From: Yinghuangia soli
Lineage (GTDB): Bacteria; Actinomycetota; Actinomycetes; Streptomycetales; Streptomycetaceae
Reading direction: 5' to 3'
Assembly (NCBI RefSeq): GCF_021502675.1
Contig: NZ_JAKFHA010000016.1
Coordinates: forward strand, 100,741 to 164,740
DNA: 64,000 nt
In this document: piece after piece, positions 1 to 64,000 of the stretch
Layout of the letters: each line of letters begins with the position of its first letter
Numbering within the stretch: the first letter of the stretch is position 1
Position numbers and translations under genes: made by a program
Notes under the pieces: model-generated
Databases searched by the model: none
What the model was told of the DNA's origin: nothing
Seen by the model: only the letters and a program-made list of their open reading frames with translations

Positions 1-12
1 CGGGCGGGCGGG

Positions 13-26
13 CCCCCCCCCCCCCC
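13..26. repeat. 14-base C homopolymer at window edge
   Basis: A run of fourteen C follows a GGGC repeat at the left edge, three bases beyond the stop codon of the leftward methyltransferase gene. Such tracts are prone to sequencing and assembly error, and this may be a contig join. No gene is seen in the first 29 bases. Confidence 0.8.
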
Positions 27-29
27 GGC

Positions 30-932
30 TCAGTCGCGTACGCAGACGAAGATCGCGGTGCCCGGGATCATCCGGCCGCGGGTGGGGCTCCAGCCGCCCC
101 AGACCTGCAGCAGATCCGCCGGCCATTCCGGCTCGACGAGGTCGACCAGGCGGAATCCGGCCGCGGCCACCTCGCGGACCCGCATGCCGAGCGTGCGGTG
201 GTGCTCGACATAGGTGGCCTGGCCGCGGCCGTCCTGCTCGACGTACGGCGTGGTGTCGAAGTAGGAGTGCGTCACCGTCAGGCCCTCCTCGCCCGGGTCG
301 TCCGGGAAGGCCCAGCGGATCGGGTGGGTGAGCGAGAAGACCCAGCGGCCGCCCGGCTTGAGCACCCGGTGCACCTCGCGCATGATGCCCGCGCCGTCCG
401 GGCTGAAATTGAGCGCTCCGTAGGCGGTGAACGCCAGATCGAAGACCCCGTCGCCGAAGGGCAGCGCGGCGGCGTCGGCCTGGACCACCGGGACGTCGGT
501 GCCGTGCCCCTCGTCGATCCGGCGAGAGTGCTGCAACTGCCGGTACGAGAGGTCCAGCGCCACCGGCCGGGCCCCGCGGGCCAGCAGGGCGCGCGAGCAC
601 TGCGCGGCCCCCGCCCCGATCTCCAGGACGGTCCGGCCGGCCACGTCGCCGAGCAGTCCGGCCTGCTGCTCGTCCAGTCCTTCCGGACCCCAGACGAAGC
701 GCGCGTCGCCCAGGAAGTCGCCGTGCTCGGCCTGGTACTCGTCCGCGTTGTCGTCCCACCACGAGCGCCCGGCCCGCACGCTCTCGGCGGCCCCGACCTC
801 GCGCCGCGCCACCCCGGCCTCGTCCTCGGCCGCGTCGTGGCCGGCGGCCGAGGACGACTGCGGCGGATCCGGTAAATCGGAGATTCCAGGGGAATCAGGA
901 GTATCGGAGGCGTCCGCGCGGAGATCGTTCAT
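30..932 (-). CDS. class I SAM-dependent methyltransferase
   Basis: A 300-residue protein with a Rossmann-fold methyltransferase domain in its central and C-terminal part. SAM-binding motif I reads VLEIGAGAAQCSRALLARG, and the acidic end of the second strand is VALDLS. The later motif VLKPGGRWVFSLTHP is typical of small-molecule or quinone-type methyltransferases. The first 60 or so residues are acidic and low in complexity. I chose the ATG at 932 because GAGG stands eight bases before it; a longer reading frame to 1001 exists without that support. It is divergent from rpsA. The substrate cannot be told from sequence. Confidence 0.85.
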   Translation of the reverse strand: MNDLRADASDTPDSPGISDLPDPPQSSSAAGHDAAEDEAGVARREVGAAESVRAGRSWWDDNADEYQAEHGDFLGDARFVWGPEGLDEQQAGLLGDVAGRTVLEIGAGAAQCSRALLARGARPVALDLSYRQLQHSRRIDEGHGTDVPVVQADAAALPFGDGVFDLAFTAYGALNFSPDGAGIMREVHRVLKPGGRWVFSLTHPIRWAFPDDPGEEGLTVTHSYFDTTPYVEQDGRGQATYVEHHRTLGMRVREVAAAGFRLVDLVEPEWPADLLQVWGGWSPTRGRMIPGTAIFVCVRD

Positions 933-1064
933 ATGACTTGCCTCACGTGCTGTTGTTCGGGATCGGCGTACGTTATCGTGCGCGCGTGCGGGAATAAGCA
1001 CAGGTGGCCCCGGGGGCCGCCGTGCGGGCGCGTCGCGGTCGCCCCCCGCCCGTCATCCCGCGCG

Positions 1065-1093
1065 TTGACCGCGCCTGGGCAGCCCCGTATGCT
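1065..1093 (+). promoter_or_regulatory. rpsA vegetative promoter
   Basis: TTGACC at 1065-1070 and TATGCT at 1088-1093 are separated by exactly 17 bases, a very good match to the principal (HrdB-type) sigma consensus. It implies a start near 1100 and an untranslated leader of about 160 bases before rpsA. The rest of the 933-1261 gap holds no gene I can support. Confidence 0.75.
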
Positions 1094-1261
1094 GCAAGTT
1101 GCGCCGCGGGCCTGCGTGAACTCAGACGGAGCAGGTCGCGCTCACCTTTGTCGTTGCATTTCGGTCATGGTTCTTTGGCTGTCAGTCTCCGACGGGGCGA
1201 AACCGGGTCCTGGAGCGTGGTTTTACCGACGACTTCTGTCCGTACCGGAGCCCTTTCCCAC

Positions 1262-2743
1262 ATGACGAGCAGCACCGAGGCCACTCGAACCACCCCGCAG
1301 GTGGCGGTCAACGACATCGGTTCCGAGGAAGCTTTCCTCGCCGCGATCGATGAGACGATCAAGTACTTCAACGACGGCGACATCGTGGATGGCGTGATCG
1401 TCAAGGTCGACCGGGACGAGGTCCTGCTCGACATCGGTTACAAGACCGAAGGCGTCATCCCCTCCCGCGAGCTGTCCATCAAGCATGACGTGGACCCGCA
1501 CGAGGTCGTCGCGGTCGGCGACAACATCGAGGCCCTCGTTCTCCAGAAGGAGGACAAGGAAGGCCGCCTGATCCTCTCGAAGAAGCGCGCCCAGTACGAG
1601 CGCGCCTGGGGCACCATCGAGAAGATCAAGGAAGAGGACGGGATCGTCACCGGTACCGTCATCGAGGTCGTCAAGGGTGGTCTCATCCTCGACATCGGCC
1701 TCCGCGGCTTCCTGCCGGCCTCGCTCGTCGAGATGCGCCGCGTGCGCGACCTCCAGCCGTACGTCGGCAAGGAGCTCGAGGCGAAGATCATCGAGCTGGA
1801 CAAGAACCGCAACAACGTGGTCCTGTCCCGCCGTGCCTGGCTCGAGCAGACCCAGTCCGAGGTCCGCCAGACGTTCCTCACGACCCTGCAGAAGGGTCAG
1901 GTCCGTACCGGCGTCGTCTCCTCGATCGTCAACTTCGGTGCGTTCGTGGACCTGGGCGGCGTCGACGGCCTGGTGCACGTCTCCGAGCTGTCCTGGAAGC
2001 ACATCGACCACCCCTCCGAGGTCGTCGAGGTCGGCCAGGAGGTCACGGTCGAGGTCCTGGACGTCGACATGGACCGCGAGCGCGTCTCCCTGTCGCTGAA
2101 GGCGACCCAGGAAGACCCGTGGCAGCAGTTCGCCCGCACCCACCAGATCGGCCAGGTCGTTCCGGGCAAGGTCACCAAGCTGGTTCCGTTCGGTGCGTTC
2201 GTGCGCGTCGACGAGGGCATCGAGGGCCTGGTCCACATCTCCGAGCTGGCCGAGCGCCACGTGGAGATCCCGGAGCAGGTCGTCCAGGTCGGCGACGAGA
2301 TCTTCGTCAAGGTCATCGACATCGACCTCGAGCGCCGTCGCATCAGCCTCTCGCTGAAGCAGGCCAACGAGGCCTTCGGTGCGGACCCGGCCGAGGCCGA
2401 GTTCGACCCGACCCTCTACGGCATGGCCGCGACGTACGACGACGCGGGCAACTACATCTACCCCGAGGGCTTCGACCCGGAGACCAACGACTGGCTCGAG
2501 GGCTACGACAAGCAGCGCGAGGAGTGGGAGCGGCAGTACGCCGAGGCCCAGACGCGCTTCGAGTCGCACCAGCAGCAGGTCGTCAAGGCCCGCGAGGCCG
2601 AGGCCGAGGCGGCTGTCGAGACGGGTGCCGCGGGCGGCTCCTACTCGTCGGCTCCGGCCGAGGCTCCGGCCGGCGGTGGCGCCCTCGCTTCGGACGAGGC
2701 GCTCGCCGCGCTCCGCGAGAAGCTCGCGGGCGGCCAGAGCTGA
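1262..2743 (+). CDS. rpsA: 30S ribosomal protein S1
   Basis: S1 binds mRNA on the small ribosomal subunit. This 493-residue protein has four S1/OB-fold domains, at roughly residues 38-107, 123-190, 208-278 and 295-365. Repeats three and four show the classic FGAFVDLGGVDGLVHVSEL pattern, while the first two are more diverged, as expected for the ribosome-docking pair. Actinobacterial S1 usually has four domains rather than the six of E. coli. The tail after residue 366 is acidic, then Ala/Gly-rich. The ATG at 1262 begins MTSSTEATRT and has GGAG eleven bases upstream. A reading frame open to 1004 is just leader. A perfect terminator follows. Confidence 0.97.
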   Translation: MTSSTEATRTTPQVAVNDIGSEEAFLAAIDETIKYFNDGDIVDGVIVKVDRDEVLLDIGYKTEGVIPSRELSIKHDVDPHEVVAVGDNIEALVLQKEDKEGRLILSKKRAQYERAWGTIEKIKEEDGIVTGTVIEVVKGGLILDIGLRGFLPASLVEMRRVRDLQPYVGKELEAKIIELDKNRNNVVLSRRAWLEQTQSEVRQTFLTTLQKGQVRTGVVSSIVNFGAFVDLGGVDGLVHVSELSWKHIDHPSEVVEVGQEVTVEVLDVDMDRERVSLSLKATQEDPWQQFARTHQIGQVVPGKVTKLVPFGAFVRVDEGIEGLVHISELAERHVEIPEQVVQVGDEIFVKVIDIDLERRRISLSLKQANEAFGADPAEAEFDPTLYGMAATYDDAGNYIYPEGFDPETNDWLEGYDKQREEWERQYAEAQTRFESHQQQVVKAREAEAEAAVETGAAGGSYSSAPAEAPAGGGALASDEALAALREKLAGGQS

Positions 2744-2770
2744 AAAGCTCGACCGCTTGAGCAGTAAGTG

Positions 2771-2805
2771 AAAGAAGGCCCCGCCCCCGAGGCGGGGCCT
2801 TCTTT
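2771..2805. terminator. rpsA intrinsic terminator
   Basis: A perfect 15-bp stem with arms AAAGAAGGCCCCGCC and GGCGGGGCCTTCTTT and a five-base loop lies 28 bases after the rpsA stop. The right arm ends in TTCTTT, giving a modest U-rich end. Confidence 0.85.
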
Positions 2806-2920
2806 CGTTTCCCCTCGGGAGTTCTGCCCGGGGGGTCACGCCTTTTACACCAATTGCCACACTCCGCCACCCGAACGGGTCATCAAGCCACCTCCCGAAC
2901 CTGCCGAGGCACCGCCTCCG

Positions 2921-3011
2921 GCGAAGGGGCGAAGGGGCGAAGGGGCGAAGGGGCGAAGGGGCGAAGGGGCGAAGGGGCGAAGGGGCGAAGGGGCGAAGGG
3001 GCGAAGGGGCG
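2921..3011. repeat. 11-copy tandem repeat of GCGAAGGG
   Basis: Eleven perfect copies of the octamer GCGAAGGG run from 2921 to 3008, followed by a partial GCG. They sit in the 445-base gap between the rpsA terminator and an MFS gene. The perfection of the copies implies a young, slippage-prone array. No open frame of note is supported across it. Confidence 0.95.
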
Positions 3012-3188
3012 TTCACTGGTCCAGCGCGCAGCGGTCCTCGGGCATGTCGGGGCGTCGGGCGGTCGGGTGACAGTTCGTCATGTGGTGGGGGCTTGTCGGG
3101 GCAAACTGCGCGGGAGGGTGGGGGCAGGCTCTAGGGTTTCGGTGGGCGGCCGGGATCTGCGCGGCCGGTGGCGAAGGAGCGCTGCGGC

Positions 3189-4442
3189 GTGTACGTGTCC
3201 TCCAGCCGCAGTCAGGACACCGCTGCCGGGGTGCAGCGGGGCCCCTCGCGGGCGGGGGGTGCGGTCACAGCCAATGTGGTCGCGCTGGGCATGGTCAGCA
3301 TGGTCACCGACATATCGTCGGAAATGGTCAGCGCTGTCATGCCGGTGTACCTGGTGGTCGGACTCGGTCTGTCCATACTGCAGTTCGGGTTCCTGGACGG
3401 GCTCTACTCCGGGGTCACGGTCTTCCTGCGGCTGGCCGGCGGGCATATCGCCGACCGGTTCTCGGCGCGCAAGAAGGTCGCGGCGGCGGGCTACGGGCTG
3501 TCGGCGGTCAGCAAGTTGGGCTTCCCGCTGGTCGGCGCCTCGGTGCCCGGGATCGGGACGATGCTCGCGGTGGACCGCGCCGGCAAAGGCCTGCGGACCG
3601 CGCCGCGCGATGCGCTGATCTCGCTGTCGAGCACGCCGGAGGCGCAGGGGCGGGCATTCGGGGTGCACCGGGCGCTGGACACCGCCGGGGCGTTCGCGGG
3701 GCCGCTGATCGCGTTCCTGATCCTGTCCGCGGTGGCCACGGCGTACGACGCGGTCTTCGTGGTGAGCTTCTGCGTCGGGATGCTCGGCCTGCTGATGCTC
3801 CTGCTGTTCGTGCGGGACCGCCCGGGACCCGCCGGGGGAGCGAAGGCCGCCTCGTGGCGCGCGGGCGTCGGGCTGCTGCGCGATGCGCCGTTCCGGAAAC
3901 TCTGCGGCTGCGCGGCGCTGCTCGGGCTCGCCACGGTCAGCGATGCGTTCATCTTCCTCGTGCTGCAGCGCGAACTGGACATCAAGGCGTACTGGTTCCC
4001 GCTGCTGCCGCTCGGCACCGCGGGCGTCTACCTGCTGCTCGCGGTCCCGGCCGGGCGGCTGGCCGACCGGCTCGGGCGCCGCCGGGTGTTCCTGGCCGGG
4101 CACTTCGCGCTCGGCGGGGTGTACCTGCTGCTGGCCGGCCCGGTGAGCGGGACCGCGCTGCTGGTCGGCACGTTGGCGCTGCACGGAGTCTTCTACGCGA
4201 TGACCGACGGTGTGCTGATGGCCGCCGCGGGCGCCGACCTGCCGCCCGCGCTGCGGACCAGCGGCCTTGCCGTGCTGCAGACCGGGCAGGCGGCCGGGCG
4301 GTTCTTCTCGTCGGTGGCGTTCGGCTGGGCGTGGACGCAGTGGGGGCCCGAACGGGCCGTGATGTGGTCGGGTGCCTTGCTGGCTGTCGGGGTGGCGGTC
4401 AGCGCGGTGGTCTTGGGAGGGGCGCGGGTACGTGGACGCTGA
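3189..4442 (+). CDS. MFS transporter
   Basis: A 417-residue polytopic membrane protein with about twelve hydrophobic segments. The loop after the second segment, GGHIADRFSARKKV, is the MFS motif A signature, and a weaker copy, AGRLADRLGRRRV, sits in the second half. The GTG at 3189 is preferred because AAGGAG lies nine bases before it; an in-frame GTG at 3168 is possible. The last 11 bases overlap the next gene, so the two are probably co-translated. The substrate is unknown. It is likely a small-molecule exporter or permease in the cytoplasmic membrane. Confidence 0.85.
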   Translation: MYVSSSRSQDTAAGVQRGPSRAGGAVTANVVALGMVSMVTDISSEMVSAVMPVYLVVGLGLSILQFGFLDGLYSGVTVFLRLAGGHIADRFSARKKVAAAGYGLSAVSKLGFPLVGASVPGIGTMLAVDRAGKGLRTAPRDALISLSSTPEAQGRAFGVHRALDTAGAFAGPLIAFLILSAVATAYDAVFVVSFCVGMLGLLMLLLFVRDRPGPAGGAKAASWRAGVGLLRDAPFRKLCGCAALLGLATVSDAFIFLVLQRELDIKAYWFPLLPLGTAGVYLLLAVPAGRLADRLGRRRVFLAGHFALGGVYLLLAGPVSGTALLVGTLALHGVFYAMTDGVLMAAAGADLPPALRTSGLAVLQTGQAAGRFFSSVAFGWAWTQWGPERAVMWSGALLAVGVAVSAVVLGGARVRGR

Positions 4443-5520
4443 CGTGGAAGCCGGACCGGAAGAGGTGCAGGGCGACGAGCCGGTGGGCGCGGTGTTCACG
4501 CGCGGCCGCGTGCTCGCCTTCACGCTCGCCTTGGTGCTGCTGGCGGGCGTGGGCGTGGCGTACACGCTGCACGCGGTCGACCGCGAGGACAAGAAGAAGT
4601 ACGGCGGGTCCGGCACCGCTCCGGGCGCGACGCCGATACTGCTCACCGCCGGCCCGCAGCCGCGGCTGCTGTTCCGCAGCACCGAATCGGGCCCCGGCTA
4701 CGGCCACTTGGCGACCGTTTCGGCCGCCGACCCGAGCGGTCCGCGGCTGGTCGGCGAGCGCACCTGCGACCGGGTGTTCGCCGCCGCCGGCACCGCGCTG
4801 TGCCTGTATGTGGACCGCGAGGTGATCGCCCGCAACTACGCGCTGGTCCTGGACGACAAGTTGGCCGAGGTGCGCCGGGTGGAGCTCTCCGGCACCCCGA
4901 ACCGGGCCCGGCTCTCCGCGTCCGGGCGGATGGCGTCGTGGACCGTGTTCGTCTACGGCGACTCGTACGCCGGCTCGTCGTTCTCCACCCGCACTTCGGT
5001 CCTCGACACCCGCACGGGCGCGCTGGTCGAGTCGCTGGAGGAGTTCGAGGTCACCCGGGACGGCAAGGACGTGCGCACCCCGGACCGCAACTTCTGGGGC
5101 GTCACCTTCACCGCCGACGACAACGTCTTCTACGCCACGATGGCCACGATGAACCCGACCCGCACCTATCTGGTGCGCGGCGACCTGGCTGCGAAGAAGG
5201 CGACGGTCCTGCGGGAGAACGTCGAGTGCCCCTCCCTGTCGCCGGACGGGACCCGCCTGGTGTTCAAGAAGAAGGTGTCCGACGACGCCCGCAAGCCGTG
5301 GCGCCTCTACGTGCTGGATCTGGCCAGTGGCCGCGAGACCGAACTCGCCGAGGCGCGCAGCGTGGACGACCAGGCCGTGTGGCTCGACGACCGCACGGTC
5401 GCCTACGACCTGCCGGCCGGCACGGGCTCCTCGTCGGACGTGTGGGCGGTCCCCGCGGACGGCACCGGGTCGCCCGTGCGGCTGGTCGCGGGCGGCTTCT
5501 CGCCGGTCCCGCTGCCCTGA
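4432..5520 (+). CDS. TolB-like beta-propeller protein with N-terminal membrane anchor
   Basis: A 362-residue protein with a single hydrophobic segment near residues 24-44 (AFTLALVLLAGVGVAYTL), followed by an extracytoplasmic domain. Short repeats such as CPSLSPDGTRLVFKKK and the spacing of aspartates and tryptophans recall WD40-like PD40 (TolB) propellers. The start is a GTG at 4432 with GGAGG eleven bases upstream, inside the end of the MFS gene, which implies translational coupling and a shared job. No catalytic residues are visible; a sensing or scaffold role is a guess. Confidence 0.7.
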   Translation: MDADVEAGPEEVQGDEPVGAVFTRGRVLAFTLALVLLAGVGVAYTLHAVDREDKKKYGGSGTAPGATPILLTAGPQPRLLFRSTESGPGYGHLATVSAADPSGPRLVGERTCDRVFAAAGTALCLYVDREVIARNYALVLDDKLAEVRRVELSGTPNRARLSASGRMASWTVFVYGDSYAGSSFSTRTSVLDTRTGALVESLEEFEVTRDGKDVRTPDRNFWGVTFTADDNVFYATMATMNPTRTYLVRGDLAAKKATVLRENVECPSLSPDGTRLVFKKKVSDDARKPWRLYVLDLASGRETELAEARSVDDQAVWLDDRTVAYDLPAGTGSSSDVWAVPADGTGSPVRLVAGGFSPVPLP

Positions 5521-5884
5521 ACCGGCGCCCTGCCGGGCCCCGGCCCACCCCGCGCTTGACCCGTAAGGGGTGGGGCAATGCCACAGTTCTGTTACGACGG
5601 CGCACAGTGAGCACGGCGTGCGAGACCGTGGGGTGTGCGGCCTGACCTGCGCAGACCGCAGGCTTTCCGGGGGACCGGGACGCGCTGCGGCGGCCCCGGA
5701 GCTGTGGACGCGCCGACCTTGGCGGTCCAGGGGGTCGCGTACCCTAAGCCCTTTGACGCCTGTTGCGTGCTCGCCCGTCTTCGTCGGGGGACTTGGCTTG
5801 CGGTGGCCGGGCCGCGCCTGCCCCAGAACCACTCGGGGCCGGCACGCCCAGTACCGTCGCGACGTGTGGAGATGAGGGGTTCGA
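5521..5884. other. intergenic gap, no gene seen
   Basis: This 364-base stretch separates the propeller gene from the decaprenylphosphoryl-ribose cluster. I see no supported gene, no strong hairpin and no promoter with good spacing. TACCCT at 5740-5745 with TTGGCG fifteen bases upstream is too short-spaced to call. Confidence 0.5.
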
Positions 5885-6457
5885 ATGGGCTCTGGTGGGT
5901 TTCCGGCCACCGGGCAGGTAGTCGGCATCGTCACCGGCACCGACGCTGCGCTGTACCGCGAGGTACGCGGGCGCACGGAGCACCCGCTGGTCCAGCGGGC
6001 CGGCAAGGCGCTGTCGTTCGCGGGTGAGCACGGCGGGGTCTTCCTGGCCACCGGGCTCGTCGGCGCCGCCGTGGACCGCGACCGCCGTGCCCAGTGGCTG
6101 CGCGCCACGGCGACCATCGCCGCCGCGCACGCGGCCAGCATGGCCCTCAAGCGCGTCGTACGGCGCCCGCGGCCGGCCTTCGAAGGCCTGGAGCCGCTGG
6201 TGCGCACCGCCGGCAAGCACAGCTTCCCCTCCTCGCACTCCGTGTCCGCGGCGGCATCCGTGGTCGCCTTCCGGGGCCTCGTCCCCGCGCAGGTCACCGT
6301 GCCCGCGGCGGTGGCGATGGGCTTCTCCCGACTCGTCGTCGGCGTCCACTATCCGACCGATGTGATCGGCGGCGCGGCCATGGGGGCCGCATGTGCGGCG
6401 CTGGGCCGCTCCTGGACGCAACGGCCGATTCCCGTACCGAAAGGCCCGTCGACGTGA
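5885..6457 (+). CDS. PAP2-family phosphatase, probable decaprenylphosphoryl-5-phosphoribose phosphatase
   Basis: A 190-residue membrane phosphatase of the PAP2 superfamily. All three catalytic motifs are visible: KRVVRRPRP, PSSHS and SRLVVGVHYPTD. In mycobacteria an enzyme of this type removes the 5-phosphate from decaprenylphosphoryl-5-phosphoribose. Here it is the first of four genes that match the whole DPA route, so the same step is inferred. GAGGGG lies just before the ATG. Its stop overlaps the next start as GTGA, indicating translational coupling. Confidence 0.85.
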   Translation: MGSGGFPATGQVVGIVTGTDAALYREVRGRTEHPLVQRAGKALSFAGEHGGVFLATGLVGAAVDRDRRAQWLRATATIAAAHAASMALKRVVRRPRPAFEGLEPLVRTAGKHSFPSSHSVSAAASVVAFRGLVPAQVTVPAAVAMGFSRLVVGVHYPTDVIGGAAMGAACAALGRSWTQRPIPVPKGPST

Positions 6458-7404
6458 GCACCTTCGAGATCGACGCGTCGCCCGAGCAGGTCGGCACGGC
6501 GGCCGAGGCGCCGCCGCAGCCGCCGCGCGGCGGCCTCGTGGGCGGGCTGATCCGGCTCGCCCGGCCCAAGCAGTGGGTCAAGAACGTCCTCGTCTTCGCG
6601 GCGCCGCTGGCGGCCGGGCGGATCGACGAGTGGGACGTGATGCGGCAGTGCCTCATCATCTTCGCGATCTTCTGCATAGCGGCTTCGTCGATCTACTACG
6701 TCAACGATGCGTTCGACGTGGAATCGGACCGCCGGCACCCGAAGAAGAAGTTCCGGCCGATCGCCTCCGGCGTGGTCCCGGTCAAGCTGGCCTGGATCCT
6801 CGGGCCGGTGCTCGCGGTCGGCTCGGTGCTGCTGTCCGTGGTGCTGTGCAACCCGGGGACCGCGCTCATCGTGGGCCTCTACATCGTCATGCACATGCTG
6901 TACAGCTTCGCGTTCAAGCATGTGCAGGTCCTCGACCTGATGATGGTCGCCTCCGGGTTCCTGTTCCGGGCGATGGTCGGCGGTGTGGCCGCGGACATCC
7001 CGCTGTCCCGCTGGTTCCTGCTCACCGCGGGCTTCGGCTCGCTGTTCATGGTGGCCGGCAAGCGGTACTCCGAGATGGTGCTGATGGGCGAGGAGGCCGC
7101 CAAGACGCGCGCGTCCCTGGCCAACTACTCCATCACCTACCTGCGCTTCGTATGGCAGATGTCGGTCGCGGTCACGGTGCTCACCTATAGCCTTTGGGCG
7201 TTCGACATCCCGCAGGACGACGCGACCTTGGCCTGGCAGCAGCTGTCCTTGGTCCCGTTCGGCTTCGTCCTGCTGCGGTACGCCGTCTACGTGGACGCCG
7301 GCACCGCGGGAGCACCCGAGGACGTCGTCCTGAAAGACAAGGTCATCGTCGGACTCGGGTTCGCGTGGCTGCTCATGTTCGTCCTGGGAGTGTTCCATGT
7401 CTGA
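6454..7404 (+). CDS. decaprenyl-phosphate phosphoribosyltransferase (UbiA family)
   Basis: A 316-residue integral membrane prenyltransferase that would transfer 5-phosphoribose from PRPP to decaprenyl phosphate. The metal-binding motif NDAFDVESDRRHPKKKFRP fits the NDxxDxxxD signature of this branch, and several transmembrane helices follow. I chose the GTG at 6454 because it overlaps the upstream stop by four bases; the longer open frame to 6094 is only a shadow of the PAP2 gene. It overlaps the next gene by eight bases. By order and motifs it corresponds to mycobacterial Rv3806c (UbiA). Confidence 0.88.
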   Translation: MSTFEIDASPEQVGTAAEAPPQPPRGGLVGGLIRLARPKQWVKNVLVFAAPLAAGRIDEWDVMRQCLIIFAIFCIAASSIYYVNDAFDVESDRRHPKKKFRPIASGVVPVKLAWILGPVLAVGSVLLSVVLCNPGTALIVGLYIVMHMLYSFAFKHVQVLDLMMVASGFLFRAMVGGVAADIPLSRWFLLTAGFGSLFMVAGKRYSEMVLMGEEAAKTRASLANYSITYLRFVWQMSVAVTVLTYSLWAFDIPQDDATLAWQQLSLVPFGFVLLRYAVYVDAGTAGAPEDVVLKDKVIVGLGFAWLLMFVLGVFHV

Positions 7405-8785
7405 CGGCCCTGCGGCCGGCTTCTTCCCCGCCGGGCGGCGCACCGCGCTGACCGGCTGGGGGCGCACTGCTCCGAGCGTCGCGGAGGTCGTCACACCGAT
7501 GACCCGCGAGCAGGTCGGCGCCGCACTGCGGCGCCGCACCGAGCGCGGCGTGATCGCCCGAGGCCTGGGCCGGAGCTACGGCGACCCGGCGCAGAACGGC
7601 GGCGGCATCGTCCTCGACATGACCGCCATGAACCGGGTGCTGGACGCCGACCTGGAGAACGGCGTGGTCACCGTCGAGGCCGGGGTCAGCCTGGACCGGC
7701 TGATCGAACTGTTCGTGCCGTTCGGGTTCTTCGTGCCGGTCTCGCCGGGCACCCGGCAGGTCACCGTGGGCGGCGCGATCGGCGCCGACGTGCACGGCAA
7801 GAACCACCACGCCAAGGGCAGCTTCTGCGACCACGTGCTGGCCATGGACCTGCTGCTCGCCGACGGCACGGTCCGCACCGTGACGCCGGACGGCGACCCC
7901 GACCTGTTCTGGGCGACCGCGGGCGGCATGGGGCTGACCGGCATCGTGCTGTCCGCGGTGGTGCAGATGACCCCGATCGAGACCTCGCTCGTGTCGGTGG
8001 ACACCGACCGCACGCGCGACCTCGACGAGGCCATGGCGCTGATGGCCGAGACGGACGAGAAGTACACGTACACCGTCGCCTGGCTGGACTGCCTGGCCAA
8101 GGGCCGCAACCTGGGCCGCTCGGTCATCACCTGCGGCGAGTTCGCGCGCCTCGACGAACTGCCCGCGAAGAAGCGCGGCCGCGCGCTGCGCTTCAAGAGC
8201 GGCACGCTGGCCACCATCCCGGACCTGGTCCCGGGGCGGCTGCCGAACAAGTTCACGATGGGCCTGTTCAACGAGCTGTGGTACCGCAAGGCGCCGCAGC
8301 ACAAGGTCGGCCAGCTGCAGGGCATCACCGCGTTCTTCCACCCGCTGGACCTGGTCCAGGAGTGGAACCGGGTGTACGGCAAGACCGGGTTCCTGCAGTA
8401 CCAGTTCATCGTGCCGTTCGGCCGCGAGGACGCGCTGCGCCAGGCCGTCGAGAAGATCAGCGCGGCCGGGGCGCCGTCCTCGCTGACCGTGCTCAAGCGC
8501 TTCGGCCCCGGCAACCCGGGCTACCTGTCCTTCCCCAAGCCGGGCTGGACGCTGACCCTGGACTTCCCCACCAACACCCCCGGCCTGGTGCGCCTGCTGC
8601 ACCAGCTCGACGAGCTGGTGCTGTCCAACGACGGGCGCATGTACCTGGCCAAGGACTCCCGGATGGACCCGGCGGACCTGGCCCGCATGTACCCGCGCCT
8701 GGAGGAGTTCCGCAACGTGCGCGCCAAGGTGGACCCGGACGGCGTGTTCGTCTCCGACCAGGCCCGCCGCCTCGGCCTCGCCTGA
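7397..8785 (+). CDS. dprE1: decaprenylphosphoryl-beta-D-ribose oxidase, FAD subunit
   Basis: A 462-residue FAD-binding oxidoreductase of the vanillyl-alcohol oxidase fold. It would oxidise the 2-OH of decaprenylphosphoryl-ribose to the 2-keto intermediate. FAD-binding motifs ARGLGRSYGDPAQN and HGKNHHAKGSFCDHV are typical of DprE1. At the place where, as I recall, the M. tuberculosis enzyme has GWNICVDFP with the drug-reactive Cys387, this protein reads GWTLTLDFP, so that cysteine is a threonine. The gene starts eight bases inside the prenyltransferase gene and is followed by dprE2 after 45 bases. Confidence 0.92.
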   Translation: MSDGPAAGFFPAGRRTALTGWGRTAPSVAEVVTPMTREQVGAALRRRTERGVIARGLGRSYGDPAQNGGGIVLDMTAMNRVLDADLENGVVTVEAGVSLDRLIELFVPFGFFVPVSPGTRQVTVGGAIGADVHGKNHHAKGSFCDHVLAMDLLLADGTVRTVTPDGDPDLFWATAGGMGLTGIVLSAVVQMTPIETSLVSVDTDRTRDLDEAMALMAETDEKYTYTVAWLDCLAKGRNLGRSVITCGEFARLDELPAKKRGRALRFKSGTLATIPDLVPGRLPNKFTMGLFNELWYRKAPQHKVGQLQGITAFFHPLDLVQEWNRVYGKTGFLQYQFIVPFGREDALRQAVEKISAAGAPSSLTVLKRFGPGNPGYLSFPKPGWTLTLDFPTNTPGLVRLLHQLDELVLSNDGRMYLAKDSRMDPADLARMYPRLEEFRNVRAKVDPDGVFVSDQARRLGLA

Positions 8786-8830
8786 TCCGGCCGGTCCCGG
8801 CACAGTCCGACCACTTCCGAAGGAACCACG

Positions 8831-9586
8831 GTGAAAGACGCTTTGGGCGCACCGCAGTCGCTGCTCATCCTGGGCGGGACGTCCGAGATCGCGCTGCACA
8901 CGGCCCGCAAACTGGTCGCCGAGCGGGTGCGCCGCGTGGTGCTGGCCGGCCGTCCGTCCGGGGCGCTCGACGCGGCCGCCGAGGACCTGCGCGGCCGCGG
9001 TGCGCAGGTCGAGGTCGTCGCGTTCGACGCGGCCGAGCCGGAGACCCACGAGAAGATCGTCGACGAGGTCTTCGCGGGCGGCGACATCGACGTCGTGCTG
9101 CTCGCGTTCGGCGTGCTGGGCGACCAGGAGTCCGACGAGCAGGACCCGGTGGCGGCCGCGCAGGTCGCGCAGGTCAACTACGTCGGCGGCGTCTCGGCCG
9201 GGCTGTCCTCGGTCAAGGCGCTGCGCCGTCAGGGGCACGGCTCGCTCGCGGTGATCTCGTCGGTGGCCGCCGAGCGCGCCCGCAAGGCGAACTTCATCTA
9301 CGGCTCCTCGAAGGCCGGCCTGGACGCGTTCGCGCAGGGGCTGGCCGACAAGGTGCACGGCACCGGCATCCACGTCATGGTCGTGCGGCCCGGCTTCGTG
9401 AAGACCAAGATGACCGAGGGCATGCCGGACGGGCCGATGGCCACCACGCCGGACGTCGTCGCGGACGGCATCATCAAGGGCCTGCGCCGCAACGCCACCA
9501 CGGTGTGGGTGCCCGGTCCGCTGCGGTTCGTGTTCTCGGCGCTGCGGCACGTGCCGCGGCCGATCTTCCGCAAGCTGCCGATCTGA
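8831..9586 (+). CDS. dprE2: decaprenylphosphoryl-2-keto-ribose reductase (SDR)
   Basis: A 251-residue short-chain dehydrogenase that reduces the keto intermediate to decaprenylphosphoryl-arabinose, the donor for cell-wall arabinosylation. The nucleotide-binding motif is LLILGGTSEIALHTA, and the catalytic YxxxK is YGSSK after a serine-containing strand (ISSVAAERARKANF). The start is a GTG with AAGGAA upstream. Last gene of the four-gene module; a 16-bp perfect terminator follows. No arabinosyltransferase of the Emb type is present in the window, so where the arabinose goes is not shown here. Confidence 0.9.
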   Translation: MKDALGAPQSLLILGGTSEIALHTARKLVAERVRRVVLAGRPSGALDAAAEDLRGRGAQVEVVAFDAAEPETHEKIVDEVFAGGDIDVVLLAFGVLGDQESDEQDPVAAAQVAQVNYVGGVSAGLSSVKALRRQGHGSLAVISSVAAERARKANFIYGSSKAGLDAFAQGLADKVHGTGIHVMVVRPGFVKTKMTEGMPDGPMATTPDVVADGIIKGLRRNATTVWVPGPLRFVFSALRHVPRPIFRKLPI

Positions 9587-9617
9587 CCGGGCCGATCGCC
9601 CGACCGCTGATCCACCG

Positions 9618-9652
9618 CGAAGGGGGCGGCCCTGACAGGGCCGCCCCCTTCG
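9618..9652. terminator. bidirectional terminator after dprE2
   Basis: A perfect 16-bp stem (left arm CGAAGGGGGCGGCCCT, loop GAC) lies between the convergent dprE2 and dimethylformamidase-like genes. It starts 31 bases after the dprE2 stop. It could serve both strands. Confidence 0.85.
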
Positions 9653-9677
9653 GCGTACTCCGGACGGACCCTGCGGG

Positions 9678-11330
9678 CTACGGCCGCACCCCGACGTCCT
9701 CCGGCCGGGCCGCGGTCGCGACGAGGTTCTCCGGGGCGGGCGGCAGCAGCGGCCGGGCCGGGTACTTCGGCGCCGCCGGACCGGCCGCGAAGGCGCGCAG
9801 GATGTTGTCCGTCATGCGCTCGAGCACCGCACGGCTGACCGGGTCCACCGCCATCTCATGGCAGGCGCCGCGCAGTTGGCACGGCCAGTACGTGGTCCCC
9901 GCGGAGAACACCCCGGCTCCGGACGGCGCGGTGTAGTAGGACATGGTCCCCATCGCGGCGGACGGGCCGATGCGCAGCGGCGCCGCGGCGATCACCCCGA
10001 GGCCGGGCGGGGTCGCCGGGTCGCCGGGCAGTGCGACGTCGTACTCGCCGCCCAGCGAGTTCGCCAGCACCTGCCCGTCCTTCACGCCGGTGCCCGCGAA
10101 GATCCACGAACCGGCGTCCAGCACCCGGAACGAGCCGACCACGCCCAGGCCGCCCCACGTCGACCCGACCAGCCGGTGCTCGCCGCGGCTCAGCGGCGAC
10201 TCGCGCCAGGTGACGGTGGCCTGCTGCGGGTCCTGGGCGGCGAGCGGGTCCTCGGCGGATTTGCGGTAGACCGCCATGCGGCGGTCCTCGCCGGCGGCGG
10301 AGGGCTCCAGGCGGGTGTGCCAGTAGACCGTGTTGGCGCCGAAGAACGCGATGTTCACGCCGCGGTCGCGGGCCGCCTCGGCGGCGTCGTACATACGCCG
10401 CGTCCAGTACTCGTTGTGCCCGCCGATGATCAGCGCCTTGTGCCGCAGCAGTTGCGAGGGGCGCCGGTCCACGTCGATGTCGGTGGCGTAGTCGACGTCC
10501 AGGCCGGTGCGCTCCAGGGCCTGCACCATCGGGATGTCGTACCAGGCGGGGACCAGGTAGCCGCTGCCGGTGTACGGGCGTTCGAAGCTGGCCACCCGCG
10601 CCCGGTCGCTGCGGGCGCCGGACGGGTCCTTGGGGCCGCTGTAGAGGCCGTAGCCCCCATAGGTGTTGTAGGCCTGCGCGGTCAGGTTGGCGGCCTGGAA
10701 CAGCAGCGGCGCGGCACCGGCGTCGTTGCGCACGGTCAGCTGGATGCCGTAGGCGCTGCCTGCGTCGTTGCGCAGCACCAGCATGTAGTAGCCGGGCGGC
10801 CAGTCCTCGCCGACCCGGAACTCCAGCGCCACCGGCCAGTCCGCCTCGACCGTGTACGTCGGCGGTTCGGCGGGCGGCTTGGCCGGCGAACCCCCGGGCA
10901 CGCCGCTCGCCGACCACACCTCGCGGCCGCCGGTCCCGCCGTACCAGCCCAGCCGGTACGCGGTCAGCCGCGCCGGGCCGGGGCCGGTGACACGCAGCCG
11001 CACGGTCTCGCCGCAGGCCACGCTGTCCTGGTCCAGGAAGCCCATCAGCGGCGCGCCCCAGCGCTCCGGGACCCGCCAATCGCCGGTGCCGGGCCGGGTG
11101 TTCTCGGCGGCCACCCAGCCTGCGGGCCGGGCCTTCAAGGCGCACGGGGCGCCGGCGGGGCCGCTCCGGTCGGCGGGCATCGCCGCGGCGGGGAGGGCCT
11201 GGCCCGGCGCGGCGCGGGCGGCCTCCGAGCCGTCCGCGCCGGAGGGCTTCGGGGCACCGCCGGAGTCGCAGGCGACCGAAGCGGCCAGGAGTAATGCGGT
11301 CGCCAGCGCGGCGACCCGGGTACGGCGCAT
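9678..11330 (-). CDS. exported N,N-dimethylformamidase beta-subunit-like protein
   Basis: A 550-residue protein with a hydrophobic signal segment (ALATALLLAASVAC), probably exported and perhaps lipid-anchored, although the residue three before the cysteine is not ideal for a lipobox. The C-terminal two thirds resemble the large subunit of N,N-dimethylformamidase: AYNTYGGYGLYSG, IIGGHNEYWTRRMYD and FFGANTVYWHTR stand out. True DMFase is cytoplasmic with a small partner subunit, and neither condition holds here, so the substrate is open. I chose the ATG at 11330 (GAGGAG upstream) over 11396 because it begins the signal peptide directly. Confidence 0.75.
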   Translation of the reverse strand: MRRTRVAALATALLLAASVACDSGGAPKPSGADGSEAARAAPGQALPAAAMPADRSGPAGAPCALKARPAGWVAAENTRPGTGDWRVPERWGAPLMGFLDQDSVACGETVRLRVTGPGPARLTAYRLGWYGGTGGREVWSASGVPGGSPAKPPAEPPTYTVEADWPVALEFRVGEDWPPGYYMLVLRNDAGSAYGIQLTVRNDAGAAPLLFQAANLTAQAYNTYGGYGLYSGPKDPSGARSDRARVASFERPYTGSGYLVPAWYDIPMVQALERTGLDVDYATDIDVDRRPSQLLRHKALIIGGHNEYWTRRMYDAAEAARDRGVNIAFFGANTVYWHTRLEPSAAGEDRRMAVYRKSAEDPLAAQDPQQATVTWRESPLSRGEHRLVGSTWGGLGVVGSFRVLDAGSWIFAGTGVKDGQVLANSLGGEYDVALPGDPATPPGLGVIAAAPLRIGPSAAMGTMSYYTAPSGAGVFSAGTTYWPCQLRGACHEMAVDPVSRAVLERMTDNILRAFAAGPAAPKYPARPLLPPAPENLVATAARPEDVGVRP

Positions 11331-11554
11331 GGGCTCCTCGATCGGCCGTTCGCGGGCGGACGGGCGCCGGATGGGTCGGCGCCAAGCGGCCACCACGCTA
11401 TAGGGGCCGACGTCTGATTTCTTATGATTTGCTGCGTTTCACCAGGGGAACACCCCATCGCACGAGTGGTGGTGCACGCCCCGGCGCGCACCCGGCGCGC
11501 GGACCGGCCACCTCGCGCCCTGCCCGCGCGTGGCGCGCACTACGCTGACGCCTC

Positions 11555-12163
11555 ATGGTCAACGTGGGACTCACCGGCGGCATCGGATCCGGCAAGAGCG
11601 AGGTCTCGCGGCGGCTCGCCGCGTACGGGGCGGTCGTCATCGACTCCGACCTCATCGCACGCGAGGTCGTGGCCGTGGGCACGCCCGGACTCGCCGCGCT
11701 CACCGCGGAGTTCGGGGCGGACATCCTCGCCGCGGACGGCAGCCTGGACCGCCCCAGGCTGGGCAGCCTGGTCTTCGCCGACCCGGACAAGCTGGCTCGC
11801 CTCAACGCGATCGTGCACCCCCTGGTCGGCGCCCGCGCCGCGGAACTGACCAAGGCGGCCGGCGACGGCGCGGTCCTGGTCAACGACGTACCGCTGCTCA
11901 CCGAGAACAAGCTCGAGAAGCTGTACGACATCGTGGTCGTGGTCGACGCCGCCCCCGAGACCCAGCTCGACCGGCTCATCCGGTTGCGCGGCATGACGGA
12001 GACGGACGCCCGCAACCGCATGGCCGCGCAGGCTGCGCGTGCGGACCGGCTTGCGATCGCCGACATCGTGATCGACAACGACGGCCCGATGGAGGCCCTC
12101 GAACCGCAGCTGCGCGCCCTGTGGGAACGCCTCACCGGCGAGGCCCCGCCGCCCGCGGAGTAG
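11555..12163 (+). CDS. coaE: dephospho-CoA kinase
   Basis: Catalyses the last step of coenzyme A synthesis, ATP-dependent 3-phosphorylation of dephospho-CoA. The 202-residue protein opens with the P-loop [11 protein letters not shown] (residues 5-15). The lid region [16 protein letters not shown] and the substrate-binding DSDLIAREV follow, all characteristic. The ATG at 11555 has no clear ribosome binding site; TACGCT eight bases upstream could be a -10 element of a leaderless transcript. In Streptomyces this gene lies close to rpsA, as here, though about 9 kb has been inserted between them. Confidence 0.95.
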
Positions 12164-12313
12164 CCGCAGGGGGAGCGCGAAAGCACGGGCGGGCCGTCCA
12201 CCGGCTGCGCCGAGGACGGCATTTCCCTGCCGCCGGACCCGGCCCGGGTCGCAACCCGGCGCCGCGCCGCGTCGTTGAGCCCGGGACACCCCCGGCCCCA
12301 GGACGGACGCGCG

Positions 12314-14194
12314 ATGACGGTGGACCACGGCCCCGGCTCACTCACCGCGCCGAGCGCGGCCGGCGCAGCGCCTCTCCGGCGACGGCCGCGGCCGTCTCGG
12401 CGCGACGTTCTGCGGATCGGCTTCGCCGTCGCCTGGCCCCTTGCGCTCGCCACCTGGCTCACCTATGCCGTCGGCCGCTACGGCTTCGGCGCCATGGACC
12501 AGGGCTTCACCCAGGCCCTCAGCTGGCGCATCCTCGACGGCCAGGTCCCGCACGCCGACTTCTTCTCGCCCCGGCCGCTCGGCAGCGCGGTCTTCCACAT
12601 CGTCGACTTCGCCCTCCCCGGCCCGCTCATGCTCGGGCAGGCGTGGATCGCGGTCCTCCAGTTCGTCGTCTCCGCGATCGCGCTCACCGTGCTCGTCACC
12701 GGCCGCCCGTGGACCCGGTTCGGGCCGCTCCTCGTCGGCCTCACCAGTGCCGCGGCGATGGTCAACCTGCACATGTGGCCGGCCATGACCTGGCACACCA
12801 CGGACGGGATCTTCTTCGCCTCGCTCGGCTGGTGCCTGCTGGACCGCGGCCTGCGCCGGGGCAGTGCCGCGGCGAGCCGGTGGGGGCTCTTCCTGAGCGG
12901 ATACGCGGTCACCTGCAAGCAGAGCTTCGCCCCCGTCGCGCTGGTCGCCCTCACCCTCCTCTTCCTGCACCCGCGGCGGCGCGACCGGCCCACTCGGCGC
13001 GGCACCGCCCGCGACCTGGCCGCACTCGCCGCCGCGCCCGCCGCGTACCTCGCCTGGGTCGTCGCAGGCGGCGGCACCGCCGAGCTGCCCGACCAACTTC
13101 TCGGCGCCGACAGCGTGTGGGGCGAGCGGCTGCTCACCCTCATGCCGGAGATGCTCCGCACCGAGCCGCGGCAGGCCTGGCTGCTCGGCGCCTATCTGGC
13201 CGTCCTCGCCACGCTCGCAGCGGTACGGAACGCCGCTGCCCGCGGCCGCTCCGACCGGATGCGCCGGGCGGCCCGATGGGCCGATCCGGCCGCCTGCCTG
13301 GCCGCCACCGCACTGCTCGCCGCCGAGATCGCGCAGGCCCGCCTCGTCTTCGCGGAGATCGCCTACTCCTGCGTGCTGTGGTGGATGCTCGCCGCCGCGA
13401 TCGCCGCCGACGCATGGGGCCGCCGCCGCATCCGCACCGGCGCCCCGCTCGTCCTCGCCCTCGGGTGGATGGTCAGCCTGTCGTACGGCTACGACGTCCC
13501 CGCCCTGCTCGCCGGCTCGCTCGGGCTGACCACCGCCTTCGTCCTGTGGCGCGGCGCTCCGACCCCTGCATCTCTCCTGGCCCCCGCGGTCGCCCCGGAC
13601 CGCCGGGCCCGGCTGCTGCGCGCCACCGCGCTGACCGCCGCAGGCGCGGCCGTGCTCGTGCTGACCGCGGGACGCCTCACCGCCGTGCGCGACACCCACA
13701 CCTACATCGACGGCGGCCGCCCCGAGCTCACCTGGGACCTCGGCTCGGTGTCCGCCGAGATGCGCGGCATCCGGACCAGCCCCGGCACGCACCGCTACCT
13801 GGCCCAGATCCGCGACTGCGTGCGGGCCCGCCCGGCCGGCCGCATCGCGGTGCTGCCGGACAACGCCTTCGCGTACGCCGTCTTCGGCCTGCACAACCCG
13901 TTCCCGCTCGACTGGACCTACTCCATGGAGGTCACCAACCCCGAAGCCGAGAAGCTCATGCTCAAGCGCGCCAAGGAACTGGACCGCGAAGGGGACTACC
14001 TCGTGCTCTTCCAGACCCTCGACACGCGCTTCGCCGCGCAGCCCGGCTATGTCCCGCGCAGCGTGCCCCCCGACCAGCCCGTCCGGCACTGGACCAAGCG
14101 CAACATCGAGGCCAAGGTCAAGCGCGAACTGCACGGCGAGACGTTCGCGTGCGGGTCCTTCGTCGCGGTCTGGGCCCCGCCCAAGGCCCGCTGA
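12314..14194 (+). CDS. polytopic membrane protein, possible GT-C-type glycosyltransferase
   Basis: A 626-residue protein with around ten to twelve hydrophobic stretches and a soluble C-terminal domain of about 150 residues. The first extracytoplasmic loop, GFGAMDQGFTQALSWR then HADFFSPRP, carries an acidic residue soon after the first helix, as in GT-C enzymes that use lipid-linked sugars. That resemblance is only at fold level. I chose the ATG at 12314; an in-frame TTG at 12275 is less likely. A link to the DPA genes upstream is attractive, since GT-C enzymes use such donors, but is inference. Confidence 0.6.
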   Translation: MTVDHGPGSLTAPSAAGAAPLRRRPRPSRRDVLRIGFAVAWPLALATWLTYAVGRYGFGAMDQGFTQALSWRILDGQVPHADFFSPRPLGSAVFHIVDFALPGPLMLGQAWIAVLQFVVSAIALTVLVTGRPWTRFGPLLVGLTSAAAMVNLHMWPAMTWHTTDGIFFASLGWCLLDRGLRRGSAAASRWGLFLSGYAVTCKQSFAPVALVALTLLFLHPRRRDRPTRRGTARDLAALAAAPAAYLAWVVAGGGTAELPDQLLGADSVWGERLLTLMPEMLRTEPRQAWLLGAYLAVLATLAAVRNAAARGRSDRMRRAARWADPAACLAATALLAAEIAQARLVFAEIAYSCVLWWMLAAAIAADAWGRRRIRTGAPLVLALGWMVSLSYGYDVPALLAGSLGLTTAFVLWRGAPTPASLLAPAVAPDRRARLLRATALTAAGAAVLVLTAGRLTAVRDTHTYIDGGRPELTWDLGSVSAEMRGIRTSPGTHRYLAQIRDCVRARPAGRIAVLPDNAFAYAVFGLHNPFPLDWTYSMEVTNPEAEKLMLKRAKELDREGDYLVLFQTLDTRFAAQPGYVPRSVPPDQPVRHWTKRNIEAKVKRELHGETFACGSFVAVWAPPKAR

Positions 14195-14294
14195 CCTGCC
14201 CCGGACCCGGCCCGGAGCTGCCCCGGCCCGGCCCCGGCGCAGCCGCCGCGCGCGAACCCCCGCGTTTGTCGGACCGAGGTCGTACGGTTGACGC

Positions 14295-16376
14295 GTGCGA
14301 CCCATTACGGAACTCGAACGCAAAGTGGCGCCCTTCGAGGTCGTCAGCCCCTTCCAGCCGAACGGCGACCAGCCGCGCGCCATCGACGAGCTGGAGCACC
14401 GCATCCGCGGCGCCGAGAAGGACGTCGTGCTGCTCGGCGCGACCGGCACCGGCAAGTCGGCGACCACCGCGTGGATGATCGAGCGCCTGCAGCGGCCCAC
14501 ACTGGTCATGGCGCCGAACAAGACGCTGGCCGCGCAACTGGCCAACGAGTTCCGCGAACTGCTGCCGAACAACGCGGTCGAGTACTTCGTCTCGTACTAC
14601 GACTACTACCAGCCCGAGGCGTACATCGCGCAGACGGACACCTACATCGAGAAGGACTCCTCGATCAACGAGGAGGTCGAGCGGCTCCGGCACTCGACCA
14701 CCAACTCGCTGCTGACCCGCCGCGACGTCGTCGTGGTCGCGTCCGTCTCCTGCATCTACGGCCTCGGCACGCCGCAGGAGTACGTGGACCGCATGGTCCC
14801 GCTCAAGGTCGGCGAGGAGATCGACCGCGACGCGCTGCTGCGCCGGTTCGTCGACATCCAGTACGCCCGCAACGACCTGGCGTTCACCCGCGGCACGTTC
14901 CGGGTCCGCGGCGACACCATCGAGATCTTCCCGGTCTACGAAGAGCTCGCGGTGCGCATCGAGATGTTCGGCGACGAGATCGAGTCGCTGATGACCCTGC
15001 ACCCGCTCACCGGCGAGGTCGTCACCAACGACCAGCAGCTCTACGTCTTCCCGGCCACCCACTACGTGGCCGGCCCCGAGCGCATGGAGCGCGCGATCGG
15101 CGGCATCGAGAAGGAGCTGGCCGACCAGCTCGCCCTCTTCGAGAAGCAGGGCAAGCTGCTGGAGGCGCAGCGGCTGCGCATGCGCACCACGTACGACATC
15201 GAGATGATGCGCCAGATCGGCACCTGCTCCGGCATCGAGAACTACTCGCGGCACATCGACGGCCGCGAGGCCGGCAGCGCGCCCAACACCCTCCTCGACT
15301 ACTTCCCCGAGGACTTCCTGCTGGTCATCGACGAGTCGCACGTGACCGTCCCGCAGATCGGCGCGATGTACGAAGGCGACGCCTCGCGCAAGCGCAACCT
15401 CGTCGACCACGGCTTCCGGCTGCCGTCCGCGATCGACAACCGCCCGCTGAAGTGGGAGGAGTTCCAGGAGCGCATCGGCCAGGCCGTGTACCTGTCCGCG
15501 ACCCCGGGACCGTACGAGCTGTCCCGCGGCGACGGCGTCGTCGAGCAGATCATCCGCCCCACCGGCCTGATCGACCCCGAGGTCGTGGTCAAGCCGACCG
15601 AGGGCCAGATCGACGACCTGGTGCACGAGATCCGCACCCGGGCCGAGAAGGACGAGCGCGTCCTGGTCACCACGCTGACCAAGAAGATGTCCGAGGACCT
15701 CACCGACTACCTGGTCGAGCTCGGCATCCGGGTGCGCTACCTGCACAGCGACATCGACACGCTGCGCCGCATCGAGCTGCTCCGCGAGCTGCGGCTCGGC
15801 GAATTCGACGTGCTGGTCGGCATCAACCTGCTCCGCGAGGGCCTCGACCTTCCCGAGGTGTCGCTCGTCGCGATCCTCGACGCGGACAAGGAGGGCTTCC
15901 TGCGCTCCGGCACCTCGCTGATCCAGACCATCGGCCGCGCCGCCCGCAACGTGTCCGGCCAGGTGCACATGTACGCAGACCGCATCACGCCGTCCATGGA
16001 AAAGGCGATCGACGAGACCAACCGGCGCCGCGAGAAGCAGATCGCCTACAACGAGGCGAACGGCATCGACCCGCAGCCACTGCGCAAGAAGATCGTCGAC
16101 ATCCTCGACATGATCGCGCGCGAGGACGCCGACACCGCCGAGCTGATGAGCGGCGGCAAGGGCCGCCAGAAGGCCCCGGTGCCGACCGCCGGACGCAAGC
16201 TCGCGGACGCCAAGGACCTGCCCGCCGCCGATCTGACCGACCTGATCGGGCAGCTCACCGAGCAGATGCACGCGGCCGCGTCCGAGCTGCAGTTCGAGCT
16301 CGCGGCCCGGCTGCGCGACGAGGTCGGCGAGCTGAAGAAGGAGCTCCGCGGCATGAAGGCGGCCGGAATGGCGTGA
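14295..16376 (+). CDS. uvrB: excinuclease ABC subunit B
   Basis: Damage-verifying helicase of nucleotide excision repair, loaded by UvrA and recruiting UvrC. The 693-residue protein has Walker A GATGTGKS at residues 48-55, the damage-probing beta-hairpin [10 protein letters not shown] near residue 100, a DEAD-like box VIDESH, motif [11 protein letters not shown] and a C-terminal UVR domain near residues 630-665. The start is a GTG without a ribosome binding site. TACGGT stands six bases before it, so a leaderless transcript is likely. uvrA and uvrC lie 9 and 12 kb downstream on the same strand. Confidence 0.97.
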
Positions 16377-16611
16377 CCGGCAAGCGGCTCAGCCTGAAAG
16401 AATGCCCACCTGGCCGGGTCGGGAACCATATCTCCGCGGAATGGGTCCACACCTGAGGGAACGACCCGTCGAATCGGATCGTCATGAACGATAGGTTCAT
16501 CACCGATCGGTGCTCGCCGGAACCCTGAGACGGGGACTCCGGCGGGGCACTACGCTGCGGTTGCTGCGGCCCCCGGGCCGCGGGACAAGCTTTGTGAGGG
16601 GAGACATCACA

Positions 16612-17184
16612 GTGTCCGTCAACATGGTCAAGGGTCAGCGCCTGTCGCTCGAAAAGCAGGGTGGCGGCCAGCTGACCCTGGTCCGGATGGGCCTGGGCTG
16701 GGACGCGATCAAGAAGAAGGGTCTGTTCGGCAGCCGCGAGCGCGACATCGACCTGGACGCCTCGTGCGTCCTGTTCGCCGACCAGCAGCCGGTGGACGCC
16801 GTCTACTTCGGCCACCTGGTCAGCGACGACGGTTCGATCCGCCACACCGGTGACAACCTCACCGGCGCCGGCGACGGCGACGACGAGTCGATCATCGTCG
16901 ACCTGACTCGTGTCCCCGTGCACGTGACGCAGATCATCTTCACGGTCAACTCGTTCCAGGGCCAGACCTTCCAGGAGGTCGACAACGCCTTCTGCCGCAT
17001 CGTCGACGAGACCAACGGCCAGGAGCTGGCCCGCTACACGCTCTCCGGCGGCGGTCCGAACAACGCCCAGATCATGGCGAAGCTCTACCGGCACGGCGAC
17101 GGCTGGAAGATGAGCGCGATCGGTGAGCCGGCCAACGGCCGCACCTTCACCGAGCTCATGCCGGCCCTGGCCGCGCACCTGTAA
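16612..17184 (+). CDS. terD: TerD-family calcium-binding stress protein
   Basis: A 190-residue single-domain TerD protein. The family binds calcium and belongs to membrane-linked tellurite and chemical-stress systems. Visible marks are MGLGWD, the strand IDLDASCVLFADQ and the acidic loop GDNLTGAGDGDDE, which supplies metal ligands. I chose the GTG at 16612, which reads MSVNMVKGQRLSLEK and has GAGGGGAG upstream. A longer frame to 16510 has no support. It is followed by a long hairpin and then a second TerD-type protein. Confidence 0.92.
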   Translation: MSVNMVKGQRLSLEKQGGGQLTLVRMGLGWDAIKKKGLFGSRERDIDLDASCVLFADQQPVDAVYFGHLVSDDGSIRHTGDNLTGAGDGDDESIIVDLTRVPVHVTQIIFTVNSFQGQTFQEVDNAFCRIVDETNGQELARYTLSGGGPNNAQIMAKLYRHGDGWKMSAIGEPANGRTFTELMPALAAHL

Positions 17185-17202
17185 CAGCACCGGCAATCCT
17201 TG

Positions 17203-17244
17203 ACGGGCCGGGGCCTGGCCGGACGACCGGCGGCCCCGGCCCGT
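17203..17244. terminator. hairpin between terD and the TerD-fusion gene
   Basis: A perfect 13-bp outer stem (ACGGGCCGGGGCC with GGCCCCGGCCCGT) encloses a second 5-bp stem GCCGG-ACGA-CCGGC. It starts 19 bases after the terD stop. No T-run follows, so termination may be partial. Confidence 0.65.
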
Positions 17245-17285
17245 GCGGTTCCGTCCCGCGGGGGGCGGGGAGGGGAACGCACATC

Positions 17286-19136
17286 ATGACCACCGGACTC
17301 GTTCGGGGGCAGAACCTGCCGCTGCCCGCACTCCAGGTCGCCGTCGACGTGGCCGCGCAGTGCCCGGTCGAAGTCGTCGCCGTCCTGCTCGACGCCGACC
17401 TCAAGGTCCGCGACGACGCCGACGTGGTCCAGCGCGGCGGAGCGGCACTCGCCGGGATCGCGGTGCGCGACCGCGGCATCGACGTCGACCTCGCGCAGAT
17501 TCCCGAGCAGGTCGACCGCGTCATGGTCGCGGCCACCCTCGAAGGCAGCGGCGTGGACCGCTTCGGCGCGGTCGCCGCACCGGTCGCCACCGTCACCGCG
17601 GGCGGCACCGAGGTCGGCACGTTCACCATCACCGACCTCGGCAGCGAGCGCGCCCTGCAGGCCGTCGAGCTGTACCGGCGCCAGGGCGCCTGGAAGGTCC
17701 GCGCGGTGGGCCAGGGCTACGACGGCGGCCTGGACGCGCTGCTGCGCGATGCCGGCGTCGAGCTCCGCGCGCCGATCGTGGACCGGGCCCGCACCCGGCT
17801 GGCCGGCCCGGCCGCGCCCGTGTACTCCGCCGCGACCCCGCCCGCCGCCGGCGCCCCCGGCACCCCGGTGCCGCCGGCCGCCGGCTTCCCGACCGCCGGC
17901 CTCCCCGGCGCCGCCGCCTCGATGTCCGCGGACCAGGCCGCGGCCCGTGCCGCGGACGCCGCTGCCGCGGCCGCCTCGGCCGCGTCCGCGCTGAGCGACG
18001 AGCAGCGCGAGGCCGCCGCCCGGGAGGCCCGCCGGGCCGTGGAGAAGCTCTACGAGCAGGTCTGGGGCATCTTCGAGGACGCCGCCCGCTCGGCCGCCTC
18101 GTACCGGTCCTCGGTGTCCTTCGCCGACAACCGCCTCGACCAGGACCTCGCGGACGTCCTGAACGACCCTTCCGCGCGCACCTCGCCGGCCGGCCTCGCC
18201 CTGCAGGACACCGCCCGCGCCAAGCACCGCGAACTGGTCGAGCGGGCCCGCGCCGGACTCGACAAGGACTCCGCGCAGCTCGCCGCCGAGGTCGCCCAGC
18301 TGGAGCCCAAGCTGCCGCCGGAGATGGCGCGTTGGGACTCGCCCGCGTGGGCCGGCTGGCGGGCCCCCGAGGACACCGCGCTGGCCATCCGGCTCGGTGA
18401 CCTGCACCTGCCGGAGAACCCGCAGCTGCGCATCCCGATGGTGCTGCGCCTCCCGATGGAGCGCGGGCTGTGGATCGACAGCGGCGCGACCGGTGTCGAC
18501 GACGAACTCGGCGTGGCGGGCGAGGCGGTCCGCGCCCGGGCCGGCGAACTGGCCGTGACGCTGGCCGCCCGCATGCTCGCGGCGTTCCCGATCGGCGACC
18601 TGAAGCTGCACGTCATCGACCCGGAGGGCAAGGGCGCCGCGTCCGCGCCGTTCGCGCCGCTGGCTGCCAGCGGGCTGCTGGTCGGCGCCGCGGCGACCAC
18701 CGCGCCGGAGGTCGCCGCGCTGATGGGCCGGCTGATGGACCGCGTCGAGCTGGCCCGGATGGCCATCGAGAGCGGCGCCACCGACGCGCTGCCCGAGCAC
18801 ATCGACTTCAGCCGCCAGCTGCTCGTGGTGCACGGCTTCCCGTTCGGCTTCGACGACCGCACGATGACGCAGCTGCGGCACCTGGTCGAAGAGGGCCCGC
18901 GGGTCGGCGTGCACGTCATGGTGGTCGGCAGCCGGGCGGACGCCGAGTCGTTCGGGCCGCTGCTCGACCCGCTGTGGCGCGCGATGCTGCGCCTGACCCC
19001 GATCCCCGAGGACCACATCGCGGACCCGTGGGTGCACCACTCGTGGACCTACACCCCGGACCTGCCCTCGGACGGCACCGGCGTGACGCAGACGCTGCTC
19101 ACCTGGGTCGCGTCCAGCGCGGCGGGCGGCCGCTGA
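17286..19136 (+). CDS. TerD domain fused to a degenerate FtsK/EccC-like ATPase domain
   Basis: A 616-residue, three-part protein. Residues 1 to about 165 form a TerD-like domain (VEVVAVLLDADLKVRDDAD). An Ala/Pro-rich linker and a probable coiled coil run to about 330. The C-terminal part follows the FtsK/EccC pattern: a Walker A position reading GATGVDD at residues 400-406 in place of GATGSGKS, then LKLHVIDPEGKG, a helix LMGRLMDRVELARMAIESGA like the FtsK EMERRY helix, then LLVVHGFP (512-519) at the Walker B strand, then RVGVHVMVVGSR. The lysine and the Walker B acids are missing, so ATP hydrolysis is unlikely. The ATG at 17286 has GAGGGGA upstream. A stress-linked scaffold role is inference. 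Confidence 0.75.
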   Translation: MTTGLVRGQNLPLPALQVAVDVAAQCPVEVVAVLLDADLKVRDDADVVQRGGAALAGIAVRDRGIDVDLAQIPEQVDRVMVAATLEGSGVDRFGAVAAPVATVTAGGTEVGTFTITDLGSERALQAVELYRRQGAWKVRAVGQGYDGGLDALLRDAGVELRAPIVDRARTRLAGPAAPVYSAATPPAAGAPGTPVPPAAGFPTAGLPGAAASMSADQAAARAADAAAAAASAASALSDEQREAAAREARRAVEKLYEQVWGIFEDAARSAASYRSSVSFADNRLDQDLADVLNDPSARTSPAGLALQDTARAKHRELVERARAGLDKDSAQLAAEVAQLEPKLPPEMARWDSPAWAGWRAPEDTALAIRLGDLHLPENPQLRIPMVLRLPMERGLWIDSGATGVDDELGVAGEAVRARAGELAVTLAARMLAAFPIGDLKLHVIDPEGKGAASAPFAPLAASGLLVGAAATTAPEVAALMGRLMDRVELARMAIESGATDALPEHIDFSRQLLVVHGFPFGFDDRTMTQLRHLVEEGPRVGVHVMVVGSRADAESFGPLLDPLWRAMLRLTPIPEDHIADPWVHHSWTYTPDLPSDGTGVTQTLLTWVASSAAGGR

Positions 19137-19155
19137 GCCGCCGCCACCACGCGTA

Positions 19156-19197
19156 CGGCAGGCGCCGGTTCCCCGCTCCGGGGGCCGGCGCCTGCCG
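19156..19197. terminator. hairpin after the TerD-fusion gene
   Basis: A 13-bp perfect stem (CGGCAGGCGCCGG with CCGGCGCCTGCCG) is extended inward by two G-T and three G-C pairs. It begins 19 bases after the stop codon. No T-run follows. Confidence 0.7.
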
Positions 19198-19317
19198 CGT
19201 CTCCGGCGTACGGCGCGCCACTAACGGGTGGTTTGGCGGAGATGTCGCCGGGTGCCGGAGGCCGCGCCGCTAGGGTGTGCGTGGCCTTCCGGTCCCCAAC
19301 CCCTCGGAGTGCAAAGC

Positions 19318-20025
19318 GTGTTCTCGTATGCCGGCATCCCCGGACCCCGTAGCGCCACCGGGTCGGAAGGGGCGGTCGGACCGGGCGGCTCGGGCGGGCC
19401 GGTCGACGTCGCGGAGCTGGAGTTCGCGGTGGTCGACCTGGAGACCACCGGCTTCTCGCCCGGGCGAGGCGACCGCATCGTGGAGATCGGCGTCGTGCGC
19501 ATCGCCGGCGACGGCCGGGTGCTGCGCGAGTGGACCACGCTGGTCGACCCGGGCCGCGGCGTGGGCGCCACGCAGGTGCACCGCATCACCGCGGCGGACG
19601 TCGCCGGAGCGCCCCGGTTCGCCGACATCGCGGGGGAGTTGGCCGCACTGCTGGCCGGCGCGGTCGTGGTCGCCCACAATGCGGCTTTCGAACAGCGCTT
19701 CCTGGAAGCCGAGTTCGCCGCGGCCGGGGTCGACCTGCCGACCCTGCCCGCGCTGTGCACCATGCGCCTGGCCAAGGCCACCGGCCTGCCGGTCGACGAC
19801 CACAAGCTGGGCACCTGCTGCGCGTACTTCGGCCTGGACTTCCCGGACGCGCACGCGGCCCTCGCCGACGCCCGGGTGACCGCGCGGCTGCTGCCCCTGC
19901 TGCTGCGTTCCGCGGGGGCGGCCGCACTGGTGCTCGGGGCGCAGCCCTGCGAGGCGCCGGCGTACCCGGCGTACCAGGGCCGGCTGCGGCCGCGCCGCGG
20001 GTTCGAGCCCGCCGAGGCGTACTGA
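19318..20025 (+). CDS. DnaQ-like 3'-5' exonuclease
   Basis: A 235-residue DEDD-family exonuclease. ExoI is VVDLETTGF, ExoII is VVAHNAAFEQRFLE and ExoIII is HAALADARVT, giving the expected metal-binding D, E, D and D with a histidine of the DEDDh type. A Gly/Pro-rich N-terminal 40 residues precede the domain, and about 40 basic residues follow it. It is not the polymerase III epsilon subunit by length or context. I chose the GTG at 19318 with GGAG ten bases upstream. Its place between ter genes and uvrA suggests a role in clearing damaged DNA ends. Confidence 0.88.
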   Translation: MFSYAGIPGPRSATGSEGAVGPGGSGGPVDVAELEFAVVDLETTGFSPGRGDRIVEIGVVRIAGDGRVLREWTTLVDPGRGVGATQVHRITAADVAGAPRFADIAGELAALLAGAVVVAHNAAFEQRFLEAEFAAAGVDLPTLPALCTMRLAKATGLPVDDHKLGTCCAYFGLDFPDAHAALADARVTARLLPLLLRSAGAAALVLGAQPCEAPAYPAYQGRLRPRRGFEPAEAY

Positions 20026-20070
20026 GCGACCAGGGGTCCGGCGTGTGAGCCGAGCCACGAAATACCACGG

Positions 20071-20115
20071 GAAGGTAAAGGCTTACTTGGTCTTTACTTT
20101 ACCTTCTGGCATGCT
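20071..20115 (+). promoter_or_regulatory. terC promoter overlapped by a 10-bp inverted repeat
   Basis: An AT-rich island holds perfect arms GAAGGTAAAG (20071-20080) and CTTTACCTTC (20097-20106) with a 16-base spacer. It overlaps a promoter candidate: TTGGTC at 20087-20092, 17 bases, then CATGCT at 20110-20115. Transcription would begin near 20122, right before the riboswitch. The repeat looks like a repressor operator; a metal-responsive regulator would fit but is unproven. Confidence 0.6.
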
Positions 20116-20123
20116 GATGGCAT

Positions 20124-20292
20124 CGGAGGGGAGTATTCCCCCTCGGCATGGTCGTCAGTACGACATATGCCCGCACGTCCCGATGGCGTAGCGGTGGATC
20201 ATATGTCCGGCCCTGCCGGTCCGGGCCGCAGTTCGCGGGCCCGGACGGAAGAGACCTCCGGCATCGACGCAACCTGCCACGTCTGCCGGAGG
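20124..20292 (+). promoter_or_regulatory. yybP-ykoY-type manganese riboswitch with SD-masking platform
   Basis: The leader of terC matches the yybP-ykoY pattern: P1 arms CGGAGG (20124-20129) and CCTCCG (20255-20260), the conserved loop GGGGAGTA right after the 5' arm, GTCGTCAGTACGAC in the facing hairpin, and GAGACCTCC closing P1. Internal helices ACATATG/CATATGT and GTCCGGGCC/GGGCCCGGAC are present. The 3' arm CCTCCGGCA (20255-20263) can instead pair perfectly with TGCCGGAGG (20284-20292), which contains the Shine-Dalgarno sequence. Metal binding should keep P1 closed and free the site, giving a translational on-switch. TerC proteins are known partners of this riboswitch. Confidence 0.82.
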
Positions 20293-20296
20293 CATT

Positions 20297-21346
20297 GTGG
20301 ACGTTTCGCTGACCACCTGGATCGTGACCATCGTGGTCCTTCTCGCCCTTGTCGGCGTGGACCTGGTCATCAACCGCAAACCCCACGAGGTGACCCTCAA
20401 GGAAGCCTCGCTGTGGGGCATCTTCTGGGTCGCACTCGCGGTCATCTTCGGAATCGGCGTCTGGATCTTCTCCGGGGCGCAGTACGGCGGCGAGTTCTTC
20501 GCCGGCTTCATCACCGAGAAGTCGCTCAGTGTCGACAACTTGTTCGTGTTCGTCCTGATCATGGGCAAGTTCGCGGTGCCGCCGCAGTACCAGCAGCGCG
20601 TCCTGCTGGTCGGCGTGCTGCTCGCGCTGGTGCTGCGCGGCATCTTCATCGGCCTCGGCGCCGCGGTCGTCTCGACCTTCTCGTGGGTGTTCTTCATCTT
20701 CGGCGCGTTCCTCATCTGGACCGCGTGGAAGCTGATCAAGGAGGCCCAGTCCGACGAGGAGGAGGAGTTCGAGGAGAACGCCGTCCTGCGCTACGTCGAG
20801 AAGGTCGCGCCCACCACGAAGGAGTACCGCGGCACGAAGCTCTTCGTGAAGGAGCACGGCAAGCGCTTCGTCACCCCGATGCTCATCGTGATGATCGCGG
20901 TCGGCACCACCGACGTGCTCTTCGCCCTGGACTCGATCCCGGCGATCTTCGGCCTCACCCAGGAGCCGTACATCGTCTTCACCGCGAACGCGTTCGCGCT
21001 GATGGGTCTGCGGCAGCTGTACTTCCTCATCGGCGGCCTGCTCAAGAAGCTGGTCTACCTCTCCTACGGCCTCTCGGTGATCCTCGGCTTCATCGGCGTC
21101 AAGCTGGTGCTCGAGGCGCTGCACGGCCAGGGTGTGAGCACCCCGGAGATCGGCATCCCGCTCTCGCTGGGCTTCATCGTCGCCACGCTGGCCGTCACCA
21201 CGGTGCTCAGCCTGCGCAAGTCGAAGAAGGACGCGCTGCAGGAACTGGCGGACGCGGACGCCGCGGGCACTGCGCCTGCTGCGGACGCTGCGGATTCCGC
21301 GGATGCCGTGGACAGCGCGGACACTGCGGACAGCGCGGTCAAGTAG
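20297..21346 (+). CDS. terC: TerC-family membrane protein, probable Mn(II) exporter
   Basis: A 349-residue polytopic protein with about eight to nine transmembrane segments. The family motif EKSLSVDNLFVFVLIM and the later TTDVLFALDSIPAIFG place intramembrane aspartates typical of TerC/Alx metal transporters. The C-terminal 30 residues are an Ala/Asp/Ser-rich tail. The start is a GTG at 20297 with GGAGG four bases before it, the same GGAGG that the riboswitch platform can hide. Manganese export is inferred from the riboswitch class and the family. A second terC lies at 51.8 kb. Confidence 0.9.
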   Translation: MDVSLTTWIVTIVVLLALVGVDLVINRKPHEVTLKEASLWGIFWVALAVIFGIGVWIFSGAQYGGEFFAGFITEKSLSVDNLFVFVLIMGKFAVPPQYQQRVLLVGVLLALVLRGIFIGLGAAVVSTFSWVFFIFGAFLIWTAWKLIKEAQSDEEEEFEENAVLRYVEKVAPTTKEYRGTKLFVKEHGKRFVTPMLIVMIAVGTTDVLFALDSIPAIFGLTQEPYIVFTANAFALMGLRQLYFLIGGLLKKLVYLSYGLSVILGFIGVKLVLEALHGQGVSTPEIGIPLSLGFIVATLAVTTVLSLRKSKKDALQELADADAAGTAPAADAADSADAVDSADTADSAVK

Positions 21347-21366
21347 TACGCGCACAGGCCGAGGGC

Positions 21367-21388
21367 GGGCTCCCCATCCCGGGAGCCC
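21367..21388. terminator. hairpin between convergent terC and MBL genes
   Basis: GGGCTCCC and GGGAGCCC form a perfect 8-bp stem with a six-base loop in the 71-base gap between convergent stop codons. It can act in both directions. Confidence 0.6.
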
Positions 21389-21417
21389 CCCCACCGGCGG
21401 TCCAAGAGCGGTGGCGG

Positions 21418-22077
21418 CTACCAGCCGCGCTCGCGCCAGGCGGTCAGCTGCGGGCGCTCGGCACCCAGCGTGGTGTCGTTGCCGTGCCCGGGGTAGACCC
21501 AGGTCTCGTCCGGCAGGCGCCCGAAGAGCTTCTCCTCGACGCCCGCCAGCAGCGTGCGGAACGCCTCGTCGTCGCCGAAGGTGTTGCCGACCCCGCCCGG
21601 GAACAGGCAGTCGCCGGTGAACAGGTGCGGGTGCCCCTGCGGGTCGTCGTAGACCAGCGCGATGCTGCCGGGAGTGTGCCCGACCAGGTGGACCGCGGTG
21701 AGCGTCACGTCGCCGACCGCCACCGTGTCGCCGTCGTCGAGGAGGCGGTCGGTCGGCACCGGGATGCCCTCGGCGTCGAACCGGCCGGCCAGCGTGGTCG
21801 CGCCGGTCGCGTCCACGACCTCCTGCAGCGCCTGCCAGTGGTCGGCGTGCTGGTGCGTGGTGAAGACCTGGCCGAGCCCGTCCGGGCCGACCAGGGTGGT
21901 GAGCGTGCCGGCGTCGTTCGCCGCGTCGATCAGCAGCTGCGCACCGGTCGCCCGGCAGCGCAGCAGATAGCAGTCGTTGTCGTACGGGCCGACCGCGACC
22001 TTGGTGATGATCAGATGCGCCAGTTCGCGGACCGCCGGGGTGCCGCCGACTTTGACCGAGCCGTGATACGTCGTCAT
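21418..22077 (-). CDS. MBL-fold metallohydrolase, glyoxalase II-like
   Basis: A 219-residue metallo-beta-lactamase-fold hydrolase. Zinc ligands are visible as THQHADHW, GHTPGS, GDCLFPGG and YPGHG, the pattern of hydroxyacylglutathione hydrolase and related thioesterases. In an actinomycete the thiol would be mycothiol or bacillithiol-free chemistry rather than glutathione. I prefer the ATG at 22077 (MTTYHGSVKVGG); an ATG at 22086 is three codons longer. The gene sits beside a mycothiol-dependent isomerase-family gene, which supports a role in thiol-adduct detoxification. Confidence 0.85.
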   Translation of the reverse strand: MTTYHGSVKVGGTPAVRELAHLIITKVAVGPYDNDCYLLRCRATGAQLLIDAANDAGTLTTLVGPDGLGQVFTTHQHADHWQALQEVVDATGATTLAGRFDAEGIPVPTDRLLDDGDTVAVGDVTLTAVHLVGHTPGSIALVYDDPQGHPHLFTGDCLFPGGVGNTFGDDEAFRTLLAGVEEKLFGRLPDETWVYPGHGNDTTLGAERPQLTAWRERGW

Positions 22078-22201
22078 GAAGTCCATACTCGCGCCCGGGC
22101 GCGGCGACAGCCAGGACATGCGGCCGGGCGTCGCCGGGCGTTCGTCACAACGTGCACGCTGCGCGTGCGGTCCGCATGCGTGCGCACCGCGGGTCCGCGG
22201 G

Positions 22202-22936
22202 TCACATCCAGGCGGGCAGCGGCGGCAGCGTGCCGGGAGGGTCCATGACCAGGCCGTCCCCGCCGGTGCGTCCGATCAGCCAGGCGAGCAGCGTGCGGCG
22301 GCGGCCCGAGACGACCGCGACCGGCGCGTACTCCTCGGGCCCTATCGCCAGCCGGCGCCCGGAGTCCTCGTCGTGCAGCATGAGCGGCACGGTTCCCGGG
22401 CGGCCGCGGAACGAGGCGGCCGCCTCGAAGAGTTCGCGGGTGGCGAAGTCGCCGGGCCAGTGCGCGGGGGTCCAGCCCGCGGCGAGGTCCACGTGGTGGA
22501 TGTAGAGCTCGCGGATGCGCCGGTACGGCAGCTGCAGGGCGGCGAACTCGCGCCCGTCGCGGGCCGCGACCTTGGCACCCCAGGCAGCCGGCGACATCGA
22601 CGCGAGGGCGTCGTGCAGCCGGGCCGACGCGGTGCGCAGGTCGGCGAGCAGGTCCTCGGGGGACTGCCGGACGGTCGCCTCGATGCCCGCTTCCCGGGCC
22701 CCGCCGGGGCCGTACATCGGGGTGGGCACGCCGGTGGCGGCCCAGTGCGCGAGGTTCCCGAGCCCGTCGGCGTTCCGGGCGAGGTGGGCCAGGACGTGGG
22801 CGCGGGACCAGCCGGGCAGCAGCGAGGCGCCGGCCAGGCGGTCCGGGGTCAGCCGCTCCGCGGTGTCCAGCACCTGCTGGGTGGCGGTGGACATCTCGTC
22901 CAGCAGGGCGGCTGGGTCGAACCCGTCCGTGGTCAA
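22202..22936 (-). CDS. maleylpyruvate isomerase family mycothiol-dependent protein
   Basis: A 244-residue member of the DinB/MDMPI superfamily. The N-terminal helical bundle carries LLPGWSRAHVLAHLARNADGL with the first metal-binding histidine, and IHHVDLAAGW holds the last. The C-terminal domain is the usual small MDMPI cap. The family uses a divalent metal and mycothiol. The actual substrate is unknown, since no gentisate-pathway gene is near. The start is a TTG at 22936, supported by GGGAGG five bases upstream; the open frame to 23146 is not needed. Confidence 0.85.
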   Translation of the reverse strand: MTTDGFDPAALLDEMSTATQQVLDTAERLTPDRLAGASLLPGWSRAHVLAHLARNADGLGNLAHWAATGVPTPMYGPGGAREAGIEATVRQSPEDLLADLRTASARLHDALASMSPAAWGAKVAARDGREFAALQLPYRRIRELYIHHVDLAAGWTPAHWPGDFATRELFEAAASFRGRPGTVPLMLHDEDSGRRLAIGPEEYAPVAVVSGRRRTLLAWLIGRTGGDGLVMDPPGTLPPLPAWM

Positions 22937-23104
22937 GCGTTCCTCCCGAGAGCCGGCCGATGCAGTCAGACCGTATCGGCTGGCGCGGCCCCCGAGCGAC
23001 CCGATCGCGTGTACCGGCGGTCGACAGCGCGTAGCGGGGCCGGCACGCGTGCGGACCGGAAAACCAGCCACGTTCGAGTGAAACGTCGCCCGCTTGGGCC
23101 ATCT

Positions 23105-23120
23105 TCGAAAGCTTGTGCGA
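23105..23120. promoter_or_regulatory. LexA-box-like site upstream of uvrA
   Basis: TCGAAAGCTTGTGCGA matches ten of the twelve defined bases of the actinobacterial SOS box TCGAAC-N4-GTTCGA. It lies about 250 bases before the uvrA start in the 437-base gap between two divergent genes. The two mismatches weaken the call. I see no other gene or strong hairpin in this gap. Confidence 0.35.
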
Positions 23121-23373
23121 TAACCTGGGCTCGCAAACGGGAACAAACGCGGGCTCCGGGCCGCTTACGATGGCCGGGGGACCATGTCCGGAGCGCGGCT
23201 CGCGGCGTTATGCCAGACCGAGCCGCCGTCCGCCGGCGCCGCGGCGCACCGGGGGGCGACCGGCTTCCAGAGCGCCCTGGGCGGTGCGTCCGGTCAGGGC
23301 GCCGCTGCACCCAGAGCTTCCGCCCGAGCTCCGCCGGAGCTTCACAGAGCTGTCGAAGGGTTTCGATTCTCCA

Positions 23374-26220
<2,847 letters not shown>

Positions 26221-26306
26221 CCGCGCAGCAGGCACGCCGGGACGGCGGGTGGCCGACCGATGGGATCATGGGTCGGTCACCCGCCGACCGCGTTACGGAG
26301 TCCAGC

Positions 26307-26747
26307 ATGAGCACACCCGCCCCGTCCTCCCCGGACCGCCGTACCGTGCTGCGCGGCGTGGCCGCCGCCGGCGTGGTGGGCGCGGCGGGCCTGCCGCTCG
26401 CCGCCTGCGCGACCGAGGCGGGCAGCAAGGAGATCGGGCCCAAGGCCGGCGACAAGGGCCCGGAGACGGTCGGCAAGCTCCCCGAGATCTCGGTGGGCGC
26501 GGGTAAGGTCTTCAAGGACTCCAAAGTCGTCGTCGTGCAGCCGTCCAAGGACGTCTACAAGGCTTACGACGCGCGCTGTCCGCACCAGGGCTGCCTGGTC
26601 GACGAAGTCAAGCAGGGCGTCGTCAAGTGCCCGTGCCACGGCAGCCAGTTCGACATCAACGACGGCTCGGTGGTGCGCGGACCGGCGGTCCAGGGGCTGC
26701 CCGAACTGCCGATGAAGGTCGTCGACGGCGAGGTCGTGGTGGGCTGA
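26307..26747 (+). CDS. exported Rieske [2Fe-2S] lipoprotein
   Basis: A 146-residue protein. The N-terminus DRRTVLRG is a twin-arginine motif, followed by a hydrophobic stretch ending in LAAC, a good lipobox, so the protein is probably exported folded by Tat and lipid-anchored. The Rieske ligands are CPHQGC and CPCHGSQF, a complete set. It lacks the transmembrane helix and length of the cytochrome bc1 Rieske subunit. It likely moves single electrons outside the membrane; its partner is not visible nearby. GGAG stands seven bases before the ATG. Confidence 0.9.
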   Translation: MSTPAPSSPDRRTVLRGVAAAGVVGAAGLPLAACATEAGSKEIGPKAGDKGPETVGKLPEISVGAGKVFKDSKVVVVQPSKDVYKAYDARCPHQGCLVDEVKQGVVKCPCHGSQFDINDGSVVRGPAVQGLPELPMKVVDGEVVVG

Positions 26748-26766
26748 GCCGCACGCCCGCCCGCGT

Positions 26767-26792
26767 CCCGCGAGAGAAACCCGCGAGAGAAA
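26767..26792. repeat. perfect 13-bp tandem duplication before uvrC
   Basis: CCCGCGAGAGAAA occurs twice head to tail, ending 11 bases before the uvrC start codon and just before its ribosome binding site. It may alter spacing or form part of a regulator site. Confidence 0.85.
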
Positions 26793-26803
26793 ACTGAGGA
26801 CCG

Positions 26804-28843
26804 ATGGCCGACCCGGCAACGTACCGCCCCAAACCGGGCGAGATCCCGACCGACCCCGGGGTGTACCGGTTCCGGGACGTGCACGGCCGGGTCGTCTACG
26901 TCGGCAAGGCCAAGAACCTCCGCCAGCGCCTCTCGTCGTACTTCCAGGACCTCGCGGGGCTGCACCCGCGCACCCAGACCATGGTCACCACGGCCGCCTC
27001 GGTCGAGTGGACCACGGTCGGCACCGAAGTCGAGGCGCTGCAGCTGGAGTACTCCTGGATCAAGGAGTACGACCCGCGCTTCAACGTGAAGTACCGCGAC
27101 GACAAGAGCTACCCGAGCCTTGCCGTCACGCTCAACGAGGAGTTCCCGCGCGTGCAGGTCATGCGCGGCCCCAAGAAGAAGGGGGTGCGCTACTTCGGCC
27201 CGTACGGGCACGCGTGGGCCATCCGCGAGACCGTCGACCTGCTGCTGCGCGTCTTCCCGGTCCGCACCTGCAGCAACGGCGTGTTCCGGGCCGCCAAGCA
27301 GTCCGGCCGGCCCTGCCTGCTCGGCTACATCGGCAAGTGCGCGGCGCCCTGCGTGGGCCGGGTCACTCCCGAGCAGCACCGCGAACTGGCCGACGAGTTC
27401 TGCGACTTCATGGCCGGCCAGACCGGCCCGTACCTGCGCCGCCTGGAAAACGGCATGAAGCAGGCCGCGGCCGACATGGAGTACGAGAAGGCCGCCCGGC
27501 TGCGCGACGACATAGCGGCACTCACGCGCGCGATGGAGAAGAACGCCATCGTGCTGGGCGACGGCACCGACGCCGACGTGATCGCCCTGGCCGACGACGA
27601 ACTCGAGGCTGCCGTCCAGATCTTCCACGTGCGCGACGGCCGGGTCCGCGGCCAGCGCGGCTGGGTCGTCGACAAGGTCGAGGACGTCACCCCCGGCGAC
27701 CTGGTCGAGCACTTCCTCCAGCAGATCTACGGCGACCAGAGCGGCGACGCGGTGCCCCGCGAGGTCCTGGTGCCCGCCCTCCCGGCGCAGCCCGCCGCGG
27801 TGGCCGAGTGGCTCTCCGGGCTGCGCGGCTCGCGCGTCGACCTGCGCGTCCCGCAGCGCGGCGACAAAAAGGCCCTGCAGGAGACCGTGCTGCGCAACGC
27901 CCAGCAGTCGCTGGTGCTGCACAAGACCCGCCGGGCCGGCGACCTCACCACGCGCTCGCTCGCGCTCCAGGAGATCGCCGACGCGCTCGGCATGGACACC
28001 GCGCCGCTGCGCATCGAGTGCTACGACATCTCGCACCTGCAGGGCACCGAAGTGGTGGCGTCCATGGTGGTGTTCGAGGACGGCCTGCCGCGCAAGAGCG
28101 AGTACCGCAACTTCGCCATCAAGTCCTTCGAGGGCCAGGACGACGTGCGCTCCATGCACGAGGTCCTCACGCGCCGCTTCAAGCACTACATCGCCGAGCG
28201 CGCCAAGACCGGCGAACCCGAGCTGGCCGGCATCGAGGCGTCGGAGACCCCCGAAAGCGCGCTCCCGGGCGGCCCGATCGACCCCGAGACCGGCAAGCCC
28301 AAGCGCTTCGCGTACCCGCCGCAGCTCGTCGTCGTGGACGGCGGGCAGCCGCAGGTCGCGGCCGCCAAGCGGGCCCTCGACGAGCTCGGCGTCGACGACG
28401 TCGCGGTGTGCGGCCTGGCCAAGAAGCTCGAAGAGGTCTGGCTGCCCGGCGAGGACGACCCGGTGGTGCTGCCGCGCAGCAGCGAGGCGCTCTACCTGAT
28501 GCAGCGGGTGCGCGACGAGGCGCACCGCTTCGCCATCTCGTACCACCGCAACAAGCGCTCCAAGGCCATGACGACGAGCGCGCTGGACACCGTGCCCGGT
28601 CTGGGGGAGACCCGGCGCAAGGCCCTGCTCGACCACTTCGGCTCGCTGCGCAAGCTCAAGGCGGCCACCGTCGAGCAGGTCATGGAGGTGCCCGGCATCG
28701 GCCGGCGCACCGCCGAGAACGTCCTCGGGGCGCTCGCCGGGGCCGCCCCGAAGATCGCGGTCAACACCGCCACCGGAGAGATCACCACGGACGCCCCGGA
28801 TGAGATCGTGGTCCCGGATCGTTCTGGTGGAAGTACCGAATGA
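26804..28843 (+). CDS. uvrC: excinuclease ABC subunit C
   Basis: Dual-incision nuclease of excision repair. The 679-residue protein has an N-terminal GIY-YIG domain ([20 protein letters not shown]), a cysteine cluster [13 protein letters not shown], a UVR motif near residue 220 ([13 protein letters not shown]), an RNase H-like nuclease core ([20 protein letters not shown] and VVDGGQPQ) and C-terminal helix-hairpin-helix repeats ([26 protein letters not shown]). GAGG lies shortly before the ATG. It heads the uvrC-rapZ-yvcK-whiA run; rapZ follows after 55 bases. Confidence 0.97.
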
Positions 28844-28898
28844 ACAGCCAGGGTGGAGGAACCTTGAGACACCGCAGCGTCGCCACGCGGAGCCGGTC

Positions 28899-29831
28899 AT
28901 GAGTGACGCCGCCAGTAGTACCGCGGACAGCGCGGCAGGCTCGGCGGGCACGGCTCCCGAGCCGGTGCCCGGCATCCCCGAGCTGGTCATCATCTCCGGC
29001 ATGTCCGGAGCCGGCCGGTCCACCGCCGCCAAGGGGCTGGAGGACCTCGGCTGGTTCGTGGTGGACAACCTGCCGCCCTCCCTCATCCCCGCCATGGTCG
29101 ACCTCGGCGCGCGCACCCAGGGCGCGGTGGCCCGGATCGCGGTCGTCGTCGACGTCCGCGGCCGGACCTTCTTCGACGACCTCCGCGAGGCGCTCACCCA
29201 GCTGGAGACGGCCGCGGTCGTACGCCGCATCGTCTTCCTGGAGGCCGCCGACGACGCGCTCGTGCGCCGCTTCGAGAACGTCCGCCGCCCGCACCCGCTG
29301 CAGGGCGACGGCCGCATCGTCGACGGCATCGACGCCGAGCGCGCCCTGCTGCGCGAGCTGCGCGGCCAGGCCGACCTGGTGATCGACACCACCAACCTGA
29401 ACGTGCACGAGCTGCGCGCCAAGATGGACGCGCAGTTCGCCGGCTCCAGCGAGCCGCGCCTCAAGGCCACGGTCATGTCGTTCGGCTTCAAGTACGGCCT
29501 CCCGGTGGACGCCGACCTGGTGGTCGACTGCCGGTTCCTGCCGAACCCGCACTGGATCCCGGAGCTGCGCCCGTTCACCGGCACCGACGAGCCGGTCGCC
29601 CGGTACGTCTTCGACCAGCCCGGTGCCAAGGAGTTCCTGGACGGCTACACCGAGCTGCTGCGCATCATCACCGAGGGCTACCGCCGCGAGGGCAAGCGGT
29701 ACCTGACCCTGGCCGTCGGCTGCACCGGCGGCAAGCACCGCAGCGTCGCGATGGCCGAGCGGCTGGCCAAGCGCATGCAGGAAGACGGTGTGGAGTCCGT
29801 GGTCGTGCACCGCGACAAGGGACGCGAGTGA
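28899..29831 (+). CDS. rapZ: RapZ/YvcJ-family nucleotide-binding protein
   Basis: A 310-residue P-loop protein. In E. coli RapZ is an RNase E adaptor for small-RNA control of amino-sugar metabolism; in Gram-positives the YvcJ homologue hydrolyses nucleotides and its RNA role is unclear. Walker A reads GMSGAGRS at residues 34-41. The C-terminal half keeps the family motifs DADLVVDCRFLPNP and the highly conserved VGCTGGKHRSV. I chose the ATG at 28899 with GGAG eight bases upstream; a longer frame into uvrC is unlikely. The yvcK start lies seven bases after its stop. Confidence 0.93.
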   Translation: MSDAASSTADSAAGSAGTAPEPVPGIPELVIISGMSGAGRSTAAKGLEDLGWFVVDNLPPSLIPAMVDLGARTQGAVARIAVVVDVRGRTFFDDLREALTQLETAAVVRRIVFLEAADDALVRRFENVRRPHPLQGDGRIVDGIDAERALLRELRGQADLVIDTTNLNVHELRAKMDAQFAGSSEPRLKATVMSFGFKYGLPVDADLVVDCRFLPNPHWIPELRPFTGTDEPVARYVFDQPGAKEFLDGYTELLRIITEGYRREGKRYLTLAVGCTGGKHRSVAMAERLAKRMQEDGVESVVVHRDKGRE

Positions 29832-29838
29832 TGCATAC

Positions 29839-30834
29839 GTGAACAACGGATACGAGTACGCCCGGCACACCGGGCCCAAGGTCGTCGCCCTCGGCGGCGG
29901 CCACGGCCTTTTCGCGTCCTTGTCCGCGCTGCGCCGGCTGACCGACGACCTGATCGCGGTGGTCACGGTCGCCGACGACGGGGGGTCGAGCGGCCGGCTG
30001 CGCCGCGACCTGGGTGTCCTGCCGCCCGGCGACCTGCGCATGGCGCTGGCCGCGCTGTGCGGCGACGACGAATGGGGCAACACCTGGAGCCGGGTGATCC
30101 AGCACCGGTTCCGCTGCGAGGGCGAGCTCAACGGGCACGCGGTCGGCAACCTGCTGATCGTCGCCTTGTGGGAGCTGCTGGACGACGACCCGGTGCAGGC
30201 CCTGCAGTGGATGGGCCGGCTCCTCGGCGCGCACGGCAGCGTGCTGCCGATGTCCGCGGTGCCGCTGGACATCGAGGCCGACGTGCGCGGCCACGAGCGG
30301 ACCGCGCCGACCGCGGTGACCAAGGTGCACGGGCAGCACATGCTGGCCAAGACGCCGGGCGAGGTGCTGGGCATCCGGCTGATCCCGGAGAACCCGCCGG
30401 CGGTGCCCGAGGCGGTCGCCGCGGTCCGCGACGCGGACTGGGTCGTGGTCGGCCCCGGCTCGTGGTTCACCAGCGTCCTGCCGCACCTGCTGGTCCCCGA
30501 GCTGGCCGCCGCGCTGGTCGAGACCAAGGCCCGCAAGGTGCTCGCCCTCAACCTCGCCCCGCAGCCCGGCGAGACCGACGGCTTCTCCCCGGAGCGCCAC
30601 TTGGAGGTGCTCGCCGAGCACGCTCCCGGCCTGACCTTCGACCTCGTCCTGGGCGACAGCGACCTGGTGGACGACGTGGACGGACTGGCCAAGGCGGCCG
30701 CCGCGCTCGGCGGCCAGGTGCTCCTCACCCCGGTCGCGGTCGGGGACGGCACACCGCGACACGATCCGGGCCGCCTGGCCGCCGCCTACGGCCGGATCTT
30801 CGTCGATCGTGAAAGGATCGCGCCATGGCGATGA
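29839..30834 (+). CDS. yvcK: YvcK/GlmR-family UDP-sugar-binding regulator
   Basis: A 331-residue member of the CofD-like family. In Bacillus, GlmR (YvcK) binds UDP-GlcNAc and steers carbon into cell-wall precursors; the mycobacterial homologue CuvA is cell-wall linked. The glycine-rich GGGHGLF at residues 19-25 and [22 protein letters not shown] are diagnostic. The GTG at 29839 has only a weak ribosome binding site and probably depends on coupling with rapZ. It overlaps whiA by ten bases. The rapZ-yvcK-whiA order is conserved across Gram-positive bacteria. Confidence 0.93.
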
Positions 30835-31805
30835 CGGCAGCAGTGAAAGACGAGCTAAGTCGGCTCCCGGTGACGCGGTCGTGCTGTCGCAAGGCGGAGG
30901 TCTCGGCCCTTCTGCGTTTCGCCGGGGGTCTGCACCTGGTGGGTGGACGGATCGTCGTCGAAGCGGAGCTGGACACGGGCGCCGCGGCGCGGCGGGTGCG
31001 CAAGGACATCCTCGAGGTGTACGGGCACCAGTCCGACCTCGTGGTGGTGGCCCCCGGCGGGCTGCGGCGCAGCAGCAGGTACGTCGTGCGGGTGGCCAAG
31101 GACGGCGACCAGCTGGCCCGGCAGACGGGTCTCCTGGACGCCCGCGGCCGCCCGGTGCGCGGCCTGCCCCCGCAGGTGGTCTCCGGTGCGACATGCGACG
31201 CCGAGGCGGCGTGGCGCGGTGCCTTCCTGGCGCACGGCTCGCTGACCGAGCCCGGCCGGTCCTCGGCGCTCGAGGTGACCTGCCCGGGCTCCGAGGCGGC
31301 GCTGGCACTGGTCGGCGCGGCCCGGCGGCTCAGCATCTCGGCCAAGGCGCGCGAGGTGCGCGGCGTGGACCGCGTGGTGGTGCGGGACGGCGACGCGATC
31401 GGTGCGCTGCTCACCCGGCTCGGCGCGCACGAGAGCGTGCTGGCCTGGGAGGAGCGCCGGATGCGGCGCGAGGTCCGGGCGACCGCGAACCGGCTGGCGA
31501 ACTTCGACGACGCGAACCTGCGGCGCTCGGCCCGTGCGGCGGTGGCCGCGGGGGCACGTGTGCAGCGCGCCCTGGAGATCCTCGGCGAAGAGGTGCCCGA
31601 GCACCTCGCGGCGGCGGGCAAACTCCGGCTGGAGCACAAGCAGGCGTCGCTGGAGGAACTGGGCGGCCTGGCCGACCCGCCGCTGACCAAGGACGCGGTC
31701 GCGGGCCGGATCCGCCGCCTGCTGGCGATGGCCGACAAGCGGGCCGGCGACCTGGGACTGCCGGGGACCGACGCCAACTTGACCGCGGACATGCTGGTTT
31801 CGTAG
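30825..31805 (+). CDS. whiA: sporulation and cell-division regulator WhiA
   Basis: A 326-residue DNA-binding protein. In Streptomyces WhiA acts with WhiB to switch aerial hyphae to sporulation septation. The N-terminal two thirds are a LAGLIDADG homing-endonuclease-like fold without catalytic acids ([30 protein letters not shown]). The C-terminal helix-turn-helix is around residues 285-315 ([20 protein letters not shown]). The start overlaps yvcK by ten bases. A strong intrinsic terminator ends the operon 58 bases downstream. Its presence supports a sporulating actinomycete, though non-spore-formers also carry whiA. Confidence 0.96.
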
Positions 31806-31863
31806 CAGCACTGGCCATTGCGCGCGGAATAGCGCAGCAATCAGGAGAAAATCAGTCGAAAAC

Positions 31864-31902
31864 GCCGACCGAAGAGCCCTAGGTTTCTTCGGTCGGCTTT
31901 TT
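31864..31902 (+). terminator. intrinsic terminator of the uvrC-whiA operon
   Basis: A perfect 12-bp stem (GCCGACCGAAGA with TCTTCGGTCGGC) and a ten-base loop are followed directly by TTTTT. This is the most canonical terminator in the window. Confidence 0.92.
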
Positions 31903-31985
31903 CGTGCCCGCGGCCGGATCCGATCGGTCCGCGCGGGCCCCGACGTTTCGCCGCATACCGTGCGCCGCCCCGCCGAGAGGACCCC

Positions 31986-33257
31986 ATGGACATCGAGTCG
32001 GACATCGACATCCGGAACGTCACCGAGGACGAACTCAGCGCCTGGGGCCTCGCCATGGACGTGGGGTTCCTGCGGGTCCCGGACTACACCAAGGAAATCC
32101 GTGCGCAGTGGGGCGACTACCTGCGCGAGGTCGTCGACATCGACCGCACCCAGGGCGCGTTCGACGGCGCGGCCATCGTGGGGACGTTCCGCAGCTGGCC
32201 CGGCGAGATCGCCCTGCCCGGCGGCGCGTCGGTGCCCATGAGCGCGGTCACCAACGTCACCGTGAGCGCGACGCACCGGCGCCGCGGCCTGCTCACCCGC
32301 ATGATGCGGGCCGATCTGGACGCGTCGGCGGCGCGCGGCGAGGCGATGGCCATCCTGATCGCCGCCGAGTACAACATCTACGGCCGCTTCGGCTTCGGCC
32401 CCGCCACCGACTACTCGCTCTACCGCGTCGACCTCGCGCACGCGCGCCTGACCGATGCCGAACTCGCGCACAAGGAGCCGGGCGGCCGCATCGAGCTGGT
32501 CTCGCCGGAGACCATGACCGAGCTCGGCCCGGACATCCACGAGGAGTTCCGGCGCCGCACGCCCGGTGCGATCACCCGGCGCTGGATGTGGTGGCCGTTC
32601 TACACCGCGGTCCGGCAGCGGCCCGGCGGCAAGGCCGTCGACCACCGGTTCTACGCCGTGTACCGGGACCCTGCCGGGGTGCCGACCGGCTACCTGGCGT
32701 ACCGCATCGACGAGCAGTGGGACGACTTCGTCCCCAAGGCGACGCTGCACGCCGACCAGCTCATCGCCAACTCCCGGGCCGCCGAGGCCGCGCTGTGGGA
32801 GTACGCCACGCAGGTCGACTACGTCGTGCGCATCCACGCCGGCGAGCGCCCCGGCGACGACCTGCTGCCGCAGCGGTTCACCAACCCGCGCGCGGTGACC
32901 TGGGACAGCGCCCGCGACTTCGTGTGGGTGCGGCTGCTCGACGTGCCGGCCGTCCTGGGCGCCCGCACCTATGCAGTCTCCGGGCGGCTGGTGCTGGAGG
33001 TCGAGGACGCGATGGGCTACGCGGCCGGCCGCTACGTCCTCGAGGGCGGTCCGGAGGGCGCGTCGTGCGCGCGTACCGACGAGCCGGCCGAACTGGTGCT
33101 CGGCGTCGACGCGTTGGGTTCGCTGTCGCTGGGCGGCGGGTCCGCGGTACGCCTTGCCGAAGCGGGGGCCATCAACGAGCTGATCCCGGGCGCGGTGGCG
33201 CGCGCCGAGGTGATGTTCCGTACCGCGCGGGCGCCTTGGTGTCCGGACTGGTTCTGA
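31986..33257 (+). CDS. Eis-like GNAT N-acetyltransferase
   Basis: A 423-residue protein with the Eis layout: an N-terminal GNAT domain, a second degenerate GNAT-like domain and a C-terminal sterol-carrier-like lid. The acetyl-CoA loop is VTNVTVSATHRRRGLLTRMM. Tyr132 in NIYGRFGFG matches the Eis general acid. The protein ends CPDWF, and a C-terminal phenylalanine carboxylate serves as the general base in Eis. Eis enzymes acetylate several amines of aminoglycosides and some lysines; the natural substrate here is unknown. AGAGG lies five bases before the ATG. Confidence 0.88.
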   Translation: MDIESDIDIRNVTEDELSAWGLAMDVGFLRVPDYTKEIRAQWGDYLREVVDIDRTQGAFDGAAIVGTFRSWPGEIALPGGASVPMSAVTNVTVSATHRRRGLLTRMMRADLDASAARGEAMAILIAAEYNIYGRFGFGPATDYSLYRVDLAHARLTDAELAHKEPGGRIELVSPETMTELGPDIHEEFRRRTPGAITRRWMWWPFYTAVRQRPGGKAVDHRFYAVYRDPAGVPTGYLAYRIDEQWDDFVPKATLHADQLIANSRAAEAALWEYATQVDYVVRIHAGERPGDDLLPQRFTNPRAVTWDSARDFVWVRLLDVPAVLGARTYAVSGRLVLEVEDAMGYAAGRYVLEGGPEGASCARTDEPAELVLGVDALGSLSLGGGSAVRLAEAGAINELIPGAVARAEVMFRTARAPWCPDWF

Positions 33258-33499
33258 GCCTGCGGGCCATTCCGGGGCTCGGGAGGCAGGGCACACCAAC
33301 TGATCGTTGAGCGGACAGCAAAGACCGTCCAGCGGTTTTGTGATTCGCCTTGTCCCGTATCGGGATTCCCGTACCATGCGAAACGCGTGTAGCACGGCTG
33401 GTCTCACGCCACTTCAACAGCTCCCGGAGACAAGGGGGTTGGGCGGGGGACCGCCGGGCTTCATCCCCACGCGCCTGCCCACTCGCATCAGGGGGTTGA

Positions 33500-36400
33500 G
33501 TGAGACGCATCAAGGGTTCCCGACGATCTACGCGCATCGCTGCCACCGGAATCGCGGCCATATCCCTGGTCGCGACGATGGTTTCGGTGATGCCGGGGGC
33601 ACAGGCGGCGGAGGAGGCCGACCCGTACCCGATCGTCACGAAGATCTCGGACGTGCAGTTGCCGAAAGCCGGCGACTCGGGCAAGAAGGCGTACCTGGCG
33701 ACGTATGACGCCAAGGACGCCGACAAGATCTCCGCCTTGGGCATCGACCGCGTCGAGACGCCCACCAGCGTCGCCGGCGACGGCAAGCTGAAGTCGGAGC
33801 TGATCCTGTCCGAGGCCGAGGCGGCAAAGCTCGGCAAGAACGGGGTCGCCCTGGAGGTACGGAGCAGCAGCCAGTCGAAGGCGGGGGCACGCTCCTCCGT
33901 CGCCGCGGCCGGCGTGTACAAGCACTATGCGGGCGAAGGCGGCCTGGCCGAGGAACTGCTCTCGGTGGCCAATGCCAACCCGGACATCACCAAGCTGGTG
34001 TCGATCGGCAAGACCCATCTCGGCCAGGACATCCTGGCGATCAAGGTCTCCACGGAGGCCAAGACCGCCAGGGACGGCACCAAGGCGCCGGTCCTGTACA
34101 TGTCCAACCAGCACGCCCGCGAGTGGATCACGCCGGAGATGAACCGGCGCCTGCTCCACCACTACGTCAACGGCTACAACGCGGGCGACCCGGAGATCAA
34201 GCAGATCGTCGACGAGACCGAGCTGTGGTTCGTGCTTTCTGCGAACCCGGACGGCTACGAGTGGACGTTCCAGCCTGACCAGCGGCTGTGGCGCAAGAAC
34301 CTGCGCGACAACGACGGCAACGGCGTGATCTCGGGTGCCGACGGTGTCGACCCCAACCGCAACTTCCCGTACAAGTGGGGCTACGACAACGAGGGTTCGT
34401 CGCCTGACCCGTTCAACGACACGTACCGCGGTCCCGGCCCGGGTTCCGAGCCGGAGACCAAGGCGATCGACGGCCTGATGGACCGGATCGACCCGCGCTT
34501 CGTGGTCAACTACCACTCCGCCGCGCAGCTGCTGCTGTACGGCGTGGGCTGGCAGGTCTCGACCCCGAGCCCGGACGACCAGATCATGTCCGCCCTCGCG
34601 GGCACCCCGGCCAACCCGGCGGTGCCGGGCTTCGTGCCGCAGCTGGGCGCCTCGCTCTACGCGACCAACGGCGACACGGACGGCCACGCGGACTCCGTGC
34701 GCGGAAGCCTCGCCTTCACGCCGGAGATGTCCACCTGCGAGACCGCCTCGGCCTGGGACCCGAACGACGCCTGGGACCCGGCCGACTGCGAGAGCATCTT
34801 CAGCTTCCCGGACGACGAGACGCTGATCCAGCGGGAGTTCGCCAACAACATCCCGTTCGCGGTCTCGGTGGCCAAGTCGGCCTGGGAGCCGGACGAGCCG
34901 GTGTCCTCGGTCGGCATGTCGGCCAAGGACCTGGTGGTCCACAAGTTCGGCACTTCCTACGCGGAGAAGGGCGACTCGCAGGAGATCGCGCTCGACGCCA
35001 AGAAGAAGCTGACCGACGTCAAGATCAACTACAAGGTCAACGGCGGCAAGGTCAAGACCGACGGCGTGCTCGGCTACTACGGTGGCGAGCGCTACGGCGA
35101 CGACGGCTTGAACTGGTACAAGTCGTACCGGGCCAATGTGAAGAACAACAAGCCCGGCGACAGCGTCGAGGTGTGGTTCACGGCCAAGAAGCCCGGCAAG
35201 GGCAAGGTCGAGTCCGAGCACTTCACCTACACCGTCGCCACCGGCGTCGAACAGGGCGCCGAGGTCCTGGTCCTCGCCAACGAGGACTACAAGGGCGTCA
35301 ACCCGACGTACCCGGCGGGCACCAACGCGCCCAAGTACGCCGAGGAGTACCTGGCCGCGGTGCGCTCGACCGGCACCAAGGCGGCGTTCTGGGACGTCGA
35401 CAAGCAGGGCGTGCCGGACGCGCTCGGCGTGCTCGGCCACTTCAAGGCGGTGGTCTGGTACCTGGGCGACAACCGGCTCACCATGGACGCCGCGGACGAA
35501 CTCACCCGGGTGGGCAACCAGTACGTCCCCGACTCCACGGTGGCGGACCGGGCGTTCGAGCTGACCATGAACGTGCGCGACTACCTCAACGACGGCGGCA
35601 AGCTCGTGTACGCGGGCGAGACGACCGCGTACTACGGTCCGCTGAGCGGCGCCAACGGCGGCGGCATCTACTACGGCCTCAAGGGCGCGCCCGACCAGCC
35701 GTGCCGCATCACGACCAGCTTCCGTGACGACTGCGAGATCCTGTCCGACGACTTCACCCAGTACTACCTGGGCGTCTACGGGCGGGGCTCGGTCAACGGG
35801 GTCAACGGCGTGACCGGCACCCAGGCCCCGCTTGCGGGCGTCAATGCCGGCCTGCCCGGCACCGCGAGCAACCCGGTCAACGAGGCCGGTGGGTTCCTCA
35901 CCACCAGCACCGTGCTCCCGCCGGGCCAGTTCCCGCAGTTCACCAGCCGGCCGGTCGCCGAGTACGCGGGCGTGCCGTCCGGTCCGTACACGCCGTACAC
36001 AGGCTCGAAGTACATCGCGGGTCCGCACCAGGACGACTCGTACATGCGGCTGACCCGCACGATCGACCTCACCGGGGTCACCGCGGCGGACGCGGCCAAG
36101 CTGACCGCGCAGATGTCCTGGGACACCGAGGAGAGCTACGACAACGTCATCGTCGAGGCGCACACCGTGGGCCAGGACGACTGGACGACGCTGCCGGACC
36201 TCAACGGGCGCAGCTCCACTGCGGTCCCGGCCGAGTGCTCGGCGGGCTTCTACGTGGGCGGCCACCCGCACCTGGCGCACTACCTCACGGTCGGCACTCC
36301 GTGTGCTCCGACCGGTACCTCGGGTGCGTGGAACGCCTTCACCGCCAACTCCGGCGGCTGGCAGGAGGTGGCCTTCGACCTGAGTGCCTACGCGGGCAAG

Positions 36401-36724
36401 CAGATCGAGGTCTCCATCAGCTACGTCACCGACCCGGGCTCGGGCGGCGTCGGCCTGTTCATCGACGAAGCCAAGCTCGTCAAGAACGGCACCGCGGTCG
36501 AGACCGAGGGCTTCGAGAACGGCCTCGGGCCGTGGACGCTGGCCGGTGCGCCGCCCGGCGACCACTCGCCCGCCGCGTTCCTGCACACCAACGCGGTGTT
36601 CGGCAACTCGGTGATCGCGACCGAGGACTCGGTGGTGTTCGGCTTCGGCATCGAGCAGCTGGCCACCCAGGCCGACAAGAACGCGGTCCTGGGCCGGGCG
36701 GTCAACTACCTGCTGGGCAAGTGA
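33500..36724 (+). CDS. secreted M14 zinc carboxypeptidase with C-terminal beta domain
   Basis: A 1074-residue secreted protease. The signal peptide ends near AQA at residue 36. The M14 domain has zinc ligands His205 and Glu208 (NQHAREW) and His339 (NYHSAA), substrate-binding DPNRNFPYKWG and catalytic Glu409 (FTPEMS), so it should be active. After about residue 460 come a prepeptidase-like beta domain, a region with VLVLANEDYKGV and YLGDNR, and a final module (SYDNVIVEAH, FIDEAKLV) like that of immune-inhibitor-A metalloproteases. The GTG at 33500 has AGGGGG five bases upstream. A zinc carboxypeptidase near gap is also known in Streptomyces. Confidence 0.92.
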   Translation: MRRIKGSRRSTRIAATGIAAISLVATMVSVMPGAQAAEEADPYPIVTKISDVQLPKAGDSGKKAYLATYDAKDADKISALGIDRVETPTSVAGDGKLKSELILSEAEAAKLGKNGVALEVRSSSQSKAGARSSVAAAGVYKHYAGEGGLAEELLSVANANPDITKLVSIGKTHLGQDILAIKVSTEAKTARDGTKAPVLYMSNQHAREWITPEMNRRLLHHYVNGYNAGDPEIKQIVDETELWFVLSANPDGYEWTFQPDQRLWRKNLRDNDGNGVISGADGVDPNRNFPYKWGYDNEGSSPDPFNDTYRGPGPGSEPETKAIDGLMDRIDPRFVVNYHSAAQLLLYGVGWQVSTPSPDDQIMSALAGTPANPAVPGFVPQLGASLYATNGDTDGHADSVRGSLAFTPEMSTCETASAWDPNDAWDPADCESIFSFPDDETLIQREFANNIPFAVSVAKSAWEPDEPVSSVGMSAKDLVVHKFGTSYAEKGDSQEIALDAKKKLTDVKINYKVNGGKVKTDGVLGYYGGERYGDDGLNWYKSYRANVKNNKPGDSVEVWFTAKKPGKGKVESEHFTYTVATGVEQGAEVLVLANEDYKGVNPTYPAGTNAPKYAEEYLAAVRSTGTKAAFWDVDKQGVPDALGVLGHFKAVVWYLGDNRLTMDAADELTRVGNQYVPDSTVADRAFELTMNVRDYLNDGGKLVYAGETTAYYGPLSGANGGGIYYGLKGAPDQPCRITTSFRDDCEILSDDFTQYYLGVYGRGSVNGVNGVTGTQAPLAGVNAGLPGTASNPVNEAGGFLTTSTVLPPGQFPQFTSRPVAEYAGVPSGPYTPYTGSKYIAGPHQDDSYMRLTRTIDLTGVTAADAAKLTAQMSWDTEESYDNVIVEAHTVGQDDWTTLPDLNGRSSTAVPAECSAGFYVGGHPHLAHYLTVGTPCAPTGTSGAWNAFTANSGGWQEVAFDLSAYAGKQIEVSISYVTDPGSGGVGLFIDEAKLVKNGTAVETEGFENGLGPWTLAGAPPGDHSPAAFLHTNAVFGNSVIATEDSVVFGFGIEQLATQADKNAVLGRAVNYLLGK

Positions 36725-36782
36725 CCTTCAGGTGAGCCGCGAGGAACAGCGCAACCTGTAATACGTGTACGGCACGCAGAGA

Positions 36783-36815
36783 GGGACCCCGGTGGACCAG
36801 GTCCGCCGGGGTCCC
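36783..36815. terminator. hairpin after the carboxypeptidase gene
   Basis: GGGACCCCGG and CCGGGGTCCC form a perfect 10-bp stem around a partly self-complementary loop, 58 bases after the stop codon. No T-run follows. The rest of the 313-base gap to 37037 shows no gene. Confidence 0.6.
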
Positions 36816-37037
36816 GGCGCGTTGTGCACGCGCAAAGCACATGCAGTAGGCGCACATTGGCAAGCTCGGGGAGCGCGGACCGTGAGGGGACTCCCTCGAA
36901 ATTGCCGACCAATCAGGTCATAGCCGACCTTCTTGCGGGCCTCTCAACGATCCGCCGCGGTACCGGGTTCCCGCGTGGGAGTAGCGGCCGCTAGCCTCGT
37001 CGTCCTTCCCGCAAGCGTCCCTGGGAGCACAAATCTC

Positions 37038-37631
37038 GTGAGTGGATACAACGGCCCCGGCAACCCGTACGGCCAGCCGCAGCAGGGCCCGTACGGCCAG
37101 CAGCCGCCTTACGGCCAGCAGCAGCCGCCCTTCGGCCAGCAGGGTCCGTACGGTCAGGGCCCGCAGCAGGGCGGCCCGTACGGCGGCGGCCCCGGCTTCG
37201 GCGGCCAGCCGCAGCGTCCGGCCCGGCTCGGCGCCGGCATAGCCGCGGGCGTCGTGACGGCGGTCGTCCTGGGCGCGATCTACGCGTTCATCCTCGGCCA
37301 GTCGGACGACAAGTACGGCTACATCACGATCGGCGTCGGCGCCATCATCGGCGCCGTGGTCGGCAAGGTCGGCGGCAAGAACACCGCGCTGATCGCGGTC
37401 GGCGCGCTGCTGGCGTTCGCGGCGTCGTTCATCGGCGAGTACTTCGGCCTCCTGCTGAACTACACCGAGAACACGCCGCTCACCTTCAGCCAGGCCATGG
37501 ACGCATTTTCGTTCAGCAGCTACATCGAGGACTACTGGGGCGACGCGGTCGATGGCCAGGACTGGCTGTGGCTGATCGTGTGCACCGTGCTCGGCGGCGC
37601 GGTCGCCAAGACGGTCGGCGACAAGAGCTGA
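37038..37631 (+). CDS. small membrane protein with Gly/Pro/Gln/Tyr-rich N-terminus
   Basis: A 197-residue protein of unknown function. The first 55 residues are repeats of the type PYGQQPPYGQQQPPFGQQ, common in actinobacterial membrane proteins and probably disordered. Three or four transmembrane segments follow (IAAGVVTAVVLGAIYAFIL, YITIGVGAIIGAVVGKVGG, LIAVGALLAFAASFIGEYF and one at the C-terminus). A GTG at 37038 has GGGAG ten bases upstream. It lies between the carboxypeptidase gene and gap and is probably its own unit. Confidence 0.8.
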   Translation: MSGYNGPGNPYGQPQQGPYGQQPPYGQQQPPFGQQGPYGQGPQQGGPYGGGPGFGGQPQRPARLGAGIAAGVVTAVVLGAIYAFILGQSDDKYGYITIGVGAIIGAVVGKVGGKNTALIAVGALLAFAASFIGEYFGLLLNYTENTPLTFSQAMDAFSFSSYIEDYWGDAVDGQDWLWLIVCTVLGGAVAKTVGDKS

Positions 37632-37832
37632 CCGCAGCACCTGCACCACCCGAAGTACTTCCCGAGGCCCGGCAGCGGACGCATCCGCTGCCGGGCCTCC
37701 GGCATGTCCGGGGGCCGGGCGGGACTCTGCGGCCGGCCCGGAGGATGCCGGTGCAGATCGACTTAGCGACAGCGCGGCTTGTCGTCTTGGCCTGTGGACG
37801 CCGGGTCACGAGCAAGGTAAGGGGCGCGATAG

Positions 37833-38930
<1,098 letters not shown>

Positions 38931-39019
38931 GCCGCCGAGCCGGACTGAGCCGGCCGCCGGCCGCAAGGCCGCGGCAGGCAGCCTGCTCCGCCTGACGGCA
39001 CGTCAGGCCGGGTGAGCGG

Positions 39020-39056
39020 GCGCGGGCCCGGACGACCATGTCGTCCGGGCCCGCGC
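39020..39056. terminator. 17-bp perfect hairpin between gap and pgk
   Basis: Arms GCGCGGGCCCGGACGAC and GTCGTCCGGGCCCGCGC close on a three-base loop, 89 bases after the gap stop. There is no T-run. It may terminate part of the gap transcripts or protect the 3' end, letting gap be expressed above pgk-tpiA. Confidence 0.75.
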
Positions 39057-39141
39057 GCACCCGCTCGCATGTCGTACCCCTTGGTCGAATCCGGGCCGCC
39101 TCCCTCAGCGGCCCGCCCCTCGCGAGGATGAACCGAAAACC

Positions 39142-40329
39142 ATGAAGACCATCGACGACCTCGACGTCGCCGGAAAGCGCGTTCTGGTCCGCGCCGACCT
39201 CAACGTGCCGTTGGACGGCGCGACCATCACGGACGACGGCCGCATCCGCGCGAGCCTGCCGACCATCCAGGCCCTCGCCGAGCGCGGGGCCCGCGTCGTC
39301 GTCACCGCGCACCTCGGCCGCCCCAAGGGCGAGCCGAACCCGGCCTACTCGCTCGCCCCGGTGGCCGCCCGCCTGGGCGAACTGCTCGGCAAGCCGGTCG
39401 CCTTCGCGACCGACACGGTCGGCGACAGCGCCCGCGAGACCGTCGCTTCCCTCGGCGACGGCGACGTGGCGCTGCTGGAGAACGTCCGCTTCAACGCGGC
39501 CGAGACCAGCAAGGACGATGCCGAGCGCGGCCTGTTCGCGGACGCCCTGGCCCTGCTCGCCGACCTCTACGTCGGCGACGGCTTCGGCGCGGTGCACCGC
39601 AAGCACGCCTCGGTCTACGACATCGCCCGCAAGCTGCCGCACGCCGCGGGCCGGCTGATCGCCGCCGAGCTCGACGTGCTCAAGCGCCTCACCGAGAACG
39701 TCGAGCGGCCGTACGCGGTCGTCCTCGGCGGGTCGAAGGTCTCCGACAAGCTCGGCGTCATCGACAACCTGCTCGGCAAGGCGGACCGCATCCTCATCGG
39801 CGGCGGCATGGTCTTCACCTTCCTCGCCGCCCAGGGGCACGAGGTCGGCACCAGCCTGCTGGAGAAGGACCAGCTCGACACGGTGCGCGAGTACCTGCGC
39901 CGGGCCGAGGAGAACGGCGTCGAGTTCGTGCTGCCGGTCGACATCGTCGCCGCTGCCGCGTTCGCCGCGGACGCCGAGCACGGTGTCGTCGCGGCCGACG
40001 CGATCCCGGCCGACCGCATGGGCCTGGACATCGGCCCGGAGTCCGGCAAGCTCTTCGCCGCCAAGCTGGCGGACGCGCGCACGGTCTTCTGGAACGGCCC
40101 GATGGGCGTGTTCGAGATGGCGCCGTACGCCGGCGGCACCCGCGCGGTCGCGCAGGCGCTGGTCGACGCCGATGCCTTCACGGTCGTCGGCGGCGGCGAT
40201 TCCGCCGCCGCGGTGCGTACGCTGGGCTTCGACGAGAACGCGTTCGGTCACATCTCGACCGGAGGCGGAGCGAGCCTGGAATACCTCGAGGGCAAGACCC
40301 TGCCCGGCCTCGACGCCCTGGAGGGCTGA
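39142..40329 (+). CDS. pgk: phosphoglycerate kinase
   Basis: ATP-forming glycolytic enzyme of 395 residues. The N-terminal substrate-binding motif is [13 protein letters not shown], followed by the basic loop [22 protein letters not shown] and [20 protein letters not shown] are typical. The C-terminal nucleotide site has [13 protein letters not shown] and [13 protein letters not shown]. The ATG at 39142 has GAGGAT upstream. tpiA begins six bases after its stop, so the two are cotranslated. Confidence 0.97.
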
Positions 40330-40335
40330 AGCACC

Positions 40336-41154
40336 ATGTCGCTGAAGAAGAACCCGGCGGGCTCCGCCGTGACCGGCCGCATCCCGCTGATGGCCGGCAA
40401 CTGGAAGATGAACCTCAACCACCTCGAGGCCATCGCCCTGGTGCAGAAGCTCGCCTTCGCGCTGGACGACAAGGACTTCGACCAGGTCGAGGTCGCGGTG
40501 CTGCCGCCCTTCACCGACCTGCGCTCGGTGCAGACCCTGGTGGACGGCGACAAGCTGCGCATCGTCTTCGGCGCGCAGGACGTCTCGCAGCACACCGGCG
40601 GCGCGTACACCGGCGAGATCGCGGGCTCCATGCTCGCCAAGCTCAAGTGCACCTACGTCACCGTGGGCCACTCCGAGCGCCGCCAGTACCACGCGGAGAC
40701 CGACGAGATCGTCAACGCCAAGGCCAAGGCCGCCTTCGCGAACAACATCGTGCCGATCCTGTGCGTCGGCGAGGGCCTGGACATCCGCAAGGCCGGCGAG
40801 CACGTCGCGTACACGCTCGCGCAGGTCGACGGCGGCCTGGCCGGCATCCCGGCCGCGCAGGCCGAGCAGATCGTGATCGCGTACGAGCCGGTGTGGGCCA
40901 TCGGCACCGGCGAGGTCGCCACCCCCGAGGACGCCCAGGAAGTGTGCGCGGCGATCCGGGCGCGCCTGGCCGAGCTGTACGACGGCGAGCTGGCCGCCAA
41001 GGTCCGCGTCCTGTACGGCGGCTCGATGAAGCCGTCCAACGTCGCGGGCATCATGGCGAAGCCGGACGTGGACGGCGGCCTGGTCGGCGGTGCGAGCCTG
41101 GAGGCCGAGGAGTTCGTCAAGCTGGTCCGCTTCCGGGACCAGGCCGTAGGTTAA
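40336..41154 (+). CDS. tpiA: triosephosphate isomerase
   Basis: Interconverts dihydroxyacetone phosphate and glyceraldehyde 3-phosphate. The 272-residue TIM barrel keeps the active-site lysine in AGNWKMN, the histidine in VGHSERR and the catalytic glutamate with loop 6 in [11 protein letters not shown]. The phosphate-binding GGSMKPSN and GGLVGGASL are intact. It carries about fifteen extra N-terminal residues ([14 protein letters not shown]). A strong hairpin lies between it and secG. Confidence 0.97.
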
Positions 41155-41184
41155 GCACGTCACACACGTCGCAGGGATGTGATC

Positions 41185-41220
41185 GTTCTCCCGTTCCGGT
41201 TCCCACCGGAGCGGGAGAAC
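41185..41220. terminator. 16-bp hairpin between tpiA and secG
   Basis: GTTCTCCCGTTCCGGT and ACCGGAGCGGGAGAAC pair over 16 positions with one G-T wobble around the loop TCCC. It begins 31 bases after the tpiA stop. No T-run. Confidence 0.75.
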
Positions 41221-41313
41221 GGCGTACCCTGTCCGAGGCCAGGAACCCCTGGCCGCGCGTCCGAAGAGTGCAGGGAAGGGCCCCGCGCACTCTCCGAAAA
41301 GGAGTTGGGCCAG

Positions 41314-41547
41314 GTGTGGGAGACCACGTTCTCGATCGCCCTGATCATCTTCAGCGCCTTGATGGTGCTGCTTGTCCTGCTGCATAAGGGCAAGGGCGGA
41401 GGCCTGTCCGACCTCTTCGGCGGCGGCATGTCCTCCTCGCTGGGCGGCTCCTCGGTCGTGGAGAAGAACCTCGACCGGCTGACCATCATCGTGGGCTCGC
41501 TGTGGTTCGTCACGATCGTGGTCCTCGGCCTGCTGCTCAAGGAGTAG
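41314..41547 (+). CDS. secG: preprotein translocase subunit SecG
   Basis: A 77-residue membrane protein with two transmembrane helices (TFSIALIIFSALMVLLVLL and LTIIVGSLWFVTIVVLGLLL) joined by the Gly/Ser-rich loop GKGGGLSDLFGGGMSSSLGG, the classic SecG shape. It joins SecYE in the translocon and aids SecA cycling. I chose the GTG at 41314 because AAGGAG lies nine bases before it; the longer open frame to 41179 runs through the upstream hairpin. The gene follows tpiA as in other actinomycetes. Confidence 0.94.
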   Translation: MWETTFSIALIIFSALMVLLVLLHKGKGGGLSDLFGGGMSSSLGGSSVVEKNLDRLTIIVGSLWFVTIVVLGLLLKE

Positions 41548-41570
41548 TCGCCCGCCGGCAGCGCGCGCCT

Positions 41571-41597
41571 GAGGCCGGGTCCTGCGGACCCGGCCTT
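41571..41597. terminator. secG terminator hairpin
   Basis: AGGCCGGGTCC and GGACCCGGCCT form an 11-bp stem with loop TGC, 23 bases after the secG stop. A short GC-rich extension outside may add pairs. Confidence 0.7.
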
Positions 41598-41740
41598 CGC
41601 GCGCACTCCGCCGTACGCCCCGGTGCACCGACCGACCGGTCTTCCGGTTTCCCTGTGCCCGGGGCGTTTCCCGTGGTACACACGATGTCCCGGTCCGCGC
41701 AGGCTTCCTGACGCCCTGTCGGAAAGCGTGCGGGACGCGG

Positions 41741-41769
41741 TTCACGGTCGCGAAAAGCGCACGTACACT
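41741..41769 (+). promoter_or_regulatory. rbpA promoter
   Basis: TTCACG at 41741-41746 and TACACT at 41764-41769 are spaced by 17 bases, fitting the principal sigma. It lies about 90 bases before the rbpA start. In S. coelicolor rbpA also has a SigR promoter (GGAAT-N18-GTT); I do not find a convincing copy here. The rest of the 314-base gap holds only the secG hairpin. Confidence 0.65.
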
Positions 41770-41861
41770 GTTTCGCGAGGCAGCCTCCGGCCGATGGACC
41801 AGGGGAGTCTTGCGAGCCGCGCGACCGGGCGCTGGCTTCAGATCCAAGGGGAGTTTGAACC

Positions 41862-42197
41862 GTGGCAAGTGGCAACGCCATCCGTGGGAGCCGGGTCGGC
41901 GCGGGTCCGATGGGTGAGGCCGAGCGCGGCGAAGCGGCCCCCCGTCTGCGCATCTCGTTCTGGTGCGCGAACAAGCACGAGACCCAGCCGAGCTTCGCGA
42001 CCGACGCACAGGTCCCCGAGACCTGGGACTGCCCCCGCTGCGGCCTGCCCGCCGGGCAGGACAGCGAGAACCCGCCGGACGCGCCGCGTACCGAGCCGTA
42101 CAAGACCCACCTCGCGTACGTGCGCGAGCGCCGCAGCGACGCGGACGGCGAGGCGATCCTCGCCGAGGCGCTTGCCAAGCTGCGCGGCGAGATCTGA
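41862..42197 (+). CDS. rbpA: RNA polymerase-binding protein RbpA
   Basis: Actinobacteria-specific activator that binds RNA polymerase and group 1 and some group 2 sigma factors and stabilises open complexes. The 111-residue protein has the expected order: a disordered N-tail (residues 1-28), a core domain with zinc-binding-type residues (RISFWCANKHE, WDCPRCGLPAGQD), a basic linker (RTEPYKTHLAYVRERRS) and a sigma-interacting C-terminal helix (AEAILAEALAKL pattern). The GTG start is preceded by AGGGGAG at good distance. Confidence 0.96.
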   Translation: MASGNAIRGSRVGAGPMGEAERGEAAPRLRISFWCANKHETQPSFATDAQVPETWDCPRCGLPAGQDSENPPDAPRTEPYKTHLAYVRERRSDADGEAILAEALAKLRGEI

Positions 42198-42422
42198 GCC
42201 CCGCACCTCTCCCGGGCGCCTGCCGCCCCGGTTTGTGACGCGCCCCTGAGGCGTTTCCGGGCCCGGTCCGGGCCGGTACCGCTCCGGGGCGGGCCGCCGG
42301 GCACGGTTCCGGCTCGGGTCGGCGGTGGACGCCGAACGGGTAGTCCTGTTCCTCCCCTCGGAGCAACGCTCCGCGCGCATCGGCCGTTCGGGTGCGGTGC
42401 CTCCCCAGACTGGCGCTGATCA

Positions 42423-42453
42423 GTCCGTACGGCCGCCTGCGTCCGTACGGCCG
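42423..42453. repeat. 13-bp direct repeat upstream of a surface-protein gene
   Basis: GTCCGTACGGCCG occurs at 42423-42435 and 42441-42453, an 18-base period, and each copy contains the palindrome CCGTACGG. It lies 25 bases before the start codon of the next gene and could be an operator or leader structure. The remainder of 42198-42477 shows no gene. Confidence 0.6.
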
Positions 42454-42477
42454 TCGCCTCGGGTCCCGGGAGCCGCC

Positions 42478-43083
42478 ATGCGTATCCGCCGCACCGCCGC
42501 CACGCTGTCCGCCGCCGGCCTCCTGGCGGCCGCGGCCCCGGTGGCCGCCGCCGACTCGCTGCCCGCGCCGACGCGTCCCGCGCTGTCCATCAAGGTGGAC
42601 GACGGCGCCACGAAGACGCGGGCGAAGCAGGAGCACACCTACGTCGTGCGGTTGAAGAACCTGGGGTCGACGGACCTCGACCGCATGGCGGTCACCGAGA
42701 CGCTGCCCAGCGGCATGACCCTGGTCAGCGCGGGCGAGGGCGGGACGCGGAACGACGGCTCGTCCGAGGTGATGTGGACCGTGGACCTGCCGGCCGGCCA
42801 GGAGGTCACCCGGACCCTCAAGGCGCGCGTCGACAAGCTGCCGAGCGGCCAGGCCATGGCGTCGACCGCATGCGCGCGGCTGGCGGGCAGCAGCGTCCCG
42901 ATCGTGTGCTCGACCGACCTGGACCAACTCCCCACCAAGGCCGAGCTGGCCGCGGCCGCCGAGATGCCGAGGACGACGCTGTACGGCGGCATCGCGGCGG
43001 CCGTGCTGGCGGTGGGCGGCGGGACCTGGTGGGTGCTGCGCCGCCGCCGGGCCCGGGTGTCGGCACCGGAGCAGCCTGCATAG
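42478..43083 (+). CDS. secreted DUF11-like surface protein with C-terminal anchor
   Basis: A 201-residue protein with a signal peptide (residues 1-25, cleavage near AAA), a single beta-sandwich domain resembling DUF11 (YVVRLKNLGSTDLDRMAVTE, LPSGMTLVSAGEGG), a C-terminal transmembrane helix (LYGGIAAAVLAVGGGTWWVL) and the basic tail RRRRARVSAPEQPA. There is no LPXTG sortase motif, so it should be membrane-anchored with the domain outside. GGGAG lies six bases before the chosen ATG. It converges with the TPR gene after 21 bases. Confidence 0.8.
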   Translation: MRIRRTAATLSAAGLLAAAAPVAAADSLPAPTRPALSIKVDDGATKTRAKQEHTYVVRLKNLGSTDLDRMAVTETLPSGMTLVSAGEGGTRNDGSSEVMWTVDLPAGQEVTRTLKARVDKLPSGQAMASTACARLAGSSVPIVCSTDLDQLPTKAELAAAAEMPRTTLYGGIAAAVLAVGGGTWWVLRRRRARVSAPEQPA

Positions 43084-43104
43084 GCGCGGACGGCCGCTCG
43101 GCGC

Positions 43105-44679
43105 TCAGGCGTCGATGTCGGTACGCGGCCGTCGGGGCGGAGGTGCGACGGCTGGGATCGGGCGGCGTACGGGGCGGTCGCCGGCGAGCCGGTCGGCGGT
43201 GAGGCGCCCGGCGGTGCGCGGCGCCGGCGCTTGGGGCGGGGCTGCCGATGCCTGGGCGTCGCCTTCGGGGGGTTGCGCCGGAGCGTTCCGTGCTGCCGCG
43301 TCGGTACGCCCTATCGGCCGCGCCTGCTGTCCCGGGCGCGGCTGGTCGTCCGCTGATGGGTGCTCGGCCGGCCTCGCGCCGGAGCCGGTGTCGCGTGCCG
43401 CGGCGCGGCGGACTGCCGCGGTGCCGCCGGTGATCCAGGGCGGGGCGTCCTCACCGGTGGCGGCGCGCCAGCGGGAGCGGACCGCGACGGGTTCGGCGGC
43501 GTGCGCGCGGACCAGGGCGTCGGTGGCCATGTCGACGACCTGCGGCAGGTTGAGCGCGGTGCCGACGCCGAGGGCGGCGGCGAGCGGCGGGACGGCGTCC
43601 GCCGGGCGGTCCGCGGAGATGAGGACCAGCCCGTAGACGGCGTAGGTGACCGCGACTTCAGGGCGCCGCGCGAGCGCGGGCTCCATACGGACGCGCCGCG
43701 CGCGCAGCGAGACCGCCTCTTCGAGCGACTCCACCGCTTCGTCGTGGCGCTTGGCGCCGCTGAGCAGCAGCCCGAAGCTCTGCAGCGCGGCGGCCAGGGC
43801 GTCGTCGGCCGGCCCCGGGGTCGCCTCGGCGCTCGAACGCCGCAGGCGTACCGCGGAATCGGCGCGGTCTATGGCCTCGTCGACGCGCCCGACCCGGGCC
43901 AGCAGGTTCGCTTGACGGGTCGTCACCTGCGCGAGGACGTCGGCGTCGGCAAGCGTGAGCAGGCGCGCGGCCTCGTCGAACAGCGCGAGGGCCTCTTCGA
44001 CGAGCCCGGTGGCGGCCAGCCGTCCCGCGAACTCGTCGAGGGCGTCGGCCAGTCCGGCCCGGTAGGTCTCGGGGGAGCGGGCCGCGAGGGTGCGGTACGC
44101 CTCGACGCACTCGTGCAGCACGGCGAACGCCCGGTCGTTGTCGCCTGCGTCGCCGAGCCGCGCGCCGAGGTCGCGCAGCGTCGCGGCGAGGAGCGGCCGA
44201 TGCCGGTGCACGTCGAGAGCGGACAGCCGGCGGGCACGCAGCACCGCGTGTTCGGCGATCTTGACCGCGTCGGCGTACTGCTGCCCGCCGGCGAGCACGG
44301 CCGCGAGCGCGCGCAACGCGTCGATGAGCGCGGGGGAGTGCTCGGCGGGGTCCTGCTCGGCAAGGTCGCCGAGGATGCGTACGGCGGCCCGCGCCGGGGC
44401 CGACGCGTCCACGTGCCGTCCCGCACGGCTGAGTTGCCGCGCCTTCTCGGCGAGCATCGCGGCCCGGTCGCGCTCCTCGCGCCGCACGGTGGCGGCAACC
44501 GCCTTCGAGGGGCGTTGCCCTGACGGAAGCTCAGACTCCGGATAGGCCGAATCTCGTGCCTGGGGGAGCGAGTACGCAGGCACGAGGGCCGTCGAAGCCT
44601 TTGCGGCCGCCGCCTCCTGCTCGAGCCGAAGCCGGTACGCGGCCAAGTGCCGCTCGTGCCGTCGCCGCCAAAAGCGCAC
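43105..44679 (-). CDS. tetratricopeptide-repeat protein
   Basis: A protein of about 524 residues. A charged N-terminus (RFWRRRHERHLAAYRLRLEQE) precedes a helical array with TPR-like repeats between about residues 70 and 390, for example AAVLAGGQQYADAVKIAEHA, ARLGDAGDNDRAFAVLHECV and LLARVGRVDEAIDRADSAV. The C-terminal 120 residues are Pro/Ala-rich and likely disordered. No enzyme domain is seen; a scaffold role is probable. The start is uncertain: GTG at 44679, GTG at 44688 or TTG at 44694. I chose 44679 for its spacing from GGTGGGA. Confidence 0.75.
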   Translation of the reverse strand: MRFWRRRHERHLAAYRLRLEQEAAAAKASTALVPAYSLPQARDSAYPESELPSGQRPSKAVAATVRREERDRAAMLAEKARQLSRAGRHVDASAPARAAVRILGDLAEQDPAEHSPALIDALRALAAVLAGGQQYADAVKIAEHAVLRARRLSALDVHRHRPLLAATLRDLGARLGDAGDNDRAFAVLHECVEAYRTLAARSPETYRAGLADALDEFAGRLAATGLVEEALALFDEAARLLTLADADVLAQVTTRQANLLARVGRVDEAIDRADSAVRLRRSSAEATPGPADDALAAALQSFGLLLSGAKRHDEAVESLEEAVSLRARRVRMEPALARRPEVAVTYAVYGLVLISADRPADAVPPLAAALGVGTALNLPQVVDMATDALVRAHAAEPVAVRSRWRAATGEDAPPWITGGTAAVRRAAARDTGSGARPAEHPSADDQPRPGQQARPIGRTDAAARNAPAQPPEGDAQASAAPPQAPAPRTAGRLTADRLAGDRPVRRPIPAVAPPPRRPRTDIDA

Positions 44680-44919
44680 GTGTCCCACCCCCAATTCGGC
44701 CCAGCTCGCTGACTGTCGGGGCGACGCTACCGCGCTACGGGTGGTGAGGGAGTGGCCAAGGAGGGGATCAAGCCAGTGAGTTCACCCAAGAGAGGAATGG
44801 GGGTGTGGGGAAAGCGAGATCAGGACCATGCGCATGCGTCATGCGAAGACCGCGGTCCGCTGCTGACGGTGCTACCGGTGAGGCAGTTCGATGCCAACGT
44901 GTGCGGCCGCAATCGTGCC

Positions 44920-45924
44920 CTAGCGTGCAGCCGCAGATGCGGTTTCCAACAGCGCGTGCATCGGCCCCGGGAAAGTCGGGAGCAGGCGGAGGGCGATGAG
45001 CCAGGCATCCGGATTCTCCCCGAGAATTGCTGCCGCGTCCTCGCGTGCTCGCCGCCGGTCGCGAGGCGTCGTGCGAGGACGCAATTCAGGTGGGCAGCCG
45101 GGTTCTCGGGCGAGCAGCGTCCCGTACCGATGCCGGGCGATGGGCGGTAGGCACTGCGCCAGCAGGTCCCAATCGAGCTCTGCGCGCGGCGCGAGCAACA
45201 GCAGGTGTACGTCTGCCCAACTGTGGGCGGAGTTCTCCATCTGCTCGGCCAGGTACTCGGTGCTGCCCAGCCAGTCGAGTGCACTGGCCACGCGGGCCTG
45301 GTCGGTCGGCGTCGCCAAGGCGACTCGCGCGAGTGGCGGGGCATCATGGGGTGCCGGCCTCAGCTTCGGAGTCGCGTCGACGGCGTCGCGTACCGCGCTG
45401 AGGCCGCCGAGTTCGGCCAGACGCTGGAAGCCGCGGAGCAGTGCGGTCGGCGCCCCGAGGGAACCGGCATGGACACTCAACTGCCGTATCGCCGCCTTGA
45501 TCGCGGCCGGGTCGTCGCAGTCCATCAGGGGGTAGAGGCGACGTCGTTCCTCATGCGAGGTCTCCGGGGCGAACTCCCGGTCGCCGGGGATCAGGCTCGC
45601 GGGCGGCACCAGTGTCAGCACGCGTTGTTGAAGCGCACGCGTGGTCTTGCCGCTGGAGAAGACTGCGCGGGCAACGCGTGCGTCGTTCAGGTCGAGCAGG
45701 CGCGAGTGGTCGGCGCTTGTCACGGACGGGTTCTCGGTGATCGCCATCCTGCTCTCGGTGGTTCCGTTCGCGATGATGCGGTCGACGAGCGCGGTCGGCA
45801 ACAGGGTGGTTCCCAGGAACCGGTCCAACTCGGCGAGGTCGAGTCGCGCGAGCACTCGGCTGAACGCGGGCGGCGGGACCTGCGCGAGCAGCATCGCGGG
45901 CGATTCGGTGATCACCCGGGACAC
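44920..45924 (-). CDS. hypothetical protein, helical
   Basis: A 334-residue protein I do not recognise. It is mostly alpha-helical by composition, with alternating short helices such as DHSRLLDLNDARVARAVFSS, a pattern that recalls variant leucine-rich or HEAT-like repeats. It has no signal peptide, membrane segment or catalytic motif. It ends in a basic and acidic region (RTTPRDRRRAREDAAAILGE) and a short helical C-terminus. The start is a GTG at 45924; a GTG at 45915 or ATG at 45894 are alternatives. The 225 bases downstream to the TPR gene show no gene. Confidence 0.65.
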   Translation of the reverse strand: MSRVITESPAMLLAQVPPPAFSRVLARLDLAELDRFLGTTLLPTALVDRIIANGTTESRMAITENPSVTSADHSRLLDLNDARVARAVFSSGKTTRALQQRVLTLVPPASLIPGDREFAPETSHEERRRLYPLMDCDDPAAIKAAIRQLSVHAGSLGAPTALLRGFQRLAELGGLSAVRDAVDATPKLRPAPHDAPPLARVALATPTDQARVASALDWLGSTEYLAEQMENSAHSWADVHLLLLAPRAELDWDLLAQCLPPIARHRYGTLLAREPGCPPELRPRTTPRDRRRAREDAAAILGENPDAWLIALRLLPTFPGPMHALLETASAAAR

Positions 45925-45989
45925 CGAAGCAGGTCAGGCTGACACGTCAGGTCGTTGCTGCGGTGCTCCCGTCGTATTGCGCTGCGGGT

Positions 45990-46673
45990 TCAGCCGCGGC
46001 GGCGGCGGGCTTCGGCGACTCGGGCGTCGATGTTGGCCGTTGCGCTCTCTGCCGCCGCTTCCGCGTCGTGCGCGTGCAGGGCTTCGAGCAGGCCTTCGTG
46101 GCCGCGCGGGTCGCTGCCGTCGAACTCGGGGGTGTGCCAGTCCTCGGCCATCGCGCGGCGCAGGCTGGGGGTCATCGCGACGTACAGCTCGGACAGCAGC
46201 GGGTTGCCTGCGGCATTCGCCACCGCCTGGTGGAAGTCCGCGTCGATGTCGATCCATGCGTCCCGGTCGCGGCGCTGCCAAGCGGCGGCGCGGCGTTCCA
46301 GCAGTTCGCCGAGTGCGCCCAGCTGCGCCTCGGAGATGCGCTCCGCGGCCAGGCGCGCGGCGTGCGGGTCGAGGGCGCGGCGTACTTCCAGGACGTCCTC
46401 GACGTCGCCGCCGAGGCGCTCGACCGCGCCGGCCAGCTCGGTGGTGGCGCGTACATAGGTGCCGTCGCCTTGGCGCACCTGCAGCAGGCCCGCGTGCGAG
46501 AGCGCGCGGATCGCCTCGCGCAGCGTGCCGCGGGCGACGCCGAGTTGCTCCATCAGCTTCGCCTCGGGCGGGATCCGGGTGTCGACCGGCCAGCGGCCCG
46601 AGCTGATCTCGGTCCGCAGCTGGTCGATGACGCCGTCGACGAGCGCGGAGCGGCGCGCAGCAGGAAGCGACAT
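45990..46673 (-). CDS. GntR/FadR-family transcriptional regulator
   Basis: A 227-residue regulator. The N-terminal winged helix (residues about 10-75) has the GntR signature RIPPEAKLMEQLGVARGTLR then RALSHAGLLQVRQGDGTYV. The C-terminal all-helical FCD domain carries metal-binding-type residues D, H and H (DADFHQAV, GHEGLLEAL). It probably binds a small organic acid. The ATG at 46673 has no ribosome binding site, and TATCCT lies six bases upstream, so a leaderless transcript is likely. It is divergent from an MFS gene across two operator repeats and probably controls both. Confidence 0.9.
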   Translation of the reverse strand: MSLPAARRSALVDGVIDQLRTEISSGRWPVDTRIPPEAKLMEQLGVARGTLREAIRALSHAGLLQVRQGDGTYVRATTELAGAVERLGGDVEDVLEVRRALDPHAARLAAERISEAQLGALGELLERRAAAWQRRDRDAWIDIDADFHQAVANAAGNPLLSELYVAMTPSLRRAMAEDWHTPEFDGSDPRGHEGLLEALHAHDAEAAAESATANIDARVAEARRRRG

Positions 46674-46679
46674 GACCCA

Positions 46680-46747
46680 AGGATACGTCCGATGATTGGG
46701 CCTCAAACATCGGATGATTGGACAACAAACATCAGACGTCTTACCTT
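46680..46747. promoter_or_regulatory. divergent promoters with two tandem GntR-type operators
   Basis: Two near-identical 21-bp elements, at 46691-46711 and 46713-46733, share GATGATTGG and CAAACATC and are each imperfect palindromes. On the plus strand TGGACA (46719-46724), 17 bases and TACCTT (46742-46747) lie six bases before the MFS ATG. On the minus strand TATCCT (46685-46680) lies six bases before the regulator ATG. The operators cover both promoters, so one repressor should control both genes. Confidence 0.75.
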
Positions 46748-46753
46748 TGTCCC

Positions 46754-48121
46754 ATGCTGCCGAGCCGCCTCCTGCCCCGAAACCTGTCCCGGACCTTCTT
46801 CGACGAGCGTCCGGGCGGCGCCGGCGGCATGTCCGGCCGAGGTACGCCGGGCCCGGAGGCGGCCGTACGGGCCGCCAAGGCACCCGCGCCGGTCGCCCCG
46901 GCAGCACCCGCGCCCACCGGCGGCAGCCGCACCCGTACCGCGTGGCTCACCGTCGCCGGCATTCTGCTCATCGCGCTCAACCTGCGCCTCGCGATCAGCA
47001 GCACCGCCGCACTCCTGGACCAGGTCCGCGGGCAGCTCGGCTTCGGCCCCGCGGTCGCCTCGCTGGTCCCGGCGCTGCCGGTCATCCTGTTCGCCTTCGC
47101 GGGCGCGTCCAGCACGCTCCTCGCCCGGCGCCTCGGCACCGAGCGCGCGCTGCTGGCCGCACTCGGCGCGCTCGCCGCGGGCATCGCCGTACGCGGCATC
47201 CCGGGCACCGGCGCGCTGCTGGCCGGCATCGTGCTGGGCTCCGCCGGACTCGCGGTCTGCAACGTCCTGCTGCCGGTGGTCGTGCGCACGCACTTCCCGA
47301 AGAAGATCGCGCTGCTCACCTCGCTCTACACGATGGCGATGTCGCTCGGCTCCGCCGCCGCGGCCGCGGTGGCCGTACCGATCGCGAACGCCTCCGGCAG
47401 CGCCTCCCTCGGCCTCGCCGCCTGGGCGATCCCGGCCGTCATCGCGTGCGTGGTGTGGGGCATGCGCAGCGACTCCTGGCGCTCCGCAGCCGCCGAGTCG
47501 GCGCACGGCTCGGTGCTCGTCGCCCGCCCGGACACCAAGGTCTCCGCGCTGCGCGTCGGCCGTACCCGCTTCGGCCTCCTCGTCACCGCGCTGTTCGCCC
47601 TCCAGGCGATGAACAGCTACGCGATCATCGGCTGGCTGCCGGGCATCCTGACCGACAGCGGCATGAGCAGCTCCGCGGCCGGCAGCACGCTCGGCGTGGT
47701 CCTGATCGTCGGCGTCCCGGCCACGTTCCTCCTCATGCCGCTGGCCGCGACGACCCGCGGCCTGCGGGTGGCCTTCGTGACGGTCGCCGGCGCACTCCTC
47801 GCCGGGTACGTCGGCCTCCTGGCCGCCCCGTCCGCGGCCCCGCTGCTGTGGGCGCTGCTGCTCGGCGCAGGGATGAGCACGTTCCCGCTGATCCTCGCCG
47901 TGATCGGCCGCAGCGGCGGCAGCCCGCAAGAGGCCGCGGCGCTCTCCACCTTCGCCCAGAGCACGGGCTATCTGGTGGCGGCGGTCGGCCCGTTCATGGT
48001 CGGCATGGTCCACTCCGCGACCGGCTCGTGGACCCTGCCGCTCGTGCTCCTGATCGGCGCCACGGTCCTGCAGTTGGCCGTGGCCCTGGCCCTGACCGCC
48101 CGCAAGTCCGGCCGCCGGTAG
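46754..48121 (+). CDS. MFS transporter, CynX/NimT-like
   Basis: A 455-residue membrane protein with a 55-residue N-terminal extension rich in Ala and Pro, then about twelve helices. LNLRLAISSTAALLDQVRGQLG and GTERALLAALGALAAGIAVRG match the cyanate/nitroimidazole-type MFS group. The ATG at 46754 has no ribosome binding site but sits six bases after a -10 element; an ATG at 46829 is an alternative start. Its regulator is the divergent GntR gene. A 13-bp hairpin follows after nine bases. The substrate is unknown, probably an organic anion. Confidence 0.82.
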   Translation: MLPSRLLPRNLSRTFFDERPGGAGGMSGRGTPGPEAAVRAAKAPAPVAPAAPAPTGGSRTRTAWLTVAGILLIALNLRLAISSTAALLDQVRGQLGFGPAVASLVPALPVILFAFAGASSTLLARRLGTERALLAALGALAAGIAVRGIPGTGALLAGIVLGSAGLAVCNVLLPVVVRTHFPKKIALLTSLYTMAMSLGSAAAAAVAVPIANASGSASLGLAAWAIPAVIACVVWGMRSDSWRSAAAESAHGSVLVARPDTKVSALRVGRTRFGLLVTALFALQAMNSYAIIGWLPGILTDSGMSSSAAGSTLGVVLIVGVPATFLLMPLAATTRGLRVAFVTVAGALLAGYVGLLAAPSAAPLLWALLLGAGMSTFPLILAVIGRSGGSPQEAAALSTFAQSTGYLVAAVGPFMVGMVHSATGSWTLPLVLLIGATVLQLAVALALTARKSGRR

Positions 48122-48130
48122 CCCTGCGTG

Positions 48131-48165
48131 GTTGTTCAGCGCTCGCCGCCGCAGCGCTGAACAAC
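48131..48165. terminator. hairpin after the MFS gene
   Basis: GTTGTTCAGCGCT and AGCGCTGAACAAC form a perfect 13-bp stem with the loop CGCCGCCGC, nine bases after the stop. No T-run follows. Confidence 0.75.
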
Positions 48166-48248
48166 CCTTGAACGCCTTCGTGTTGCCCGGGCCGTCGACC
48201 CGGTTCGAGGCTGGCTGCGATGCCGGCTCCGAGCGAAGGAAATGCCTG

Positions 48249-49430
48249 GTGGCGAGACGTACCCGAAGTGTGTTCCGTCGCGGGTTCGCGGTGGGCCTGG
48301 CCCTCGCGGCGCTGACCCTCGGCACGGCGTGCGAGAAGGACGGCGGCGACGGGGCCTCCTCGGCCGCGAACTCCGCGGAGCCGCCCGGTCCTCCGGGACC
48401 CTGGACGCGCCGGCTGGACGGCGTCGTCTCCACCGCGCCCGCGGCGGCCGAAGGCGTCCTCTACGTCACGACCTCGAAAGCGACGTACGCACTCGACGGG
48501 CCCTCGGGCGCGCAACGCTGGAAGTTCCCCCTGCAGAAGGGCGGCCACACGGCTCCGGCCATCGCCGACGGGACCGTCTACACCGGCGACGAGTACACGC
48601 TCTACGGGGTCGACGCCGCATCCGGGCAGGAGAAGTGGCGGTTCGCGCTGCCCGACAAGCCTTACCCGGTCAGGATCGGCAGCCCGTCCGTGGTCGGCGG
48701 CGTGATCTACATGTACACGGCCGCCACCAACGGCAACAACGTCCTGCGCGCCTTCGACGCCGCGACGAGAGCCGAGAAGTGGTCGTACGACACCGGGTCG
48801 CGGATCCTCGACGACGACGCTCCGACGGTCGTGGACGGCCAGGCGTACGCCATCGGAGCCGACGGAGCACACGGCACGGTCACCGCGCTCGATGCAGCGT
48901 CCGGCACCAAGAAGTGGAGCTTCTACACACGCGCTTGGCCCCGCAGCCAGCCGTACGTCGCGGCCGGGACGGTGCACGTGACCAGCGCCGACAACACCAT
49001 CCACGGCCTGTACGCGATCGATGCGCAAACCGGGCGCGCGAAGACCGAGGACAGCAGCACCGAAGCCGACTGGGTCGTCGCCGACGACACCGGCATTTAT
49101 CGGAGCGTCTACGAATCGGTCGAGGCCGTCGACGCCGCCGAGCGCATGGTGAAGTGGCGCCTGGACACTGGGCTGTTGCTCGGCGATCCTGCACTCGCCG
49201 ACGGGGCGCTGTACTTCGTCGACAACGAGAAGGACGCGGCCGAAGTAGGCGGCTTCGCCTACTTCCTGCGCGCCGTCGACACCGCCACCGGCAAGGAGAA
49301 GTGGCGCGCCCGAGTCCCCTACGGCGGCCACGCACCGGCCGTGTCCGGCGGATACGTGTACGTCGTGGGCCACGAGGCCCGCATCATCGCCATCGACGCC
49401 GCCACCGGCCAGTCCGCGCCGGCGAAGTAG
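48249..49430 (+). CDS. PQQ-binding-like beta-propeller lipoprotein
   Basis: A 393-residue exported protein. The N-terminus has an arginine-rich n-region, a hydrophobic core and LTLGTAC, a plausible lipobox. The body consists of about seven propeller blades marked by repeats of the form ALDAASGTKKWSF, GVDAASGQEKWRF and AVDTATGKEKWRA, typical of PQQ_2 domains. Few such actinobacterial proteins bind PQQ, so a structural or sensing role is more likely. The GTG at 48249 has AAGGAAA nine bases upstream. Confidence 0.85.
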   Translation: MARRTRSVFRRGFAVGLALAALTLGTACEKDGGDGASSAANSAEPPGPPGPWTRRLDGVVSTAPAAAEGVLYVTTSKATYALDGPSGAQRWKFPLQKGGHTAPAIADGTVYTGDEYTLYGVDAASGQEKWRFALPDKPYPVRIGSPSVVGGVIYMYTAATNGNNVLRAFDAATRAEKWSYDTGSRILDDDAPTVVDGQAYAIGADGAHGTVTALDAASGTKKWSFYTRAWPRSQPYVAAGTVHVTSADNTIHGLYAIDAQTGRAKTEDSSTEADWVVADDTGIYRSVYESVEAVDAAERMVKWRLDTGLLLGDPALADGALYFVDNEKDAAEVGGFAYFLRAVDTATGKEKWRARVPYGGHAPAVSGGYVYVVGHEARIIAIDAATGQSAPAK

Positions 49431-49519
49431 CCAGAGGACCGATCGGTCGGCCGGGGGCCGCACGCGGGCGACTCCGGCGGCCAAGCAGACCCGGCCCCGG
49501 GCGTTCCATCGGCATTCCT

Positions 49520-49542
49520 GGGCGGTAATCCGGATTACGCCC
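49520..49542. repeat. palindrome GTAATCCGGATTAC with flanking arms
   Basis: The 14-bp perfect palindrome at 49525-49538 is extended by GGGC and GCCC with one bulged G. It lies 89 bases after the lipoprotein stop and 14 bases before the -35 of the next gene, so it may be a terminator for one or an operator for the other. A loop-free palindrome favours an operator. Confidence 0.6.
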
Positions 49543-49555
49543 GGGGCGAAGGGTG

Positions 49556-49584
49556 TTGGCGGGCGGCCGAGTGCGGCGTAACGT
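49556..49584 (+). promoter_or_regulatory. leaderless promoter candidate
   Basis: TTGGCG at 49556-49561, 17 bases, then TAACGT at 49579-49584, with the ATG of the next gene seven bases further on. Confidence 0.6.
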
Positions 49585-49591
49585 CGATTAC

Positions 49592-50116
49592 ATGATTACA
49601 AGCGAGCAGCAGGACAAGGTCAGGGGCTGGTTCGCCGGGCGGCTGCCCGAGGGGCTGTTCACCGAGGTGGTCGAGGTCTCCGTCGACCGCGAGGAGATCA
49701 CCGTGGTCGGCCGCATCGCCGGGCCGGAGCTTCCCGAGGACGCGTCCGAGGCGACGCGCGACGGTGCGGTTGACGGCAAGATCTCCGAGTTCCGCGAGCG
49801 CACCCGCGATGCCCGCATCAAGGTCGCGCGCGAAGCCGAGCGCAAGTTCGGCCGCAAGGTCTCCTGGGGTGTGGTCTGCGACGACCGCCGCACCCTCTTC
49901 ACCCACATCGCGGCCCCGGTCATGACGCGTCTGCGCCAGCCGGAACGCCTCGTTCTCGACACTCTCATCGCGGGCGGTGTGGCCCGCAGCCGCAGTGAGG
50001 CGCTCGCGTGGTGCGTGCGTCTTGTGCAGCGCAACGCCGACGACTGGCTCACCGAACTGCGCGAATCGCTCGAACGCGTCCAGGAAGTACGCGCCTCGGG
50101 CCCTGACGTGGAGTAG
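49592..50116 (+). CDS. hypothetical protein with possible ribbon-helix-helix-like C-terminus
   Basis: A 174-residue conserved-looking protein of unknown function. The first 60 residues form an alpha/beta unit (MITSEQQDKVRGWFAGRLPE, EVVEVSVDREEITVVGRIAG). A charged helix follows (ERTRDARIKVAREAERKFGR). The C-terminal part LVLDTLIAGGVARSRSEALA resembles a ribbon-helix-helix arrangement and ends in a helix. DNA or RNA binding is possible. The ATG at 49592 has no ribosome binding site and sits seven bases after a -10 element, so it is probably leaderless. An open frame to 49553 crosses the promoter. Confidence 0.75.
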   Translation: MITSEQQDKVRGWFAGRLPEGLFTEVVEVSVDREEITVVGRIAGPELPEDASEATRDGAVDGKISEFRERTRDARIKVAREAERKFGRKVSWGVVCDDRRTLFTHIAAPVMTRLRQPERLVLDTLIAGGVARSRSEALAWCVRLVQRNADDWLTELRESLERVQEVRASGPDVE

Positions 50117-50247
50117 CCGCCGGAGAGACGTGGCGCGGCCGGCCGTGTCGGGCGGTCGGCCGCGCTGCATCGGCCGGACCGGGAGCTGTGCAACCGCCCG
50201 GTCCGGTCGCTCTTGCCATGTCGCGGGGCGGTCTATTGGATGGCGCC

Positions 50248-51483
50248 ATGACCCCCGGAAGAGACCCTGCGGACCGCTCGATCGATGCCGCAGCGGACGC
50301 CTTCGCATGGACCTGGGACGGCGTAAGCGCGGCATCCACCGCGGAGTTGGTGGCCGCCTTGGAACGCGATCCCACCGCCAGCCGGCTCGCCAACCAGGCG
50401 GCGGCGCGGCTCGTCCGGGCCCGCGAAGCGGCCGCAGCCGATGTCGCGCTGCGCGCCCTCGCGTCGCCGCGGCCGATCTGGGCGCATCACGCCGCCACGC
50501 TGCTGAGCCTGCTCGGCGACGAGCGCGCGGTGCCGCTGCTGGCCGCGTGGCTGGACGAATTCTCCCGCACGCGCCCGGAATGGCAGCTCGGTTCGGTGGT
50601 CATCGCCCTGGGGAGGTTCCGTACCCCCGAGGCGCAGACCGCGCTGATCCGGGCCGTCCAGGGATGGCCGGCCGAATCGCGCAAAGCCTGGTGGGCCGGC
50701 AACGAGAGTTCGCTGCTCGCCGAAAGCCTGCTGCGCATGGGTACGCCCGAAGTGCTGAGCACCGTCTACGAGTTGTCGCGCACCATGACCGACCCGTGGC
50801 ACAGCCGGACGTACCATCTGCTGGCCCGGTGCGGGGACGCCCGGTTCGAGGGCTTCTTCATCGAGATGCTCGCCGGCCCGGACTATTGGGCCGGGCTCGT
50901 CGGGCTGCAGCGCGTCGCGACGCCGCGCGCCGTGCCCGCGCTGACGCGCATCGTCCTCGAAAGCCCCGACCGGAAAGCCCGGTACGCCGCCACGCGCGCC
51001 CTGACCCGAACCGGCCGGTCTGCCCTGGCAGCGCACATCGAACGGCCCGGGAGCGCCGAAGCCGGCGTCGCGCAACGCGCCGCTGCCGCCTGGAGCTTGG
51101 GGGCGTACCCGCTCGACGTACCGGGGATCCGCAGCATCCGCAGGTTCCTGGGCGACGCCGATGCGGGCGTCCGGGCACGGGCCGCCGATGCTTTCGGACG
51201 TGCGCCGTCCGACGCGCTGCACCTCTACCCGTACAGCGAATTCGTCGACGCGCACGCGGACTTGCTGCGCGCCCTCGACGACCCCTGGCACCGGGTCAGG
51301 GCCCGCGCCGCGACCGCGCTCGGGCGCATAGCGTGCGCCGGCCACGCCTGGCCCGAGGAGGCCGAAGCACTGCCGGACGTCAGCCTGCACCTCGGCGCGG
51401 TGGCCGCGACCGACCCCGTCGCCTGCGTACGCGACGCAGCGGCGGCGGCAGTCCGCGCCATCGACCGCCATCAGGGCCGGTAG
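50248..51483 (+). CDS. HEAT-repeat protein
   Basis: A 411-residue soluble helical-repeat protein. Repeats such as HHAATLLSLLGDERAVPLLAA, VGLQRVATPRAVPALTRIVL, RKARYAATRALTRTGRSALA and VRARAATALGRIAC are HEAT/PBS-lyase-like. There is no phycobilin context, so it is a protein-binding scaffold. The ATG at 50248 begins MTPGRDPADRS; an ATG at 50218 is possible. It converges with a small zinc-ribbon gene after 24 bases. Its partner cannot be inferred. Confidence 0.78.
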   Translation: MTPGRDPADRSIDAAADAFAWTWDGVSAASTAELVAALERDPTASRLANQAAARLVRAREAAAADVALRALASPRPIWAHHAATLLSLLGDERAVPLLAAWLDEFSRTRPEWQLGSVVIALGRFRTPEAQTALIRAVQGWPAESRKAWWAGNESSLLAESLLRMGTPEVLSTVYELSRTMTDPWHSRTYHLLARCGDARFEGFFIEMLAGPDYWAGLVGLQRVATPRAVPALTRIVLESPDRKARYAATRALTRTGRSALAAHIERPGSAEAGVAQRAAAAWSLGAYPLDVPGIRSIRRFLGDADAGVRARAADAFGRAPSDALHLYPYSEFVDAHADLLRALDDPWHRVRARAATALGRIACAGHAWPEEAEALPDVSLHLGAVAATDPVACVRDAAAAAVRAIDRHQGR

Positions 51484-51507
51484 CCGGACTGCCGGACGGA
51501 TTCGGGC

Positions 51508-51762
51508 TCAGTGGCTCGCCTGGTCGGTCTGCCCGGTGGGCTGCTGGGGGTGCTGGGGGTGCTGGTAGGGGTAGTGCGGATCCGGGTGGACCCACGCCGG
51601 GATGTACTCGGCGCATTCGGAGTTGTGGCACGGGCCCGCGACCCATCGCGGATAGAAAACGCCCATGGTCTTGTGCTTCTTGGCAACCGTGGCCACGGGC
51701 TGTTTGCACGCGGGACACACGTGCTCGGCCTGCGGCGGCGCCTCCATCTTCTCGGTGCGCAT
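51508..51762 (-). CDS. small zinc-ribbon protein with His/Pro/Gln-rich tail
   Basis: An 84-residue protein. CPACKQPV and CHNSEC give two cysteine pairs spaced about 30 residues apart, enough for one zinc. The tail WVHPDPHYPYQHPQHPQQP is rich in His and Pro and could bind further metal. Upstream of the ATG the sequence is TACCGT then AAAGGC, so it might be leaderless, or AAAGG might serve weakly as a ribosome binding site. It lies next to terC2, another metal-linked gene. I do not recognise the family. Confidence 0.65.
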   Translation of the reverse strand: MRTEKMEAPPQAEHVCPACKQPVATVAKKHKTMGVFYPRWVAGPCHNSECAEYIPAWVHPDPHYPYQHPQHPQQPTGQTDQASH

Positions 51763-51815
51763 GCCTTTACGGTACGCCGACTATTCCGGCAAATCTCCCT
51801 GAAACGGGCACGAAT

Positions 51816-52880
51816 TCATGAACGGGAAGGCTTGTCCTCGGCGTCATCCCCGTTTTCCGCGGCGCGTTCCTCCCCGCTTTCCCCGTCGCTTTCCTTGTCG
51901 CCTTCCCTGTCGCCTTCCCCGTCGTCCTTCTCCTTCGGCGAGCGCCAGACGCTCAATGCCACGGACACCCCCAGGACCAGCACGATCACCCCCAGGCTGA
52001 CCGGCGACGGGATCTCGGGGACGCTGTCGCTGATCATCTCGTGCGAGGCCTGCAGGATCAGCTTGACCGCGATGAAGGCCAGGATCAGGGCGATTCCGGT
52101 GCTGAGGTACCGGAACTTGTCGAGCAGCCCGGCGAGCAGGAAGTACAGCGCCCGCAGGCCCAGGATCGCGAAGGCGTTGCTCGTGTAGACGATGAACGTG
52201 TCGCTGCTGACCGCCAGTACGGCCGGCACGCTGTCCACTGCGAAGACCAGGTCGGCGGCCTCGATCGCGGCGACGACCGCGAGCAGCGGCGTGGCCACCA
52301 GGCGCCCCGCCTCGCGGACGAAGAACTTGTGGCCGACGTACTCGTCCCGTACCGGGATGACCTTGCGCAGCAGCTTGACCGCGATGCTCTTGCCCGGGTC
52401 GAACGTCTCCTCCTCGCCGCGGAGGATCTTGTACGTGCTCCAGAAGAGGATCGCTGCGAACACGAACAGCACCGCGGCGAACCGGCTGACGACCGCGACG
52501 CCGAGTGCCAGGAAGATCCCGCGGAACACCAGCGCGCCCAGCACACCGAAGAAGAGCACCCGGTGCTGATAGGCGCGCGGCACCTTGAAGTAGCCGAAGA
52601 TCAGCGTGAACACGAAGAGGTTGTCGACCGACAGGCTCTTCTCCAGCAGCCACGCGGTGGTGTACTCGGTGCCCGCGTCCACCCCGACGACCACGTAGAC
52701 CAGCGCGCCGAACGCGATGGCGAGGCCGATCCACAGGCAGCTCCATGCGGTGGCCTCGCGGAAGCCGATGACGTGCTCGCTGCGGTGGGCGAGCAAGTCG
52801 ATGGTCAACGACACCAACACGGTGGCGACGAAGACCATCCACAGCCAAAACGGCACGTCGTGCACGAGGTCGGACCTCAC
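51816..52880 (-). CDS. second TerC-family membrane protein
   Basis: A 354-residue paralogue of the protein at 20.3 kb, with the same EKSLSVDNLFVFTLIF and AADLVFAVDSVPAVLA motifs and eight to nine transmembrane segments, so a related metal-transport role is expected. It ends in a 45-residue highly charged tail (EGDREGDKESDGESGEE) encoded by imperfect 12-bp repeats. The start is a GTG at 52880. I see no yybP-ykoY riboswitch in the 102 bases upstream, unlike the first copy, so control must differ. Confidence 0.88.
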   Translation of the reverse strand: MRSDLVHDVPFWLWMVFVATVLVSLTIDLLAHRSEHVIGFREATAWSCLWIGLAIAFGALVYVVVGVDAGTEYTTAWLLEKSLSVDNLFVFTLIFGYFKVPRAYQHRVLFFGVLGALVFRGIFLALGVAVVSRFAAVLFVFAAILFWSTYKILRGEEETFDPGKSIAVKLLRKVIPVRDEYVGHKFFVREAGRLVATPLLAVVAAIEAADLVFAVDSVPAVLAVSSDTFIVYTSNAFAILGLRALYFLLAGLLDKFRYLSTGIALILAFIAVKLILQASHEMISDSVPEIPSPVSLGVIVLVLGVSVALSVWRSPKEKDDGEGDREGDKESDGESGEERAAENGDDAEDKPSRS

Positions 52881-52982
52881 AGACCGGCGAGGTGGGCGTG
52901 CTGCCCCTCTTTCGAGTCTGGGACATCACGGCGCGCGTGTCGTCCGGAGCCTGCGGCCGCCCGGCACATGCGACGCCTCACG

Positions 52983-53873
52983 TCACACGGCAGGACTGCG
53001 GTCTCCCAGGTCACGCGTCCGGAGTGCGGTCACCGCTGCGGCCGGGTCCTCGGCGTAGAACCGTAAGACGCGGGCCTCGGCCGGCGCACCCAGGGCCCGG
53101 ACGTACGGCACCGGCTCGACCAGCTCGACGGTCACCGTCGTCTGCCCGCCCACCGCGAGATCGGCGACGCCGTCCGCGCCGACGGCGGCCAGCTTGCCCT
53201 CCGGGTATTTCCGGTCGAGCCGGACCGCGGCAATGCGGTCGGCCGGGATACGGATGTCCAGCAGCGCGCCGTAGCGCAGCCGCAGCGAGCCGTCCGCACC
53301 GATCACGTGCGGGCGCACGATGCACGAGGCGTGCAGCGCCAGGATGAAGTAGCAGCCCCAGATGTCGACGACGAGCAGCACGGCATGCACCGTCGGCCAC
53401 GGGATGAGGAAGGCCAGCGCCACCGTCTCGATGACCGAGGCGAACAGGAAGCCGTACATGACCATTGTCTGGCCGGGCGCGTACGGGACGGCCAGATCCC
53501 CGTCGCCCACCTGATGCGGGCCGCGGCGGGTCACCCAGCGCAGGAAGCTGGTCGAAAGGAAGAGTTCGTGCGCGGTCAGCTTGCGCACCGGGGCCGGGAC
53601 GGTGTCCGCGACGGCTGCGGTCAGCGCGGCCCTCGGCGCATGCCCGCCCGCGCCGCGGTGCCGCCGGTAGTCCGCGGACAGCACGGCAGTGGCGGCGAAC
53701 ACGATCGACAGGACGGCGAGTTCGAGGCCGAGCCGGGCCGGCCGCGGGACCGCGACGCCGCCCGCCACGCACAGCACGATGACCAGCTCCGCGGGCAGCA
53801 GCGCGACGAACGACCAGCGGATGATCCGGCGCAGGACGGTCACGGGGCACTCTGCCTTCGGCAGGACGATCAC
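52983..53873 (-). CDS. membrane protein translationally coupled to MerR regulator
   Basis: A 296-residue protein of unknown function. It has an N-terminal pair of hydrophobic segments (FVALLPAELVIVLCVAGGVAV, LAVLSIVFAATAVLSA), a central pair (YGFLFASVIETVALAFLIPW, AVLLVVDIWGCYFILALHA) and a C-terminal soluble beta-rich domain (RLRYGALLDIRIPADRI). Its GTG start overlaps the stop of the MerR gene by four bases (GTGA), so the two are coexpressed. A role as an efflux or envelope factor controlled by MerR is inference. Confidence 0.8.
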   Translation of the reverse strand: MIVLPKAECPVTVLRRIIRWSFVALLPAELVIVLCVAGGVAVPRPARLGLELAVLSIVFAATAVLSADYRRHRGAGGHAPRAALTAAVADTVPAPVRKLTAHELFLSTSFLRWVTRRGPHQVGDGDLAVPYAPGQTMVMYGFLFASVIETVALAFLIPWPTVHAVLLVVDIWGCYFILALHASCIVRPHVIGADGSLRLRYGALLDIRIPADRIAAVRLDRKYPEGKLAAVGADGVADLAVGGQTTVTVELVEPVPYVRALGAPAEARVLRFYAEDPAAAVTALRTRDLGDRSPAV

Positions 53874-54670
53874 GGCGCACTCTCCTTCAGGAGTTCGACG
53901 GCACGGCGGATGGCCGCGGCCTGGGCGGGCGCGTAGTCCGCGAAGAACGCGTCGGCGAAACCGCCTTCCTGGCCGACCGCACCGCCGATCGCGGCCGCCA
54001 TCTTGCGGGCCGCCTCGGGCGGGATGGCCGCGACGATCGCGTGCGCGGCCGGTTCGATCCGCGGGTCGCCGTCGTCGGCCGCGGCCAGCTCGTCCAGCCG
54101 CGCATAGACGTCGTACGCCCGGCGCATGGCCTCCGGGTCGGCCGTCAGGCTCTGCATGAGCGCGCCGAGCCAGCTGTCGCGCCCGGCATCCGGCGTGCCG
54201 GTCGCCAGCAGCGCCAGCAACTCCCGCTCCTTGGCCGCGATGGCCGGCTCCGGCCCGGGGCGCTGCGCCGACGCGCGGGCCATGTCCTCGAAGATCGCCG
54301 CGAGTTCGGGGGAGACCGGGGCCTCGGCGGGCAGCCGGCCGCTCCGCTCGGCCTCGTCCAGGAGCTGCCGCAGCCGGGCGCGGCGCTGCCGGATGGCGTC
54401 CTCCTGGCGGGCCAGGTCGGCGTCCAGCTCGGCGAGGATTTCCGCGAGATCGCGGCCCGCGTCGTCGGCCAGCGCGTCCTTGACCTCGTCGAGGCTCAGC
54501 CCGAGCTCGGTCAGCCGCCGGACCCGGGCCAGCTCCACGGCGTCCCGCAGGGTGTACTCGCGGTAGCCGTTGGCCTGCCGCGGCGGCTCGGGCAGCAGCC
54601 CGATGCGGTGGTAGTGCCGCACGGCCCGGGTGGTGACGCCGACGATTCCGGCGAGTTCTCCGATGCGCAT
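53870..54670 (-). CDS. MerR-family transcriptional regulator
   Basis: A 266-residue regulator. The N-terminal winged helix (MRIGELAGIVGVTTRAVRHY then GYREYTLRDAVELARVRRL) is typical of MerR, followed by a coiled-coil dimer helix around residues 75-110 and a C-terminal helical effector domain. There is no cysteine cluster for metal binding, so an organic or drug-like ligand is likelier. Its own promoter has the MerR-type 19-base spacer. TCTACT is six bases before the ATG, so the mRNA is probably leaderless. It is coupled to a membrane-protein gene downstream. Confidence 0.92.
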   Translation of the reverse strand: MRIGELAGIVGVTTRAVRHYHRIGLLPEPPRQANGYREYTLRDAVELARVRRLTELGLSLDEVKDALADDAGRDLAEILAELDADLARQEDAIRQRRARLRQLLDEAERSGRLPAEAPVSPELAAIFEDMARASAQRPGPEPAIAAKERELLALLATGTPDAGRDSWLGALMQSLTADPEAMRRAYDVYARLDELAAADDGDPRIEPAAHAIVAAIPPEAARKMAAAIGGAVGQEGGFADAFFADYAPAQAAAIRRAVELLKESAP

Positions 54671-54676
54671 GGCACC

Positions 54677-54707
54677 AGTAGAAACCTTGACGCTACGACA
54701 AGGTCAA
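54677..54707 (-). promoter_or_regulatory. MerR-type promoter with 19-bp spacer and palindromic operator
   Basis: On the minus strand TTGACC (54707-54702), a 19-base spacer and TCTACT (54682-54677). The operator CCTTG-N9-CAAGG (54703-54685) lies between the elements, as MerR regulators require for DNA-twist activation. The start codon follows after six bases. Confidence 0.82.
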
Positions 54708-55567
54708 CCGACGCGCGGCACCTCTCCGCACGCCGCCCCGGCCAGGATGGCGTCCCGTGCGGCCAATGCCGCGGCCAGCAGCATCTCGTCCAGGACTATC
54801 TCGGCATCCAGGGTCGAGTCGTTGACGGGGATGCGGATACGGCGGTCGATCAGCGCGGTGACATGGGGCAACGCAGGCAGGGCGTGCCCGCCCATGCGGC
54901 CTAGGGCCGACAAGTAGTACTCGCCGCAGGTGTACTGGTCGAGATGCGGCGTCATGACGTCCAAGAGCCGCGACAGAGCCGTCGGCCCCGCATGCCGCAA
55001 CCACAGCGGCGCCGCCTCCGCAGCGGTGCGGCCGGGCCACCGGAACGTGAGGTTGTAGAGCTGCGCGGCCTGCCGGAAGGTCAGCGGTCCGGCGTCCAGC
55101 AGCGCGCCGAAGATCTCGGGCGCGTACTTCAGCCGGCCGATCCCGACGGGCTTGGCGGCGAGCAGCTCGGCCGCGGCGGCCCTGTCGTACACAGGAGGCG
55201 TCGACGGCCGCCGCACATACGGCGAGTACGCCCCACCGGTCAGCACCGCCGGCAGAGCCGCATGCTCGCGCCGGGCCGCGGACGAGAGCAACGCGGTCGC
55301 CAGAGCTTCGGCCAGAGCCGGCGACGCCGTCTCACCGGCCTGCGGGACGAGCAGCGGCAGCAGCTCCACCGCGGAGGCCCGCCAACGCCAGCAGGCCACT
55401 TGCGCGAATTCGGCACCGACGTTGCGGGTCCTCGGCGTGGCCAGCAAGCGCGCAGCGACCGCACAGGCCGCCTCTTCGCGCTCCTGCCGCACGAACAGGA
55501 AAGCCCACCGCCACCCGACGCCGCCCCCGCTCATCGGCTGCGGGTACGGTCGGCCCTTCGGACGCAT
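54704..55567 (-). CDS. hypothetical protein, possibly a 5'-truncated helical-repeat gene
   Basis: A 287-residue open frame with actinobacterial codon bias and a soluble helical composition (AAELLAAKPVGIGRLKYAPE, ALPALPHVTALIDRRIRIPV). It looks like the C-terminal part of a HEAT-like protein, because the N-terminus begins abruptly with MRPKGRPYPQPMSGGG and has no clear ribosome binding site. Its 3' end touches the -35 of the merR promoter. The neighbour at 50.2 kb is a similar helical-repeat protein. I cannot tell whether it is intact or degenerate. Confidence 0.55.
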   Translation of the reverse strand: MRPKGRPYPQPMSGGGVGWRWAFLFVRQEREEAACAVAARLLATPRTRNVGAEFAQVACWRWRASAVELLPLLVPQAGETASPALAEALATALLSSAARREHAALPAVLTGGAYSPYVRRPSTPPVYDRAAAAELLAAKPVGIGRLKYAPEIFGALLDAGPLTFRQAAQLYNLTFRWPGRTAAEAAPLWLRHAGPTALSRLLDVMTPHLDQYTCGEYYLSALGRMGGHALPALPHVTALIDRRIRIPVNDSTLDAEIVLDEMLLAAALAARDAILAGAACGEVPRVG

Positions 55568-55669
55568 CTGTGTTCGGTCATGAGGGCGAGCCTGCCAGGG
55601 TGGCCGCCGGAACGGCCACTGAAAATCCCGTGCCGCCGGCCGCCCGTCGCCCCGATCCCGCGCCCAGGC

Positions 55670-56698
55670 TCAGCGCGGGCCGTACGTATGCAGGTAGAGC
55701 ACCGTGCCGTTGCCGAGTTCGCGGCGGGTGTTCAGGTCCTTCAGGGCGGCCAAGGCCTTTGCCGTGTATACGGGTTCGAGGACCGGGCCGTCTGCTGCCG
55801 CGCTGGTGCGGACGAGTTGTTCGGCGGCCGGAGTGGGGTGGCCATAGCCGGGGCCGAGCCAGTCGCGGCGCAGGGTGACGTCCTCGGGCTGCAGGCCGGC
55901 GATGGTGAAGTTGCCGGTGCGTTTGCGGAGCAGGCGCGCGGTCTTGTTGGCCAGGCCCACGATGGTCTTCGCGTCCAGCGTGAGCTGGTCGTTGACCACG
56001 ATGCCGAGGACGCGCGTGCGGAGACCGGCGAAGCGCAGGCCGAGAGCGAGACCGGCTGCTGTGCCGCCGCTGCCGACCGGGAGGACCACGTACGAGGGTT
56101 CCGGCAGGAGGCCGGCCGAGACCTGGGTGGCGATCTCCAGGCCGGCTTCGACGTATCCGAGCACGCCGACCGGCGAGGACCCGCCGGTCGGGAGGAGGTA
56201 CGCGGGGCGGAACCGGCCCTCCCGGAAGGCACCGTGACGCATCATCAGCCAGGGCGCGGCGGCGTATGTCCGGGCCACGGTACGCGTGCGGTGTACGACG
56301 GCGCCGGACGCCTCCAGGCGTTCGAGCTGCAGGCGGACGTGGTCGTCGATCGGCTGGTCGACCAGCGCGAGGGCGCAGCCGAGGCCGTGCGCGCGGGCGT
56401 ACCGGGCGGTGGCCAGGCCGTGGTTCGTGCCGAGGGCGCCGAAGGTGAGGATGGCCGGGGACCGCCGGGCGAGGGCGTCCGGGATGATCCATTCGAGCTT
56501 GCGGACCTTGTTGCCGCCGGCGATGTCGCCGTAGCCGCTTTCGTCCTTGATCCAGACGTCCGCGGGGCCGTCGGCCAGCCCGGGCAGCGGCGCGACGGGC
56601 GTCGGGCGCGTGCCGAGCGGTAGGTACGGGACTGCCTCGTCGAGGAACGCGTACCGCTCGTACAGCAGCGGAACTGCCTTCAGGGGTACGTCGGTCAC
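55670..56698 (-). CDS. PLP-dependent ACC deaminase/D-cysteine desulfhydrase family enzyme
   Basis: A 342-residue fold-type II PLP enzyme. The cofactor lysine lies in DIAGGNKVRKLEW, the family's diagnostic motif, followed by ILTFGALGTNHGLATA. The glycine-rich phosphate loop is LPVGSGGTAAGLALG. Without the substrate-pocket residues compared to references I cannot separate ACC deaminase from D-cysteine desulfhydrase; the family name is safe. The GTG start overlaps the stop of the TetR gene by four bases, so they are coexpressed. Confidence 0.85.
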   Translation of the reverse strand: MTDVPLKAVPLLYERYAFLDEAVPYLPLGTRPTPVAPLPGLADGPADVWIKDESGYGDIAGGNKVRKLEWIIPDALARRSPAILTFGALGTNHGLATARYARAHGLGCALALVDQPIDDHVRLQLERLEASGAVVHRTRTVARTYAAAPWLMMRHGAFREGRFRPAYLLPTGGSSPVGVLGYVEAGLEIATQVSAGLLPEPSYVVLPVGSGGTAAGLALGLRFAGLRTRVLGIVVNDQLTLDAKTIVGLANKTARLLRKRTGNFTIAGLQPEDVTLRRDWLGPGYGHPTPAAEQLVRTSAAADGPVLEPVYTAKALAALKDLNTRRELGNGTVLYLHTYGPR

Positions 56699-57315
56699 TG
56701 CGCGGTGCCACCTCCGCCTGCGGCGCAGATTCCCCGTTCGAGGGTGCGCACGGTATTCGCGGCGGCCACGTGCCGCGGCATGGTCCCGCGCGCGGCCATC
56801 TCGGCGCCCGTGTAGACGAGCGCCCACAGCACGCCGCGTATCCACACCGGGTCCGCCTCGGGGTCGAACGCGCCTTCCGCCTGGCCGCGTTCGATGAGCG
56901 CGAGGACCTGGCGGTCGGTCGGATCGTCCTCTTCGTCCGGGAGCTGCTCGAAGATGTGCGGGTCGCCGAAGACGAAGACCAGGCGGTCGCCCGCCCCTAC
57001 GAGCGCGGTGGCCAGGCGGCGCATGGCGTCGAGTGCGGGGCCCTGGTCGATGGCCGCTTCTTCGAGCGCCTGCGCCATGTGGGCCAGCGAGTCCTCGACG
57101 GCTGCGGACACCAGTTCGTCGCGGTCCGGGAAGTAGCGGTGCAGGGTGCTGCGGCCGACCTCTGCCGCCTGCGCGATGTCCGCGAGGGTCGCCCGCCGGT
57201 TGCGGGCCAGGACCTCGGCGGCGGCGTCGAGGATCGCGCGCCGGGTGCGGCCGCGGGTTCCGGATTCGGGCCGGGCGTCGCCGCGCGTATCGGGGCCGGG
57301 TGGGGTGGTGCGCAC
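56695..57315 (-). CDS. TetR-family transcriptional regulator
   Basis: A 206-residue regulator. The helix-turn-helix lies around residues 25-70: RRAILDAAAEVLARNRRATL then DIAQAAEVGRSTLHRYFPDR. The C-terminal helical domain is the ligand and dimer part. The GTG at 57315 has no ribosome binding site; TATCTT lies six bases upstream, so the transcript is probably leaderless. It is divergent from an ABC exporter gene, with a palindrome in the gap, and coupled to the PLP enzyme gene. Confidence 0.92.
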   Translation of the reverse strand: MRTTPPGPDTRGDARPESGTRGRTRRAILDAAAEVLARNRRATLADIAQAAEVGRSTLHRYFPDRDELVSAAVEDSLAHMAQALEEAAIDQGPALDAMRRLATALVGAGDRLVFVFGDPHIFEQLPDEEDDPTDRQVLALIERGQAEGAFDPEADPVWIRGVLWALVYTGAEMAARGTMPRHVAAANTVRTLERGICAAGGGGTAQ

Positions 57316-57321
57316 GTTCCG

Positions 57322-57384
57322 AAGATAGCAGCCCGCTTCCCGTAATGAGACTTGCCAGATTCTTAGTGGGACATTAGTGTCCCA
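57322..57384. promoter_or_regulatory. TetR operator region between tetR and ABC exporter genes
   Basis: TGGGACA-TTAG-TGTCCCA, a palindrome with perfect 7-bp arms, lies at 57367-57384. On the minus strand TATCTT (57327-57322) is the regulator's -10. The palindrome is the best candidate operator. A second TTAGTG half-site sits just upstream at 57363-57368. Confidence 0.65.
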
Positions 57385-57521
57385 AAAAGCGGCAGTGAAG
57401 ACTCATTGCGCCGCCTGCCCGCCTCCGGGCCTGCCGGACCTTGCCGAACCATGCCGCACCTTCCGGTGCCTTCCCGCGCCTTCCCGATATGTGCCGTTCC
57501 CAGCCGAAGGGTCGCCCCCTC

Positions 57522-59339
57522 GTGCCCAATCTCCGCCTTCTCTGGTCCTTCGTCCGCCCGCACCGCCGCACGCTTCTGCTCGGACTGGTGCTCGGGCTCT
57601 TCGTCACCGCCACCACCCTCGCCAGTCCGCTGGCCACCAAGTGGGTCCTCGACGGGCTCGCCGACTCGCGTCCGATCGCCCCCGCGGTCGCCGTGCTGGC
57701 CGGCCTGCTCGTGCTCGGCTCGGCGGTCCAGGCGTACCAGTGGATCCTGCTCGGCCGCATGGGCGAGCAGGTCGTCCGGGATGCCCGCAGTTCGATGGTC
57801 CGCCGCCTGCTGCGCCTGCGGGTGGGCGAGCTGACCGGCCGCTCCAGCGGCGAGCTGGTCGCCCGGGTCACCTCGGACACCGTGCTCATCCGCGAGGCGG
57901 CCGCCTCCAGCCTCGCGCAACTGCTCAACGGCATCGTGGGGTTGGTCGGCGCGCTCGTGCTCATGGCGTTCCTCGACCTCGTGCTGTTCGCGACGACCGT
58001 CGGCGCGCTGACGGTGGTCGCGGTGATCGTCGCGGTCCTCATGCCGCGCATGGCCAAGGCGCAGGCGGCCGCACAGGAGTCGGTCGGCCGCCTCGGCGCG
58101 GCCCTCGACGGCGCGTTGCGCGCCATCCGCACGGTCAAGTCGGCCCGCGCCGAGGAGCGCGAGTCGCAGCGCATCGAGGCCGAGGCCGACGCATCCGCCC
58201 GGCACAGCGTGCGCGCGGTCCGCATCACGGCCGCGGTCTGGACGATCACGCTGGCCGGCGTGCAGCTCGCGATCCTGCTGATCCTGGCGATCGGCGCCTA
58301 CCGGGTGGACAGCGGCGCCCTGTCCGTGTCCAGCCTGGTCGCCTTCATCCTGTACGCCTTCCAACTCGTCGAACCGGCCACCGAACTCGCCCAGGTCTTC
58401 TCGCAGTTGCAGTCCGGCATCGCGGCGGCGACGCGCATCCGGCAACTGGACGAGCTGGAGGTCGAGGAGCACGGAGCGGACCCCTTGGGGGAGCCGCGGC
58501 ACAAGGCCGCCCCCGAGTCGGGCGCACCGCTCCCGGCGCCCGCCCCCGCGTACCGCCACGCCGACGTCCCGGCGCTCTCCTTCCACGACGTCACCGCACG
58601 GTACGGCCCCGAGGCGCCAGCCGCGCTCGACGGCGTGACCTTCGCGATCCCGCGTACCGGCCATACGGCGATCGTCGGCCCGTCCGGGGCGGGCAAGACC
58701 ACGCTCTTCTCGCTCATGCTGGAGTTCCTGCCCGCCGACACCGGCGAACTGCGCCTGGACGGACGACCGTTGGCGCACTGGCCGGCGTACGAGGCGCGCC
58801 GCCGCATCGCCTACGTCGAGCAGGACACCCCGCTCGTGCCCGGCACGCTCGCCGACAACCTGCGCTACATGCGCCCGGCCGCCACCGACGACGACCTGTG
58901 GGACGCCTTGCGCGCGGTACGCCTCGACGAGCGCGCCAAGGCCTTCCCCGACGGCCTCGACACCGTCCTCGCGGACACCGCCGTATCCGGCGGAGAGCGC
59001 CAACGCATCGCCATCGCCCGGGCGTTCGTCGCCGACCCGCAGATCCTGCTGCTCGACGAGGCCACCGCGCAGCTCGACGGGCTCACCGAAGCGGCCGTCC
59101 AGGACTTCATCCGGGAACGCGCCCGGCACGCGGCCGTCGTCACCATCGCGCACCGCCTGTCGACCGTGGTCGAGGCCGACCGCATCGTCGTCCTCGAACT
59201 CGGCCGCTGCCGCGCCATCGGCACCCACGCCGAACTCGTCGAGAACGACACCCTCTACCGCGACATGGTCACCGCCCTGCGGGTGAGCTCCGCCATCGGC
59301 GACGTCTCCCGCGAGACCCCCAGCCACGCCCGCGCGTAG
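57522..59339 (+). CDS. ABC transporter, fused permease and ATPase
   Basis: A half-transporter of 605 residues, probably a homodimer exporter. Six transmembrane helices occupy residues 1 to about 290. The ATPase has Walker A GPSGAGKT, a Q-loop (AYVEQDTPLVPGTLADNLRY), signature VSGGERQRIAIARAF, Walker B ILLLDEATAQLD and switch histidine TIAHRLST; all are intact. I chose the GTG at 57522 with GAAGGG about twelve bases before it; an ATG at 57489 is possible. Control by the divergent TetR regulator suggests a drug or lipid exporter. Confidence 0.9.
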   Translation: MPNLRLLWSFVRPHRRTLLLGLVLGLFVTATTLASPLATKWVLDGLADSRPIAPAVAVLAGLLVLGSAVQAYQWILLGRMGEQVVRDARSSMVRRLLRLRVGELTGRSSGELVARVTSDTVLIREAAASSLAQLLNGIVGLVGALVLMAFLDLVLFATTVGALTVVAVIVAVLMPRMAKAQAAAQESVGRLGAALDGALRAIRTVKSARAEERESQRIEAEADASARHSVRAVRITAAVWTITLAGVQLAILLILAIGAYRVDSGALSVSSLVAFILYAFQLVEPATELAQVFSQLQSGIAAATRIRQLDELEVEEHGADPLGEPRHKAAPESGAPLPAPAPAYRHADVPALSFHDVTARYGPEAPAALDGVTFAIPRTGHTAIVGPSGAGKTTLFSLMLEFLPADTGELRLDGRPLAHWPAYEARRRIAYVEQDTPLVPGTLADNLRYMRPAATDDDLWDALRAVRLDERAKAFPDGLDTVLADTAVSGGERQRIAIARAFVADPQILLLDEATAQLDGLTEAAVQDFIRERARHAAVVTIAHRLSTVVEADRIVVLELGRCRAIGTHAELVENDTLYRDMVTALRVSSAIGDVSRETPSHARA

Positions 59340-59501
59340 CGGGCCGACACGGGTGGCGGCCCTGGTGGCCGGTCCTGGGCGCCGTCACCCGTTCAGGGCT
59401 ATTTGCCGCAACCCGCGACGAATCCGCCCCCGGCATGGGACCCTGCCGGGGGCGGCGTCCGGACGGCGGCCGCCCACCGGCCGTCGGCGAAGGGGGACCC
59501 G

Positions 59502-61814
59502 ATGGGGGCTCAAGGGCATGCGCACGACATGGACCGGCGGCGCTTCCTCGGCTACGTCCTCGCCGCGCCCGTCCTGACCGCCGCCGCACGACTCGGCGCC
59601 GACCTCGCCGCACCCGAACAGGCCGCTGCCGCAGTGCCGTCGCTGCCCGGACCCGCCGAGATCCTGAACCTCAACGACATGCTCACCGTCGCCGCCCTGC
59701 CCACCGCGGGCCTGATCGGCGTACAGCTCCACCCCGACGGCACCGCGTCCTTCGCGCTGCCGCGCGCCGAAGTGGGCCAGGGCATCACCACGTCCAGCGC
59801 GATGCTGATCGCCGAGGAACTCGACCTGCCGCTCGACCGGATCCGCGTCACGCTCGCCGACGCCCGCCCCGAACTGCTGTTCAACCAGCTGACCGGCGGG
59901 TCCAACACCACCATCTCGACCTACCTGCCCATCCGGGTCGCCGCGGCGACCGCGCGCGGCCGCCTGCTCGCCGCCGCCGCGGCCGCGTTCGGCGAACCCG
60001 TCACGGCGCTCACCACCCGTCTCGGGGTGGTCACGTCCGCGGCCGGACGGACCGCGACGTACGCCGAACTTGCCGTCGCCGCAGCCAGTCGGACGACCCT
60101 GCAGGTGGCCGTCGAGCTCAAGCCCGCGCGCGACTTCGCCGTCATCGGCACTCCGCGCAACCGCATCGACGCACGTGCCGCGGTCACCGGGCGCAAGCAG
60201 TACGCCATGGACCTCCAGGTCCCGGGCGCCCTTCCGGCCATGATCTGCCGCCCGCCGACCATCAACGGCACCGTGCGGTCCGTTGCCAACCTCGCCGCGG
60301 TGCGCGCGATGCCCGGCATCACCGACGTCGCGGTCGTCTCCACGGGCGTCGCGGTCCGCGGCCGCACCTTCGGCCAGTGCATCGACGCGGTCCGGGCCCT
60401 GCAGGTCGCCTGGGGCCCGGGCACCGCCGAAGGCGCCTCGGACGCGACCGTGCGCGAAGAGCTACGCCGCGCCGAACTCCCGCTCGTCGTACCTCCCTTG
60501 CCGATCCTGACCAAGGCCGTGGACGTCCGCTTCACCTTCCCGTTCGCCGGGAACAGCGCGCTGGAGACCAACTGCGCCATCGCGGACGTACGCGCCGACC
60601 GCGCCGAGGTGTGGGGTTCGCTGAAGTCGCCGATCGTCGCCCAGGAGCAGATCGCGCTGCGCCTCGGACTCCCGGTCTCCGCTGTGCAGGTGCATGTCGT
60701 CGACGGGGGAGGGTCGTTCGGCCGCAAGCTCTTCTCCGACGCCGCACTGGAAGCCGCCGAGGTCTCCAAGGCGATGGGCAAGCCGGTCAAACTCATGTGG
60801 CACCGCGCCGACGACGTACGCCAGGGCCGCACCCACCCCATGTCCACCTCCCGCGTCCGCGCCACGCACTCGCTCGGCCAAGTGCTCAGCTATGAGCAGC
60901 GCCACACCTCGGTCGCCACCGACTTCGGGCACGGCCTCGGCGAGGTCATCACCGCGACCGCCGCGCAACTCCCGGTCGGGGGTCTTGCGTTCTCCGAGAC
61001 CATCTTCGTGCTCACCCAGGAGACGCCGTACAACTTCGGCGTCGTCACCCAGCTGCTCAGCGAGGTCGACAAGGGCTTCAACACCGGCAGCATGCGCAAC
61101 ATCTACTCGCCCAACGTGCGGTGCGCGCAGGAGCTGGTGGTCGACCGCATCGCCGCCGACATGGGCAAGGACCCCTACCGGTTCCGCCGCGACTTCCTCA
61201 AGGACGCCCGGGCCCGCGCGGTCCTCGACAAGGCCGCCGAACTCGGCCAATGGGGCCGCGCGATGCCGGCCGGCACCGCGCAGGGCATCGCGCTGCACCC
61301 CGAGTACCACTCGGTCGCCGCCGTCCTCGTGGAGATCGACTGCCGCCCGCAGACCACCGGGCGCACGATCCCGAACGCCGTCACCGGGCCGCGCGTCACC
61401 AAGGCCGTCTGCGCGGTGGACGTCGGGCTCGCGGTCAACCCGCGCGGCCTCGAAGCCCAGATGATGGGCGGCATCATGGACGGCATCGCGCTCGCCCTCA
61501 CCTCCAGCCTGCACCTGAAGGACGGTGCCTTCCTGGAGGCCAGCTGGGACAACTACTTCTACACCCGGCAGTGGAACACCCCTGCCGAACTGGAGGTGTT
61601 CGTGATGCCGCCGACCACCGGCGAACCCGGCGGCGCGGGGGAGCTGGCCGTGGCGAGCGCGATGGCGGCAGTGGCCTGCGCGTACCGCCGGGCCACCGGG
61701 ACCATGCCGACCACGTTCCCGATCAACCACGACGCCCCGCTCGCGTTCGAACCCAAGCCGACCGTGCCGCCGGTGCCCGCCTCGCCCACCGACGGCCTCG
61801 ACCGCGCGTACTGA
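59502..61814 (+). CDS. exported molybdenum hydroxylase large subunit (isoquinoline 1-oxidoreductase type)
   Basis: A 770-residue molybdopterin-binding subunit of the xanthine-oxidase family. The N-terminal DRRRFLG followed by a hydrophobic stretch is a Tat signal, so it acts outside the membrane. Typical family blocks are ALPRAEVGQGITTSSAMLIA, GGSFGRKLFSDAALEA and, near the end, the catalytic-glutamate region TGEPGGAGELAVASAMA. This arrangement matches the isoquinoline 1-oxidoreductase beta group. AAGGGGGA lies just before the ATG at 59502. The small subunit follows after 24 bases. No FAD subunit gene is present. Confidence 0.88.
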   Translation: MGAQGHAHDMDRRRFLGYVLAAPVLTAAARLGADLAAPEQAAAAVPSLPGPAEILNLNDMLTVAALPTAGLIGVQLHPDGTASFALPRAEVGQGITTSSAMLIAEELDLPLDRIRVTLADARPELLFNQLTGGSNTTISTYLPIRVAAATARGRLLAAAAAAFGEPVTALTTRLGVVTSAAGRTATYAELAVAAASRTTLQVAVELKPARDFAVIGTPRNRIDARAAVTGRKQYAMDLQVPGALPAMICRPPTINGTVRSVANLAAVRAMPGITDVAVVSTGVAVRGRTFGQCIDAVRALQVAWGPGTAEGASDATVREELRRAELPLVVPPLPILTKAVDVRFTFPFAGNSALETNCAIADVRADRAEVWGSLKSPIVAQEQIALRLGLPVSAVQVHVVDGGGSFGRKLFSDAALEAAEVSKAMGKPVKLMWHRADDVRQGRTHPMSTSRVRATHSLGQVLSYEQRHTSVATDFGHGLGEVITATAAQLPVGGLAFSETIFVLTQETPYNFGVVTQLLSEVDKGFNTGSMRNIYSPNVRCAQELVVDRIAADMGKDPYRFRRDFLKDARARAVLDKAAELGQWGRAMPAGTAQGIALHPEYHSVAAVLVEIDCRPQTTGRTIPNAVTGPRVTKAVCAVDVGLAVNPRGLEAQMMGGIMDGIALALTSSLHLKDGAFLEASWDNYFYTRQWNTPAELEVFVMPPTTGEPGGAGELAVASAMAAVACAYRRATGTMPTTFPINHDAPLAFEPKPTVPPVPASPTDGLDRAY

Positions 61815-61838
61815 CGGCCCCTACCGACGGAGAACGCG

Positions 61839-62315
61839 ATGCCCCAGCACACCTTCCGGCTCAACGGCGAAGAGGTCACGGTCGACATCGAGGACGACGT
61901 ACGCCTGCTGTGGGTGCTGCGCGACGTCCTCGGCGTCACCGGCCCCAAGTACGGCTGCGGCATCGGCGTCTGCCAGGCGTGCACCAGCCACATCAACGGC
62001 AAGGCCTTCAACCCGTGCTCGGTCCGCGTCGCCGACCTCGGCCCGGACGACGAAGTCACCACCATCGAGGGCCTCCCCGCGACCGTCGGCCGCGAACTGC
62101 ACCCCATGCAGGAAGCCTGGCTCGAACACGACGTCGCCCAGTGCGGCTACTGCCAGCCCGGCCAGATCATGGCCGCCGTCGCCAAGGTCCGCCAGGCCCG
62201 CGCGGCCGGCCACGAGATCGGCGACGCCGACCTCGACGAGATCCGCAACATCTGCCGCTGCGGCACCTACTTCCGCATCCGCGAAGCGATCCGCGCCGCC
62301 GCGACCCGCTTTTAG
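61839..62315 (+). CDS. [2Fe-2S] small subunit of molybdenum hydroxylase
   Basis: A 158-residue protein with two iron-sulphur domains. The N-terminal plant-ferredoxin-type site is CGIGVCQAC plus a later cysteine in FNPCSVR; the C-terminal helical domain has CGYCQPGQI and CRCGTYFRI. It passes electrons from the molybdenum centre of the preceding subunit to an acceptor. It has no signal peptide of its own, so it is presumably carried out with its Tat-tagged partner. GGAGA lies eight bases before the ATG. Confidence 0.93.
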   Translation: MPQHTFRLNGEEVTVDIEDDVRLLWVLRDVLGVTGPKYGCGIGVCQACTSHINGKAFNPCSVRVADLGPDDEVTTIEGLPATVGRELHPMQEAWLEHDVAQCGYCQPGQIMAAVAKVRQARAAGHEIGDADLDEIRNICRCGTYFRIREAIRAAATRF

Positions 62316-62328
62316 CGCCGCGGCGCTA
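62313..62328. repeat. 16-bp perfect palindrome containing both convergent stop codons
   Basis: TAGCGCCGCGGCGCTA begins with the TAG stop of the rightward iron-sulphur gene and ends with the TAG stop of the leftward methyltransferase gene. It may act as a minimal bidirectional terminator. Confidence 0.85.
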
Positions 62329-63144
62329 GGCCGTCGCGGCGACCAGGATCGAAGTGAACGGCAGCACCGTCCGGCCGTCCGGGGAGACGTGCATGCAGAG
62401 CAGGTCGGTCAGCGTCTCGGTGTACGCCGCGACCGCATCGGGCCCCTTCCCGGCCACCGCGGGGCCCCACGGCAGCGCGGCCAGCTGACCCGGCGCGAAC
62501 GCCGCCAGCGGCGGCAGCGCCACCTCCGCACTCACCTCGCGCGACGACACGCCCGCGAACCCCGCCGACCGCAGCGCGGCGGTCAACTGCCGTGCCGAGC
62601 AGGCGAAGGCCGCATCGAACGACTCCGCGACCACCGACCCGGCGACCGCCTCGATGGCCAGCCGCTGCGCCAGGAAGAACGGCGAACGGTCCAGCGTCGC
62701 CCACACCGTCAGCACGACCCGGCCACCCGGCCGCAGCACCCGCTTCACCTCGCCCAGTGCCGCCTCCAGGTCCGCGAAGAACTGCGCACCCTGCTGGGCC
62801 ACCACCGCATCGAACTCGTCGTCCTCGTACGGCAGTTTCTCGGCCGCCGCCTGCTGCCAGCGCACCTCGGCGGCATCCGGCCCGGCCCCGGCGAACCCGG
62901 CGGCCACCGCCAGCATTCCCGGGTTCACGTCCACACCCGCGACATGCCCGTCCGGACCGACCGCCGCGGCCGCGGCCCGCGCCACGAAGCCCGTGCCGCA
63001 GGCCAGATCCAGCACCGCCGACCCGCGCGCAAGCCCCGCGGCCTCGACCGCAGCCGCCACGAACGGCGCCATGATCGCCGCCACGTGCTCCTCGTACCGC
63101 CGCGGCGCGTCCGCCCCCACCTGGAAACCCGGTTCAGCACCCAT
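62326..63144 (-). CDS. class I SAM-dependent methyltransferase
   Basis: A 272-residue methyltransferase. Motif I is VLDLACGTGFVARAAAAAVG, the acidic strand end is VAGVDVNPGML, and the post-motif is VKRVLRPGGRVVLTVW, resembling the UbiE/COQ5-like group. The ATG at 63144 lacks a ribosome binding site, and TACAGT (63156-63151 on the minus strand) stands six bases upstream, so a leaderless mRNA is likely. The open frame continues upstream into the next gene's shadow, which I disregard. The substrate is unknown. Confidence 0.87.
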   Translation of the reverse strand: MGAEPGFQVGADAPRRYEEHVAAIMAPFVAAAVEAAGLARGSAVLDLACGTGFVARAAAAAVGPDGHVAGVDVNPGMLAVAAGFAGAGPDAAEVRWQQAAAEKLPYEDDEFDAVVAQQGAQFFADLEAALGEVKRVLRPGGRVVLTVWATLDRSPFFLAQRLAIEAVAGSVVAESFDAAFACSARQLTAALRSAGFAGVSSREVSAEVALPPLAAFAPGQLAALPWGPAVAGKGPDAVAAYTETLTDLLCMHVSPDGRTVLPFTSILVAATA

Positions 63145-63194
63145 AACGGCACTGTACGGCGGACCGCGCCGATCCGAGACCGGCGCCGCGCGGC

Positions 63195-63980
63195 TCAGCG
63201 CGCGACCTTGGCGGCCAGGAACTCCTCCCACGTCTTCGTGCCCACCGCGTTCGCCGGCGTGGTCAGCGCCCCGGAGCGGAAGCCCGCGCCCATCTTGCCG
63301 GGGATGCGGACCGCCAGCACGCGGCGCTTCTTGCCGGCCGCGGCCAGCCAGGTGCGGGCCAGCTCGGCGGCCTCGTACACGCGCGGACCGCCCATGTCCG
63401 CCACGCGACCGGCCGGTCCGGCGAGCGCCAGTTCGACCAGCCGGTCGGCGACCTCGCCCTGGTCCACCGGCTGGCAGGCGGTCTTGGACGGCATCAGGAC
63501 CACGGGCAGCTTGGACAGGAAACCGAGCGCCATGTGCAGCAGCTCGGGGAACTGCGTCGCGCGCAGGTTGGTCCACGGGACGCCGGAGGCCGCCAGGAGC
63601 TCCTCGCCCTGCAGCTTGACCTTGTAGTACGGGTACGGGATCGCCTCGATCCCGACGATCGAGATGTTCACGATGTGCCCGACCCCCGCGCGCTTCGCGC
63701 CGTCCAGCAGGTTGCGCCACCCCGGGATGTCGTTCTTGAACTTGCGGATGTCCGAGGCGCAGTGGATGACCGTGTCGACACCCTCGAGTGCCGCGTCCAG
63801 GCCTGCACCGGTCAGCAGGTCGGCGGTCGCCCACGCGACCCCCGGATCGGACGGCAGCGCCGACTTGCGCGTCATGGCCCGCACCGGGCGCCCGGTGCGC
63901 CGGGCCCGCTCCAGCACCTCGCGGCCCAGCACGCCGGTCGCACCGGTCACCAGGATCGTGCCGCCGGGGTTCGCGTCCAT
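63195..63980 (-). CDS. NAD(P)-binding (NmrA/SDR-like) oxidoreductase
   Basis: A 261-residue protein of the atypical short-chain dehydrogenase class. The N-terminal nucleotide-binding motif is ILVTGATGVLGREVLERA. The classical catalytic pair is replaced by PYPYYKVKLQGEELLAASG, a YxxxK-like arrangement common in NAD(P)H-binding family proteins. It may be an enzyme on a quinone or flavonoid-type substrate or a redox sensor. GGAGG lies six bases before the ATG at 63980. Confidence 0.85.
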   Translation of the reverse strand: MDANPGGTILVTGATGVLGREVLERARRTGRPVRAMTRKSALPSDPGVAWATADLLTGAGLDAALEGVDTVIHCASDIRKFKNDIPGWRNLLDGAKRAGVGHIVNISIVGIEAIPYPYYKVKLQGEELLAASGVPWTNLRATQFPELLHMALGFLSKLPVVLMPSKTACQPVDQGEVADRLVELALAGPAGRVADMGGPRVYEAAELARTWLAAAGKKRRVLAVRIPGKMGAGFRSGALTTPANAVGTKTWEEFLAAKVAR

Positions 63981-64000
63981 GGGGTTCCTCCACTGGCTGT

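Follow-up and report, generated by a model that had tools for sequence, protein, structure and literature searches.

The question raised by this locus is whether the leader of a terC gene in the actinomycete Yinghuangia soli is a manganese-sensing RNA, and by which route such an RNA would control the gene. Within the window (the whole 64,000-nucleotide stretch of DNA that was analysed) a TerC-family gene has its 5' leader at 20124-20292, from the 5' arm of helix P1 to the end of the Shine-Dalgarno (SD) sequence; the leader is followed by terC itself (20297..21346, plus strand; 349 aa), which opens with GTG at 20297, the same start as in most of the relatives listed. The downstream ORF matches TerC with 181.6 bits (PF03741; cut-off 27.8), and its best named matches come from Yinghuangia seranimata (90%) and Embleya scabrispora (88%). 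The product is likely a manganese-exporting membrane protein; manganese exporters are placed in the TerC and GDT1/UPF0016 families by passages of PMC13274385 and by the annotation of E. coli alx. A second TerC paralogue lies at about 51846-52859 on the minus strand (44% identity over residues 2-342) and has no such leader, the covariance model R2 described below having one strong match in the window. Two TerD-domain genes are found near terC (16618-17184 and 17286-19136), between ORFs which, from their translations, we take to be uvrB-like and uvrA-like. Just 5' of the leader there is a perfect 10-bp inverted repeat (GAAGGTAAAG ... CTTTACCTTC, 20071-20080 / 20097-20106), which may belong to the promoter, be an operator or both, and CTTTACC or a near form of it recurs 5' of many Streptomycetaceae terC genes, apparently leaderless ones included.

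The leader folds as a yybP-ykoY (manganese) aptamer joined to an SD-sequestering hairpin, with all parts on the plus strand. The 5' arm of P1.1, CGGAGG (20124..20129), belongs to a helix with both-side changes in 5/6 pairs (helix 1) and runs into the 5' strand of L1, GGAGUA (20130..20135), which is invariant in 53/53 rows of the alignment; by our mapping, G9 and A10 of the solved structures would correspond to 20131 and 20132, the roles of the L1 residues being described in passages of PMC6754395 and PMC9190785. P1.2, the inner P1 helix of model R2, pairs UUCC (20136..20139) with GGAA (20247-20250) in a scaffold-compatible fold. P3 is made up of an outer helix (CGGCA, 20144..20148, with UGCCG, 20214-20218), a middle helix (GGUC, 20150..20153, with GGCC, 20209-20212) and an inner helix (GACAUAU, 20162..20168, with AUAUGUC, 20201-20207; helix 4), each backed by fold and co-variation; the 3' arms of the three together take up 20201..20218 in the fold. 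The L3 metal-site loop, GUCAGUAC (20154..20161), has GUCA and AC invariant in 53/53 rows. Fold and co-variation also support the P4 hairpin GUCCGGGCC/GGCCCGGAC (20219..20246; helix 5), which is followed by the 3' arm of P1.2 and the 3' strand of L1, GGAA and GAGA (20247..20254; fold and 53-row alignment). L1 GGGGAGUA is present opposite GAGA on P1 and is invariant or at least 90% conserved across the 53 rows. P1, P3 and P4 are backed by co-variation, and no separate P2 helix was identified in the leader, the class being a four-way junction whose two coaxial legs dock. Going by residue spacing, A20157 would be the discriminator adenosine, in the class an invariable L3 residue that coordinates manganese through N7; the corresponding residue of L. 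lactis (A41) or X. oryzae (A48) forms part of the manganese-sensing core together with A10 of L1, as set out in passages of PMC6754395 and PMC9190785.

All the motif strings quoted in the earlier note are found where it had placed them, with GGGGAGTA at 20128-20135, GTCGTCAGTACGAC at 20151-20164, GAGACCTCC at 20251-20259, CCTCCGGCA at 20255-20263 and TGCCGGAGG at 20284-20292. One of them had been misread: GTCGTCAGTACGAC, taken for an aptamer hairpin, consists of the L3 metal-site loop and the sequence flanking it, as GUCAGUAC forms an internal loop between two co-varying helices. The free MFE fold draws GTCGTCAGTACGAC as a local hairpin. The RNA folding energy of 20118-20320 is lower than that of 200/200 shuffles (z -3.07).

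The strand 20255..20263, CCUCCGGCA, serves both as the 3' arm of P1.1 and as the anti-SD arm, and so has two mutually exclusive partners: P1.1 (20124-20129/20255-20260) or the strand at 20284..20292, UGCCGGAGG, which contains the SD GGAGG at 20288-20292 and is assigned by pair probability and co-variation. The GGAGG lies four bases before the GTG across a CATT spacer, as had been claimed. Compensatory changes are found among the relatives in both the P1 and the sequestering helix, bearing out the proposal that the two structures exclude each other. When the switch strand was paired with its own downstream DNA at 28 terC loci, that of the window among them, the mean duplex energy was -16.2 kcal/mol, compared with -13.9 when permuted, and 0/10,000 permutations were as strong; own downstream DNA gave stronger pairing than the others' arms did on average in 23/28 loci and no stronger pairing in 5/28. 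The pairs are visible directly as CCUCCAGC/GCUGGAGG (L201), CCUCGAAC/GUUCGAGG (L211) and CCUUCGGCAG/CUGCCGAAGG (L204), and this co-variation upholds the suggestion that the P1 3' arm pairs with the SD strand. Ligand-free folding gives the pair between switch and SD strands a probability of 0.88-1.00, with the SD unpaired at 0.00-0.01. In prefix folds P1 stands at 0.68 when the RNA ends at 20263 and at 0.06 at 20275, and the sequestering helix reaches 0.99 at 20293; the aptamer therefore has a short time window unless metal holds P1. The best SD-open fold (-89.3) lies 10.5 kcal/mol above the free MFE (-99.8), a large gap that has to be closed by metal binding or by folding during transcription. 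Two exclusive helices thus share one strand and one of them covers the SD, which is the arrangement that defines a translational riboswitch; a consensus scan of 20020-20420 shows no intrinsic terminator, and the translational wiring read by the earlier note is supported. In the absence of manganese the nine-base switch strand would pair with UGCCGGAGG and hide the SD (OFF); with manganese in its site between L1 and L3, P1.1 would be stabilised, as it is in the solved structures (passages of PMC6754395 and PMC9190785), the switch strand would stay in CGGAGG/CCUCCG, and the GGAGG would be left free four bases before the GTG (ON).

Homology was followed from terC loci, of which 574 were confirmed and the best 80 kept; GGGAGTA and (A)AGAGACC, or sequences close to them, stand at the correct spacing in 52 of the 80. 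With the window added, these 52 make up the 53 rows of alignments A1 and A2, on which RNAalifold gives 26 pairs, 7 of them changed on both sides. Model R1, built from A2 (Streptomycetaceae terC rows), finds one place in the Y. soli genome up to E 10, that of the window, and has matches at E 0.01 in 177/296 Actinomycetes and 81/121 Streptomycetaceae genomes; it recovers E. coli alx (28.9 bits, E 0.00022), and mntP only at a non-significant level (9.4 bits, E 0.73). The 31 leaders behind model R2 come from actinobacterial families other than Streptomycetaceae, and their loci had been found via R1. R2 scores 80.3 bits on the window (E 8.6e-17 in the window and 1.3e-14 genome-wide; the runner-up within the window reaches 15.3 bits), recovers the same 52 of the best 80 terC loci as the motif search, and finds alx with 45.4 bits (E 1.7e-9) and mntP weakly (18.3 bits, E 0.0034); the yybP-ykoY class named at the outset is supported by these matches. 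At E 0.001 it has matches in 202/296 Actinomycetes genomes, 27 of these 296 having supplied rows to R2. In A3, a 46-row alignment biased towards the model to which it was fitted, 96.1% of cells are paired, 19/23 pairs show both-side changes, and 201 cells are changed on both sides compared with 64.5 in shuffles; sliding the partner by one base brings pairing to 49-50%.

The genes 3' of 45 loci (40 fetched R1 places and five RF00080-indicated loci) were sorted by tblastn into TerC (27), GDT1/UPF0016 (12) and neither (6). The last include element matches at L194, L196, L210 and L222, with the L196 ORF as chosen belonging to no Pfam family, and L220 and L221 from two Streptomycetaceae genomes, where divergent matches GGAGUGGAGUA and GAGAGAGCC (R1 41.3 and 38.7 bits) precede a short predicted membrane ORF. 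A second yybP-ykoY-like leader is present in the Y. soli genome itself, before a GDT1/UPF0016 gene (PF01169) on contig C7:43148-43250 (L001 1513-1615); it is found by R2 (59.8 bits), is below the cut-off of RF00080 (24.9 bits) and is not found by R1 up to E 10. L3 in A3 reads GUCGAC in the 12 GDT1 leaders and GUCA in the 28 terC leaders. It was considered that the GDT1 leaders, with GUCG for GUCA, had lost the discriminator adenosine; this idea was dropped because the numbering in passages of PMC6754395, by our mapping, puts the changed base at A45, with A48 kept.

The family model of Rfam is a poor yardstick for these leaders. The earlier note had made an RF00080 match its check and counted the lack of one above the gathering score as a refutation, an outcome that did occur; RF00080 (Rfam 15) has no match in the window at gathering (45 bits) and none to E 10 in 20000-20400, but the same test rejects E. 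coli alx, which has no match at E 1, and mntP, which reaches 41.6 of 45 bits. Because these known members also fail, the miss is considered a shortfall of the present model rather than class-defining. A subset of 11 related terC loci gave no RF00080 match; in searches with stricter filters, as applied across more than 40 genomes, nothing exceeds the cut-off, whether in Streptomycetaceae (121 genomes, 39 of them with some match at E 1) or in Actinomycetes (0/296 genomes; E 0.01 reached in 11/296). Two of 14 control genomes, given as a count rather than by name, exceed the cut-off, and E. coli is among those with a match. An earlier use of RF00080 gave 49.13 bits for the leader 5' of C. glutamicum terC cg2157, as stated in a passage of PMC3890552. 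Matches to Pseudomon-groES (18.4 bits) and Glutamine-II (9.7 bits) are far below their cut-offs and were set aside as chance. With 0/296 Actinomycetes genomes for RF00080 against 202/296 for R2, cut-off-based annotation will therefore miss most such switches.

Other explanations of the leader have to be weighed against manganese-controlled translation. GC-rich DNA folds readily and RF00080 has no match, so chance hairpins without a ligand could be proposed; this has next to no probability given an R2 match at E 1.3e-14, both-side changes in 19/23 pairs and matches at E 0.001 in 202/296 Actinomycetes genomes, and it is already refuted by the pair changes and the genome-wide R2 match. It is improbable, too, that the same fold senses another divalent metal or a condition such as pH: alkaline pH, too, elicits a response from the alx and mntP elements of E. 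coli (in passages of PMC9603457) and L3 is here the 8-nt GUCAGUAC rather than the RF00080 consensus GUCAACAUAC, but the same 8-nt L3 is found in E. coli alx (GUCAUUAC), the putative discriminator adenosine is invariant in 53/53 rows, and manganese-exporter families adjoin 39/45 tested loci.

Somewhat more room is left, while still considered unlikely, for the same aptamer acting mainly at the transcript level, through Rho-dependent termination or mRNA decay after blocked translation and not through initiation alone. RNA-seq of S. coelicolor presents the yybP element before SCO2347 as an example of attenuation (in a passage of PMC4681348), and regulation there may therefore not be purely translational; against this for the window stand the lack of an intrinsic terminator in 20020-20420 and the co-varying partner of the switch strand, which is the SD itself. 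The reading preferred here, with a probability of about 0.87, is that the leader is a Mn(II) riboswitch of the yybP-ykoY class, alx/terC subtype, which turns on translation of a TerC-family protein. Its class and translational ON-switch wiring are well supported; we infer manganese as the ligand, the direction of switching and translational regulation, with possible secondary effects at the transcript level.

A less expected result is that Streptomycetaceae have lost the aptamer repeatedly. Of the 121 genomes of the family, 116 carry a close TerC (by our reading, E below 1e-115), and by our comparison of places an R1 match lies directly upstream in 78/116 and is absent in 38/116; the survey covers the close TerC of each genome. 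Of the 38 match-less leaders 37 were fetched, G081 being left out with a match starting at residue 59; their best R2 match is 13.2 bits and best R1 match 16.4 bits, and three element-bearing leaders fetched alongside have R2 scores of 39.8 to 72.3. By inspection, the CUCCGGC arm and its SD partner are kept in 7/37 (L146, L147, L152, L156, L162, L169, L172), and a TACNGT -10-like box lies six or seven bases 5' of the start codon in another 7/37 (L149, L150, L151, L166, L168, L171, L173), which on this basis appear leaderless; the remaining 23/37 have neither platform arm nor -10-like box. The aptamer is also missing in 28 of the best 80 of 574 terC loci, 7/28 being platform-only by inspection (L002, L003, L008, L015, L026, L045, L057), with identical leader sequences in L002/L146 and L003/L169. 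On a TerC tree of 81 rows made by a quick method, with 14/78 inner branches well supported, presence of the aptamer needs 9 changes, at least three of them forced by supported branches; 15 aptamer-less rows form one clade, probably a paralogue. The idea that aptamer-less leaders are locked ON is unsupported, as predicted open-SD probability across 12 of them (two identical; leader starts set by eye) is mixed, from 0.00 to 0.52; their 5' arms were compared with shuffles in two cases, giving fractions of 0.600 and 0.086. It is tentatively proposed, at somewhat less than even odds, that terC of Streptomycetaceae lost its aptamer on several occasions but kept or remade a short 5' hairpin and an SD-sequestering hairpin (e.g. 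CCGGAG/CUCCGG in L162), leaving aptamer-less platforms that may still set terC translation, or switch it by other means, and that in other lineages terC became leaderless but retained its promoter.

The locus connects manganese control with a TerC gene in a Yinghuangia-like actinomycete and offers an ON/OFF anatomy that is readable and testable; loci graded from the complete switch through the bare platform to genes that appear leaderless provide material for studying riboswitch loss, and a gap in the RF00080 (Rfam 15) coverage of Actinomycetes is exposed. The class itself was already known, as the earlier note acknowledged. Passages of PMC8164766 remark on yybP-ykoY elements in Corynebacterium and Streptomyces; the comparative study PMC3766115 reports 232 yybP-ykoY sites spread over numerous lineages and tabulates two actinobacterial groups; and mneA and terC of V. 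parahaemolyticus lie behind such elements and are induced by manganese (passages of PMC13274385). No dedicated study of a Streptomyces terC manganese riboswitch is among the matches listed from the open-licence literature.

The closest known system is the leader of E. coli alx, which like that of mntP is a manganese riboswitch of the yybP-ykoY family, with mntP translation controlled by manganese (passages of PMC9603457). The alx leader shares with the window the core AGGGGAGUA, the CGUCANYACG of L3, GAGACC and a TerC-family target (a manganese exporter); in the window, by contrast, P1 is GC-rich with its 3' arm within the nine-base complement of the SD strand, and a 32-nt insert (20169-20200) is present in P3. 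The L1 GGGGAGUA and GAGACC are shared with E. coli mntP and the RF00080 consensus, as the docked L1/L3 architecture of the class (passages of PMC6754395) is predicted to be, whereas L3 is there the 10-nt GUCAACAUAC and here the 8-nt GUCAGUAC. The GDT1 leader of the same genome shares the R2 match and differs in an L3 that begins GUCGACAUGC, a longer leader and another exporter family. SCO2347 of S. coelicolor (PMC4681348) and cg2157 terC of C. glutamicum (PMC3890552), compared by their description in passages of these papers, have actinobacterial yybP-ykoY leaders, the element of cg2157 being directly 5' of terC. With such leaders already published, the element in the window is therefore a further case of a known class and an ordinary member of it.
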